From: Dillenia suffruticosa
Taxonomy: Eukaryota > Streptophyta > Magnoliopsida > Dilleniales > Dilleniaceae
Direction: 5' to 3'
Assembly: GCA_033439265.1 (NCBI GenBank)
Contig: JAVTVX010000013.1
Location: forward strand, 3,064,501-3,128,500
DNA length: 64,000 bases
Shown: one piece after another, positions 1 through 64,000 of the stretch
Layout: each line of letters begins with the position of its first letter
Position numbering within the stretch: position 1 is the stretch's first letter
Translations under genes and position numbers: made by a program
Notes under the pieces: model-generated
Database searches by the model: none
Told to the model about the DNA's origin: nothing
What the model saw: only the letters and a program-made list of their open reading frames with translations

Positions 1-418
1 TATATATATTTTTATAGAAAAAGAAAAATGTATTAGATGAAGGAGAGCATATTTTTTTTAAAGGTTGGAAGACGTACCGGTTGTTGTTTGTTATTCCATC
101 ATAAGAATTCTGCTAGTTCTCTATATTTTTTCATTGTCATTGTGTTCAAGGAAATGGATGTTTCATATGGTTTTGTTGATGCTGCTGCTTGATAATTGTT
201 TCTAATTGTTTCATTGTCATTGTCATTGTCATTGTCATTAGATTGTGTAGCGGGATTGAACTTCTGTATTATTGTTCTGATGTGTTACAATTTCTAGAAT
301 TTGGATTAATTGTTTAAATCCGTGAAAACTCTAGAAGTTGAATTTTTTCTTGTTGAGATGATATTCCTATTTTCTTCTCTATGATAATAGGTCCTTTGTT
401 TTTGTTCTTAATAAAAGG

Positions 419-2665
419 ATGGATCCAAAAGCAAGCACAAGTAGTGGTAGGAAGAGAATGAGAAATGAATCTGAAGATGTAGATCCAATTGAATTGTCGG
501 CTGCACCTATTATTGCTTCAACAGATTCTACTACGCCTGTTGTTCAAGGAGTACAAAATGTGCAAGTCCCATATCAAAGTACCAATGACACATCCATTCC
601 GATGGAGGTACAAATTGAACAATGGAACAAGGAAATAGAGGAACAAGAACTCGGTGGTGAAGAAGAAGGAGATGATGATGATGTTGAAGGAGGGGATGGT
701 AGTGAAATGCCGGATATACATACAGCTGAAGGTATAGAAGATGATCCTTTTGGGGAGCAACAAAGGGACAAAAAATCATGGGTTTGGGAACACATTTCTC
801 ATGTTGGCCTTGTAGATGGTGTTGAGAAGGTTAAGTGCAACCATTGTGATTCAAAGTTGAAAGTGCATAAAACGAAGTCAACAAGCACCTACATCAGACA
901 TCTAAAAAAATGTCGACAGTTTGGGGGAAAAATGAGAAATACACAGTCTACTCTTATAAATTTTCAACCTATTGGAGGTGTCTCATCTTCTAAAGGCCCT
1001 CAAATTGTTTCGGCCAAGTTTGACATGCGGAGAATGAGAGAGGCAGCTGCGTATTGGATTATGATGCATGAGCATCCATTTAGTATTGTGGAAGAGGAGG
1101 GGTTTAATCTAATGCAAAGGCGTGGGATGCCAGAATGGAAACAAATATCAAGGCAAACGGGAAAAAATGATTGTATGTTGGTTTATGAAACTGAAAAGAA
1201 GAAGTTGAAGAATGTACTTGCAAATGTTGGAAAGATTAGTTTGACAACAGATCTTTGGAAATCAAAGACCCAAAAGATTGAGTACATGGTTGTAACAGGC
1301 CATTGGATTGACTCTGATTGGAAATTACAGAAGATGATACTAAATTTTATCAATATTCCACCACCGCATACGGGTAGAGAAATTGCAGCCACTTTGTTCA
1401 AGTGTGCTAAGGAATGGAAAATTGAAAGTAAAGTCTATACCGTATCGGTTGACAATGCCTCTAGCAATGACTTGGCTATAACTATTATGAAAGAAGACTT
1501 CTCTAGCTATAGTAAGTTGATGTGTGATGGAAAGATTTTTCATGTACGATGCTGTGCACATATTTTGAACTTGTTGGTTCAAGATGGGCTTGGAGAGATT
1601 CGTGATGTTGTTGATAAAATAAGGGATACGGTTGATTATATCAACCGCTCAGAGGCTAGGGTCATAATGTTTTCTGAATGTGCAGCTGAAAGAAACTTGG
1701 TTGGTCCTGGAAAAAAATTGATTAATGATTGTAAAACCCGTTGGAACTCAACATTTGACATGCTGAGATGCGCTTATGATTTTCGTATTGTTTTTTCTCG
1801 TTTTAAAGAGCAAGATCTCAGATATATTTATTGTCCAACAGTGGAGGATTGGGAGAAAGTTGATAAGGTTTGCAAGGTGCTTGAATATTTTAAATCTGCT
1901 ACATTGCTTGTTTCTGGGACTGACTATCCGACAGCAAATTTATTCCTCAAGGAAGTAGGTTCGATAAAGAGGATGTTGGACGAAAAGGTTTATGATTCTG
2001 ATGATTTCATTGTAAGAATGGTGGAAAAAATGAAAGTCAAATTTGATAAATATTGGGGCGAAGTAAATTTGCTCATGGCAATAGCTACTGTCCTTGACCT
2101 TACGAAGAAACTAATTGCTGTTGAATATTATTATGAACTTATGGTTGGAGAAGATGTTGCCAACCAGTATGTTAGCGAGGTGAGAAATGTGCTATATAAG
2201 TTGTATGATGAATATGCCTCCGTTGAATTCTTGCACAGCAAAGACCCAGTTTTATCATCCCGTGTGAGTTCTTCTGCTCGAAGATCAGAATTTCCACGTG
2301 ATACTGATGATGGACTTGAGGATTTTGTTAGGAGAAGATTTGGTACACGTTCTCAAATCAATGAATTAGATGATTATTTGGCCAAACCTCCTGAAACAAA
2401 ATCGGATAAGGATGAGAGCTTGGAGTGGTGGAAGGTCAATAGGATCACTTACAAAGTTTTATCTCAGATGGCTCGAGACATACTAGCCATTCCTCTTAGC
2501 ACAGTAGCATCGGAGGCTGCATTTAGTGCAGGAACGCGGGTGATAGACACATATCGTGGTTCTTTGGCTCCAGAAACGGTTCAGGCGCTCATGTGCGGAG
2601 GAGATTGGCTACGAAAATCTTATGGGATTAAAAAGAAGACAAAAGCAAGTATTTATTTTTTTTAA
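419..2665 (+). CDS. hAT family transposase (BED finger, RNase H-like core, dimerisation domain)
   Basis: This 748-residue reading frame has no internal stop and carries the full hAT domain order. After an acidic low-complexity N-terminus (residues 60-110) comes a BED zinc finger at about 118-168 with ligands C140, C143, H161 and C165. The RNase H-like core shows the expected acidic residues in TTDLW (D278), SVDNASSN (D345) and VASEAAFS (E699). The C-terminal hAT dimerisation region covers about 660-735. It should cut and paste the element it lies in. The printed end (IYFF) may be intron read-through: a GC-AG intron from 2645 to 2776 would keep phase and add a short exon (2777-2830) ending in a basic tail with VVKEIPLVRPTK. 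The motif VLDLTKK replaces the more usual VLDPRxK. The gene is complete and could be active if both termini are intact. Confidence 0.9.
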   Translation: MDPKASTSSGRKRMRNESEDVDPIELSAAPIIASTDSTTPVVQGVQNVQVPYQSTNDTSIPMEVQIEQWNKEIEEQELGGEEEGDDDDVEGGDGSEMPDIHTAEGIEDDPFGEQQRDKKSWVWEHISHVGLVDGVEKVKCNHCDSKLKVHKTKSTSTYIRHLKKCRQFGGKMRNTQSTLINFQPIGGVSSSKGPQIVSAKFDMRRMREAAAYWIMMHEHPFSIVEEEGFNLMQRRGMPEWKQISRQTGKNDCMLVYETEKKKLKNVLANVGKISLTTDLWKSKTQKIEYMVVTGHWIDSDWKLQKMILNFINIPPPHTGREIAATLFKCAKEWKIESKVYTVSVDNASSNDLAITIMKEDFSSYSKLMCDGKIFHVRCCAHILNLLVQDGLGEIRDVVDKIRDTVDYINRSEARVIMFSECAAERNLVGPGKKLINDCKTRWNSTFDMLRCAYDFRIVFSRFKEQDLRYIYCPTVEDWEKVDKVCKVLEYFKSATLLVSGTDYPTANLFLKEVGSIKRMLDEKVYDSDDFIVRMVEKMKVKFDKYWGEVNLLMAIATVLDLTKKLIAVEYYYELMVGEDVANQYVSEVRNVLYKLYDEYASVEFLHSKDPVLSSRVSSSARRSEFPRDTDDGLEDFVRRRFGTRSQINELDDYLAKPPETKSDKDESLEWWKVNRITYKVLSQMARDILAIPLSTVASEAAFSAGTRVIDTYRGSLAPETVQALMCGGDWLRKSYGIKKKTKASIYFF

Positions 2666-3365
2666 ACAATTAATATATATTTTGCCGATATATATTGTGT
2701 TAAATTTTTGTTAAACAATTTCATTATGTTAAATTATATATATATGTTGTTAATATATTGATTTTGTTATATGCAGCAAGATATCGTGGTGAAGGAAATT
2801 CCACTTGTACGTCCAACAAAAAGTAAGTAAATAATCGTATCAACATTTTTATTTTTATTGTTGGTATAATTTTATTTCATAACACTTATGACTTGTGTAG
2901 ATTGAGTTATTGAGTGTTGCTGTTGCTGTTGGGAAAGATTTATTTTCCGAATGTTGCTGTTGGTGAGTGTTGGAGGATGCTGTTGGTTTGTTGTTGGAGG
3001 ATGTTGATGTTGCAGTTAGGATTTGGCATACTTTTATTCGAAATGACTGTTATAAATGTAATATGTAATTAGTTTTGATTTGTATGGTTGGAAGCTTATG
3101 TGGTTAGATTTATTCGGTAGTTGTTATAGATTTTATTTAATTTTTGCATGGTTGCAAACAAGATTATGATTGGATTCAATTAGGATTTGCATTTTATTTA
3201 ATTTTATAAGCAGGTTTGGATTTGGAATATTCAAAAAACAGGGGAGACTCTGTCAGTTTTGAAATTATGAATTTATGCAATTATGAACTTAGGCAAAATT
3301 TTGTCCATTTACATCGAACTTCAATTTGCCCAACAGAGAACCAAAATTTGAAGCACAATCTGTCA

Positions 3366-3690
3366 ATCTCGAGCTCAGGTAATCCCGAGTTCGAGCTCGG
3401 GTTCGGGTTTTGGCGTCATCTCGGGCTCGAGCTCGGGCTCGAGCTCGGGTATCATGTCGAGCTCGGTCCCGGATTCGGGTATCATGTCGAGCTCGGTCTC
3501 GGGCTCGGGCTTATTCAGATCTCAACAAGCTCGTGACACTCGAGCTCGAGCTCCTCGATAACACTTCGAGTCGAGTTCGAGCTCTAGAATTATGAGCTCG
3601 ACGAGCTCGAGCTCGAGCTCGAGCTCACCTATACTACATCGAGCTCGAGCTCGGGTATTGTGATACCCGAGCTCGACCCGGGTGTCATAA
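3366..3690. repeat. GAGCTC-rich subterminal array of the hAT element
   Basis: About 320 bases are built from overlapping copies of the palindromic core gagctcgagctcggg in both orientations, with near-direct repeats of cgggtatcatgtcgagctcgg. Its place just inside the transposon's right end fits the subterminal transposase-binding repeats known in hAT elements. The open reading frames across it are by-products of the repeat. Confidence 0.75.
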
Positions 3691-3799
3691 CAGCCCTAGT
3701 TCCAACCAACACTATCACAAGTGACAAAATGGCGACGTTGTAATGAGACAGTAAAGTGATATAACAAGAAAATTTTCGATACTTCAGACAGATTATTAA

Positions 3800-3910
3800 G
3801 TGAAAACAGCCTCTTTGCAAAAATGCAAGGGGAAGGCTGCGTACATATACGTCCACCCTCCCCCTACTGGCACTAAGCTAGGAAACACTTTGTGTACTGG
3901 GTGAGCCCTT
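3800..3910 (+). mobile_element. Au-like SINE, 5'-truncated, in MED17 intron
   Basis: The segment has the familiar plant SINE text gcaaggggaaggctgcgtac followed by ccctccccctac and gtgtactgggtgagccctt. It is flanked by a 20-bp direct repeat with one mismatch (3780-3799 and 3911-3930, tacttcaga-c/t-agattattaa), which is a convincing target-site duplication. The tRNA-like head with A and B boxes is missing, so this is a 111-bp truncated copy. Confidence 0.85.
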
Positions 3911-3957
3911 TACTTCAGATAGATTATTAAAGAGAACAAGAAAAAGAAGACACTCAC

Positions 3958-6856
3958 CTAATTAAAGCACCATAGAATCTTGCTTCCCTTGCAATTTGCT
4001 GCTCCAATGCTTTGGCAGACTGCTTAAAATATTTGCCAAGATGCTGCAGGAAAAAAAGGAAACTGTGAGACAGGCTTCACACTATAAGAAATGTCACTGT
4101 AAATCAATGCTGCAGTATTCTGACTGCAAATTGACTGTATGAGTCATTTGGTGCACTGTTAGTTACTAAATAGAGTAACAAGGAACTGGTATCACTTGAT
4201 TACTTGGTACTACATTGTTGATTTAGGAGTCAATCAATACCCTGAAACATTGTAACTTGGTTGCTGCTGACACTGCAAGGTCAGACAGAGCTTCATTAGG
4301 TAATGGTTTTGGCCTGGTCATGTAGGCCACAGCTACAGCATCATTAGCCTCAACCTGCATGTGAACAAAATAATAGATTGATAACCCATAACAAATGGTG
4401 AAACAAGCAACAATCACAGATGAAAGATAAGGAATCCAAGGGTGGAGGCAGGGGGCGGACCAACAAAAGGCAAGACCCATTTGTCATTGATTTAACCTTC
4501 TTGTCAAAAAGTGATGCAGCATCTAGTTATATGCATAACACAATGCTCTGTTTCAAATAAAAGACTTCAAAATTTTCAATTTCAAACTGCATTTACATTA
4601 AAACCCCTCCATTTCATAGGAAATCGAATGACATAAAATGATTTTTTCAGATTTCAGAAAAAGGATAAGATACATCAATTCATGCCTTGCCCACAGTCAT
4701 TACCAAACAAATGTCAGTGCAAGTAAGACTCAAGATAATACCCATTTGATTAGGATTTGTCCTTCATGCCGCTTCTTATATAAAACACAAACTATTAAGC
4801 TTGAATTTCACTAAAAACTCCACATGCTTCACATGGAAGCCAATATATTTTTCATTCCACTTTTCATGAGCTGAAGTGTCTATATGCTAGGAGACATTTT
4901 TTCACACAGACTTCTCATGACTTTAGATGTCTAATGGTTGTAAAACTCATGAAAACTTCATGGGGATCTAGCCACAATTAAAAATATACCCTCAATATAT
5001 ATATGTATGTATATATATATCCTCTAACAAAATTTTCTATTTTTCTCCCATCAAAAGCTCTTCCGAGCACATGTTGAAATAGATTCATGATTTCCCAAAG
5101 ACATTTACCCAAAAGACTACATTTGAACACAACTCATATCAAACCAAATATTGCTGTAGATATAGTTTGTGACCATCAATGTGAAAAAGATCAATGATAA
5201 TGGAGAGCTCTTGGCCATTTGATTCTTGTTTGCCCTTTACATGTCTACATGTATAAATCACAAAGTGTAATACTTATTGCACTAAAAAACACTTCCACAA
5301 GAAGGCAAACAAAGACTTGTAATATTTTTTGTAATTTCATAAACATCAATAAAGGGTGTACCCAGTGCTGAACCTCCCACATTGTGGGGTCTGGGTAAGG
5401 GAATACCTAGGCAGCCTTCCCTTTGCTTTTTTTTTTTTTTTGCAAGGAGGCTGATTCGAACCCTGTACCTCCAGGACACAATGGAGAGACTCCACCATTG
5501 CGCTAGGCCTGCCCTTCAATTTCATAAACATCAATGCTCACATTAATTCAAGACTAATTCATATCCAAACTTCATTATCAAAACAAGTATGATATGAATG
5601 TTAGAACAGTAAGAGCATGACACTGAGGGTGTCAATGGGATGCATAATAACATAGAGCCCTTTTTGAGCTAACACCCATTTGATCTCTCCTTCATGTGTT
5701 ACACTAGTAATTTCACTAGAATATCCTAGCATTTCTAATGTAAGCCTGTAAACTCCCCCTTTTCAAACCACACCAACAAAAAAACCTTAATTCGGTGAAG
5801 CACCGACATGGATATAGGACGAAAGACATGGCATGACACAATTATAATGACATGAGAGAGTTATAGAACATTTATCCCATTGAAAGTTACAAAAAGTTAT
5901 AGGTTGTCATTTCTAAAGAAAGTGTCCTTTACACATGACATGGACCATGCTCGTTTCTAGAAGTGTCCTACCAACATATCCCTAATTCATAAAAAATCAA
6001 ATAAACACCTCTATATTCTCTCCTTTTTCCCCCATGAAAATGTTCATGTGTGTTCTAGAAAACAGCATGATTCACATTACTTCATGCTCAATTCATATCC
6101 ACATTTCATTATCAACTCAAATAATCACTGTTAGTAAGAGTATGACTCACAATGTTCATGAGATCAATAATAACAAAGAGTTTTAGTTGAGCTAATAACA
6201 CCCATCTGGACACTTAAAATCCACCAAAAACTCCAGTCTTCAAACCTAAGGCTGTAAACTCCTTCATTATGGAAAAACATAAAAAACCCCTAATCCATAA
6301 AAAGTCATGAATAAATAATTCTAATACTCTTTCAATTCTTCTCACGAAAATGTTCATTGAGGTTGCAGAAAACCCGCAAAATTCACATCAATTTCATGCT
6401 CAATTGATATTCAAATCACATTATCGACTCAAATTATATACTGTTAGTAAGAGTATGACGCACAGTGTTAATAAGATCAATGATGACAGAGAGCTCTTGA
6501 TGAGCCAACTGCAAATTCTCGACCAAACTCTGCCACGGCCATGGCTGCGAAGCATCCTTGGAAGTCTTCTTCTTCTTCCTCCGCTGCTTTTCATCGCTCC
6601 CATCGACGTCTTCCTCGTCTTTCTCTACTGCCCAAGCGAAGTCGATTCTCCGAATGAGAGACAACCGCTTCTCGTCGTAGTCGACATCTCTGGTCACACA
6701 TTCGATAAATCAAATTCAGATTAACGAAAACGGAGAATAATACAGTTGAAGTGAAGCGATTTTTTACCGAGGGAATCTCTCGAGTCCGTTCTCTTCGATT
6801 GCGTCTAGCCGTTTTACCGGAAGTTTGTCCAGCGAGATTTCAATGTTTCCGTCCAT
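3958..6856 (-). CDS. MED17: Mediator subunit 17, N-terminal exons 1-4 (gene split by hAT)
   Basis: Four exons on the minus strand join in phase: 6768-6856, 6464-6689, 4241-4354 and 3958-4043. They encode about 171 residues that I recognise as the start of plant MED17: MDGNIEISLDKLPVKRL, then DVDYDEKRLSLIRRIDFAWA, WPWQSLVENLQLAHQELS, TRPKPLPNEALSDLAVS, and KYFKQSAKALEQ leading to REARFYGALIR. MED17 is a head-module core subunit of the nuclear Mediator complex that links transcription factors to RNA polymerase II. All junctions are GT-AG (donors GTAAAA, GTGCGT, GTATTG, GTGAGT). The start is the ATG at 6856 after a GA-rich leader. Plant MED17 is over 600 residues, but no further exon follows 3958; instead a SINE and an hAT transposon occupy the next intron. 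The rest should lie beyond position 1 if the gene is still whole. Intron 2 is swollen by repeats and a second SINE. Confidence 0.9.
4700..6515. repeat. Degenerate tandem copies of MED17 exon 2 end and intron 2 start
   Basis: Related blocks recur near 4705-4840, 5160-5230, 5540-5770, 6060-6260 and 6355-6515. Shared text includes ttcatgctcaattcatatcc, cattatc-aactcaaat, gttagtaagagtatgac and gagctcttgatgagc. The last block is the true exon 2/intron 2 boundary (exon end at 6464), so the array arose by repeated duplication of a segment spanning that 5' splice site. Spacing is irregular (about 300-540 bp), partly because a SINE was inserted at 5351-5517. Confidence 0.65.
5351..5517 (-). mobile_element. 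Au-like SINE, full length, in MED17 intron 2
   Basis: On the minus strand it begins with an A-box-like ggcctagcgcaatggtgg, has a clear B box in gggttcgaatc, an internal A-rich stretch, then gggaaggctgcctagg and a tail ending gcactgggtacaccctt. An exact 18-bp duplication aatttcataaacatcaat flanks it at 5333-5350 and 5518-5535. It belongs to the same family as the truncated copy at 3800. Confidence 0.9.
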
Positions 6857-7915
6857 CTCTCTCTCTCTCTCCAGAATGAAGTCTCTGTCAGATTGGAAAC
6901 CTAGGTCGGAGAAAGTTCGGAGGAGGAGAGTTTTCGGTCTGAGTTGAAAAGACGGAAATGCCCTCACAGTTGTTAATTTTGGTGCCTTCATAGGATCCAT
7001 CCTTGGTGAACATTTATTTTCATAAAAATCAATGAAAAAATAAATTAATCTATTTTATACAACAAAGTTTGTTGAAATGAAATTAAGGAGAATGCTTGAA
7101 GCTTGAAATCTGTCACTGTGTACCACACCAACCAACCTTGAACATATTGGAATGTTTTGTCGGGCCAACAGGCAGCTGCACATAACCGAAATGATTGAAG
7201 AGCAGTCATGTCACGTCACTGATTTTGAAGGTTCTTGCGCCGTCAGCCTTCTCTACGAAATCTAACTTCCAGCTGCCCATTATGTCCCTGAGTCACATTG
7301 TAGTAATCACAACTTGATTTATTGCTATAATAGTCGAACTATAAAACTTGCAGGCGAATCTGTAATGTGATGCTAAAATTGCTTTCTATTTTATTTGAAA
7401 TTTTATATTTGGTTTTTGAGAATAACTTCTCGATAAAAAGACTGTTGTTCACATATCTACATTCGAATATTTAAAGTATATAATCAACAAAAAAGGAAAA
7501 TATAATCGATAAATCCGTAGTTTTTGATAGAATATCAAATGCTTATAATTTTTTTCTAATGACACAAAATTAAAATTTAACATCTTATTCTCTCTGTTAA
7601 CTATTTTTTGCCTTGTTACATAGTTTTAGAGATATTGTTGTTATTTCAGTTTCTTTTCATCTTCACAATGAAAGGATGTTTCAGAAAAATTAGAAAAAAG
7701 AAAGTGTTAGGAATGGTTGATTAACATGTTTTTGGAATTTTAAGAGTTTTTCTCCTTTGAGAACACTGGATAAGATACACTGCATCTCGTACAAACCAGT
7801 TCTTTGGCATTTGTTTTCAGTGTCTTATTTTTAGAGCTTTATGATGGAATGATGAATAGGAGAAAACTAGCTCCAAATTTATCAACACCGATGACCCCGC
7901 GACCCATTCATATGG
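6857..7915. other. MED17 5' leader/promoter side and intergenic DNA
   Basis: A CT-rich leader precedes the MED17 start on the minus strand (6857-6871). Beyond it the sequence is AT-rich with no coding region I can support. A possible promoter lies in the moderately GC-rich part around 7100-7290, but I see no clear TATA box. Confidence 0.4.
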
Positions 7916-9152
7916 TCAAATGATCCAAAACCGTCCAAGAACTGAGCCACCGAATAAACCCAATGCCGCGGACACAACCATCACAACTGCAGCAATTTCT
8001 GCTTCCTCCACTAGTTCGGACCTTGGAGTGAGGATCATAAGCACATAGTGAGACACCCAGGGGTCAAGCCGAGCACAAAGGCCAGGCTCACTGCTGGCAC
8101 AGATTTTAGGCCCTTGGGTTCATGAAGAAAGGCCATGAATAGAGGATGAAACAGTAGCCTAGCAGCTGACCCGCACATGGCATTTCCAATGTTCTGCACA
8201 ACATACGCTGCATTTCCGTGATATTATATGTTGTGATTAGTAAAACAGGATACCGGTCTTGGAGGAGTTCCGGTTTCAGATTCTCAGCTATAAATCCTGG
8301 AAAATAGGTAAAGTGACAGAACAATAATGCAGACACTAAAAGCTGGCCATTTAAGTCTTTTAGCCACATTCCAGAATTCAGGCTTAGAACTTGGCAGATT
8401 AGCTTGTTGAATTTTGTCATGCTGTTGCAGTGCTGACCACGAAATAATGGTTAGCACTTGTCCGGAGACCTTGTGGAGATTGTGGAAGTGAAGCCTTTGT
8501 TATGATCCTCAAGGTGGATACCAAAACACCCGTCATAAAACACTTGCATAGGCAAAAATAACAAATCATGGTAACATGCCTTGACCATGCAACTAGGAGA
8601 AATTCGTGGAACAGGTTTTTGTCCATTTTGGGTCACTGCGAGTTAATGACATTTCGATTTCAATATTAGACTCATAGTTTTTCCAATTTGTTTAGTCATG
8701 AATGAAAAACTTACTCGTGAAGATGCATATCATGCAGAAGACCCTTGCATATACTGCTTTGGCGGCTCTCCTGCAGAGCCCGTCAAGCTTGCTGCTACCA
8801 ATGCATCAGCAAAACCAAAGACTACCACCAATGCAATGGTCACACACAGTCTCCATTTAATTCTCCTCTTGTTCTGTACCACTGACCCCAGTCCATTACT
8901 GGGGCACCATAAGAGAGTAAATATAATGAAATTTCAGTTCAGTCTCAGCCTCACACTCAATTTCTGAGTTCTGTTAAATCAACTCAACGACAAGATCAGA
9001 CTCGGCAGAGCATGTGGAGGTCATGAACCTTTTTGAAATGCTTGAATGGATAGAAAGAGCCAAAGAACCAGAAGCAGTGATGAAAGTGTTCCATGGAAGA
9101 AAATTTCCTGCACCTGGATCAAGTAAGCAGCCTTGTAGGTGTCTCTAGGTTC
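7916..9152 (-). pseudogene. ENT1-like equilibrative nucleoside transporter pseudogene
   Basis: Blocks matching plant ENT1 occur in the right order on the minus strand. An N-terminal EPRDTYKAAYLI is followed by GAGNFLPWNTFITA (the ENT motif around PWN, near 9090-9120). Then come FGFADALVAASLTGSAGEPP (near 8750-8810), VSTLRIITKASLPQSPQGLR (near 8480-8540), PGFIAENLKPELLQDRYPV (near 8250-8310) and GSAARLLFHPLFMAFLHEP (near 8110-8180). The end is LMILTPRSELVEEAEI to WII and a stop at 7916. The blocks lie in different frames, a frame break separates GLTPGCLT from LMILTP, the conserved YNxxDxxGK region has a small deletion, and one block ends in a stop. A GTAAGT donor near 8714 suggests an intron is kept, so this is not a processed copy. 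Intact ENTs are about 420-450-residue plasma-membrane or tonoplast carriers. Confidence 0.8.
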
Positions 9153-11868
9153 ACATTGATCTTTGTCTTTGTTAACAATCTCCATGTTCTGCACTTTAAT
9201 GCATTGCAGGGATCTATTATTCCAAAATGTTGACAGGCTTGTCCATTTTTATAGGCATCATGTCAGTGCTGATTTTACACTTGACCTGCAGATTAGAACC
9301 CCACCCCCTCCCCCCAAAAAAAAACCCTTAGCTTCCAAGCTTTGTCAAATTCTCAATATGCTTGATGCATTACCGGATACAGAACTGAAATGGCATCTTC
9401 TTCCTTCTCTTTCTCTCTGTATCTCTTCTTTCACTTGATGCTATTTACCGACTTTCTGCCACCTTTTCCTCAAAATTGCCAAATGGGAGGACACTACAGA
9501 TTTGTTGCCTTGCTCTGTGCATTTGTAAAACCAAGGACATTTAAGACCTGCTTTTTGATATTCATCTCACAGTTAATGACGCTACTAGCTTCAATTTGCA
9601 TTTCGTTAGATAAAGTATTGATAATTTGTCATAATAAAGTATGCAAAACTTATCATAATAAAGTATTGATAAACTAGGAATAAAAAAATATAAACCTAAA
9701 AACTTACAATTATCAAGCAATCTAATTTGTTAAGATTTAATTATTATAAATTCAATTTGTTATTTTTATTAAAAAAAAAAGTTAAGATTAAGATATTTAT
9801 TCAATAGATATAAAAATAATAAATAACAATAAGATAATCTGTACCACTAGAAAACCTTTGTCGTTGTCCCTTGGGTCATCTGCAAAGAGTTTGCCAGTGA
9901 AATGTCCATATCTTGCTATGAAGGTCTGGACCCCTCACTATATCCTGAAAAATAAGCTAATCGACCCCCATCCAAAGAGAATACCAGAAAAAAAGGGACC
10001 AAAGACAAGAAAGGAAACTACAAGAACACAAGAACACAAAGAACACAAGTCAGTGTCATGTCTAAGGCCATCGCCCTCTCCTTCCTCTCAGCCGCCACTG
10101 ACCTGTCTACACTTCAGCCCTTCTTAGCTGGGCCCATGGAATGGAAAGTGATTTTGATGTAAGATCAAAGTTGATTTGGAAAAATCTCTGAAGATTATAA
10201 TTTCCAAGTATTTATACATAAGATGGGATTTCATACTCTAGGTAAAAGATTAGTGATAATTAATAAAGTTTGTTATATTTTGGCCATGCTCTAGGAATAT
10301 AAATGATTGATAGCACAAAAAATAGAAAAAGAAAAAGAAAACCCTTGTTGTCAAAAATGGATGATAATGATGGTGTTTGAAGCTCTTACGACTGATTGAT
10401 CTCAATGATTTGAGAATGACTCTTCTCCAACTTTCGCTTACCTAATTATACCATTTTTGTAGCATAATTTTTATCAGATTAATTTTATTTAAATAAAACA
10501 AATCAATAGCCATTCGAACTATAAAATCTAATGAAACACTGATTTTTAAATTTATCTGTATTTTTTATAATACTAAATAATATTTGTAGTTATTTTATGT
10601 CAAATTCATTGATCTTTTCGATTTGCATAACATTTATTTATTTCAAATAACCTTTAGGAACATCATAAAATATAACTATAAACAAACAAAGTTTAGGCCT
10701 TGAGAAGATGATTTGGTATTTGTTTCCATCGGCACATGCCATCCCTCTCTAAAATCATGAATTCATCCCCCAGTTCTTCTTACATAAAAGCAGGAAATAT
10801 ATTTTAAACTTACACTAATTAGTATTAAATTAAAATACCCTACTTTTTTACTACTAAATATTGCCCCTGATCATCACTGCACATGATGATTCCTAGGCTC
10901 AAGCTGGTGTTAATTAATATATTAATCTTGCTAATTGATTTCAAGTCAAATTTATACATTCTTAAAGCGTATAAGAACTGATTCAGTGGTGGAACAATGT
11001 TTCTTAATTAAAGTTTTGATTTTGAAATTTATGTATGAAAATGGGTTTGACTCGATTTGAATCATATTTATTTAGATTTATAATTATTAAATATCGATAA
11101 TTTATTAAAAAAAATATTTTGAGTGATCCCAATAATTTAGGATGTGCTAGGATAGTAAATTTTACAGTACAGGATTGGTGAATCAATAAACACATTTTTG
11201 ACAGATGAAACCATTAAATGTTGTTGTGAGAAATAGGTAGGAAGATGATGGTTCATGGCATTGTCATCGTCTAGTCAGGACCCTCAATAATTGTAGGGAT
11301 TGTTCTTCCAAATGTAATGCATTGAACCCATTCAAAGTGAGCTCATATGCTCACAAAAATAATCATTCATCTAAATTTCTACATTTTAACTTACGAGAAT
11401 ACTTAGTTTTCTGTTATATTCAAATATTTTTTATGTATATTTTTATATAATAATTAGACTAAGGTTTTTTTTTAGAAAAAAATTAATGTCATTTTTTTTT
11501 TTGGAAAAATAATATAACACTAGCAGAAGTATCCCCTAACCTTTATACTACGATTATGTGTATGTCTTTCTAAGATTTCTCTTTCATTCACAATTTTAGA
11601 TACATAGGATGAGACAAAGGGTGTCGAATTTTACAGGGGTTAGCCCATGGTGATTAAGATGGACAAATCATCAGAATTTTCCTTTTTCGTTGCTTTGTTT
11701 TTTATTTTTTCTTTTTTCCCCAAAAGAATATTTATTATGAACAAAAAATAGTCATGACCAATTTGCATTGATTTTCGTCATTTTTTGCTCATGATATAAA
11801 ACTATTCAACAATTTAAAAATATTTTAACTCATAAAAATCTCAGGATTATTTCATTTATAACAAACAG

Positions 11869-11912
<44 letters not shown>

Positions 11913-12366
11913 GATGAGGGGAAAGGGTCCATTTATGCCGAAATGTGTGTGGCTTTCTCTGATTATCAGTTTTCACCTAACTGTAAAAATGGTTCAAACA
12001 GAGACAAGGTGTCCTTTGTGGAAAGTGACAGTGAAGGCTTGTGGAGTCCATTGTGGAAAGTGACGATGAAGGCATGATAAAAATGATTGTCATCTTTCTC
12101 ATGTGCTGGCTTAACAAGACACCATACCATTGGACACAACCATGCTTAAAACAAATCCTCTCCCATCCACTTGAATCAAGAGGAATACGCATCAAATCTC
12201 TCTCTCTCTCACAAAACCCCAAATATATTATGCTTTATTACAGGCGATAACACGTGGTTTGCTGGCTATACTAATCATGCCCACCTTTTAATTTACAAAG
12301 GAAAACATTATTTTACTAACTCTTCCTTTGTAGTCATGATTCCAAACAGCTTCACTTAAGTCACCT
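9153..12366. other. Intergenic, AT-rich, no supported gene
   Basis: This stretch holds short open frames without recognisable motifs, poly-A/T runs and a TC microsatellite at 11871-11909. The slightly GC-richer part at 9850-10135 gives a short frame (MSKAIALSFLSAATDL) that I do not recognise. Confidence 0.5.
11871..11909. repeat. (TC)n microsatellite
   Basis: Nineteen to twenty uninterrupted tc units. Confidence 0.98.
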
Positions 12367-12373
12367 TATATAG
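12367..12373 (+). promoter_or_regulatory. TATA box of dynein light chain gene
   Basis: The motif tatatag lies 70 bases before the start codon at 12443 and would place transcription start near 12397. The inference rests on position and motif only. Confidence 0.55.
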
Positions 12374-12442
12374 AAATTTGCCAATCTGTAAGTAATCAAA
12401 AGCCAAAAGCAAGCCAAACAAGGAAAGAGGCTCTTCAAGGAC

Positions 12443-13741
12443 ATGGAGAAGAAGAAAGAAAAGGGATTCATTTCAATCTATGAGGGAATTGGAAATCTCA
12501 TACCCAAGTTTGACCCAACAATGATGGTGAAGAAAAATGTCGGGTTCAGATATTTGGGATTTAGGAAGCCAAAAACCAGTCAAGAAAGTGAGATTTTCTG
12601 TGGGAGAAAATCTATAGATGTGGTTGAAGTTGAAGCAAGAAAATCTATTTCAGACATGGTAACAAAGTTGGAAAATGTGGTTGAAGGTAGAAAATCAATA
12701 TCCCACATAGTAAAAGACTTGGAAAATATGCAGGTCGAGGAAAAGAAGAAAATGGTTGAAGCCAGGAAGTCTGTTTCTCACATTGAAACAAGTTTGAGCT
12801 CTGTGGTTTCTATGCTTCAAGTAAAGGTTTTGGTGTCAGACATGCCTGGATTCATGCAGGTGCACGCCTTTCGATGCGCGAGGAGGACATATGATAGCTT
12901 GGAAAAGTTTAGCTCAAAGCACATGGCTTATACCATGAAGAAGGTAGGCTTTTATCTTCTCTTATAGCTTTTTTTTTCAATGCTTTTTTCCCTTTTTAGT
13001 TGCATATTGGGTCCCTAATGGTATTTGATTTTGTATAACATGGAATAAAAGTAATTGAAATTTCGGTAAGAAATCGTTGAATGGAATTATCATCAACAGT
13101 AAACGGATGTCATGGAGCTTGAATTTGTGCCCTTCAACTTTGCTATATCCATTCCTTTTTGGATCCATCTTAATGTATGAGTGAGTTCTGTATAAACTGA
13201 ATTAACCCCACAAAATTAGGAGCAAACATGGATGACCCATACTCTTGACTTTAGTAGCAAACTTTGCTCTGAGTGTAAGCTCCTGATGGCGGAGCTAAGG
13301 GTAGAGAGAGTGAAGCCTGTGCACAGAGAATAGGGAATAGAAGTGCGGACTTCTTGGCCAAGTTGGGGAAAGGTTCTCCCAGAGGAGTCACCGTAATGGA
13401 GCACCCTTCTCAAGTCTTTTATTGTATTTGTTGGATGACAGTGTGGGTCTGGGGAGTCATCATGCTCTTCTAAGTAATTTTGGTGGTTTGCTTTGCAGCT
13501 TGGTTTCTGTGGGGTTGGGTCCTCCCTCCCTTGTGTCCTGTTCCCTTTCTTCTTTACCAAAAAACAGAGTTTGGAATGGATGCAGGATTTTGATAAAGTA
13601 TATGGGCCGGCCTGGCACTGCATTGTGGGCTCAGACTTTGGGTCGTACGTGACACACTCAACGGGTTGTTTTCTTTATTTCTCAATGGAGAAATTATATT
13701 TTCTGGTATTTAAAACCAAAGTTAAAAAAGCTACCGGTTGA
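12443..13741 (+). CDS. Dynein light chain (LC8/DLC1-type) with plant N-terminal extension
   Basis: Two exons, 12443-12943 and 13586-13741, join in phase 0 (donor GTAGGC, acceptor ATGCAG) to give 218 residues. The C-terminal 85 are a DLC1 domain: MPGFMQVHAFRCARRTYDSL, KHMAYTMKK joined to DFDKVYGPAWHCIVG, then GSYVTHSTGCFLYFS and LYFLVFKTKV. LC8-type proteins are small dimerising hubs that bind short linear motifs; higher plants lack dynein heavy chains, so a dynein-independent role is likely. The first 130 residues are a charged extension with four RKS(I/V) motifs (residues 55, 66, 83, 109), some spaced like a coiled-coil heptad and rich in possible phosphosites. The intron holds a LINE scrap. 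A TATA box stands 70 bases upstream. Confidence 0.88.
13260..13480 (+). mobile_element. LINE 3' fragment (RNase H end) in dynein light chain intron
   Basis: In different plus-strand frames the sequence gives VKPVHRE, GNRSADFLAKLG, EHPSQV and LLDDSVG. This is the usual C-terminal text of the RNase H domain in plant L1-type LINEs (HxxREGNxxADFLAxxG). Frameshifts and a stop show it is dead. It lies just before the splice acceptor of exon 2, and its downstream end is unclear. Confidence 0.6.
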
Positions 13742-16607
13742 TGATAGATAGCTTGACAAAGAAGAAGGAGAAAGAGATTTCATAGGGTAATTTATTTATT
13801 TTTAAGTCAAACATCACTACAGCTTCTCGAGTTCCCTACCTTTTTTATTTCTTTATACATAATCTGAGATTGAGTTTTCAGTCGGATGATTCAAAGCTTG
13901 TTATTGGAGAAATTGGGTCCGAGTTTGTGGTTCTTCAGTCCCATTGTTTTCACTGAGCAAGTTGTTCTTCGTAGTTCTCAACTTTGTAAATGAAAAGAGT
14001 GTAGCAACTGTTCATACGTAAGTAATTGATGATATAGTTTGCTATTATCAAAATCTTGTAGTGAAAATGATTATTTTACATTTTCTCTTCTTTTTCCCTT
14101 CATAAATACGAGCAATCTACACATTCTTGTTCTTGCCTTTCTTCATCTGTTAGATTCTGCTGCTTATTTATTATACAAGTCTGGACATAGATTCTGACTC
14201 AATATGCAGAAAGCCTACTCCTAGAGGAAACCAATAGTTCTGTTCATCAAGGACCAAGGTTCCTCACCCAAGAGTTGCACCGCCCAAGGGTGCGCGATAA
14301 CAATACTCTTTTCGCCCCAAACCCAGCACAAGAACCATCCCCAACTCTCTCGCTCTCTCTCTCTAAGAAATCAATAATGTTATACCAGTGAAATCAATCA
14401 TGGGCTGAATGAATTTTAGAATGATATTTCACTTTGACTAATTTTAAATAACTATTTATTTAAATTAATTAAAATATATGAATAATTTGATTAAAAATTA
14501 ATAATGTAAATTGTCCGAACAATTTAATGTTTAATTCGTTTGGTGCGTGGCATTACTCTTGAGCAATCAAAAGATGAAACATCACCAGCGATGCACCCTA
14601 CGTGGGCTTCACAAAATCGAAAGAAAATGGTTCAAAGGATAATCAAGACAGGCCTAGGAAGGGTCGTTAAGAAACATTAAATGGGATTCTCAGAAAAAGT
14701 CAAACGTTCTGACATAGACCTGACGCCATGAATTGAATTGCACCAGTGTTGAATTTTTGGTTTAGTTAGCATTAAGATTAGGATGGAAAAGGACACCCAT
14801 CTCTGTCTGTCTCGCCTCAATAAACGGGCAACCAAAGCTAGAACATGTAGAACATCTAAATGAATGAAAACCCTTACACTTTTTTTTTTTTTTTTTTTTG
14901 CTTTTGAATCGGACATGGCACCGTAAGAGTTGCTCGCTTCTAATTCTGCTTCTCATGATTTAATTATTAAATTTGTCAAGACAGGGAAATAGAAAGAACG
15001 AAAAAGAAAAAGAAAAAGAAAAAATTGTGGTGATTGTTTTAATGGCGTTGGATGGGTACCGGCTGGTATTGATCCGTATGCGCCCACAGGGCTCCTTAAT
15101 GCTGCATTTGGCCATTAGCGTTTTTGTCAACAACAAAGCATCGGACTGTTGTGTGGATATATCCTCTCCTCCGTTTATAGCCCTTCGGTATCTTCTCTTT
15201 TCCTTTCTTTTTCTTTTTATCTGGACATTGTCTTCATACGGTTTTAATCGATACTTTGGTTGGGGCAAAGTCAAATTTTTTATTTTTAGGAAGGCAGCTT
15301 AGGAGCCGAAGGGGCAAATATTATCATTTTAGAAAACAAATAATATTTTTAAAACTTTTAACAATTTGTTAAATGCTTTTAATTAATTTTTTTAAAAAAT
15401 TTTAGTAATATTAACAAAAATATAATTCAAAGTATATATATTAATTTTTTTTTCAAGGAGACGATTGCCCTCTTAGCTTCATCCTCCATGACTTCCGGTA
15501 TTTTGACTGTGTATATTAAATTAATTAAATATTCACATTACATCATAAATTATGTTTATTGATCAAATATAATAAGTAATTTTTTTTCGTATAAATACAA
15601 GTTCTAATTATTATAGAGTTTAAGGTAGAAAGGAAATATATGTAGTGCAATTAAATCAGATGGAGTCAATTTGCGACCCACCGCAAATTCGTTGCAATTC
15701 CACATAAGGATTATAATCATAATGGAATATGTAGTTAATTTCTTTGTACTCATTGGGGGCGTTGAACTTGTACTAGATGTTTTACTTGATTAATCATGTG
15801 AGGCCATGTCTGAGATAGAACCATATATGAGATAAAATCAAAACTTATATTAAAATTGTTTATTTGGAGAAGCCATGAAGCGAAGTCACCACATACAATA
15901 ATGTGACAGAAAAATGAAAAAAAAATTTGATGGGGGTGTGGTTGTTTTTTAGCCACCATCTTTGACATTAGTAGCAAGTGGACCAAAATACAGACTTTGA
16001 CTTTGGTAGCAAGTGGACCAAAATACTAACATAGTAAACACACCTCCTACCTACATCTATTCTGATATTTCATGTTTTCCCTTTACCATGACCTTAAATC
16101 AATGTGCTGATGTCCAGCGCAACAGTTGAATAAGATTCTGTTTACTTTTTTCATTTTTTTTTTCTTTTTTTAATGGGTTGCCAATGTACAGGCCACTATT
16201 CATGTCCTCGAGAGATATCACAAGCAAAAAGCGATTGTGGGGGAGATTTTTATTTTATTACCTTGTAATAATTGATATTTAAAATTATATTATAATTAAT
16301 CTGACTCGAACTATTATCAAATATTTTTTAAGAGAAAACTCTCGTAACATAATTATTTTTTTTTTCAAAATTTGAATCCAAATCTAAATTAAGAAATCGG
16401 TGTTTCTCTCACTTCATCTGTACGTTGGTGATCTTGGGGGGCCTATTCAAGGAGATTAATCAAGGGAAGAGAAGGGAGGGGGGATCTTTGCCATAGGAGT
16501 CAAATTCTTGACATTGGGTCGGTGGAGAACCCATTTACAAGTTTAGGTCAGTTGCTCTTACATACTTCTGTTCTATAAGAGCCGGTGGTAGTTTTCACGA
16601 GATTTAT

Positions 16608-16610
<3 letters not shown>

Positions 16611-16645
<35 letters not shown>
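16611..16645. repeat. (TC)n microsatellite
   Basis: An uninterrupted tc repeat of about 17 units. Confidence 0.97.
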
Positions 16646-16646
<1 letters not shown>

Positions 16647-17363
16647 GCATGGTTTGAGCATATCGAAAAGAAATATATGGCATAAACAAGCTTAGTGTGG
16701 AATGGAGCATCAACCTACAGATGTCCACTAGACAATTTATATTCTTGATAAGAATTATGATGGCCGGCAGCTTATCCTCTTCTTGATGGCGTGATGGCCA
16801 CAGCTAGCTCAAGAAGACTAAGTAAGAATATGTGACCAATGAAGGAGACAAAATTGGTTACATGGTAACATCCTCAACATCTATATATAAATTGTCATTT
16901 CTGTATTGATCATGACGAAATTGCATCCTATTCTTTTTTTGGCCAAGAACACAAAATAATAATGATAATAATAATAGAGAAAAAAGAACGCCTGCACATA
17001 AATATTTTGAATACTTCAAAAAATAATTTGATAGTGAAAGTAGTTCGTTGATGAATTTATTAGTTAAAGTAATTTTGAAATTTCCAAACTAGACATGGCT
17101 AATTAATCGTTAACTTATCAGGTTTTAGAAAATATTTCTAAATTGTGGGTATGACTGTTGTTACTATGAAAGTGTTGCACGACAAAAAATGCACTTTAGG
17201 GCTTGTATTTTGTGATTTGATGGGGAAGCTCAACCAGAGCTCATGTTGCTTATTGAGTAGGCGTCTCTCCTATCCCTACTCTCCAAAAACAATGAACTGA
17301 GTTGGGTTAGCCATACATGTATCAAACCTAAATCAATTAATGTAGAATTGGCACTATTCAAGG

Positions 17364-17367
<4 letters not shown>

Positions 17368-17407
<40 letters not shown>
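17368..17407. repeat. (GA)n microsatellite
   Basis: About 20 ga units followed by gggaggga. It lies downstream of the MASS gene's stop codon. Confidence 0.97.
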
Positions 17408-17414
<7 letters not shown>

Positions 17415-17697
17415 AGATGAAATGGGGTTTTCTCTTGTACATGAACAAAACATTAGTATACACAAGAATTACAAGACAAACTATGGGAGAAGACGAGCAG
17501 ACCCTTTTCTTTTTATTCTGTAAAACTCCTAATTTGGATGAGCTGAATTACTACTATGACACCAAAAGAAGAAAATTCATAATCAAAGGGTTCACAAGTG
17601 ATCATGTGAAAAAGCCTAATCAAAATGAGATCAAACAAGAACGAACCTTTTCCTCTGAGAGATCATCATATACATAAGAATTTATGTGAAAATACTA

Positions 17698-18009
17698 CTA
17701 TGACCTGCGCTTAACGGATCTTGCTTTATGTTTTTTCTCTGATTTTCCAAAAGCTCCACAGAGTCCACAGCCTGAGACTTTTGGTGATGGCGGATCATAG
17801 GACGGCTCAACCTTCATGGTCCGGTAGGTCTGTCCATCATTGGATTTGCCGCGTTCAATCTTAGCCGTTGATCCTGCAGCCTGCTTTGTATCGCCTTCTT
17901 GTTTTTCGCTCTGTTTGCTCAAGTCTCCTGATAGGACCTTATCATCCCATACCAAACCTGAAGACCCCTGTCTTCTAAATGAAACTTCAGACCTTTGCAA
18001 TCCTATCAT
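17698..18009 (-). CDS. MAPK substrate protein of the MASS family (At1g80180-like)
   Basis: A single-exon gene of 103 residues. The N-terminus MIGLQRSEVSFRRQGSSGLV followed by WDDKVLSG, and the C-terminal DPPSPKVSGCGLCGAFGK, are the two conserved blocks of this small plant family, which includes Arabidopsis At1g80180 and At1g15400. Members are MAP kinase substrates acting in the stomatal lineage. The PPSP motif is a likely phosphosite and the tail is strongly basic. The start is fixed by the conserved first block. The minus-strand leader carries a CT tract (18068-18089) and a weak TATA-like tatttaaa near 18118-18126. The middle of the protein is variable, as usual. Length matches the family. 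Confidence 0.9.
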   Translation of the reverse strand: MIGLQRSEVSFRRQGSSGLVWDDKVLSGDLSKQSEKQEGDTKQAAGSTAKIERGKSNDGQTYRTMKVEPSYDPPSPKVSGCGLCGAFGKSEKKHKARSVKRRS

Positions 18010-19410
18010 CGCCTCTCTATCTCTCTCTAGAGGGTTCTCTCTGTTAACAAAGTTTGATTAATATTAAAGAGAGAGAGAGAGAGAGAGAGTCAAGTGGTAT
18101 GTTTGTTTGGACTATTCCTTTAAATAGAGAACACATGCGAGAAGATAACAAGAGTACGAAGAATGGAGAAAATATCAAAAGATGGCATATAGAGTTTACA
18201 TAAAACAAGTGTTTTCTCAAATGAATTCTTTTAATAAAAAGCACAAATTCATGAACCAGCGAAAAACTTGAAAATAAAAATTAAAATTCAAACTTTGATT
18301 TCAAAACTTGGGAATAGTGACAACGTAATAGTATTTTATTTTTTTATTTTTTGTCGGAAAAAGTCATAAAATCAAAATTTGGGCATCCATCTAAAAGAAA
18401 TTAGAATAAAAATTATGTTGTCTTCAACAGGTCAGACCAGTTCTGGTGTTCCTATTCCTGAGTTTAATCAAAATCATATGCTCGCCATATTAGAATGTAT
18501 TTACTCTATAGTCGCCATGTTAGAATAGGTATTCATAAATTCTTTTTACGTGAAAAATGGAAATATTTGTATTGCACTACTTAACTGACCATGGAAATTA
18601 GAAATCATCAAATTCCATGCTCCTATATTTTAAAAATCAATTAGGAAAAAAAGATTAAAGTTTAAATTGATTTTGAATGCAGTTTAAAGTAATTAACAAG
18701 GAGAAAAAAAAAATTCAAACACATTATACATGGGGCACAAATGAATATAAAGCAAGACCCACAAAACTTTTTTCTTCTTTTCTTTTTTTTTTTTTATTTT
18801 TTTTCTATGTATAATCGGCATTATTACCCTTTTAACGATTACCATAAGAACTTTCACCCAAAATATTAAGTTTAAAGGGCAGATTTATCAAGTAATTCGA
18901 ACATTATTTTTAATATTTTTAAAACCCAAGCAATTGCTGCTTCCGTGCTATCTGGAACAAGAAAGAGAAACCCCTTATCCCCTTGTATCTAGGACTTTGC
19001 TGTAAAGCATGAGAGAAAAGCCTGGGAGACTAAGCCAAATGCATCACTCAAGTCATGAAGAAAAAAAAGGGCTCTAATACTATAAAAGCCGTTCGAGTGT
19101 AAAGAATTGATGATTGTCGGGCAGAAAAAGGCAATACCGTCATGAAGCCTCCACTCCAGCTTAACTATCCTGAAAATAGATGTGGTAACCAGCTCTATAC
19201 AGAGGACTCGTACAAACTCGAATCCCTACAGGATGATGGTATTCTACTAATGGAAAAACCACCATTGCAGTAGCCATTCAATCAAATTTCGAGCCATGAA
19301 GAATATAAAAGGGCCCTGTAAAACTAAAAGGCTAAAACAGCAAACACTCCCAAACCTCGTTTTGATCAGCTACCAGTGAACAGTAGGCTTCCCTGCACAA
19401 AGTTGAAAGA
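18010..19410. other. MASS 5' leader/promoter and intergenic DNA
   Basis: A CT/GA tract (18068-18089) lies in the MASS leader. The remainder is AT-rich with no supported gene. Positions 19300-19410 are probably 3' untranslated sequence of the CCCH gene on the minus strand. Confidence 0.4.
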
Positions 19411-22400
19411 TCAAGGAAACATGCTAACAAGCTTCTGCTCCAACCCTTGATCATCTTCCTCCAAAGAATTGCCTTTGACAACATAATCATAATCCCTTTC
19501 GGGCTCAAGCTTTGAGCCACTGCCAGCATTTTCATCCTTTACAGAACTCCCTCTTTTTTTGCCTTTAAGGATTTCACTAAGAGGTTTGGGACCCTCAAAA
19601 TTTAGTGCAGCAGACCTGCTTGCGCACCCCACTGTAAAGCAATCTCGATTTTCTTTAGCTTTCCTCTTTTCCTCTCTTATCTGTTCGAGGGTTTTGGGTC
19701 CTGCAAATGAATTACCTTCTTGGTTATACCTACTCTCTCTGGAAGCATGTTTTCTTGAGGGTGCAGAAGAAAGAAAATGCTTTTTAGATTGTCTTTTTGC
19801 TTTTGCTTCTGAATGCTTTCTGGATGCTGACTTATTTAGACATGGGTGTTTGGATAAGCCCCACCTGCGACCAACGTTTGACATGGTCTCCTGCTCGCCC
19901 CGTGACCTACTATTGTTTTTCTCCACTATTGATGCTAACCTCCACGGCAACCACTGACCCCTGCCAGGCCTTGGATGCCTTTCTTGAGTTCCACGAATAT
20001 GTGAAGAGATCCACCTTCGTGAACTATGAGACACTGCACAAACATCAACTATTCTTCTTTTCCTCAAACGCTCTCGAAGATCCAGAGCACTCCGCCCATT
20101 GTCTGTTCCTTTTGTAGGTAAGAATTTCCTTTTCCGATATGTCATGGGCTCAATTATTTTCTTCCCTGAATGGCAAGAAATTTCTCGAACGTATTCAAAA
20201 GTATGCTCATTGTCTAGATGGCTATATTCCTCACGCAACTCATGCTCAAAAAAGATACCTGCATCAGGGTATGAAGGGTCATACGCCTCATAGTCATACG
20301 GCAACAAATGGCCTTCAGTATTCCTTTCTTCTCCATCAATGACCTGCAAGTACTCAGGGTTGTCATCATAACACAGATCTTCAGATCCGTTGTCCACCAG
20401 AACATCAAAACCTGGTGATGATTCCCATCGCTCCTCTGGTTCTATAAGGTCATCCACCTCCTCCTCTGAACTTCCATTGAAGCACAGAATAGATCTGCGC
20501 TGAACAAAGCCTTTTGTAGGAATCAAGGAGTCTGACTTCATGACTACAGCTTCTTGATGCTCATAAGTTGATAGAACTGGAGAGCCAATTTCATCTTCCA
20601 CCGCATTGTTGACAGCCGATTGTCTGATATCCTCAGCAACTTGATATTGTATTTCTGCCATGGCCCTTTGGGCAGTTTCTGGAACAGATTGTTTTTCTTC
20701 CACTAGTAGCCCCATGCTACCTCCTGCAGATGGCCTATTCTCCACTTGAGGCGCATCAGCAACTGCAGAGGCTGTCTTCAATGACTTCCCAGAAGCGGTA
20801 TCACCATCAGAGCCATGAAAAAATGAGCATCTATCACCTTTATTACAAAATCCATTGAAGTAAAAGTAACAAGGAACATTTGTCTTGTTCACTGTCATGG
20901 AACTCTGAGATTTGAAAGGATCAAATCCAGATGATGGTTCAGAGTGCACATCCAGAGGCTGCAGATGGGATAAAAAGAATTTCTGAGATGACCACTCTCA
21001 ACAACACAAAAGTAAGAATGAATGTCAACGCCAGACTATGGTTAACAGATAGCTAATAATAAAACATGGATTGGCCACATTCAAAGACGTACAATGCTAC
21101 ATGAAAATTCATCAAATAGGATACAGAACTCAAATGCAATACAGCCATTTGCGATGGTGAAAGATTAATACCCAACCCCATTTCTCCGGACAAGGGCCAA
21201 AAAGAAAGATCTCACAAGATTCTCCGCTAATCCTTGAGATTCAGATAGAATACCAGGTTCCAAGCAGCACGGTGCCTCTGAAGTATGTGTGGCTATTATT
21301 TTCATGAAGTGAGTTTGCTCAAGCCCAATCTATCAAAACAGAAAATTCGACAAAGAAAAAGAAAAGAAGAAACAGGAAAAGACTTTTCACGACATGTTGA
21401 GATACAGAACAAGGCAGCTTTAAAGTTGAGCAATACTCAAAGAAAAGCTGCACCAGCACCTCATTGATGTCGAAGCCATTAACCATGACTTCAGCAAGTT
21501 CTGAATACTAGTAATCCTTCTCTGTCTGACCTATAAAGCCATACCATGATAATAAAAGACAGAATAAAGATGGCTGAAGGCATTTCCGGCAGTGCAGCCT
21601 ACAATTGTTCTGTGGTGATATAAAATTATGGATAATCTTTTAAAGATAAAATTCAATTGGCATTCCATGGAATAAAAATTTGGTGATGGTGTAGAAGACG
21701 GAAAGGAATACAGAATGCAATTGGAATGGAGCTTCAAAAGCACGCCAAAGAACAAAGGCCTAAATTTGGTGGCTAGAACTTATGAAGAACATAGGCCTCA
21801 CTTTTTTCCCATAATTCAGTTCAGAAATGAAGTTGCAAAAGGGTTACTGCCTAAGATGCCAACTCTAGCACAGAAGAATCTCAAAATAACTGCTTAGTAC
21901 ATACTGCCGACCAGAATGCCACCTATCTCAATGTGATCTCAGTCTCTACATTCCAAAATCATGTGATTCTCCCTCATACACTCCCAACCCCACCCCCACA
22001 CCTCAAAAAAAGGGATCCAAAAACCAACCATGCTTTCCACAACCTTAATGACAAAAAGGTCGCATTAACTCAGCTTTGAAACAAAGTAAATAATCCACCT
22101 ATTCAATCAATTGGGGATCAAGTCCAAAGGCATATAGTTAAATTTTCAGTACTTTATTCCATTAAAAAGGACCAACCACTAAAACATCATCCTACATCAC
22201 TCCTATCTATGCATAAACATAGATCAAAGCAGAATTTATGCAACCATTTGACAACATCAAACAAAACTTTCAAAACTGTAATGCCTAACCTACATCATGC
22301 CGAATGGTATGGCATATCTAAAACAGCTTACCGGATGACGAAAAGCACAGGTTGGGTTAAGACAGCCCCCACTCAACCAGTACCAACAATCCCTTGTATT

Positions 22401-23254
22401 AAGTCGAGCTATTTCACTGTGCCGAAACTCGCACTCGATTCCCTGAAAAAAGCCAAAGAAAGTTATTCCCTCATCCAGGCTTCCCAATTTAAAAGTATCA
22501 AAATACAGCAATGCTCATTAATTTCAACTTATAGTAGGAAACCTATTACTCGTCAGAGTAATGCTCCTAAGACTTTTCTTGGTACAGCGAAGTTAAAGAT
22601 TCTAATATGTGCTTTTCAAGAACTAACAAAATCATACTACAGTGGATTTGATCAAGATACATCCTCAGATGCATAAACTATCTCGAACAATGATACTAGG
22701 ACCAAAAGGGAGATTAACCAAACTGGCAAAATCCTAGACGGCGTGGTTTCACTGGCTAATAACAAGCAAAAAACTGTCTTTTCTTTTTTAATTTATTCTA
22801 CTAATAAAATCACGCCACATAGCTGAATTCAGTCATGGACTTTTGCAGGTTAGTAGCATTATCTATCAACCATCTCACATTTTTGAGTATTCATTAATAG
22901 AAAAAAGTGAACCAAATTTGATACCTAAGCCAATCAATGCAAATCGCTACAAAGTGTTGATCACAAAACTGTTGAGACAAAAGAGAAGAATTAAGTTCGC
23001 GCAGGATAATAAAAACCCTAGATGATCAAAATCCCCAACTTCATAACCAATCCCAAGATCACACAGACGAATACAGATAAGGAAATGAAGTCTTTCAAAT
23101 AGAGGAAGAAATTACAATGCGTAAAACACAAGAAAGAGAGAATTTAAATAAAGAATGAATAAAAATAATAATACTAGTGAACCTTTTTGCAAGTGAGAGG
23201 TGAAGCCAAGAAATAGACGCAGTCCGTGAATCTTTTCTGCAATTCGTCCTCCAT
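19411..23254 (-). CDS. CCCH zinc-finger protein, C3H17-like (three fingers)
   Basis: Three exons join in phase: 23183-23254, 22332-22442 and 19411-20958, giving about 576 residues. Introns are 740 and 1373 bp with normal GT-AG ends. Finger 1 spans the first junction: C-VYFLASPLT-C-KKGIE-C-EFR-H. Finger 2 is C-WYWLSGG-C-LNPT-C-AFR-H. Finger 3 is C-YFYFNGF-C-NKGDR-C-SFF-H at about residues 91-109. All ligands are present. The order and the first-finger text fit the Arabidopsis At2g02160 (C3H17) group of nuclear RNA- or DNA-binding proteins. The long remainder is acidic in the middle and basic with RKR/SRKH clusters later, with two (F/E)GPK(T/P)L motifs (GPKTLEQIREEKR, GPKPLSEILKGKK) and a short EQKLVSMFP end. 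The start ATG lies behind a CT-rich leader. Confidence 0.9.
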
Positions 23255-23648
23255 TTCTCCCTCCCTCCCTCTCGCTCTCTAGAATTTACCTAGAGAGAGA
23301 TGATGACGTCGAATGTGCAGACATGGCGGTGAGATCTTACCAGAGAGGGGAGAGAGAAAGAGAGTGAGAGAGGCGCTGTTTGTGTGTGAATTTGTGAATG
23401 GGTTGGCGTTTGGGATTGGGATTTCGGGTTTAATTGTGGAGTCAAGGTGGGGTTTATCTAGCACTTTATTAAGGAAAATTTTGGCTTCTTGAGCTCTTAT
23501 TATTGTCCTGATCTTCCATTTTATTTTCCCATTTAGCCCTCGTTACTATTTCGAATGTACCGCACAGCAATCACCTAACCCAACAAAAAAAAAAAAAAAA
23601 ACGGAAGAACCACATGAACGGTAATAACCCAAAATTTTTTTTTTTTTT
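23255..23648. other. C3H17-like promoter side
   Basis: The leader has CT tracts (23255-23282), then GA-rich sequence and two homopolymer runs (A-rich near 23585-23601, T-rich at 23635-23648). No TATA box is obvious. Confidence 0.35.
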
Positions 23649-24818
23649 AAATAACCTAAGACAGAAACTAATTCCAAAAATAACCCACCTTTATCACGTG
23701 TTGGAGTCGCGGCAAGATATGTCACGAATTGAACCCGCGATATGGCTACGTAGTGCAACATAGCTTTGTCGCGTCTTCAACACGCGACACACTATGTCGC
23801 GTCTTCAACACGCGACACACTATGTCGCGTCTTCAACACGCGACACACATTGTCGCGTCTTCAAGACGCGGCAAAGCCACGTGTCGCATCATGGTGCGTC
23901 GCGTCTTCAAAACGCGACAAAGCCACATGGCACGCCTTGGTGTACCATGTCTTTAAGACATGACACAGTGTTCACGAGCTGCACACGCGACAAGGTCGCG
24001 GGCTAAAACTCCGACGCGTGAACCATTTAGGCCTAACACTTGATTTAATTTAGAAAAACAGAAATCGAACTCTCAAAACATGTCGTAATTCGAACGCGTT
24101 GCGACAAGCTCTCACACACTAAACGGGCCAACGGGCCGCTTCCCGGGTCATTTGGATCTAATACTTAATTTAATTTAAGAAAACTAAAATCGAACTCTCT
24201 AAACATGTCGCAAGCTGAACGCGTTGTGAAAAACCTCACTCCATTAAGCGGGCCAACGGGCCGACCCGTGGGCCAATGGGGCCTAGCACTGTTGGCCCAC
24301 GGGTCGGCCCGTTGGCCCGCTTAGTGAAGTGAGGTTTTTCACAACGCATTCGAGTTGCGGCATATTTAGAGAGTCCGATTTTAGTTTTCCCAAATTAAAT
24401 TAAGTATTAGATCCAAATGACCCGCGAAGCGGCCCGTTGGCCCGCTTAGTGTGTGAGAGGTTGTCGCAACGCGTTCGAATTGCGGCATGTTTTGAGAGTT
24501 CGATTTCGATTTTTCCAAATTAAATCAAGTGTTAGGCCTAAATGGTTCACAGGTCGGCGTGTTGGCCCGCAACCTTGTCACGTGTGTAGCTCGTGAACAC
24601 TATGTCACGTCTTAAAGACGCGGCACACCAAGGCGCGCCACGTGGCTTTGCCGTGTCTTGAAGACGCGGAGCACCATGGCGCGACACGTGGCTTTGCCAC
24701 GTCTGATGTTGCGCCACGTGGCCATATCGCGGGTTGAACCCGCGGCATATCTCACCGTGACTCCAACACACAACAAAGGTGGGTTATTTTCGGAATTAGT
24801 TTCTGTTTTAGGTTATTT
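23649..24818. mobile_element. Foldback element, about 0.6-kb inverted repeat arms
   Basis: The two halves are reverse complements over almost their whole length, with the turning point near 24290 (gggccaacgggccgacccgtg against its complement). The outer ends are aaataacctaa-acagaaactaattcc and its complement at 24777-24818. Both are flanked by aaattttttttt, a possible target duplication. The element is far more GC-rich than its surroundings and has many CG dinucleotides. The left arm holds four 28-bp palindromic units; the right arm holds fewer, diverged versions. No transposase is encoded. Length and long terminal inverted repeats suggest a non-autonomous foldback or Mutator-like element, but I do not recognise the family. 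Confidence 0.75.
23767..23878. repeat. 28-bp tandem palindromic units inside the foldback element
   Basis: Units start at 23767, 23795, 23823 and 23851, each reading tgtcgcgtcttcaacacgcg and then acacacta or a variant. Within each unit gtcgcgt pairs with acgcgac around a 6-7-base loop. A looser relative follows at about 23897-23920. Confidence 0.9.
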
Positions 24819-24834
24819 TTAAATTTTTTTTTTT

Positions 24835-26395
24835 CGGGTTCGGTACATGTCTCAAGAACCAACGACAAAAACCAAATCAATAGCAATGCCATTGGCCATT
24901 CATTTTTACTATTTTAGGAATGAAAAATAAAGTAGTCTAAAATACGTTTTTGACCAAAAAAATAAACATCTATAATTTTTAATAATCATATTACCAGGAA
25001 AAAATGTAGAAAGTATCTATTTATAAGAGGGGTAAAATGGTAAATTGATTCTACCAACAAAAAGGGTAAATTGAATGCGGCAAGGATCAAAATTCCAGGA
25101 AAACTTTTTCTTAAACATCATTTTAAGGGACAAAAATGGTTTAAAGATTTTCGTCCTCCATGGTTTTTTTTAAAAAATTATTTTATAAGATAGAAAATTT
25201 TATAATTTCAATGCAGGTTATTTTATTTTATAATTAATTTTATATTTCTAAATCTACCACAATTTTCTTGTAGGGCAAGTCTAATTGGGCCGCATCGGAT
25301 GAAGGAGCCCAAATCCACTATCGGGTCCAACTTCACCCACGGTCTTAAAAAACCTTGCAACCCCAAATCAGCATCACTTTGGTTGCCATGACCCATTCCT
25401 TGCGAATATAAGTAAATTGCACGCGAACGAACTTTAAGTCGATACCATCTATTTCTTTTTTTCTCGAAAACGAATTCCAATATATTAAAAAAATATATAT
25501 TAATTGCACAGCCCATAAGAATGGTTTGAAACGAGAAAACCATGATTGATCTTAATCAAAAAAGCCAGACCTATTTTTGACAGGATACAAGAAAACCATG
25601 ATTAATCTCAATCAAATAGCCAGACCTATTTTTGACAGCTTCAACAAGCACATAAATAAGAATCCACCTTCAAGACCATCAATAAGATAAATATGATATC
25701 GATCAAACTTATTTTGATCGAGTAGTCGGACACTATACTCCCTTAACCAGAGGTCTCCGGTTTAAACTCTGAGAATAGAGAAAAATGATTTTAGAGAGTC
25801 AATCCCTATAATGAATTCCACGATATTTTGATCAGATTAGTCGGACGAAATTTAATACCAATAAGTGAAAACCAAAAAACAAAAAAAAGAGATAACATAT
25901 GATATCTTGTGTCATGTCTCCATGTTACGCACTCATCGCATGCACACCGAAAAACCCCGACTCAACCTGTATTTCTGATAAAAGCCTTATTTTACTTTTT
26001 TATTTTAATAAGAATTTGAATATGAGATTTTCAAAAATTTGTACCATTAGGTTGTATCTTGGAGGCCTTTTCTTACTTTCATGGATGCACACAAAGGAGA
26101 CCAAGGTCGTTGGTGCAAGCATTTGTCCTCTTCAACAAAATTATCATAGGCCACAGCAATTTAACCTCATAGGGCATGGGACGAGCTTGTCATAAGCCAA
26201 CACCATTTACAGGAAAACCTCAGAATTGAATCTTGAGCTCAAGTTGTGACACAAGCACCCTTGGCTCACTTTTCATACAAAGGGAATATAAACCGCAACA
26301 TGTGCTAACAAATTCCGCACAAGTTTTCCAACAGTGGTTATGGGCCTCCCCTGATTTTCTCTTGTGAATTAGCATAAAAAAGCCAGGAGAGTAAC
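24835..26395. other. Intergenic with a SINE and a short tandem duplication
   Basis: AT-rich sequence without a supported gene. A 54-bp-period duplication is at 25548-25640 (shared text agccagacctatttttgacag). A SINE is listed separately at 25701. Confidence 0.5.
25701..25890 (+). mobile_element. tRNA-derived SINE, family B
   Basis: A B-box-like ggtctccggtttaaactctg lies in the head, and the 3' part has the family text cagattagtcggacgaaatt followed by taatacc and an A-rich tail. Near-identical 15-16-bp repeats (gataa-atatgatatc) flank it at 25686-25700 and 25891-25906. It is a relative of the copies at 42.3-54.4 kb. Confidence 0.7.
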
Positions 26396-26586
26396 CTGAA
26401 TAACCGAGTATTGTGGCTTACTTTAGCTATGTCCTGCAGCTTAATCTGGTAATGATAACTCAGCATATTATACACAACAAACTCCTTCAGAGTCTAATTA
26501 AGACATGTGAGCAGGTTTTTGGCAAGGAGAGTGAGTGAAAGCCTACCAACTCTTGGACCCTCTTCAGGTGCTCGGTCTAGATATAC
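26396..26586 (-). pseudogene. Exon remnants of mitochondrial NADH-cytochrome b5 reductase-like gene
   Basis: Two short pieces are readable on the minus strand. One (26547-26586) gives VYLDRAPEEGPRV between a plausible acceptor and donor. The other (from about 26452 down to 26396) gives IKLQDIAKVSHNTRLFR followed by a GT donor. The second matches the substrate-entry strand of plant mitochondrial cytochrome b5 reductase (FKLQDxxxVSHNTxLFR). The joining phase fails, the segment between them is missing and no downstream exon was found, so this is a remnant. The call rests on one 17-residue match. Confidence 0.5.
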
Positions 26587-29027
26587 CTGATATTAAAAGA
26601 ACACACCACACTTGTCAGTTGTCCAGTGGCACAATTATCTACACAGGAGAGCTGTCCCTCAAATTATTTGCCTCCATCAAAGATAATAACAGCCAAGACA
26701 TAAAATAGTCTTTTCCATTTAGAAGGAAAATCCAACCAAATTCCAAGTGGTAAAAGGGACATGTCATCTGACAGACAGGAACATATAGATATACATATGT
26801 ATACTTAAATATATAAGCATGTGCACCTCACAATATAGCATGCTTACAAGCTAATGAATGAAGACATGAGACCTGTCCCTCAAATAATTTACACGAACAG
26901 GAGACATCATAGAAAAATTCCTATAGGTAACCACCTCAGTATCATCAAAGAAAAGAGCCAACCGGATTATGCTAACTCCAATTTATAAGTTTTTTATTTT
27001 ATTTATAAAAATTTTAATTTCGATTTCAATTTCCATCCCCACTCCTCCAAACTTCACCTGAGATATTCGCGAAGGATATTTCCATGCTTGTCTGCTTACT
27101 CATCATATGCCATACTCAAGCATGCCTCCTGTCATTCTTTAATTGCTCCCCTTTGCATTATCCAAAAAAATTAAAAAAATAAAAAAAAGAATCTTCTGGG
27201 TAACGTAGTTTTCAACAATAGCAATATTAGTATGGGACAACTTTTGATCATATCCCATTTGATTATCACTTATTGGCATGAGACAGCAGTTCACTCACTG
27301 GTACTAAATCATGAACCTCTCCGTAACCCTCCGTAACTAGAAGTGTGCGATGAAATGAGAAGTGGGAGGTTAAAATGTGCGGATAACCGTATCATAATCA
27401 ATTATTTTTAATTATTTGGAGTTCAATGTAGAGATTACTTATTAAGGATTATCAAAACATAACTATTGAACCCGTTTAATATTTAAAATTACATATCAAT
27501 TGGTTTCTATTTATATATAATATATAAAATTTTTCTTGCAGGATCAGGATCAGGATCGGCCAGGACTGCGTGGCACAGTTGCTCCTGACCCATAAATCGA
27601 TTTTTATTCATTAGCTGGAATTGTTGGTTTGGGGTAGATTTTAGGGTGGTTTGGTACGGTGGACATGTCCCTTTTTTTTTTTTTTATAATTAATATTTAG
27701 AATTATATTTTAATTAATAAAATTTAAATATTTATGAGAACCTTTTTAAGCAGACATACGTTATCAAAAGTGGATGCCACCGAAGAATTTCTCGGTCAGT
27801 GTTAATATATATATTATGTGGTTAAAATCTCTTAGATGATTATTGATCTCTGGATTCAGTTGAATCATCATTTCATCCATGAATCTTGTCATAGTGAAGC
27901 ATAAGTCCATGTCCCACCTGAGAAACGCCAGGCTTGTGACCGTCAAGGATCTGAATGATGTACATTTTTGGATTCAGTGTCGATTCTAGTGACTTCTTTA
28001 GTATCAAATGGTGATTGGTTGGTCTTGCAATATTGTGTGTATTTATTGTTCCCCTGTTTACTTTTTGGCGTTCCTATGATATTTGATTGGACCCTTCGAT
28101 TTTTCTTTGTTTTTTTTTTCCTAAATAGGATGATAGTGAGATATTTATCACTGTTTTCCTTATTATTATCTGAAAAATTTTAACTATTTTAATTTATTTT
28201 GAGTTATGATTAATCTTCCGTGACAACCTTATTAAAATAAGAAGCGATAAAATTCTTTTAAAAAAATTCTAAGGTATTATTATAAATATTTTTACTTTAT
28301 TAAATTTTATTTTTTATTTTTTTTTATATATATGGGATAATAATTGAGTTATAATTGATTGGGTTTATCGGTTTTTAATGTCACTACTGAATGGAGATTT
28401 CAGACAATCGGGCTTTTAGTTGACTCGGTAATGATGATAGGAAATGCCGCATATTAAATTGCACAAGAGAGGTAATAGTTTTTGCAAAATTTTGTCTTGC
28501 CATAGTGCATTATTGTCACACCTGTCAGAGGAAGATTAGAATTCAGGTGAAGATAAGCTTGTTGTGGACTATTACTTCATTTTCTATCACATCTTCCTTA
28601 TGTTGTATGGCTTTGAATGGTAGAGATTTATGGAATTCTTCCAAGTGTGACCAACCAAACAAAAAATTCAGATTCCTTCAAGCATTTCGCGGACATGACA
28701 TTCAATTAATTGTCTGCTTATTTAAAGCTCTTGATAAGTAAAACTATCTTTTATTGCTATTTTAGCTCTGCAGTGCTTCAGGAAATTTTTGGGTCCAATC
28801 TTCTTGTTTCTGATTCGTTTCTTGCAGATCAGCATGAGATGAAGCAAGTTTTAATAACACTGAGACACTTGATATAGTATAAGCATATTACTGCTTCAAG
28901 GATCACAGAGTCTTTTAAAGTTTTGGCAAAGTGTTTGGGGCCGCTTTTGATTCTGTTGGTGTTTGAAACAATTTTGTCTTCTCCATTTTACTATATCTCT
29001 CGAGGTGTTTGATGGAGGTCTGAGAGA
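26587..29027. other. Intergenic, racemase promoter side
   Basis: AT-rich with a short run of atcagg repeats at 27540-27557 and poly-T at 27670-27685. Short open frames near 27764-27960 and 28505-28741 show no motif I recognise. Part of 28330-29027 is probably the leader of the racemase gene. Confidence 0.4.
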
Positions 29028-30642
29028 ATGTCTTGTCATGGTATAAATCTTAACTGCTCACAGGTTGTTCCTTTAGGAAACCTTAATTTGAAGAGGATTA
29101 TGTACAGGGCAAGAATCAATCCATCTCAGGCTGCACAACAGTCTTCCGCACCGATTCAACTGGATGAGAATAATTCTGGTTCTTGTGTTGCAGTAACAAG
29201 TAGTCATAGTACTAAGCCTCCCCTTACTCAAGGAAATGCTGTGGGAATCATCGGAGGGGTGTCTGTATTCTCTACTTTGATTTTCTTGGAAAAGCTTGTT
29301 TGGTGGAGTACAAGGTATGGTAAAGATTGTGTTCCATTCATTGTGTGTAGCGATCCTGTACTAAGTCGAGAGCTTTCATCGCACAAAAGAGGCAAAAAGG
29401 GGATAACCCAGATGAGTAAAATTCCTATAGTTGAGAATTTGAAATGCAAAAGGACGATTTTGGAGCAATCTGGAGCAAGATGCATAGTAATGCCTTGCCA
29501 CTTGTCCCATGAATGGTATAGTGAGATATTTGAGGGATGTTCGGTAACTTCACTTCATGTGGGGGAGTGTGTTTCTAGGGAGCTCAAAGAGGCAAAGTTG
29601 AAGCCAATTCAAGCTGGGTGTGATGTTCGGATTGGTGTGCTTGCAACAGATGCGACCATGATGGCTGGTTTTTATCAGGAGAAGCTGCAGAGCCTGGTAT
29701 TCCAATTCTGAAACTTGCTACCTTCTTTTGCTTCTTTGTTCATGCTTGCTCTGGATGCAGTATTTTCTCTTTGGAGTAGCATAGTCTATTCTTGCACCAA
29801 AATTTCATTAGTTTGGTGGTGTTTGTGAATTACGATGACCTTTTTTTCCTTGAAAATGGATATGATCGAGCCTTGACTAACATGTAAGCAACAGATAGTC
29901 AAGCACGCCAGTAGGACGTTTGCCACCTATATTTTTGAATTCCCCAGGTTGGAGCGTGAGTGCATATTCTTGTCACCAATTTAATGATCTTTAAAGTGAC
30001 AAATGAGAAGAAACATTTTTCCCCTTTTTTACTAAGTAGATGCAATAGAAGATAGATGAAAAATGTAAGAGAAGTTTCAAAAATCACAATGAAATTCTGG
30101 TTTTATCTATCAAAAGTTCCACCAATAGCTTTCAAGGATCCAAATATTGTCCCATTAACCCGTTTTCAAGTTTTTCACTACCTTAGACTTGATTACTTTC
30201 AAAAAAAGAAGTGCAGAAAGAAAATCCATGCAAGATGCCTTGGTCATTTTTCCTTGCAAGCATTCTGTATGAACATTAATCTCACGGTCTTTTCAGACTT
30301 GATTCTGCTAAAGTATTTTCATGTTTCTCAATGAATATGTATGTGGATTGTGGACAGGGCTTTGAGGTGGTGTTGCCAGACAAAGCAACAATGGGGCATA
30401 TTGTGGGTCCTGCAATGGAAGCATTGAGGAGAAAAGATATGGAGGGGGCAAGAAATCTCTTAAGAATTGCGATCCATCTTCTTCTAACAAGGGCTGCTAA
30501 TACTGTTATTCTTGCTGCTGATGAATTGCAAGGTCTTTTGCCCCTCCATGATCCTCTTCTAAAAAAATGTATTGATCCTATGGATGCTTTGGCCCGATCA
30601 ACCATTACATGGGCAGAAGATCAACTTGATCTAACCCTGTAG
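29028..30642 (+). CDS. Aspartate/glutamate racemase family protein (At1g15410-like)
   Basis: Exons 29028-29696 and 30358-30642 join in phase 0 (donor GTATTC, acceptor GGACAG) to give 317 residues. After a 65-residue leader that could be an organelle transit peptide comes the Asp/Glu racemase fold: NAVGIIGGVSVFSTL (71-85), the first-half active-site segment GARCIVMPCHLSH (149-161, Cys157), LKEAKL and RIGVLATDATMMAGFYQEKL. The second half has FEVVLPDKATMGHIV and KCIDPMDALARSTI. The family interconverts L- and D-aspartate or glutamate without a cofactor using two cysteines. Here the second-half site, usually G-C-T/S-E, reads AADE (276-279), so the second cysteine is absent. The function may therefore differ from true racemization. 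The start is the first in-frame ATG and is not certain. Confidence 0.87.
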
Positions 30643-32533
30643 TGCAGAGTTGCAGTGTATCATCCAAGATCTTCCAAATCCTAAAACAAAATGGTTTATA
30701 GTGTCAGACACCCTGCGGATGAAATGTTTATTCATAGTATTTCTTAGTTTTATTTATATTAAAAGGAAGACCATTTGAAAATATTTGTACAATAGTTATA
30801 ATTTAAGTTGCAATTAAATAAAATAAATGATAAGTGATATCCACAAAATTACAAATTATATCTTAAACAAAATTAAAAAATCAATTACTGGGTCAGTATC
30901 ATCAGATAAGCTTGAAAGTTGTTATAGTTAATAAACTTCTATGATAAAGTTATCCATTTTAGGGTTTCATCAACAGCAGCACCACCACACCAACAACCGA
31001 ATCTTTTGGTTGCAGATCAAATTGCAGAAGCCACCTAACATAATGTTATCCTTTTTCAATGCAATTTAACTTCTTCGCACCGTCTGCCGATGGGTATGGT
31101 TGGCTGGGTTGGGCTCGACAAAATCTTTATGGAAGCTGGACTTGGGCCAAAGCCCAATGCCATGTTTAGTTTTAAAGCCCTAGCAAATAAGCCCATACCC
31201 TCTTTTAGTTAAAATAATATATATATATATATATATTCACATCATTCATATTTGGCTCGCTGACACGAATATTTGGATCTAATTGACACGATTATAAAAA
31301 ATAATTAGAAAAAAAAAATTGCTCACCCTCACGTAAATGGTTCAGTGATAGAATATAAATACATATTAAATAAAATCTCAAATTCAAATTTTGTGTACGG
31401 TAAAACTAAATGGTAAAAGAGTTTTATCCCTTAATTATTTAACCAAACTCGAATCAAATTTATTTGGATGATTTATTTTTTAAAAAGAAAAGAAAATCTA
31501 CCCCGGAGACCATGAATAAACTCCATCAACTTTTTTGTCTATTAATCTTCAATGTGCTAATTGAATATTTCCTTTCAAAAAAAAATTATAAATAAAATAC
31601 AGAAAAATGATCAATCCAATAAAACTTAGTTGTGGTGTGAAAAATAGGATTTGTTTTTCAAATGGATAAAATAAAAAACTTATCCATTATTTTGAAAATT
31701 AGAGATAATAAAATTTAAATCTTATATCTCTTTTTTTGTTACACAAATTCAAATTTAGAATCACCAACTTGGAGGAGATAAATCTCATATCTCCTGAATG
31801 TAGATAAGCAGATATTTTAAACTTTGACAAATTTTTAGAATCGGTGAAGTAGTTATATTTTGCGTTTGTATAGAAGTAGTTCTTCTTTTTTATTAACGTA
31901 AATTTTGAATTTGATTAGGGTATTTTTTTAACATAAATTTGAAAGTTTTCGTTGTATTTTTTTCTTTTTTATTTTGTCTTTGTATTTTACTTGAGGAAGG
32001 CGTCAATACAAGTTTCGTTTTTTTTTTCTTTTCTTTTCTTTGATAAACAATAGGAAAGCTAATGGAATTAAAACCCTTGAATTATCTTGAATTATCATGA
32101 TTTACATGACAAATTTTTAGATATAAGTTGAAATATTAAATTTTTTTTAAAAAAAATCATTATCACTTCAATTTTATTTTGAAATTCAATCAATTTCAAT
32201 CGTTGGTTTTTTTTTTCTTTGATAAACAATAGGAAAGCTAATGGAATTTCAACCCTTGAATTATCATGATTTACTGGTTGGCAAGGTGTTTGTATATGTA
32301 ATAAAATTTGAAAAAAAATAAAAAAAATAAACCAAAAGATTGAAATTGATTGAATTTCAAAATAAAATTGAAGTGATAATAAAAAATTTTCAAAAAAAAG
32401 TATTTAATATTTAAACTTATATCTAAAAATTTATCATTTTATCATCTTATCACGCTTTCGAATCATAATCTAACAGAGCTATCACTATTTTAATTAAACC
32501 AGAATTTTGATTCTCCTTAACCTTCTTTTCATT
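30643..32533. other. Intergenic, AT-rich, STP upstream region
   Basis: Contains an AT microsatellite (about 31214-31236), a region with scattered gggcc/aagccc text at 31100-31200, and the inverted repeat listed at 32039. No gene is supported. Confidence 0.45.
32039..32436. repeat. Inverted repeat (about 100-bp arms) overlapping a direct repeat, upstream of STP
   Basis: The left arm at 32108-32205 and right arm at 32331-32436 are reverse complements with a few mismatches (gattgaaattgattgaattt in one, its complement in the other). A 55-bp direct repeat starting tttgataaacaataggaaag lies at about 32039-32096 and 32218-32275. The arrangement looks like a small MITE or hairpin with a duplicated flank. 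It ends about 100 bases before the likely STP TATA box. Confidence 0.75.
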
Positions 32534-32541
32534 TATAAATA
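32534..32541 (+). promoter_or_regulatory. TATA box of STP gene
   Basis: The motif tataaata lies 150 bases upstream of the start codon and just before the CT-rich leader, which puts the transcription start near 32565. Confidence 0.65.
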
Positions 32542-32560
32542 CATGTGCTACATTCTACCA

Positions 32561-32675
32561 CTCTCTCCTTAATTCTCTTAAACCTTTCTCTCTTCGGTGA
32601 ACTCTCTCTTTCTCTCTCTCTCCAAGAACTCTCTCCCTGATTCTCTTAAACGTTTCTCTCTTCTGTGAACTCTCA
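32561..32675 (+). repeat. Tandem duplication in the STP 5' leader
   Basis: A segment of about 46 bases (ctctctcc then attctcttaaac and tttctctcttc, ending gtgaactctc) occurs at 32561-32606 and again at about 32629-32675 with few changes. Confidence 0.85.
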
Positions 32676-32683
32676 CTCCAAAA

Positions 32684-34560
32684 ATGCCTGCAGTAGTTAT
32701 TGCTTCTGCCCGTGGCAAAGAGTTGCCGGGCAAGCTCACCGGCTTTGTTGTCATGGCATGTCTTATTGCTGCCTCTGGTGGTTTGATCTTTGGCTATGAT
32801 ATTGGTATCTCAGGTAATTGTAATGATTATTTTTTTTTTGTCAAAATCTTCGATTTGCGAGATGAGGTTATGGGTTTTTTTTTTTATTTATTTAATAGAT
32901 TTATGATGCAGGTGGCGTGACATCTATGGCTCCATTTTTGGAGGAATTTTTTCCTGCGGTTTATAAAAAGGAAGAGGGCGAGGTGACAACAAACCAGTAT
33001 TGCAAATTCAACAGCCAGATGTTGACACTGTTCACATCTTCTTTGTATTTGGCTGCGCTTGTTGCTTCCTTTTTTGCCTCATGGGTCACAAGAAGTCTAG
33101 GGAGAAAGTTGTCTATGTTCTTTGGTGGTATGATTTTCTTCTCGGGTGCAGCTGTTAATGCTGCTGCTAAAAATGTGATGATGCTTATCATTGGTAGGAT
33201 GTTACTTGGCGTTGGCATTGGCTTTGCCAATCAGGTATTTTCTCAAATACTATTTTATCCTCTATATATATATTTTTTAATTTTATTTATTTATTTATTT
33301 TTGCTCATATCTCTTGGATTGGTTTGTTTGCAGTCTGTGCCATTGTATGTCTCCGAAATGGCTCCGTACAAGTACAGAGGAGCTCTTAACAATATCTTTC
33401 AACTATCAATCACCATAGGCGTTTTGGCAGCCAATGTTTTGAACTACTTCTTTGCCGAGATACCAGGCGGGTGGGGATGGAGGTTGAGCTTAGGCGGTGC
33501 AATGGTGCCAGCATTGATCATTATGCTAGGCTCATGTGCGCTCACGGAAACACCAAACTCACTGATCGAACGCGGCCATGAAGAGAAGGCAAGAGAGAAG
33601 CTGAAGAAAATACGTGGCATTGAAAATGTGGAGGAAGAACTAGCAGACTTAATCGCGGCCAGTGAAGCCTCTAAGAAGGTGAAACATCCTTGGATAAATC
33701 TTTTGAGGAGAAAGTACAGACCCCATTTGGTGATGGCCACACTTATACCCGCATTTCAACAACTCACTGGCATGAATGTCATAATGTTCTATGCACCCGT
33801 TTTGTTCAAAACTATTGGTTTTGGTTCCTCCGCTTCCCTCTTCTCCGCTGTTATTACCGGTGGTTTTAACTGTGCTGCTACACTTATTTCGATTAGTCTT
33901 GTTGATAGAAAGGGAAGAAGGAAACTTTTCTTGTCGGGAGGAACTATATTGTTACTGGCTCAGGTACCGATCTTTACCCTTTCTATTTTCAATTTTTTCC
34001 AACATTTATTAAAAATCGAGAACCTTAATATTAATAGCTTCTACTAATACTGATCAAATAATTTTTTGTTTATTTTTTAGATTGCCATATCGATATTTAT
34101 TGGCATAAAATTTGGAGTAAGTGGTAATCCAGGCGAATTGCCTAAATGGTACGCATATACGGTGGTTGGTATGATATGTTGTTTTGTTTCTGCGTTCGCG
34201 TGGTCATGGGGGCCTCTTGGATGGTTGGTTCCAAGCGAAATTTTCCCGCTAGAAATACGATCTGCTGCCATGAGTGTTACGGTGTCCGTCAATATGCTAT
34301 TTACATTCGTTGTCGCACAGATTTTCTTACCGCTAATGTGTGCTGTGAAGTTTGGGCTATTCTTGTGTTTCGGTGTGTTTGTGGCATTGATGACATGGTT
34401 CATCTACAAGTATTTGCCGGAGACTAAGGGTGTGCCCATCGAGGAAATGGCTCTGGTGTGGAAGAATCACAAGACTTGGGGCAAGTATATGCCGGCGGAT
34501 GAAGTTGCGGTGGCAGAGAAAGAGTTGGACGCTGCTATTGAGTCTGGATGGCAGGCTTAA
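32684..34560 (+). CDS. STP: Sugar transport protein (STP), monosaccharide/H+ symporter
   Basis: Four exons, 32684-32813, 32912-33234, 33334-33963 and 34081-34560, join in phase to give 520 residues, the normal STP length. It is an MFS sugar porter with 12 predicted membrane segments, expected in the plasma membrane and importing hexoses with protons. Visible hallmarks are [18 protein letters not shown] (31-48), SLGRK in the loop after helix 2, PLYVSEMAP after helix 4, [14 protein letters not shown] in helix 7, DRKGRRKLF after helix 8, [19 protein letters not shown] and the C-terminal [11 protein letters not shown]. Cys74 (QYCKF) and the Cys of LMCAVKFG match the lid-domain disulfide pair known from STP10. 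The second intron is open in frame with exons 2 and 3, but acceptor TTTGCAG and protein conservation support splicing. The particular STP number cannot be settled by eye. Confidence 0.93.
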
Positions 34561-35945
34561 TTTTTTTTTTTCTGTTTATTTTTTGTTCAAGTCTTGAATT
34601 TTCTTTTACTTTTAGTTCAATGTTTTTAGGGGGCATTTTTCGATTAGTCTTTGTTTTCCTGAACTATGAACATTTTCCTTTGGGATGTTATAATTCTGTG
34701 GAGAGCAAATGTCCATAATCTTTCTTGACAAATTTTTTAATTGATTTGAAATATTGTTATAATTTTATCTAAAAGATGTGCTTTGTTTTTAAAATTTAAA
34801 ATTTTATTAAAAAAGATAATATTTCTGATTAAACTAAAACTCATATTGTTTCTTCAATTGCTTGTTGTCATGATGTTTAATGATTATCTAAGTAAAAAAT
34901 AATGAAAATAAAAATTTAGTTTTAAAGTAGATAATTTATGGTAATATTGTTATAAAAAGATGAACAAAATCAAAAGAAAAATAAAATTACATAACGACTT
35001 TGGCTATATTATAAAGGCCGTAGGTCGACTTGGGATCTTTTGATTTAAGTCATACTGTGACTCTAGACAAATATACCAAATGTACCCACCAAATCGTATA
35101 TGTTTAAAAACTCTTTTACACACCAAGGGTGACCTGAGATTTCGAATTTGTTTGAATTCTCATCCATTCCCTTACTACAATACCCTTCTTTGTTGGAAGA
35201 AATAAATAAAATACACCAACAAAACTTTTATTATTGTAATTGAGTCCTCTTGTTTGCAAGTAATCTTATGCTTGCAGTTCACACCCATGAATTTACATAT
35301 TCATTTAAATTTACCATCAGCAAACCCCAATCTATTTTGGCACAAAGCTAAAATTCTAAGTAGTTCAAAGGGTATTTAGCTATATTTCTTTTGAGCAGCT
35401 TATAAGAACCTAAAACTTATAAAATATTTTTAAAATTTAATAACTTAATAAAAAATTTTTTAAATAAAATAAAATCCAACTCGTCATACAGCCTATAAAC
35501 TCTTAATATTTATAACCTCCGAGATGTTTAAAAACTTATAAGCCTAACCACATAAATTTTATGAGATGTTTTTGAGCTTGTGAAAATTACCAAACAAATA
35601 TTACAGGCTTAAAGGATGTTCATCATCATCATTTGATGATGACTGGTCCTGACATGTTTAGTCAAAGCAAATACAGATTCATGATAGATCATTTGATCGT
35701 GTTGTGATGCATATTCACTACTCAAGAATTACGTGACAAGATGTCTCAACTCAACAATTGACTTTAGAGAACCCTAAGATCCTCCGATGGCTTCAAATAT
35801 ATTTACAACATTTCAGCAACAGATTATTCAAAACCAGAAAGAAAATTCCCATCATTAAAAGAAATCAATAATGAGCAAAATTTTAAGCAGGGCGAGACGG
35901 GGAAAAGGTTGTCTAACCAATCAAATGAGCCTCATTCTACAAACT
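34561..35945. other. Intergenic, STP and NUDX19 3' sides
   Basis: AT-rich sequence between two convergent genes. Nothing recognisable was seen in it. Confidence 0.5.
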
Positions 35946-38900
35946 TTATAGCGAAGCCACTGGCTGTTTTAACCGACAATCAGTTGCCTTTGGAGCATCT
36001 TGATACACCCATGAAGTGATGAGGTGATGGGCAATAGCAAAGGGTCCTGGTATAAACATGGGAGCAAGTTCTCCACTCTCCACGCTATGGTTTGCAGAGA
36101 AGTTCTGTCCCTTCTTGACACCTTTGCACATCTGTTCTACCTTGGCTGCAGCTGTTTTCTGCGCCTTCCCATACTCGGCAAACGTCAATGCCTTCTTCAC
36201 ATCTTCCCTGCTATGCCACTGTGCATCTGAAAAGAAGAAGAGATACTAGAAGTTTCACATTTCACTAGCTTATTTCCCTTTCATATTACATTACAAATGG
36301 AGTTACAATTACAATAGAGTGCTTTTGATTGCCAGATCTCCGTTGAATATCATCAAAGCAAAGCAGAAATTACATGATGCTTGTAAAGCTGGTGTTGTGA
36401 ACAAAAATTTCCTAGATTCAAATCTCCAATGTCCTGGTTTAAGCAAATCAAGAAATGAGCACACCTCTATCAAATATAGCACAAATTCATAGGAAAAGCT
36501 TTCCTCCATATTGCCTGGGTTAGAAAGAATGCTAAATAAATTTGCCTTCAAAAATGAAATTTGATTAGATACTAGAGGACAGCTGCTCAAGTTTCACAAC
36601 ACGCAAGGGATTTCTGGTACAGGCATATGGGCAACAAAATCCAAAATGCCTCTATCATGGGTGAAGAAACAAGTCAGTACAAGATTTTGGTCTATGAGAC
36701 CAATATGCAAGATAAGATTGAACCGCATGCATGTCTCAGGACCACTGGGTGAGATATCAGACAGGACTAAAAATATCCAAGGGCTTGTCAGCATATCACA
36801 GGAGGTGGTATTGCATATATCTATACACTTTAGAGTTTAGATCCTAGGGATATCAATTATCATCACAACATCCAAAGTTTTGCAGAATTAGAGTGTAAAT
36901 ACTATGTAGATACCATTTTCCATCTCTCTCTTGTGGAGAGGTTCTCTACTAGATTCAACCAAAAATCGAAGAAAAAAAATAAAAAAACAGAGACATCAAT
37001 GGTAAAAGATACATGTTTTTAAAACACTACCTAGGATTAGATTGACAAAAGGCACATTCTAGATCGGAGAACAGTTAAAGATAAAATGATCTAAGTACCT
37101 TCCAACTCTTCCTTGTCCACCTTTATTTCAAGTGATTTAGCATATGCATGGAAACCCACCATCAACTGGCATGGCATGCTACTTGGTCCAACTGGCAACA
37201 ATTCATAAAATGAGAATAATTAATGGACAGGAACTTAAATTGAAAGCAGAAACATAGCAGTCAATATTGAGCCTGTTTATATCTAAAGGAAACATCAAAC
37301 TGCAGTTTTCTTAAACTCATGCTTATAGAGGTAATAATGCCGCCAATCTCCCCCCCCCCCCCGCCCCGTGAAATGTAATAGTAAATGAATAACTAATGAT
37401 GTTCAAATCTCTTCCCTTTCCATATCCTTGCTCTTTCTGATGCTTCTCTACAAGGCATTACCACTCATTTATGTTGCCAGGCAGTGAAAGCTTTCTTAAG
37501 CTTTATCATGCACCAAGTTGAGACAATATGGAGAAAAAGAAATAGGCCCAAATACAACAGATTATATATTCACTACAGTTGGTTTCCAACAGTGAAGGGA
37601 ATTGCAGATCAGAAAACAAAATATACGATATCACCTATGCTTGTAATTGACATCAGAGGTAACCTCTTGGTGTCTCAATTCAGATAGCTTGGAGATATAT
37701 TCATACCTTACACCTTTTCTTCAACAACTTTTTCGAAATGTCTACCTATGCTTGTAATATAAAAAATTAATAAAAGTCGACGTATCTGAATTTAGGTTGA
37801 AATGTTGTCTGCAGTATCTACAGTATCTAGTTATCTGAGCCCAAAATGATGCCAAAAAAGTTAGGGCTACATGAGATCGCATGGCATGACCCCATTGAGC
37901 ATTTCAACATGTAGCTTGAGAGGAAGATTCCGGCTTCTTTGCAGAAGTCAATTATACCAGGTCCTATCATACAAGACCTATCCATGGAGATATTAATTGT
38001 GATTTTTTGTCAATTATCTTTAACTACAATGTTTTCCGCTTTGCAACAGGACAAAATGAGAGTAGCTACCTCTAAAGGTCTAGCCACCACAGATAAAACT
38101 GCAGTATCATTGTACGGACTCTGTTATTCAAGTTGAATAAGCCAAAACAGGAAAAGGTGACAATAGGACATAGAATAAATTTGATGGTGCATATAGACAT
38201 AATAAATTCTGCATTCAGAGGAAAATATGACCAAAGTACTGTTCAGAAATTCATATATCAGGCCCTTATTCTTAGCGAAGTAGTTCAATTTTCAAAACAC
38301 TAAAAGAAAAAGAATAAAAAATAAATTAAAATTAACAGTATACCTGAATTTTTCTTGTAAGCTCTTACTTCATTTAACTAATATGACAATTCGTGATGAG
38401 AACCAAGAAATAACTTAATATGATGATTTTGTGATGAGCACTAAGAAACATGAATATAAACATAGCATAATGCAGATAGACAGACATATAATGTTTCAAA
38501 AACAAAACACAAAAAAACAAATTCACAGCGTGTTATATTACTACTATGCAGGAATAAACTATGATAAATATATGAATCAGAAGACATTTTGAGACAGTAC
38601 CAGGCCATGGCTGAGAACTATGATAAACAAATTCATATATCAGGCCTTATTACAGAATTCAGCAAAGTAGTTCAATTTCCAAAATAATAAAAATTGAAAA
38701 AATAAAATAAAATTAAAAATTGATAGTATACCTGAAGTTCTTGTAGGTTCTCACTTCATTTAACTTAAAATGACAACTACTGATAAGCACTGGTACTTCA
38801 TTTAACTTAATATGACAACTTGTGATAAGCACTGAGGAGTAACATAATATGATGATTTGTGATGAGCAATAAGAGACATGAATATAAACATAGCATAATG

Positions 38901-40939
38901 CAGATACATAGACTCATAACATTTCAAAAACAAAATACAAAAATAAAATTCAAACGGTATTGTATAACTACTACGCAGGAATGAACTATGATAAGCAGAT
39001 GAATCAGAAGACGTATTGAGACAGTACCAGGCCATGGCTGAGAACTATGATAAACAACTTCTCCCACTTCAATACCAGTCTCCTCAAATGTTTCTCTTCT
39101 CACTGCTTCTTCCAAGCTTTCTCCTGGCTAAGGAAATAGAAAGACAGCTTGTTATACAACACTGCACCTCAAATCAGAATGTGCAATGACAAAATTGACA
39201 TCTTAGGGCTCCAGAACAAACGTTCTTGAAGGTTAAAATGCTGTTACTACCTCTATAAACCCTGCAAGGCAACTCCACATGCGAGGCACAAATCTTGATT
39301 GTCTGCTTAAAAGTGCCCGGTCATTTTCTCTATCAATGACTAGCATAATTACAACCTGTTGGAAGTCCATATGGTCATAAAACAAGCATATCCCATACAA
39401 CTAAACTTCAAGCACTACTTATTTTAAACAAAATTTAGCATTGCCATACAGGATCAACACGAGGGTAAATCCTCTTTCTGCATGACTCATTTGAACACTG
39501 CTTGCGTCTCCCAGCTTCCATTGGTACTGCTTTTCCGCCACAATGTCCACAAAAGCATGATACAGTGTGCCACTCTAACAATGCCCTTGCCTAAATGAGT
39601 GCCACAACCAGACCAGAACAAAGCTTTAGATGGAATCGTATAGAGGACTAATTTCAAAACAGGGAAATGAAAGATAAAACCGGATGTCATCTGAGGCAAA
39701 CAAGAAGATCAGCCAATAATTAACAAAACTAAGATAATTGCAGTCACTGTCCAGCAAGAGATAGAAAAAAATGGATGATTTAAACTTCCAGTTAAACCAA
39801 AGGGTGAGAATTCAGTACAAATACTTGCCTAGATCATACAAAACAGCAGTCATAACTTTAAAATAAGCACAATGTTCAAATTTTAAAATTCATAAAGTTA
39901 TTTTTTACGTCTATTTGGATTTTGACATCATATGGTTAAAAGAATTATAGAACTTGCTCCTCATGGCCTCCAACATTGTGAAGTTATCCACCGAAGAATT
40001 TCAAAAGAAACATCGAGAACATGCAGTAAGAATGAACACAACTCATGGGAGAACAATGTTGGAGAAACCAAGTCCCTCAAATTTGATCCTCCTACACAAC
40101 AAACAGTCACACTAGCAGGCACAAAACATTCAACTTTCAAACTCCCAACTCCAACTCCACCATGGAAATTATGTTTGAAACGTTTTCTGTGCCAAGCAAA
40201 ATCAGGAAAAGTGCACGAGCTAGCGTATTCAAATGAAAAGTGTTTTATGTACCATACCCAAAAAATCAACTACATTAAATTGATGTGGCAGAGATTCATC
40301 GGTCACTACAATACATTGTTCATAAAAGTAACCGCGTTCACTTACATGACCAGCAATTGCCAATTCACCCATAGCCGTAGCATCAGCCCAATCAGTAGCA
40401 ACCATCAAAGTCCTCAACTCAACAAAACTGCAATTCCTTGCCCCAAATTCCCCAACCAGACGATCATTATCAGAAACATCGATTGCCCAATAAACAACAT
40501 CGTCAACACCATCGGACCCCGAACCTAAATAAACAAAAGCCTCAGCACCCAGATTAACTTCAGATTTCGCTAACAAACCCTTACATTCAGCTAAACTGAC
40601 CCAACCCAGATGCCAAATTAGAGTACAATTTTCATTATTGGAAGAAGAAGCTAAGGGTCTGCCTTTTCTAAAGGGCAAGACCTTCGAATTAGGGGAAATT
40701 GGTTGGTGGTGGATGTCTAAAAGTTGGGTATTTAGGGTTTCAAGTGCTGAACTTGGTGAAATTGGGCCATCGGAATTTAGGGTATTCCGGGATCGGATTG
40801 GGTTGCCAGCAAAAGCATGAGACTCTACAGCAATGGACATGACAGAGAAGAATAAAGATTTAGTCTTTGGAAAAATTAGGGTTTGGAATGGGGTTTTTTT
40901 GCAGGTAAATGGAACACAAGAAGCGAGAAATATAAGCAT
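35946..40939 (-). CDS. NUDX19: Nudix hydrolase 19-type NAD(P)H pyrophosphatase
   Basis: Six exons: 40346-40939, 39450-39590, 39251-39355, 39028-39127, 37099-37191 and 35946-36226, all GT-AG and in phase, 437 residues. Domain order is that of the NudC/NUDT12 group: an N-terminal domain (HAFAGNP to [14 protein letters not shown]), a zinc ribbon C-F-C-G-H-C with CSNESC in exon 2, and the Nudix box [20 protein letters not shown] with TGIEV spanning exons 3 and 4. The Nudix box fits G-x5-E-x7-REUxEExGU exactly. The C-terminal half has [28 protein letters not shown] and [14 protein letters not shown]. The enzyme should cleave NAD(P)H to NMNH and AMP with Mg2+. A second in-frame ATG at 40840 ([14 protein letters not shown]) would drop a 33-residue Ser/Phe-rich leader that may be a plastid transit peptide. 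The protein ends in ASL, which could be a weak peroxisomal signal. Intron 4 contains a tandem duplication. Confidence 0.93.
38249..39057. repeat. Tandem duplication in NUDX19 intron 4 including the end of exon 4
   Basis: Two units of about 380-430 bp are arranged head to tail. Shared text includes ttcatatatcaggcc (38249, 38632), the cttcatttaac stretch, and acagtaccaggccatggctg at 38594 and 39021. The second unit's end is the true 3' end of exon 4 with its donor; the first unit carries a copy of the last 30 coding bases and the same splice donor. Confidence 0.85.
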
Positions 40940-42261
40940 AGATATCTATTTTCCATTGGGGTTCATTCAAGAGTTTGGTTGGATGAACGAAAAAAACAAA
41001 GAAAATTCAAAAGGTTGGTGGTGACTAGAAATTGGGACTGACATTTGTCCGCACATTCATATGTTTAGGACCCACAATTTGGTCTCATGACATGCCGCAG
41101 GTCCCCACCAGAAACCACCTGTGGAGACTATGAATTTTGTCAATACATTCATAGCTATTTGAGTATGCAAATTAATACTTAGATAATTTTATTCTTTTAT
41201 AATTTGATTATTATTTTTTCTTTCTTTATATTGAATTTATATAATCTCTCTAAAAGTGGATAAATTAATTTTTTTCTCTAAAAAAATCTATTTATTTCAT
41301 ATTTTCTCATTATAAACAAATTGTTTTTTATTTTTTCTCTCTAAAAACTTGAAATTTGTTTTTTTTTTTCTATTTAAAACTAATTAAATTAATTTTCTTT
41401 CTCTAAATATTTATATTTCAGACACATTAGTTTTAAATTTTCTCTCTCAAAAAAATTAAATTTGATTTTTTCTTTCTAAAACTAAATTAATTTTCTATTG
41501 TTTTTATTTTTCTCTCTAAAAAATTGAAATTTATTTTTTTTATTTATAACTAATTAAATTAATTTTCTTTCTCTAATTATTTATATCTCAGACACATTAT
41601 TTTTAAATTTTCTATCTAGAAAAATTAAATTTGATTTTTTCTTTCTAAAACTAAATTAATTTTCTCTTTATAAAAAAACTATTTAATTTGTATTTTCTTT
41701 TTCTAAAATATTTTTTTAAAACTTTCTCTCACTAAAGCTTAGTATATTTATTTTTATAAAATTTATTCATTAGTTTTATATTTAGTCTTTCTCTCTCTTC
41801 TTAAAGCTAAGAATATTAATTTTCATTTTCTAGAAAGATTGAATTATTTTGAATTTCTTTAAATAGATGATTTTAAAATTTTTCTTTCTATAAAACTAAA
41901 TAAAATTGTTTCAGTCGGTAATAAATAATTTAATTTATATTTTCTCTCTTTAAATATTTTTTTTAATAGTCGACAGCTTAATTTATGCCTGTGGGCCGAT
42001 TAGAGCCCCAACATTTGAGTTATGAGGTTACGATTTTCTTCCATTAAAACTCGGCCCACACTGTTTTGGTGTTTATAGCCCAATTCGGTCAAGAGTTACG
42101 AGGCTTCGGCTCTAAAGATTAGACTGGGCTCACCCTTGGGTTTGGACCCAAGAGGCTGTTACTTAGGCCCAACAGAACCTCACCCGCTCTTGGTGGAGCC
42201 CACCTAGAGCCCATGTCTTGAATAACCCCATCAATGTCTTTTTGCAATTTTTTATCTATTA
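40940..42261. other. NUDX19 promoter side and AT-rich repeat DNA
   Basis: After about 150 bases that may be NUDX19 promoter, the region becomes very AT-rich with a degenerate repeat (41333-41680). A GC-richer part at 41980-42240 has repeated gggcc/gcccac text, which may be an old transposon end. No gene is supported. Confidence 0.45.
41333..41680. repeat. About 174-bp tandem repeat, two copies
   Basis: The block starting tttctctctaaaaa and containing actaattaaattaatttt, atatttcagacacatta and ctttctaaaactaaatt occurs at about 41333 and again at about 41508, with looser relatives on both sides (41220-41960). Confidence 0.7.
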
Positions 42262-42440
42262 TTTATTTTTTTTTTTGTGTCTTGGACTCGGTACATCATC
42301 TTGTGTTCAAAATTTCATCTCGATTAATTCGAGTCGACTCAACTAAGATCTCTCTTAGGGGGTAGGATTTCTCAACATAATCAATTCTATACCTAAATCG
42401 TAAATCGAACTCGTAATGTTCGATAAGAGGTGCAATGACC
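42262..42440 (-). mobile_element. SINE family B copy, diverged
   Basis: A poly-T run (42262-42276) is followed by tgtcttggactcggtac and gattaattcgagtcgactca, the complement of the family's 3' end. Further on, on the minus strand, there is a B-box-like gagttcgatttacg. It lies next to another copy in the opposite orientation. Confidence 0.55.
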
Positions 42441-42542
42441 TTGTCTTTTTGCAACTCTCCGATGGAAAAATGTCTCGTGCCAAAAATCAAAGTACAATAA
42501 AAATTTTACATTTATATAAATGCATAAACAATGTACACATGT

Positions 42543-42744
42543 ACCAATATTTATTGATATAGGTAGAAAGAACACATTTATTTCTTAATTAGGTCGAGAA
42601 TTCGACTCCCTCTCGATATGAAAAAAACAATATTGAGGACCTCCCTTTCAAATGAAGTCTGACAATCAAGTCGGTTCAGATTAATTGAGGTAAAGTTTCG
42701 AATTGAACGATGGCCTAACCATAGGGTCAAAAAAAAAAAAAAAA
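42543..42744 (+). mobile_element. SINE family B copy with target duplication
   Basis: A B-box-like gagaattcgactcc sits in the head. The 3' part has cggttcagattaattgagg, then tttcgaattgaacgatggcc and a poly-A tail. A 15-bp duplication acaatgtac-a/g-catgt flanks it at 42528-42542 and 42745-42759, one mismatch. Confidence 0.8.
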
Positions 42745-43064
42745 ACAATGTACGCATGTTCTTTTTAATGATTATAATCATTGCAATATATTAATCTATT
42801 TTTATAACTAGCATTTTGACTTAATTTTAATTATTTTCTATATATTCTTTTGGCATTCAAAAAATAATAAATTTGTCATGATTATTAGTTCGATATATAT
42901 GTATGTATGCATATGTATATGTGTATATTATAATTTAATGTTCAATACCTATTAAAATTAATTAGTTCATTTTAGAGTTTAACATAAATAACTCATCCGA
43001 AAGCAGTAGTGTGAATTATTAAAAATTAGGTTAATTTTATTTTTAGAATTTTTTTTGAATTCTT

Positions 43065-43190
43065 TTTTGGGTACCATGTCTTGGACACCGTCCGGTATAC
43101 GGGGTTTCGCCCCGACTAATTCGGACTGACCGCTACAGTGACTCCTTTTCGGATGGTAGATCTCCCAACGGGGGAACGCTCAAATAATTC
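43065..43190 (-). mobile_element. SINE family B copy, truncated
   Basis: On the minus strand it ends with tagtcggggcgaaaccccgt, then ataccggacggtgtccaaga and catggtaccc, before an A-rich tail (T-rich on the plus strand). The tRNA-like head is missing. This is the best-preserved family B 3' end in the window. Confidence 0.65.
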
Positions 43191-43690
43191 TTTATAAATG
43201 TCAATTGGGTGTTATATGTCATTTTAGTTTTATTTTATATTTAAATTTTATTAATTTTTTAATTTAAAGTTTAAGATTTCAAAAAATAGACTACTGAAAA
43301 ATGACCAGAATTATGAGTTAAATAAAATTTAATTATGTTGAATTAACTTAACTCGACTCATTGAGCCTTACATGACAGATTTTTAACCCCAGATGTAAAG
43401 ACAGGTTTATTCTCTCCCTTGTTTTTTCAACTTAGTAAGGTATTTAAAAAAAAAAAAGATTATCTTTTTTTAATACTCTTTATCATTTATTCACAATCCT
43501 CTTTATCGCAATTGCCAATCTAATAACAAAAGTCTCAAATTAATAAAATACGACATTATCGAACAACATATTCCAAGAAAAAAAAAAGAGGATTTAAAAC
43601 TAAAATATAATTTGTAAATTTCCTAAATGGAATAATCACTAGAAATACGTTTTTGAAGCTAAACAATTGAACTTTCAAGACCAAAAAAAA

Positions 43691-43728
<38 letters not shown>

Positions 43729-44211
43729 AAATTTCAATATTCGAGAAACCCATAAAAAATAACAAAATAAAAAATTGGAAGAGAAAAAAAAAAGGATATA
43801 CCTTGTCATCAAGAAAATATAGCCAAAACGCATAAAATTGAGGAAAATAGAGAAAACCAGAACAAATAACACTAAAGGACAGGAAAACAAAAATTTAATT
43901 TTAATCGCCAACATAACATGGCGCAAAACCGTATAATTGTACAAAGTGAAATTCAATTAAATTTCACCACTTGAAATACTAAAATAAAATGTTTTATTAT
44001 TTAAATATATATATATATATATATATATAAAGAAATAGCTTAAAAAATGCAGCTATAAAAAGATTTTTCAAAAAATGATATATATAAGTAAAAGAGAATT
44101 AAGATTCAAATAACATCATCATTTTGCACCTGCAAAACCTTATCAAGAATGTGAGAACAAAGATATTGGACTTCTATAATATTTTCCAAAGTTCAAACAA
44201 ATCTCTATGAA
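43191..44211. other. Intergenic, AT-rich
   Basis: Holds AT microsatellites at about 43697-43725 and 44006-44028 and poly-A runs. No gene is supported. Confidence 0.5.
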
Positions 44212-46166
44212 TCAGGTCTGTTGTAGCGGTAGATCTTCAATCCAGTCCCCATAAATTTTGTTGATCTTCCTCAGTCCTTTCCTCTTAAGCAAGCACTTCC
44301 TTTTCCCTTCTTCTGTTGCAGAAGCCACGGTTGATGGCATGACAGCGGTGTTCCCTACTTCCCCTTCGGTCTGGCCAATGGGCATTTGCAACTCTGACAA
44401 AGGCAAAATCTAAGATGAGTTCTCAAGAGCTCAGAGAATTTAAGAAAATAGCATGAGAAAGAGGAATCAAAGGATAAACAAAGTAGCAGCAATGTTAAAT
44501 TTATGTGATAATCTGTCACAAGGTGAATTAGGGTTGCCAATGACAATCAACTTGAGCAAACTAAGAGTCATTGAATAATCTGATCCTCCGTCTTTTTGGA
44601 ATAAAATATCTAATACTATCTCACTAGCTTGATCAAGAAAATAAGGCACGAATGAATGATACACACTTAAATGAGTTTAAAAATCCAACTTTGTTTGATT
44701 ACTTCAGTGGAGCAGACTTTTTGTTTGATTACCTCAAACAACTTGCCTACTTTGGAAATCTTTTATAATCCTATTCCCATTCTTTTGATTACATAATTAC
44801 CTGAACAATCTTATTAGAAAAGATTTTCAGCTACTTGACATCCAGCGTCCTCTGTATTTACTAATTGTAATATTTAAAATGCCCAGGATATCATATGTTA
44901 ATGGTGTTCAAGTCAAAGACCACTACAAACAACTGAACCTATAAGTTTGAATCCATTATGAAGTTTGGAAAAATCACAATTACTTGCCTGGATTAGTGAG
45001 AGTGTTCAGAATCAGATTGATGTAGCAATTAAAAAAAGTCTATATATAGTTCTCCTAATTTAAACAGCAGTAACCCTTTATGATGTAGAAATTGGATACA
45101 TGTTTTAAGAGTTGCTCACCACAATTGAAGTTCAAAAATGCATATTGGGGTGGAAGGGGGAATGGGGAAATATATAACCTTCAAATAAAATCATCATGAC
45201 TGAAATTCATGATGATTTAAGCACCAAATATGGACTCTTTCTTATAAACACCAACAATTTGAATATCATATCCAGATGTAGAGATGTTCAGAGGAGGTGA
45301 TAACGACATTGGAATTGATGCATCATGTGCCATTATGACAAAGTTAAACGCAGTAGAGAATGGCTAATGCATCTCACATTTATCATATGCCTCATGTGCT
45401 CCTAATTTAAACATAAATAAATGCCAGCCACATATAGGCATCTATACCGTTTGTGATTACAACCAAAAGAAAGTAAGGGGGGCAGAGTAGGGCAGCCTAA
45501 ACCATTTCTCAATAAAAACTATATCAACACAATTTTGAACAAGAAAGAATAACACCAATTTCAATGATAAATTAAACAACAAAAGCAAAGCACTATGAAT
45601 GTACCTGCTTGCCCATAAGCAAAATGGCACTTCTCGCCGAAGGGGCAGCGACCAGTCGTCTCCCACTTAATACAAAGCTTCATCTTCCAATACGCTGGCC
45701 TCGTCGCATTCACTTGCAAAGCATCTGAACCAGAAAACTTGTTATTAACCTCAAACTGGTCACACCTGTTTGCATATCCCATTTGAGGTCCAGAAGTGCC
45801 AATGCTTATGGCAACACTCTTTCTATATCTACTTTTGTCTTCCCTAAACTTAGCTGCAGCTTCATCGAGAAAATTGCACCTTTCCCCATACGGACACTCT
45901 TCCCCATTATAAAACTTTTTACACAGTTTCATCCTATGAATTATCCTCTGATCACCCTCCCAATTTCCACTCTCTTGCTCTTCACTGCGTCCACCAGACA
46001 CTAGTTCTTGCCAATTGGGAGGTGGTTTTCGCATATTCTCAATACCGTGTGCAAAGTTGCAACTCTCACCTTTCCGACATAGACCAACCTTGAATTTTGC
46101 ACACATATGGGTCTTGAAGAAGATCTTACCTGTTGGTTTGTTAACAGGACCATTTTGTGGGTGCAT
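44212..46166 (-). CDS. CCCH zinc-finger protein, C3H39-like, fingers 2 and 3 lacking His
   Basis: Exons 45605-46166 and 44212-44393 join in phase (donor GTACAT, acceptor TTGTCAG) to give 247 residues. The layout is that of the plant C3H39/C3H56 group of putative RNA-binding proteins: three fingers and a C-terminal KINKIYGDWIEDLPL block, all recognisable. Finger 1 is intact (C22, C30, C36, H40). Finger 2 has C82, C91 and C97 but D101 where the His ligand belongs (CNFLDE). Finger 3 has C165, C174 and C180 but Y184 instead of His (CHFAYGQ). Each change needs one base substitution from a His codon. The N-terminus is short for the group, and an in-frame stop just upstream of the ATG at 46166 excludes simple extension without another exon. 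It may be a decaying or functionally changed paralogue. Confidence 0.82.
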
Positions 46167-46756
46167 CTCTTGATTCAGCAGGGGAAGTTAACCCTTACCA
46201 AATTTTGAAAACCTTCAAGTTCAGTGGGCTGGAAAAGGAGAATTGCTAGACTAAGACACGCATGAAACAAATTGAAACAATTCAACTCACAGCAAAATTA
46301 GAAAAAAGAAAGTGCTAGAAATAACATATGGGTATCGCGGGAAACATACAAGAGAATAAACTTCGAAGGGAAGGATTCTCCAATTTGATTGGTAATTTAT
46401 TTTTCAGTTTGGTGTCCCAAGTAGAAAATTTTGGGGAATGTCCATATCATATATAAGAATCTCACTAACCCTAATATCCAATGAAATCAGAGCCTATTCT
46501 TGTTTTGGATATTAAATATTTTGGGTTTATTTTTGGAATATTATAAATTTCCATAATTTCCTAGGACTTTAGGTTTACCTAAAAACAATGTATTTTATTT
46601 TGACCGACTTTAATTTTAAAATATCATCAAGAATTATAAAAAAAAAATTCACTTGATTGTTTGTGTGTAATAAAGTTTTTAGCAACAATACACAAAATCA
46701 GACCAATAAATTAACTATCTTTTTTTAATAATAATGATTTACAAGTGACATATTAA

Positions 46757-47085
46757 AACTACGATAATAATAAAAAATATGTTAGTATGCTCAAGATCTG
46801 CACAATACAATGGTAAGTATATGATGTTTTGAAATCAAAATTCAGGTATTAGAAAAACTATGATAATAATAAAAAATATGTTAGGATGCTCAAGATCTTA
46901 TCGGCGTCGGGAGATCTACGTTCTCAATTAAGTCCTGCAAGCGATCGATTCAGATTAGTCGAAACGAAATTTCGAATACTAAATTGGTGGCCTAACCATG
47001 ATACCAAAAAAAAAAAAAAAAAGATCTGCACAATACAATGGTAAGTACGTGATGTTTTGAAATCAAAATTCAGGTATTAGAAATA
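46757..47085. repeat. Tandem duplication of about 97 bp, second copy split by a SINE
   Basis: The unit (aaactatgataataataaaa, then gctcaagatctgcacaatac and gttttgaaatcaaaattcag) is whole at 46757-46853. Its second copy is cut in two at agatct: 46854-46898 and 47021-47085. Confidence 0.85.
46899..47020 (+). mobile_element. SINE family B copy, 5'-truncated
   Basis: Family 3' text cagattagtcgaaacgaaat is followed by tcgaatac, aaattggtggcctaaccatg, atacc and a poly-A tail. The 7-bp repeat aagatct flanks it at 46892-46898 and 47021-47027. The original duplication unit shows that aagatct was single before insertion. Confidence 0.85.
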
Positions 47086-47233
47086 CCACAAAATCAGATT
47101 ATTTGAATCATTCTCTAGTTACTCCAATAATCATTCGAAGATAAATAGTGTTGTGCTCTTTCCAAAATAATATGTTGGATAGACCAAAGTCTTAGAATAA
47201 ATAATATCGGCACATTCAAATCTTTCAAAGTAA

Positions 47234-48248
47234 CACTACTAAAAATCGGACTTTCAGTAACAAAAAAATCCATCCCTACGTCCCTTTTTTGTCAGTGAAA
47301 GGTATCAACGACGGATTTTTTCCGTCGCTAAAAGTCACCATGCTAAATATCAGCGACGGATTTAGTTTTGTCACTAATATCAACGATGGATTAGTGATAA
47401 AAAAATTCGTCGTTAATAAAAAAAGAAAAAAAATTTTGTCAATAATGATTAGCGACGAAAAAAAATCCATCGCTGATAAAAAAAAAAAAAAAAAATCAAC
47501 AACGGATCCCAATCCGTCGCTGATTTTTGAGTTCTCAAAAAAATATATGCGCTGCTTTAAGGCCTGCCGACCCGCCAGCCCGCCCACTGAACCGCATCCT
47601 TTAATTTGTGAGAAATACCTCTACTGACCTTCAAAGCCGAGCATAATGGAAATGGCAAGAGCAGCAACACCACTAGACCAAGTAAAGCTTCTAATCATAT
47701 TTTTTTTTACTTATTATCTTGATTTCATATTTTTAATAATAATAAAATTATAAAAAATTATAATTTATCATAAAATAATAAAATAATTTTATTTTAGCTT
47801 AAAATAAAATAATAAAATATTTAAAATAATAAAATATTATTATTCTACAAAATAAAATAAAAAGAACTATTAAATAAAAATTAAAAAATTAAAAAATTAA
47901 AAAAGATCCGTCGGTAATCTGGAGCTAACTTTTACGTCGCTAATGGCTGTACATTTTTTTGTTTTAATTTTTTTTTTCCTTCACCAATACATCAACAGAT
48001 TAGCGACAGAAATTTTTCGTTGCTAAAAATTCCGTCAGTAATCCGTCGCTGATAGACTTATAATTTTTTTTTGTTTATGGTTGATCACTATAGAGACGGA
48101 TTAGTGACGGAAATATTTTCATCGCTAATCCATCGTAAATCGTTTAGTATTTTGTTTGATGGTATTCCATTAGAAATCCATCACTATTAACGACAAAATT
48201 TTTTCCGTCGATAATTTTTTATCGCTGAAAGTTTATTTTCTTGTAGTC
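47234..48248. mobile_element. Non-autonomous CACTA (En/Spm-like) element
   Basis: The left end reads cactactaaaaatcggacttt and the right end, read inward on the other strand, gactacaagaaaataaactt followed by tcagcgat: a diverged CACTA terminus with subterminal match. A 3-bp duplication taa flanks it (47231-47233, 48249-48251). Inside are many copies of the palindromic motif tccgtcgct/agcgacgga in both orientations, typical of CACTA subterminal repeats. There is no transposase. The first base of the right terminus is changed, so it may no longer be mobile. Confidence 0.85.
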
Positions 48249-48251
48249 TAA

Positions 48252-50431
48252 TTTGCTAGAAAACTTCACTATTGCCATACAAGGTTTGCTTTGGTGAATA
48301 CTTGTTTGCTTAGCCTCTCTTTTGAAATAGGAAAATTATTTGATCATAATTCTATCCTTCCAATAAAAGAAGCTTGTGATTTCTTATGATTAAAAAATCT
48401 CATAATAATTTTTTTTTTTTTTGGTATAGGAGGAGATGAGATTATAATAAATTATAAATCTTATAATTTAATATGCTTTGAAGTCTCACAACAAGCATAT
48501 ATTTTTTTTCTTTTTAAGAGATTAAATTTGAATTATATTATGATTCTGATGATTATCTCTATCGTATAATTTTAGTTTAAGGGTTTCTAATTAAACTAAT
48601 AAAATAAAACAAGATGTCTCTCAGCAAGCTTTATTTTTTCTTGTTATGTATTAATATTTCCAAAAGTTAAAGGTGTGTAACTCATGCTTTGAAATTTTAA
48701 AATACACAATTGCTTCTAATCTGAGGATGGCCTTTCCCAACATAATCCATTCAAGGTTAAAAGTTCCTAAATACATAAACCATTGAGCAATTATTCTCAT
48801 AGTCACAGAGAAACACAAATGACGATGTAGAAAGCAAACTTAAATATATCATCTAAGTTTTGAAAAGCGGTTTAACTCATTTTTTTTAATTATATAGGGG
48901 TTTTGAAAATATATATATTTACAAAAATTCGGATATTAGAGTTTAGAAAAAACACAGTAAGGGTTTTTAGTTTTTATCACTCGGGTATCACTACAAAGAC
49001 AACACAGCGTAACAATGTTAACATGAAGTTTGTTCACAAAAACAAAAGAATCAAAGAATCTCTTAAAAGCTGAGAAATGGCTCGTATGGAAAGAGACATT
49101 TATATACTGTTGTTTATTTATATAGCTTCATTTTGACGGATAGAAAGGAAGCACATTCGACGTTTCCTTCAAGTCAGATTTTGATGCTAAAACTTTCCGA
49201 ATGAGTTATGTCTTTTGTTTTGTTTTTTGTTTTTTGTTTTTTTTTTGTAAAGATTGTTTCAACTCTGATAAATATGAAAACCATCCATCCCTAGTTAATC
49301 GGCATATTAAAAAATAATAAAGAAATGGGGGTCCATTTCTAAGAATTGTACTATTTTTAAGCTACTATAGTCCTTGTAACTATTAGAACCATAATGTGAG
49401 ATGAACATGGACCGAACAAATTATTATTCAAATGAACAAAATTTTATTTTATTTTTATTAGCATATGCTTATCAATTTATAATCAAATCATATTTTGACC
49501 ATTTTAACAAATATTTAATTAAGAATTAGTTAAAATATGTTAATGAGGAACCATCACGTAAAATTTAATTTATCTAATAAATTATTCATTTAGTCGACGT
49601 AATATTAGAAAGTAATTCTAATGGGTAAGTCATACTTAAAAATGGGTATTGTCCGTTCACTGGGGTTGACACGGCTAAGGATTGGGTTTTGCCTTTTTGG
49701 AATATTGATCATTTTTGCACTCTCCGTTTGGCAATATTATAGCATCGACACGTAATTAGCACACGTGTGTGTAGATCTTGTCTAAGTTTTCATCTTCAAA
49801 TAGTTCAGCTGAAATGCCAGAAAAGATAGAAAACGATGGGATTTCATCTCTCACCCTGAACTTGGGATAGTGCATCTATACTCTTAAAGGCAGCATGCAT
49901 AGAGCATCTAGTTCTTATCTATCTGTGTTTTACTTATGTGTCCGTGAGTGTGTGTTGGAGATCTGATGCTTAAAGGGTGTCTAAATTGTTGCACCAGAAA
50001 ACGCCTTCCTTTGAAGTGAGCTACCCAGAGATTCTTTGAATCTCTTCAAGATTTCTAGTGACAAATCCTTTTTTTTTTAGTGTGTTGATTGAATTGATGG
50101 TGGTCCTTGATCAAGCCTTTGGATTGCTTTCTTTGCATAATCTGGTTGACAATAATGAATGGACAATCTCATCATAGTGACGAAGAGAGGAACTTCAACG
50201 TCAGAAAAACATTGCATTATATAATAAAGCAAATAATTAAGCGCTTTGTTGCGCGAAATGACAGCTCTCAACCATAATTGATTTGGGTAACTTTTTTTTT
50301 CTTATTTTTCAGAAAAGGAAAGGGTTAAATGGCCAAAAAGGAAAAATGGGGTTGAAGATGAAGAAGCTGCGATGGAAGAGTTCAAGAAATTTCAGATAAT
50401 GCATTAGGTTGTCTTCCCGGAAGTTGATCCC
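48252..50431. other. Intergenic, AT-rich
   Basis: No supported gene. A minus-strand open frame at 50077-50271 shows no motif I recognise. The last 150 bases are probably the 3' untranslated part of the RanBP2-type gene. Confidence 0.45.
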
Positions 50432-51716
50432 TCAAACTTGACTGCCTGAGATGAAGAAAGGAATAGATTTCAATGAGAAATAAAGCAAAAAGCGACGAAA
50501 AAGAAAATGATTAAGCTAAAAAGGCTTACTGTGTTCTCTTGGTGTTTTGCATTTGTGGCATTCCGTCCTGTGAGCATAGTTGTGTTCGCCGCAGCCCCAC
50601 CTGCAAAGTGTCCAAATTGCACCATCTTTATTAAATAAACCAAAAAATATGACAAACAAAAGCCTGCATCTATTTATTTTTTGTTTGGTCCAATGGTGAT
50701 TGAGCCATAAGCCTTATCAACAAACATCCCAACCCTGGGAGCATGTCCCTCCATAATTGCAGGACATATTCTTCTCCTGAATGAAATTGCCAGAAACTCT
50801 CCTGCAGTGTTTCTTCTACATTCCTCTCTTGCCTGTCTAGGCATGAACTATCTCGAAGCCATTCCTTAAGACAAAATGTACTATCCTCCATACTTGAGAA
50901 AAAGAAGGAAAAATCCACATTAGTGACTTCAATTCTTCGCTGCCCCTTTCTTTGGTAATTTCTTGTTAATCTTCATTTGAGGAAAAAAAAAAGCCACATT
51001 TCCTCAAAAGCTTTTGTTTTTAATAAGTGTAAGCTAGTTCAACTGTTAAAGACCTTTGAAGTAAGATTAACAAGAAATTACCAAAGAACGGGCAGCGAAG
51101 AATTGAAGTCACTAATGTGGATTTTTCCTTCTTTTTCTCAAGTATGGAGGATAGCACATTTTGTCTAAAGGAATGGCTTCAAGACAGTTCATGCCTAGAC
51201 AGGCAAGAGAGGAACGTAGAAGAAACACTGCAGGACAGTTTCTGGCAATTTCATTCAGGAGAAGAATATGTCCTGCAATTATGGAGGGACATGCTCCCTA
51301 GACATAATATTCTACTTTTGAAGACCATGCTCTTCTGCTCCTAGCTTTTTCCTCATCTTATGCTTTATTTGATATGCTCTTCATTATAACTGAGAGATAA
51401 ATTCGAACTCTTACCTAGTGCAAACCCAGTCACCAGTTTTCCATCCAGGTCTACCTCCACCATCTCCGTACCCACCAACAAAATCATTCTTCAAAGCACC
51501 ACACCTAAAGCAAGTAGGGCGGCTAGCAAAGTTATGTGCACCGCAGTGTGGTTGAGAGCAATACCAGTCACCGGCTAGCACTTCCGTTCTTTTAGATTTG
51601 TACGAGGAAACATCCATTCCACCATTTTTTGGATACGTGCATTTTTGGCACGTGTCCCTTCTCTTGAAATTCAAATGTTGGCAAGCGCTGCAGAGCCAGT
51701 CTCCATCCGAACTCAT
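50432..51716 (-). CDS. RanBP2/NZF-type zinc-finger protein, three fingers (At5g25490-like)
   Basis: Coding exons 51415-51716, 50530-50600 and 50432-50445 join in phase to give 128 residues. Three RanBP2-type fingers are visible: GDWLCSACQHLNF with TCQKC; GDWYCSQPHCGAHNF with TCFRC; and GDWVCTRWGCGEHNY with ECHKC, the last split by the first coding intron. The pattern W-x-C-x2-4-C-x3-N-x6-C-x2-C is complete in each, as in single-stranded RNA-binding members of the family. The end is a short REHSSQV tail. A leader intron is likely: an untranslated exon from about 52115 ends at 52019 (donor AAG|GTAATT) and the leader resumes at 51743 (acceptor TTGTAG). The intron between coding exons 1 and 2 (50601-51414) holds a large inverted duplication, listed separately. 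Confidence 0.9.
50737..51298. repeat. Young inverted duplication (237-bp arms, 89-base loop) in RanBP2-type intron
   Basis: Left arm 50737-50973 and right arm 51063-51298 are reverse complements with roughly seven differences (about 97% identity by eye). Each arm reads, away from the centre, as ttttccttctttttctcaag and then an open frame beginning MEDSTFCLKEWL, with SSCLDRQERNVEETLQ and GEEYVLQLWRDMLP. The polypyrimidine tract and AG before the open frame look like a copied intron-exon junction from another gene that I do not recognise. The host transcript would fold here into a long near-perfect hairpin. Confidence 0.95.
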
Positions 51717-52142
51717 CTTTTGTTCGCTTTGTGTAATTGTAGCCTACAAGTAAAAACAAAAGCTTCAATCTATAGACCTAGGCATATTATTTTTCCATAT
51801 TTCTTATGCAAACTAGATGCTTGCATGAACTTGCATATATAGTAGTTTATCTGTATTTAATTCCCATCACTTTCATGTCCTTATCAGGAATTTCAGTGAA
51901 AAGCTTCAAGATCATAGCAAGCTCCTTCATATTTGATTAGAAGGGAAAGCGTCAATCTTGTAGCTCAATGAATGTGCGTAAACACGTAAGATCTGTATTA
52001 TAAAATTAAAGGAATTACCTTGAGCAAAAAAAAGTGACTTGTGAGGAGGAGCTTGATCACAAGTAGTAGTTTTGGGAGACAAATAAATACAAAGAGATTG
52101 TAGGCTGTGTTGGTGATGCTAGTTTGTTAGTTGGGGGGGTGG

Positions 52143-52150
52143 TTTATATA
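52143..52150 (-). promoter_or_regulatory. TATA box of RanBP2-type gene
   Basis: The minus-strand motif tatataaa lies about 30 bases before a plausible start of the untranslated first exon near 52115. Confidence 0.6.
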
Positions 52151-54214
52151 GTTGCTCTAGGTCCTTATTTTGTGGGCCATACCCTTTTCCTTTTGTTAAT
52201 GTTTGGTCTCAGCTTCAAACGGCTTTCCACAAAAGTAGAAGCTTCTGACATATTAGACAAACCTTCCCTCTTACTTGTAAACTCATTTTTTGGACCTTGA
52301 AAGGTAGATGTAATTAGGTAAAATTGGGTGCACACGCACGTCCGCATGCAAAAGCCAATAACAAGCAAACACGTTCACACTTATCTTATTTTACTCGTAA
52401 TATTTTTTTAAATATAATAATTCTTTTAAAAAGATAAACATAAACCAGTTATTATATTAAAAAATTATGACATCTGAATAAAAAAAGTCCGAAAGGGTTT
52501 GGATTCCCAAACGGGTGCTCTAGGGCTTTGCTCATATGTTTTGCACCTCTCTCTTTAATTGATTCCTCATGCATTATTCTGAAATTTGCTTTCTGAGGTA
52601 TTATTCGTCCCGGTATATCCATTTCTAGTAAGGGTGTTATTTGGGGAGTGTTTATATGAAAAGGTGGCTGTAGGGACTTCGATTATTTTGCCTTCATTTA
52701 TCTAGCCATTTCACATGAACTTGGGCCCTACAATGATGAAGGTGATGATGTGGATGTCACAATCCTACGTGGAATTTCTTTTTAAATCTTTATTTCTCTA
52801 GAGTAAAATTCAATTCCAAATCAACCTCCCTCGATTGGACTCTAACCATGAAGTTCTGAGGCACGTGGGATGGGGTTCAAAAACGGGGAAAATAAAATAT
52901 ATAGTTTTCTCTTTCACTATGGAAGAATAAATTCCTTGGTAAATGTACATCCATTTGTAAAATTCTATTCTTTCTCTTGTTTCGATTCCTTTAAGGCAAT
53001 AATTCAAAAGGGCCAACTTGAAGATTCACCTCTCTAATCAAATAATGTGTATATACAATGCCATCTCGACAGTGACATGACCTTGCTCACTATCCTCCCT
53101 TTGCACAGGGATACATTTATGGTCATGATTCTTTTTTGTTATCTGGTTCATAGTGAAACTCGAAACTGAATCTATTATAAGAGGGAAAGAGATTAGTGCC
53201 ATTTGAACTGAAACTCATTGACATGGTATGATTCTACTCCATCAGTTCATCAGGCTTCTTCTTAAATCATCCCTTGACATCCTTAAAAATTTTAATATAT
53301 AATTTCAAAATTTGATTTACATCACTTGAAAACCAGGTGTTTATTATAGTTCTACTAGAACATGTTCTTGGAGTACTACCGATTGACTCCTTACCCTTTG
53401 CCTCGCCGAGTCTGTAAGCAAAGGGAAAATATTCCTATAGGACACAAAAACACAGGAGTTTGCGGAACCTATTCTCTTGGAAGATAAAATATATGACGTG
53501 GAAATGAAGCTTGAAGACGTTATGCTTAATTGTTATTCCAGAACTTGATACCTTACACCTAATTTAGGCTTCCTTCCATCACTTCTTAGAAAACCAGATA
53601 AAAAAGGCGAAGTTCAACTAGGTCGAACATTTTTATCTGAGGTTTGAGTTTACTTGACAAATTTTATCTGCCTAAGATTCTTTAAACCTGCAAAACTTTT
53701 GTTTGTTGGAGAACAGAACATTTTCGGAGGTTCTCTATACAATATATATTTGAACAAAGCCAAGCCAGACCAGAGAGCATCTTGAAGATGGTAGCAACCT
53801 AAAAATGGCCGGCAGAAGCTACTTTAATTTGGATCGAACAACATTGGAATTTTATTTAATTAGAAAGTGAATTCCTTGAGAACCTACGTTGAGTGATAAG
53901 AAAATTCAGTTAAGAAACAATGTTATTTTACTTTTGAGTAATGCAATTGATTTTATCCACTAGGTTCCATGTAGGCTAACTCTATTAATCAAAATGTAGT
54001 GTTAATTTTTTATCTTAAAATTAGTTTTTGAGACAAAAATCAAGTTTTCTAATCTTATTTGATATTTGATCCAACGTATTCAATAATCAATTTTGTTAGT
54101 TTTGATTAATAGGAGTAGAGGTTTTTTTTTTCATTCCGTGCATTCGTTCATAGTTTTCAAACATTAAGGGCAATTCTAAAAGTAAATATCGGGGCAGAGG
54201 GAAAAGATAATTTA
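52151..54214. other. Intergenic
   Basis: Upstream region of the RanBP2-type gene followed by AT-rich sequence. No gene or recognised element is supported. Confidence 0.45.
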
Positions 54215-54420
54215 TTTTGATATCATGTCTTGAATACCGTTCGATATTCAAGGATTTGTCCTGATTAATCCGGATCTATCGCTGCAGTGACTCTTTCAGA
54301 GAATGAGTCTCCCAATGGGAAATGCTCCATACACATGAAGGCCCGATACTCTTAACAGGAGTCGAATCTCGGTCATGATTAAAGGTACTCAACCCTACAT
54401 TCAGTTGAGCCAATATCTTT
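54215..54420 (-). mobile_element. SINE family B, full length
   Basis: Read on the minus strand, the head ttggctcaactgaatgtagg (A box) and ccgagattcgactcctgtt (B box) resemble a tRNA. The body has atttcccattgggagactca, and the 3' part has ggattaatcaggacaaatcc and aatatcgaacggtattcaag before acatgatatc. It is the most complete family member in the window and defines its 5' half. Confidence 0.8.
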
Positions 54421-56972
54421 AATGGTTTTATACGGAGAACAAAGAAAATTATGAGGTGGGGTTTTAAAAATTGACTCTTTATATTTTTTTTTCTTATATT
54501 TAAATTATTCAATTAATTTAATTTGAATAATTTTTTATTTATACTGAAATTCGAATTTAAAATCATAAAATTGAGAAATAGGGTTATGACCACTAGTCTA
54601 TTTTTTTTAGAACATTAATTTAATTTGAATATTATGAGACTTATTTAGAGATTAACTCTCTCAATTTTTATTTTTTTATTTTTAAAATTTTAATATGAGA
54701 TTTTGACTATACGATCTAATTTATCTATTGAGTTGGGTATTTATTTCTTTATTTATTTTTGGTAAGGAAATGATGCAAGGAAACTAAAGTGATACATAGC
54801 ATCGCGAGAGTTGTACCGCCGCAACCAAAGAAACAAGAAGGTGTCGATTAGCTTCAGTTTAAATGACATATTTCCCCTTTTTTATGTAATAAATTCGGGT
54901 TTGAAACTTAATATGTAAAAGAAAAAAAAAAAAAAAAGGAAACAAGAAGGTCCACCGCTTTATTAGCTTCCCTAAAGACATGCACCGGGGCATCGTGCGA
55001 TATCCTTTATGATTTGTCTGCAATCAAAGTTAAGAAGCAAACTTTTATTAAAGTTAACTATTTGCGGAGAGGGAAAATTATATTAATTTGAAATAAAATA
55101 TAGTAATTAGATAGATATTATAAAAAAAGTTACAATCTATTTCTTAAATACCCACTCCTGCTTTTCACATGGAACATCGAAGTCATTCGATTTAAGCGGC
55201 GCTCCCGAGAGTAAAAGATTGGAGAATATTTTCCAACGCATGAAGTGATAGTGTAAATATTTGGACAAGTCATTATTATTATCGATTTGTATTTAAAATT
55301 ATAATTTTACTAATTTAATTTAAATATTATCTTCTTTTTTTTTATTTTAAGAATAATTATTTTAATATAATTTTTTATTATTAGTTTTAAATTGAGATTT
55401 GATTAAAAATTTAATATTTTTATTTATTAACCGATTTGCTGTCGATGAATTGCCCATTCTTCCACGTCAAATGAAGATACAGCCGGCCGCAGCAGCGCCA
55501 TACGTTAGGCAGAATATGCTCATATTGGACAATACTTTGACTGCCTACGCCATGTAGGACTCGAACGAGCTGACACGGCAAATATCCTCGTAGCCGGCTG
55601 GGCAGAGATGCTTGGTTGTTGAACTAGAATTTGATAAGGGAGAATCCTAATCATCATCGGCCAAGAAGCATATTCCACAGCAACAAAAACCTTAGACTAC
55701 AGACATCACACCAAATTTATTTTTTTCCTTATTCTCTGTCTGTGACTTCTCTCAAAATGGGACCCTATCCATTTCTCTCTCTCCTCAATAATTCTCCCCG
55801 AGAATCCACATCCCAATCCCATAAGGAAAATATACTCGTGGCTTTTGGAAGAAAAAAATAGCCGTTACTTTTAAATTCTGAATATTCTCTCTTTTGGGTA
55901 GAGCGGCACCTGAACTCATATCATATCTTCAATATTATTGCAAGCAATCACCTTCCAATTTTATGTGTGATGCCTTCAACCATTCGAAATCTTCGCCTGG
56001 ACAAAGACCACAAGATCAACATCTTTGTGGCCACTTTATTCTCATCAATGGGAGGATGTATTGAAGTGATTCCAAAGTGGTGACAGCGTTACTTTTTCTA
56101 CTAGTTATCAAGATTTTTTTTTTCCCAGGACACCATCTATTTTCACCATGGCTTTTTCCTTTTCCTTATGCCTACAATATGTAGACTCCAAAAATTGACA
56201 AGAAAAATGTTGATTGGGATGTGATTTGTTTTTCTTTTCTTTTTTAATAAATTATCGTTATCCGATAATCACGTTAAATCTGATTAAATTTGATTCGAGT
56301 TGAATTAAATTTTCTTGATATCTGTTTTTTCCATACTTAATATATGAATACATATCTTATTTAAAAAGTATCAGTATTGATCAACTAAGTATTAATATGA
56401 GATTTGCTTTTCTAGAATGGCACATGCTATCCATTTTGATTGTTGCATGAACTTCATTTTTTTTTTTTTTTTTTACAAAAATTTGAATATGAAATCATCA
56501 GGTTGGAGATGAAAATTTGTATCACTAGACTGTCCCCTTGAGACCCTTATATATAAATTCACATGATTAAGAGTCATGATTGATACATTCAATTCAGGAG
56601 TTCAAACAAATCTTAACCGAGTCAAATGTGATTAAGACCATATTTGGCGTCGCTGTGCCTAATTTGTCCCATGCATATAGTATTGAGTAAATTATTAGTC
56701 CGATCAGATTTACTTCATGGCATATGACATGAAGGGGTAATACATAAAGTGAGCATTTATTATGTCACAGTGCCACTTAATGGTCTTATACTTAGTTCTG
56801 AACCGATTCGAACTTGTTCACCCAAAATTAAAATCCAGCATTACAAGTATAGATTCTTTAGAATTATACCCATTACATTTGTTCTTTTCATTTTTTTTTT
56901 CTTCTTTTGCTGCCAAGAAACAGTAGAAACCTTGTTCCACAGATTAACACAAAAAAAAAAAGGAAAAAAAAA
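54421..56972. other. Intergenic
   Basis: AT-rich with poly-A and poly-T runs (54920-54936, 56457-56474). A GC-richer piece at 55440-55620 has no coding motif I recognise. Confidence 0.45.
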
Positions 56973-59600
56973 ATGTTGTCTTCGCCATCTTGCTCTCCTC
57001 TTCACATCCAGCCCAATTCAGGCCCTCCATACAAAACTCTTCAAAACCATCCATCTCTTACCCTCCTCTCCAAATGCAACAGCGCAAAATCCCTTAAACA
57101 AGTTCACTCCCAAATCCTCAAAAGTGGTCTTCACAATACCCAATTCGCGCTGAGCAAGCTAGTCGAATTTTGTGCTATTTCTTCTTCCGGAGACCTCTCT
57201 TATGCCCTTTAAATCTTCAAAAGCATTTCAAATCCAAATCAAATTATATGGAATTCCATCATTTGAGGACATTGTTTGAAATCTTATTACATGTTAGCTG
57301 TTGAATTTTATGTTCGAATGCTTTCATGTGGGGTTGAGCCAAATTCTTACACATTTCCTTTCCTTTTGAAATCCTGTGCGAAAATTACAGGAAACCATAT
57401 AGGGAAACAAGTTAATGGCCATGTTTTGAAGATGGGTTTTGTGAATGATGTCGTTGTCCACCCTTCACTTGTTAATATGTATGCTCAAATTGGTGAATTG
57501 CGTTGTGCGCGTTTAGTGTTTGATAAAAGTTCTTTTAGAGATGCTGTTTCTTTTACAGATTGGATCACGGGTTACACGTCGAGGGTCATTTGGTCAAGGC
57601 GTGCCAGATTTTTGATGAAATTCCTGTGAGAGATATGGTGTCGTGGAATGCTATAATATCAGGGAATGCCCGGAGTGGAAAAATGAAGAGGTATTGGCTT
57701 TTTACAATAAGATGATGAGGGCTAGAGTCGAGCCTAATGAGAGTACTCTTTCACCCTGCTTTCAGCTTGTGCTCGGTCAAGTTCATTAGATATTGGAAAA
57801 CAGATACATTCGTGGATTGTAGATAATGGTGTGGACATGAAGCTCAGGCTTACTAATGGACTCATTGATATGCACTCAAAATGTGGTGATTTGGAGACTG
57901 CTAGGAATATTTTTGAGGGGATAATAGATAAGGATGTAATTTCGTGGAATGTTATGATTGGAGGTTATGCACACTGTGTCGCCATAAAGAAGCATTGTCC
58001 CTCTAATGCAGTTGTCTGATATAGAGCCAAATGATGTCACCTTTGCTTATTTAGGTGCTCTTGAAGTTGGCAAATGGATTCATGCGCACATGGACAAAAA
58101 ATTTGATATTACAAGAAACCACTCTCCTTGGATTAGTCCCTGTATGCAAAATGTAGACATAAATTAGCAGCAGGACAAACATTTGATGGTCTAAATCCGG
58201 GAAGCTTTTGGAATGCGATGATATCTGGATTAGCGATTCATAGGGAGGCAAACATGGCCTTGAGTAATTCACCAAATTGGTGAATGAAGGACTCAAGGCA
58301 GACGATATAACCCATGTTGGTGTCTTATCAGCTTGCAGCCATGCTGGCTTAATAGATAAGGCTGGCAATCGACTTTTTTGGGTCAGGCTCTACAAAAGTC
58401 GGATTTAGCCCATTTGAAATTTTGTGGACCCAAACCCAAGTGACAAAGCCCAAAGAATCGAGGTTTGAGTTTGGCCTGAAAAATAAAAAATGACTCAGGC
58501 CCGATTTGGGTCAGACTCAAGTTTGAATTATAAATTTCATTTTTTATATTTTTAATCCATTTTATAATTTAATAAATACAAAATAAAAATATATTAATTT
58601 TTCAAAATAAAATACAAAACAAATCATATCATACCAAATTAAGGATTATACACTGTTATGAAGATTATCAATAGTAATGTCATGAAAAATTAAAAAATTA
58701 TATAAAAAATAATACACTAAAATCATCAAAATCATTATTAAAGTGCCTCAATATTTGATTTTTAACATAAAAAAGAGTCGAGCTTGGCCCTTCAAAAAGG
58801 TTCAAGATTGAGCGGACCTGGCCCAATTGCCAATCTTACAAATAGATCAAGGCCGGGTGAACTTTGCTTCTGTGATGAAAGATTTTGGGTTTTCACCCAA
58901 AGTACAACGCTATGGTTGTATGATAGATCGCCTTGATGGAGCTGGGCAGTTTGATGAGGCAAAAGCCCTAGTAGGTAAAAATGGAAGTGGAGCCAGATGG
59001 TGCGATATGGGGCTCTTTGCTTACCGCTTGTAGGGTTACATGGAAACGTTAATCCAGGCGAATATATGGCCAACCGCCTTTTTAAACGAGAACCTGAAAA
59101 CCCTGGGGCTTATTTGCTTCTGTCAAACAAACATGCAAAAGCAGGTATGGGATGATGTAGCAAGAATAAGAACCAAATTAAGGGATAATGGAATGAAAAA
59201 GATTCCCGGTTGCACCTCCATTGAGGAGGGACATGGCGCACGAGTTTCTCTTGGGTGACAAAACACATCCACAAAGTAAAGATAAAGATGCTGGGCGAAA
59301 TTGACAGGCATTTGGAGAGGACTGGTTATGTGCTGGATACATCTGAGGTGCTTTATGGCATGGATGAGGAGTGGAAGGAAGGAGTATTGAGATGTTGGCC
59401 ATTGCTTTTGGTCTAATTAGTACTAAATCGGGCACAACCATAAGAATTGTGAAAAATCTCGGTTTGTGGGAATTGCCATTCAGCTACAAAGCTAAGAGCG
59501 AAGATCTTCAAGAGGGAGATCATTGCCAGAGACAGGAATAGGTTTCACCACTTCAAAGATGGTCATTGTTTTATGTCAAGATTATTGGTGAAACAGATTA
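56973..59600 (+). pseudogene. PPR-DYW protein pseudogene (OTP82/At1g08070-like)
   Basis: From an ATG at 56973 the text follows the OTP82-like PPR family: KTLQNHPSLTLLSKC, KQVHSQILKSGLHNTQFALS, then PNSYTFPFLLKSCAK, VSWNAIISG, LIDMHSKCGDLETARNIFEG, DVISWNVMIGGYAH, YGCMIDRLDGAGQFDEAKAL, KKIPGCTSIEEG, IVKNL and finally [15 protein letters not shown] near 59530-59580. These lie in several frames, with stops at 57210 and around 57265 and frame breaks near 57590, 57670, 57760 and 58010. The DYW tail is degraded. An unrelated 482-bp insertion interrupts it at 58357. Intact relatives are organelle RNA-editing factors. Confidence 0.88.
58357..58838. mobile_element. Non-autonomous hAT-like element inside PPR pseudogene
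   Basis: Ends are taaggctggcaatcg on the left and caattgccaatctta on the right: 13-bp terminal inverted repeats with two mismatches. Flanking octamers ttaataga and caaataga could be an 8-bp target duplication with two changes. The inside has hAT-style subterminal gggtc/gaccc and gggccaa text and an AT-rich middle. PPR homology resumes immediately after it. Confidence 0.75.
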
Positions 59601-59915
59601 TGTATGTGTTATAGATTAACTCATTGTAGATCTGGTCATACATGTAAATTTTGTCCGAGTAGAGCCAAATTGCTCTCTCAGAGAATGGAGAGAGCAAAAG
59701 CTAATTGTAAGCCTTTGACAACATTAGGAAGAATAAATTCCGCAGCAACTGAAAACTTTCGTTACATAGGAAAACCCACCGCCAAAGCAAATTGAAGGCA
59801 ATATATGAAAACCCATCTTTATTTATATATATGAATGATGGTTTTACATACTAAAAATATCTCATTTTCACTTAAATACTCAATAGGATTCAGATCGGAG
59901 CTGTAAAATCTTGGG

Positions 59916-60852
59916 TTAGGCTTCGATATCAGAGGTGGCGAGTCTGTTGAAGGAGTTTCGTCGTGCCGATGCCAAAACAGTCTTGTCTGCAACTATGAAA
60001 TATGCTGCTCCAGCCGCTGCAAGTGGACATAGGAATTTCATGTCAATGCCCATTACCAAAATATGACTAAATTAGAAGAATTCCAGAATTTTAAGACTGT
60101 GACCTGTGGATATAATGAGAGCTTGAGCAGTGTGATTGAGATGTGCTTTTGCCCATGGCAGCATCCTCACACTAGCCAACTGCAGTACAGTTTTTTTTAT
60201 ATAAAATGTTAAATTTGAACATGAATATTCTATGATGTTTACATTAAGAACATAAATCAAACATGTGAATAAACCTTGAGGAAAATAATTCGACTTAGGT
60301 GGATTCATCCTGGAAAAGGGGGAGTCTACGGTATTAAAATCGGAGAGAATGAGGAAGAAACTCACAGTCGGAATTGCAGTGGCAATGCTCGCCATAACGG
60401 CTGCCTTGGCTCCTGCAACTACACCCTCTGTTGAACAAATTATAAATTAAATAATAAATAAATTATTAGGAAAAGTATTGGTATGTATTTAGGTGCAAAC
60501 GGAATAATTGCTGTCATCAATGTTTTTCTTCCAAAATGTCTAATCTATGAGATACCATAAATTATTTCTTTTTTTTTATTTTAAAAGGCTAAAGAATAAA
60601 AAAAAATTACAACTTTTGTTGTCAAGAAAAATAGCCCATCTTTTCCTAGCTTTACTAGCACTAACCCTTCTCGAGCAAAAATTGCAGAAAGAAATCCCAA
60701 ATCCTTATCAAATAATTTGTAGCATCTAATCATCGTGATTATAATGAAAATGTAGCTACTCAACCCTCATGACCCAAAATAAAACGTTAAAAATTTTGAT
60801 TTTTCTTTTAATTTGCGAAGCAAATAATTGGGGATTTGGGGGGGGGGGAAGA

Positions 60853-60914
<62 letters not shown>

Positions 60915-61003
60915 CAATGTATACCATGAGAGTAACGCTTGGCCATGGCAAGCTTTTGGTCAAGGGAAGCTAGGCTAGTAGCTTGAGCCACATTTTTCGC
61001 CAT
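59916..61003 (-). CDS. ENOD93: Early nodulin 93-like protein
   Basis: Four small exons, 60925-61003, 60366-60427, 60104-60179 and 59916-60016, join in phase to give 105 residues. The protein reads MAKNVAQATSLASLDQKLAM, EGVVAGAKAAVMASIATAIP, LASVRMLPWAKAHLNHTAQA, LIIST then AAGAAYFIVADKTVLASARR. This matches the plant ENOD93 family over its full length, with two hydrophobic segments that suggest a small membrane protein. The family was found as a nodulin but occurs in non-legumes and is linked to mitochondria and nitrogen response. All introns have GT-AG ends. A TATA box stands about 104 bases before the ATG. Intron 1 carries a long GA microsatellite. Confidence 0.92.
60857..60913. repeat. (GA)n microsatellite in ENOD93 intron 1
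   Basis: About 28 ga units preceded by a run of G. It ends about 11 bases from the intron's 5' splice site. Confidence 0.97.
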
Positions 61004-61106
61004 TGTAGAAGGGAAAGTTTGATATAGAAATTGAACAAATTGGAAATTTTTGCTTATAAATGAAGAGATTGAGAAGCTTTTTGATGAAATGAAGTGAGGT
61101 TGTGGG

Positions 61107-61114
61107 CATTTATA
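61107..61114 (-). promoter_or_regulatory. TATA box of ENOD93
   Basis: The minus-strand motif tataaatg, in context gtgcctataaatgcccac, lies 104 bases before the start codon and fits a plant core promoter. Confidence 0.7.
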
Positions 61115-61119
61115 GGCAC

Positions 61120-64000
61120 ATTTTTGGGGTTGTTGAGACCAGGGACTTGGAGAGTGAGTCAAGGTTTGATGGTTTTCATTTGAATTCCAGTGTCCTAGAG
61201 TCACCTGTTTTTCCTTCACTTAGATTTCTGTCCCTGTCAGTTGATTCTCTATGTTTTCTTCCCAAATTACCCTTTCACCCTTCAGCTTCCCATGCAGGGT
61301 TTTTCGTGTATGCGCATTGAAATGAGGGCTGCTCTTGTATGAATTGCTCGTTCTATCCACTCGATTTTCTCGTTACTGACACAAAAGTATTATTTGTTTA
61401 CTCTGCGAAGGACACTTTGCACCTGGAAAGCCACTGGTTTAGGACAAAGCTGCCCTAAAACCGTGGGTGCTTACGCTTTCGAGTACTCCTCTGGATCTCT
61501 GAAAACCTGCCACATAAATTAGATGTGAGACACGTGTCCATAGAATCAAGGGCTAAGATTCATTCTGAAGGAAAACGAGATTGCAACTTCAGTCTATTGA
61601 TCTCACATTTGATTTGAATGATAAGACTTTAATTCCGATTGTTTTCTTTTCAAACTGTTGGGAGTTTGAATTATTTAAAGCCATTAAAAACTTTAATTTT
61701 TGTGGGGAGGATGGATGTGATCGCGACCATCCAATACAATCTCAAATTTTATTTTTTGGATAATTAAGATTTAATATATAGTCATATACCCGACATCCAA
61801 AACAATAGTTTTGAAATAATTAAAATTTTAATTTTCATTATTTAATAACCACAAACCGTATAAAATTAATGCTAAATCATTATTCATGGTTTTTGTTAAA
61901 AATTTGAAACAAATATAAAATAATATAATAATATGAAAAACTAATAAACATAATTTTAATATCATATTAAATAAGGAGAACAATAGATTTGATTTTGGAT
62001 CAAATATGAAAAATCTATTATTTTAAATATAGAAATAGTTATTATAAATCAAAATTTTTATATTTGATACTAAATTTTCTATATTTGAAACAAATCAAAT
62101 TATATTACTTTCTATATTTGATGTAGAAAATCCATTTCAAAATTTTCTATATTCTAATGTTAGAAAATCTATTATTATAAATAAAAAATATTTTCATAAA
62201 TTTAACCTGATATAATCAAAATCATTTAATTTGAAAAATGATCTAAAAGCTTAGGAGATGTTTTTGTAACTTTTGCGCTAACTCTGAGCTTTGGCTTTAG
62301 CTTTATCTCTAACTTTGGATCTAATTTTGGCTCTGGGCTTAGCTCCTAGCTTCGAGCTCAAGTAGGCTCAGGAGCTGGCTCTTCGCTTAGCCTCTTGGCT
62401 TTTGGCTCTGATACTGGCATTGGCTTTATCGATTCCAGTATTGATTCTGGTTGCTAAAGGTAACACGTAGATATGTGAATAATTCTTTTTGTATATTATA
62501 TTAAAATTATAAAATAAATATAAAATAAATATAAAATAATATAAATATGAGAATAGATAAATATAATTTTTAATACCATGTTAAAAATAAAAAACAATAT
62601 AATAATACAAACTCAAGTGATCCATTGACTTATAAAATTATTATAATATATTAGGTTTATATATATATATATATATATATAATTCATCATTATAAATATA
62701 AAAATAATAAAAATTAAATCATCGGAACATAACATATTTTCAAACCATATTGATGTTGCGTCTTTGGTGGGTTGGGTAAGCGTCTAAAAAAGGGGAAAAG
62801 ATGAGTTATTTTTCCATAACTACATCAATGTGATAAAAGACTTGTTCATGAGGCTGGGGTTGGTTGTTTTTCAAGCATACGGTTTTGTTTTATTAATATA
62901 TGGGCCCCAGATTTTCTCAAAGAAGACTGCAGCCCTCTTTCTAGGAGGGGTTTGATTTCTGATAATTTTATGTGTTGCACCTGCATGCGATGCCAATACG
63001 TTTATGCATTTCAATTTTGCAAGCAGGAGTGATTTCCACAAAAATAGAGAAAATTATATTTAAATGCATGAAGTGGTAGTAAATTTTTGGACTAGACTTG
63101 TTTTTAATTCCTAAAATAGTTGAGAGAATTTTAAAGGAAGAAAATCTTAATTATGAAATTAAAACTATAATAATTTTTATTCCGAAAATGTTTTTTAAAT
63201 TATTTTGTATTAAAAAAGTTTCACTTCATGCAAATTTATCAAACCCTTCTTAACTAAACATAAGACTGGACCAAAAATAATTTATTCCTATGAAAGGGCT
63301 GTTGGTTTCTCACTGCCTCGACTGGAAAAAGAAAAGGGCGAGAGGAGAACTGAAAAACACCCCACCCCCTCCCCTGCGGAAATCTTAAGGGAAATGGTTT
63401 TGCAAGGGATGCGTGTCCTAAAATGAAGGGCAGGCATGTCACTAAAATAGGTTTTTTCTTTTCCTTATTGTGCAGCGGGCGGATGGTGGGGTGGACTCCC
63501 GCAAGTGCCCCAGCTCCAATCATTCTTTCCATTTCCAAGCCCTTTGTCTTCCAAAAGTAACTTGATTTTTATGTTAAATTCAAATCATTAACTTCATAAT
63601 TAATTTTCATCACTGAGTTGCCTCCTTCCTATGATAAATTGTTCTGTGAAATGAGTATATGTAGTATTTACATACAATAAAATAATATTCGTTTGATCTA
63701 AATCAAAACACAGAGTATACTTCTTTTACTGAATAAAAATAAAAAAGGGGGACCGCATGAGCCCATCTAGCAGGATAATTCATTTTTTTGTGATAATTTA
63801 TTCTTCTGAATTAATATCATATGATTATAAAGAAAAAAAAAATTAAGACCATATGAGAAATGTGACCTTGTGATATACTAACTTGAGTCCTCTGGGCTAT
63901 TTTAATGTACAATGAACTTATTAATACATATCAGTTGACCTTTTTTTTTAATTAAACAAAAAAGGAAAAGAAATGTGGTTGATAATGAAGTAGAGTGTGC
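61120..64000. other. Intergenic, ENOD93 upstream and beyond
   Basis: The ENOD93 upstream region grades into AT-rich DNA. There is an AT microsatellite at about 62657-62680 and a stretch of loose ttggctctgagctt-like repeats at 62270-62450. An open frame at 63254-63538 on the minus strand has no recognisable motif. No gene is supported. Confidence 0.45.

Follow-up and report, generated by a model that had tools for sequence, protein, structure and literature searches.

The window, a 64,000-nt stretch of Dillenia suffruticosa DNA, carries on its minus strand a gene encoding RanBP2-type zinc fingers (Zn_ribbon_RanBP, PF00641), whose two coding exons flank what is apparently the gene's sole coding intron (Table 1). 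When the spliced protein was searched, 47 of 48 candidates matched at E up to 0.001; the named matches are all from plants, the best E-value belonging to Trema and the highest identity to Dillenia (80% over 79% of the query). It is within this intron, as a sequence-only reading had proposed, that a near-perfect inverted duplication resides. Alignment of the two arms confirmed the earlier estimate of about 237 bp at about 97% identity around an 89-base loop, with 229 of 237 aligned columns identical and one gap. Some 115 nt separate the hairpin from the donor and some 136 nt from the acceptor, and therefore the splice sites are untouched.

Table 1. Coordinates in the window of the host gene, the inverted duplication and the switch junctions
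Feature	Position	Strand	Remarks
Coding exon 1, RanBP2-type zinc-finger gene	51415..51716	-	MSSDGDWLCSAC...GDWVCTR; translation; PF00641 above cut-off; plant homologues
Intron, 814 nt	50601..51414	-	GTAAGAG...TTTGCAG; read from sequence and open frames
Coding exon 2	50519..50600	-	WGCGEHNYAHRTECHKCKTPREHSKPF, then stop; PF00641 23.6 bits, below cut-off 27
Arm A, original copy	51063..51299	-	Collinear with the C35 intron (L005 4839-5085)
Loop, 89 nt	50974..51062	-	Reverse complement of C35 intron segment B (L005 5086-5167)
Arm rc(A)	50737..50973	-	Inverted copy of arm A; runs on unbroken from the inverted loop
First switch junction	51062..51063	.	L005 5085 to 5167; about 2 nt (TT) junctional overlap
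Second switch junction	50736..50737	.	L005 4840 to 5206; 0-1 nt overlap

A fold and a palindrome survey of the locus

The long double-stranded hairpin that had been predicted for the pre-mRNA was borne out by folding: the minus strand of 50737-51299, corresponding to gene-sense RNA, has a minimum free energy of -451.9 kcal/mol, as compared to -139.1 +/- 6.3 kcal/mol for 100 shuffles (z = -50). At four of the seven sites where the arms differ, a G-U pair is retained in the gene-sense RNA; in the antisense RNA this holds for none. We considered this as a possible pairing-preserving bias and dropped it, as four transitions would give the same outcome by chance once in 16 times and are too few to count as evidence.

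Palindromes were surveyed over 264 kb, comprising the window, 80 kb of a paralogous block and 12 random 10-kb stretches from the same two contigs, the random part being small. In this sample, self-complementarity of at least 85% is confined to the intronic hairpin and a palindrome at 23821-24749. Weaker palindromes occur mostly in one surveyed stretch (L025), the first 4.7 kb of which holds several overlapping ones (65-79%) that are probably repeat arrays; another, in the window at 32106-32437, is 75% self-complementary over 345 columns.

The sister intron carries the arm once

A search of the whole 596-Mb assembly with the 631-nt region returned only its own locus and C35:22718607-22718968. 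A query made of the right arm plus flanking sequence gave only the two arms and C35 at E up to 10. Since this DNA search skips very common words, the absence of further copies is not proven. The C35 match is the corresponding intron of a paralogue whose coding frames are open. This sister intron is 621 nt long (L005 4724-5344) as compared to 814 nt in the window gene, contains the arm once, and has no unusual fold (z = +0.83), with 16 of 20 shuffles equalling or surpassing it in stability. The surrounding C35 block is collinear with the window across about 49 kb (61776 to 12601), interrupted by gaps and by a few off-diagonal matches, and we take the two to be a whole-genome-duplication pair, for which one block is insufficient proof. 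Elsewhere in the block, window 36309-35665 has an inverted match (85%, 646 columns) besides its collinear one, representing a local inverted duplicate on C35.

Segment order and switch points

Read in gene sense, the C35 intron has the order A-B-C where the window has A-rc(B)-rc(A)-C, and therefore the loop is inverted as well as the second arm. Indeed, the BLAST path between the two loci is collinear, then inverted, then collinear again, with abutting breakpoints: window 52714-51063 corresponds to L005 3467-5085 forward, window 51064-50737 to L005 5169-4840 in reverse, and window 50737-49660 to L005 5204-6346 forward. At the second junction, 38 nt of C35 sequence (L005 5168-5205) are absent from the window. 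A three-layer alignment in which the switch points were chosen freely placed points 1 to 4 at L005 5085, 5167, 4840 and 5206, the pattern of a four-point template switch in which a nearby reverse-complement tract interrupts two collinear ones, and one such switch improved on the linear alignment by 276.8 nats.

For comparison, among 39 controls taken from this paralogous region the highest gain was 11.7 nats and the next 11.3, with the rest below 8.95, the threshold of a study of apes (PMC7954356); our own scoring differs from the published pairHMM and is not calibrated to that value, which two of the 39 controls exceed. Because only BLAST alignment pieces of at least 600 columns served as controls, the set leans to clean alignments. 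The two top-scoring blocks, which run downwards from window 59943 (571 nt) and 17623 (583 nt), respectively, are possibly small template switches in their own right.

The four points fall in the order 3-1-2-4, or 1-3-4-2 on the other strand. Whichever strand is read, point 2 (5167) falls past point 1 (5085), whereas an intra-strand switch would place it before point 1. Under the rule for inter-strand events given in PMC7954356, which concerns the order of switch points 1 and 2, the nascent strand is excluded as the template, because point 2 is beyond point 1 in both reading directions.

A single copying event as the probable origin

The rearranged order is present in the sequence itself, and a single event is its most economical reading, one that also accounts for the 38 absent nucleotides and for the continuity of the inverted loop with the inverted arm. 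We consider it very probable that, once the two blocks had diverged, the hairpin arose through one local inverted templated-copying event, by break-induced copying or by an inter-strand switch. In the gene-sense reading, synthesis would have proceeded through arm A, jumped about 82 nt ahead to the opposite strand, copied rc(B)-rc(A) backwards over about 326 nt, and resumed its original course about 38 nt past the jump target, so that A-B-C would have been replaced by A-rc(B)-rc(A)-C. This could have happened by an inter-strand switch or by break repair with microhomology-mediated inverted copying. Break repair of the latter kind has been proposed for microinversions (PMC8755829), and here it cannot be told apart from replication switching, since the product is the same.

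The duplication had been called recent, and the arms do differ at only 7 of 236 sites (Jukes-Cantor distance, JC, 0.030). Relative to C35, the right arm differs at 26 of 236 sites (JC 0.119) and the left arm at 30 of 236 (JC 0.139), and the duplication therefore looks younger than the paralogous split. For the loop and the flanking parts of the intron, the distance to C35 is 0.10-0.16. Taken at face value, these distances would put the event at roughly one quarter of the age of the split, with the wide error that seven changes bring and on the assumption of no gene conversion between the arms, which would give too young an apparent age. That arm-arm divergence is below the divergence between paralogues also supports the use of C35 as the ancestral state, with the change polarised by this paralogous block alone, standing in for the ancestor.

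Alternative origins

The same product could be reached in two steps, in which a fold-back (intra-strand) duplication would first yield A-B-rc(A)-C, and arm-arm recombination or template switching would later invert the loop. With a 38-nt deletion at the junction the outcome would be identical, and loop inversion within an existing hairpin has a precedent in MIR633 of the baboon (PMC8794818); similarly, inverted repeats flank 59 definite human-chimpanzee microinversions (PMC8755829). Nevertheless, this path requires two events plus a separate junctional deletion where one event explains the whole path, and we regard it as distinctly unlikely.

The sequence-only reading had instead seen in each arm the intron-exon boundary of a foreign gene, so that the hairpin would be an inverted duplication of part of a coding gene and a proto-MIRNA aimed at it. 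The elements it described are real: a polypyrimidine-AG-ATG string is present, followed by a frame (MEDSTFCLKEWL, the MEDST frame) that is open in both arms. Within that frame, five of the six arm-arm differences fall on third codon positions (binomial P 0.018), a bias noted post hoc at six sites and treated here as chance because the frame has no relative. What found no support is the foreign origin. On the right arm the string is antisense to the host intron, and the same sequence is found in the sister intron, where that frame contains five stops; differences between the right arm and C35 are spread 6/8/4 over codon positions 1/2/3. The protein search found no homologue of the arm frame, and no Pfam family exceeded its cut-off, the right-arm frame giving only SCRG1 (E 0.1, 13.2 bits against a cut-off of 27) and the left-arm frame nothing. 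We therefore rejected a foreign gene on the strength of the missing homologue and Pfam family and the five stops, and consider it very unlikely. Likewise, the silenced donor gene that had been suggested to exist elsewhere in the genome was not seen at the DNA level, where a search at E up to 10 matched only the two arms and the C35 intron, this paralogous intron being the only relative found in the assembly. Since no separate silenced parent gene appears at that level, the birth of a MIRNA by duplication of its target gene, as had been suggested for this locus, does not apply in its usual form.

Assemblies can contain artefactual palindromic joins, which here would be a fold-back chimera of long reads, and an assembly artefact had been named as something that would undo the observation. 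No sign of one was seen. The arms differ by seven substitutions and one indel; relative to C35, four substitutions are private to the left arm, two to the right arm, and one site is different in all three sequences, and collinearity with C35 resumes directly past the hairpin. An artefact is thus highly improbable.

Finally, MITE sizes include palindromes such as this one, yet insertion of a MITE or other terminal-inverted-repeat transposon has next to no likelihood, as arms and loop have their homologues at the corresponding position of the sister intron, and a search of the 596-Mb assembly that skips very common words found no further copy. The prediction of additional copies thus failed and a transposon was ruled out on copy number; the many-locus structure that had been listed as refuting did not appear, the hairpin matching only itself and the sister intron. 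The element around the palindrome at 23821-24749 served as a positive control: once 40 of 523 candidates had been scored, it had at least 240 matches. This 1.27-kb element (window 23600-24866) has a 929-nt core that matches its own reverse complement at about 87% identity. The collinear C35 block lacks the element, which has many relatives across the genome. It is a repeat family, and probably a transposon.

Small RNA potential

Once transcribed, the intron would be expected to fold into a 237-bp double-stranded RNA, which Dicer-like enzymes could cut into 21-, 22- and 24-nt siRNAs. Such putative siRNAs would act, if at all, on their own intron and weakly on that of the paralogue. Exact matches to the C35 intron amount to 9 of the 217 21-mers in each arm and 5 of the 214 24-mers, and few small RNAs would therefore be available for any trans effect on the paralogue. 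The hairpin matches no known MIRNA family: 11 matches to eight MIR families were all below the gathering score, the best being MIR5048 (80.6 of 160 bits). Three of the eight families match both strands, as is expected for a generic long stem. As a speculative proposal, to which we assign a low probability, a long-tract inter-strand switch might have turned an unstructured intron into a 237-bp hairpin in one step, with siRNAs acting on their own intron and, via identical 21-24-nt stretches, on the paralogous intron. This would constitute a target-free route by which hairpin RNA loci could be born in plants, and one that could link two duplicated genes.

Comparison with known systems

Long near-perfect hairpins provide the raw material for MIRNA and hpRNA loci, and their origin usually has to be inferred from copies that are older and decayed. 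In this case, because a likely 'before' state survives on the paralogous chromosome, the mutation can be followed at every base, with the intron passing from a fold that is nothing unusual in C35 to an extreme one in the window. De novo miRNAs formed by template switching are reportedly the subject of a 2023 PNAS paper.

Template switching has already been described as a source of hairpins at human microRNA loci and in rRNA genes (PMC8794818), and a gold-standard set of 1503 events in great apes, from a study aimed at short events, has a median tract of 12 nt and a maximum of 128 (PMC7954356). As in the four-point template-switch mutations described in these two sources, one reverse-complement copying event beside its source would have produced a perfect stem, along a path that is set by four switch points and favoured over linear alignment. 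In contrast to the great-ape set, the tract is 326 nt long. Unlike the four-point cases published there, this one has the order 3-1-2-4, a loop that would have been inverted at birth, a location in a plant intron, and a polarity taken from a paralogous block rather than from another species.

The locus also presents the arrangement of a sirtron or intronic hpRNA, that is, a long hairpin within the intron of an intact gene, as delimited in Table 1. Sirtrons are described as intron-derived, DCL2/3/4-dependent siRNAs (Chen et al. 2011, as cited in PMC5545994), and the likeness lies in a hairpin that is wholly intronic and clear of both splice sites as these are read from the sequence. Similarly, Mu killer of maize is an inverted duplication from which read-through transcription is believed to yield a hairpin RNA (PMC3440606). 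The source of Mu killer, however, is a transposon, which it silences in trans, whereas the source here is the host intron.

Collectively, the case suggests that some young plant hairpins may stem from local template switching and not from duplication of a target gene. The latter route, in which plant MIRNA genes are born by inverted duplication of the gene that they target, is one that Allen et al. are said to have described in 2004. The present hairpin resembles its products in being young, long and near-perfect, but the duplicated sequence is the host intron rather than a coding target gene, and an origin by template switching as opposed to target duplication changes the possible targets of any small RNAs.
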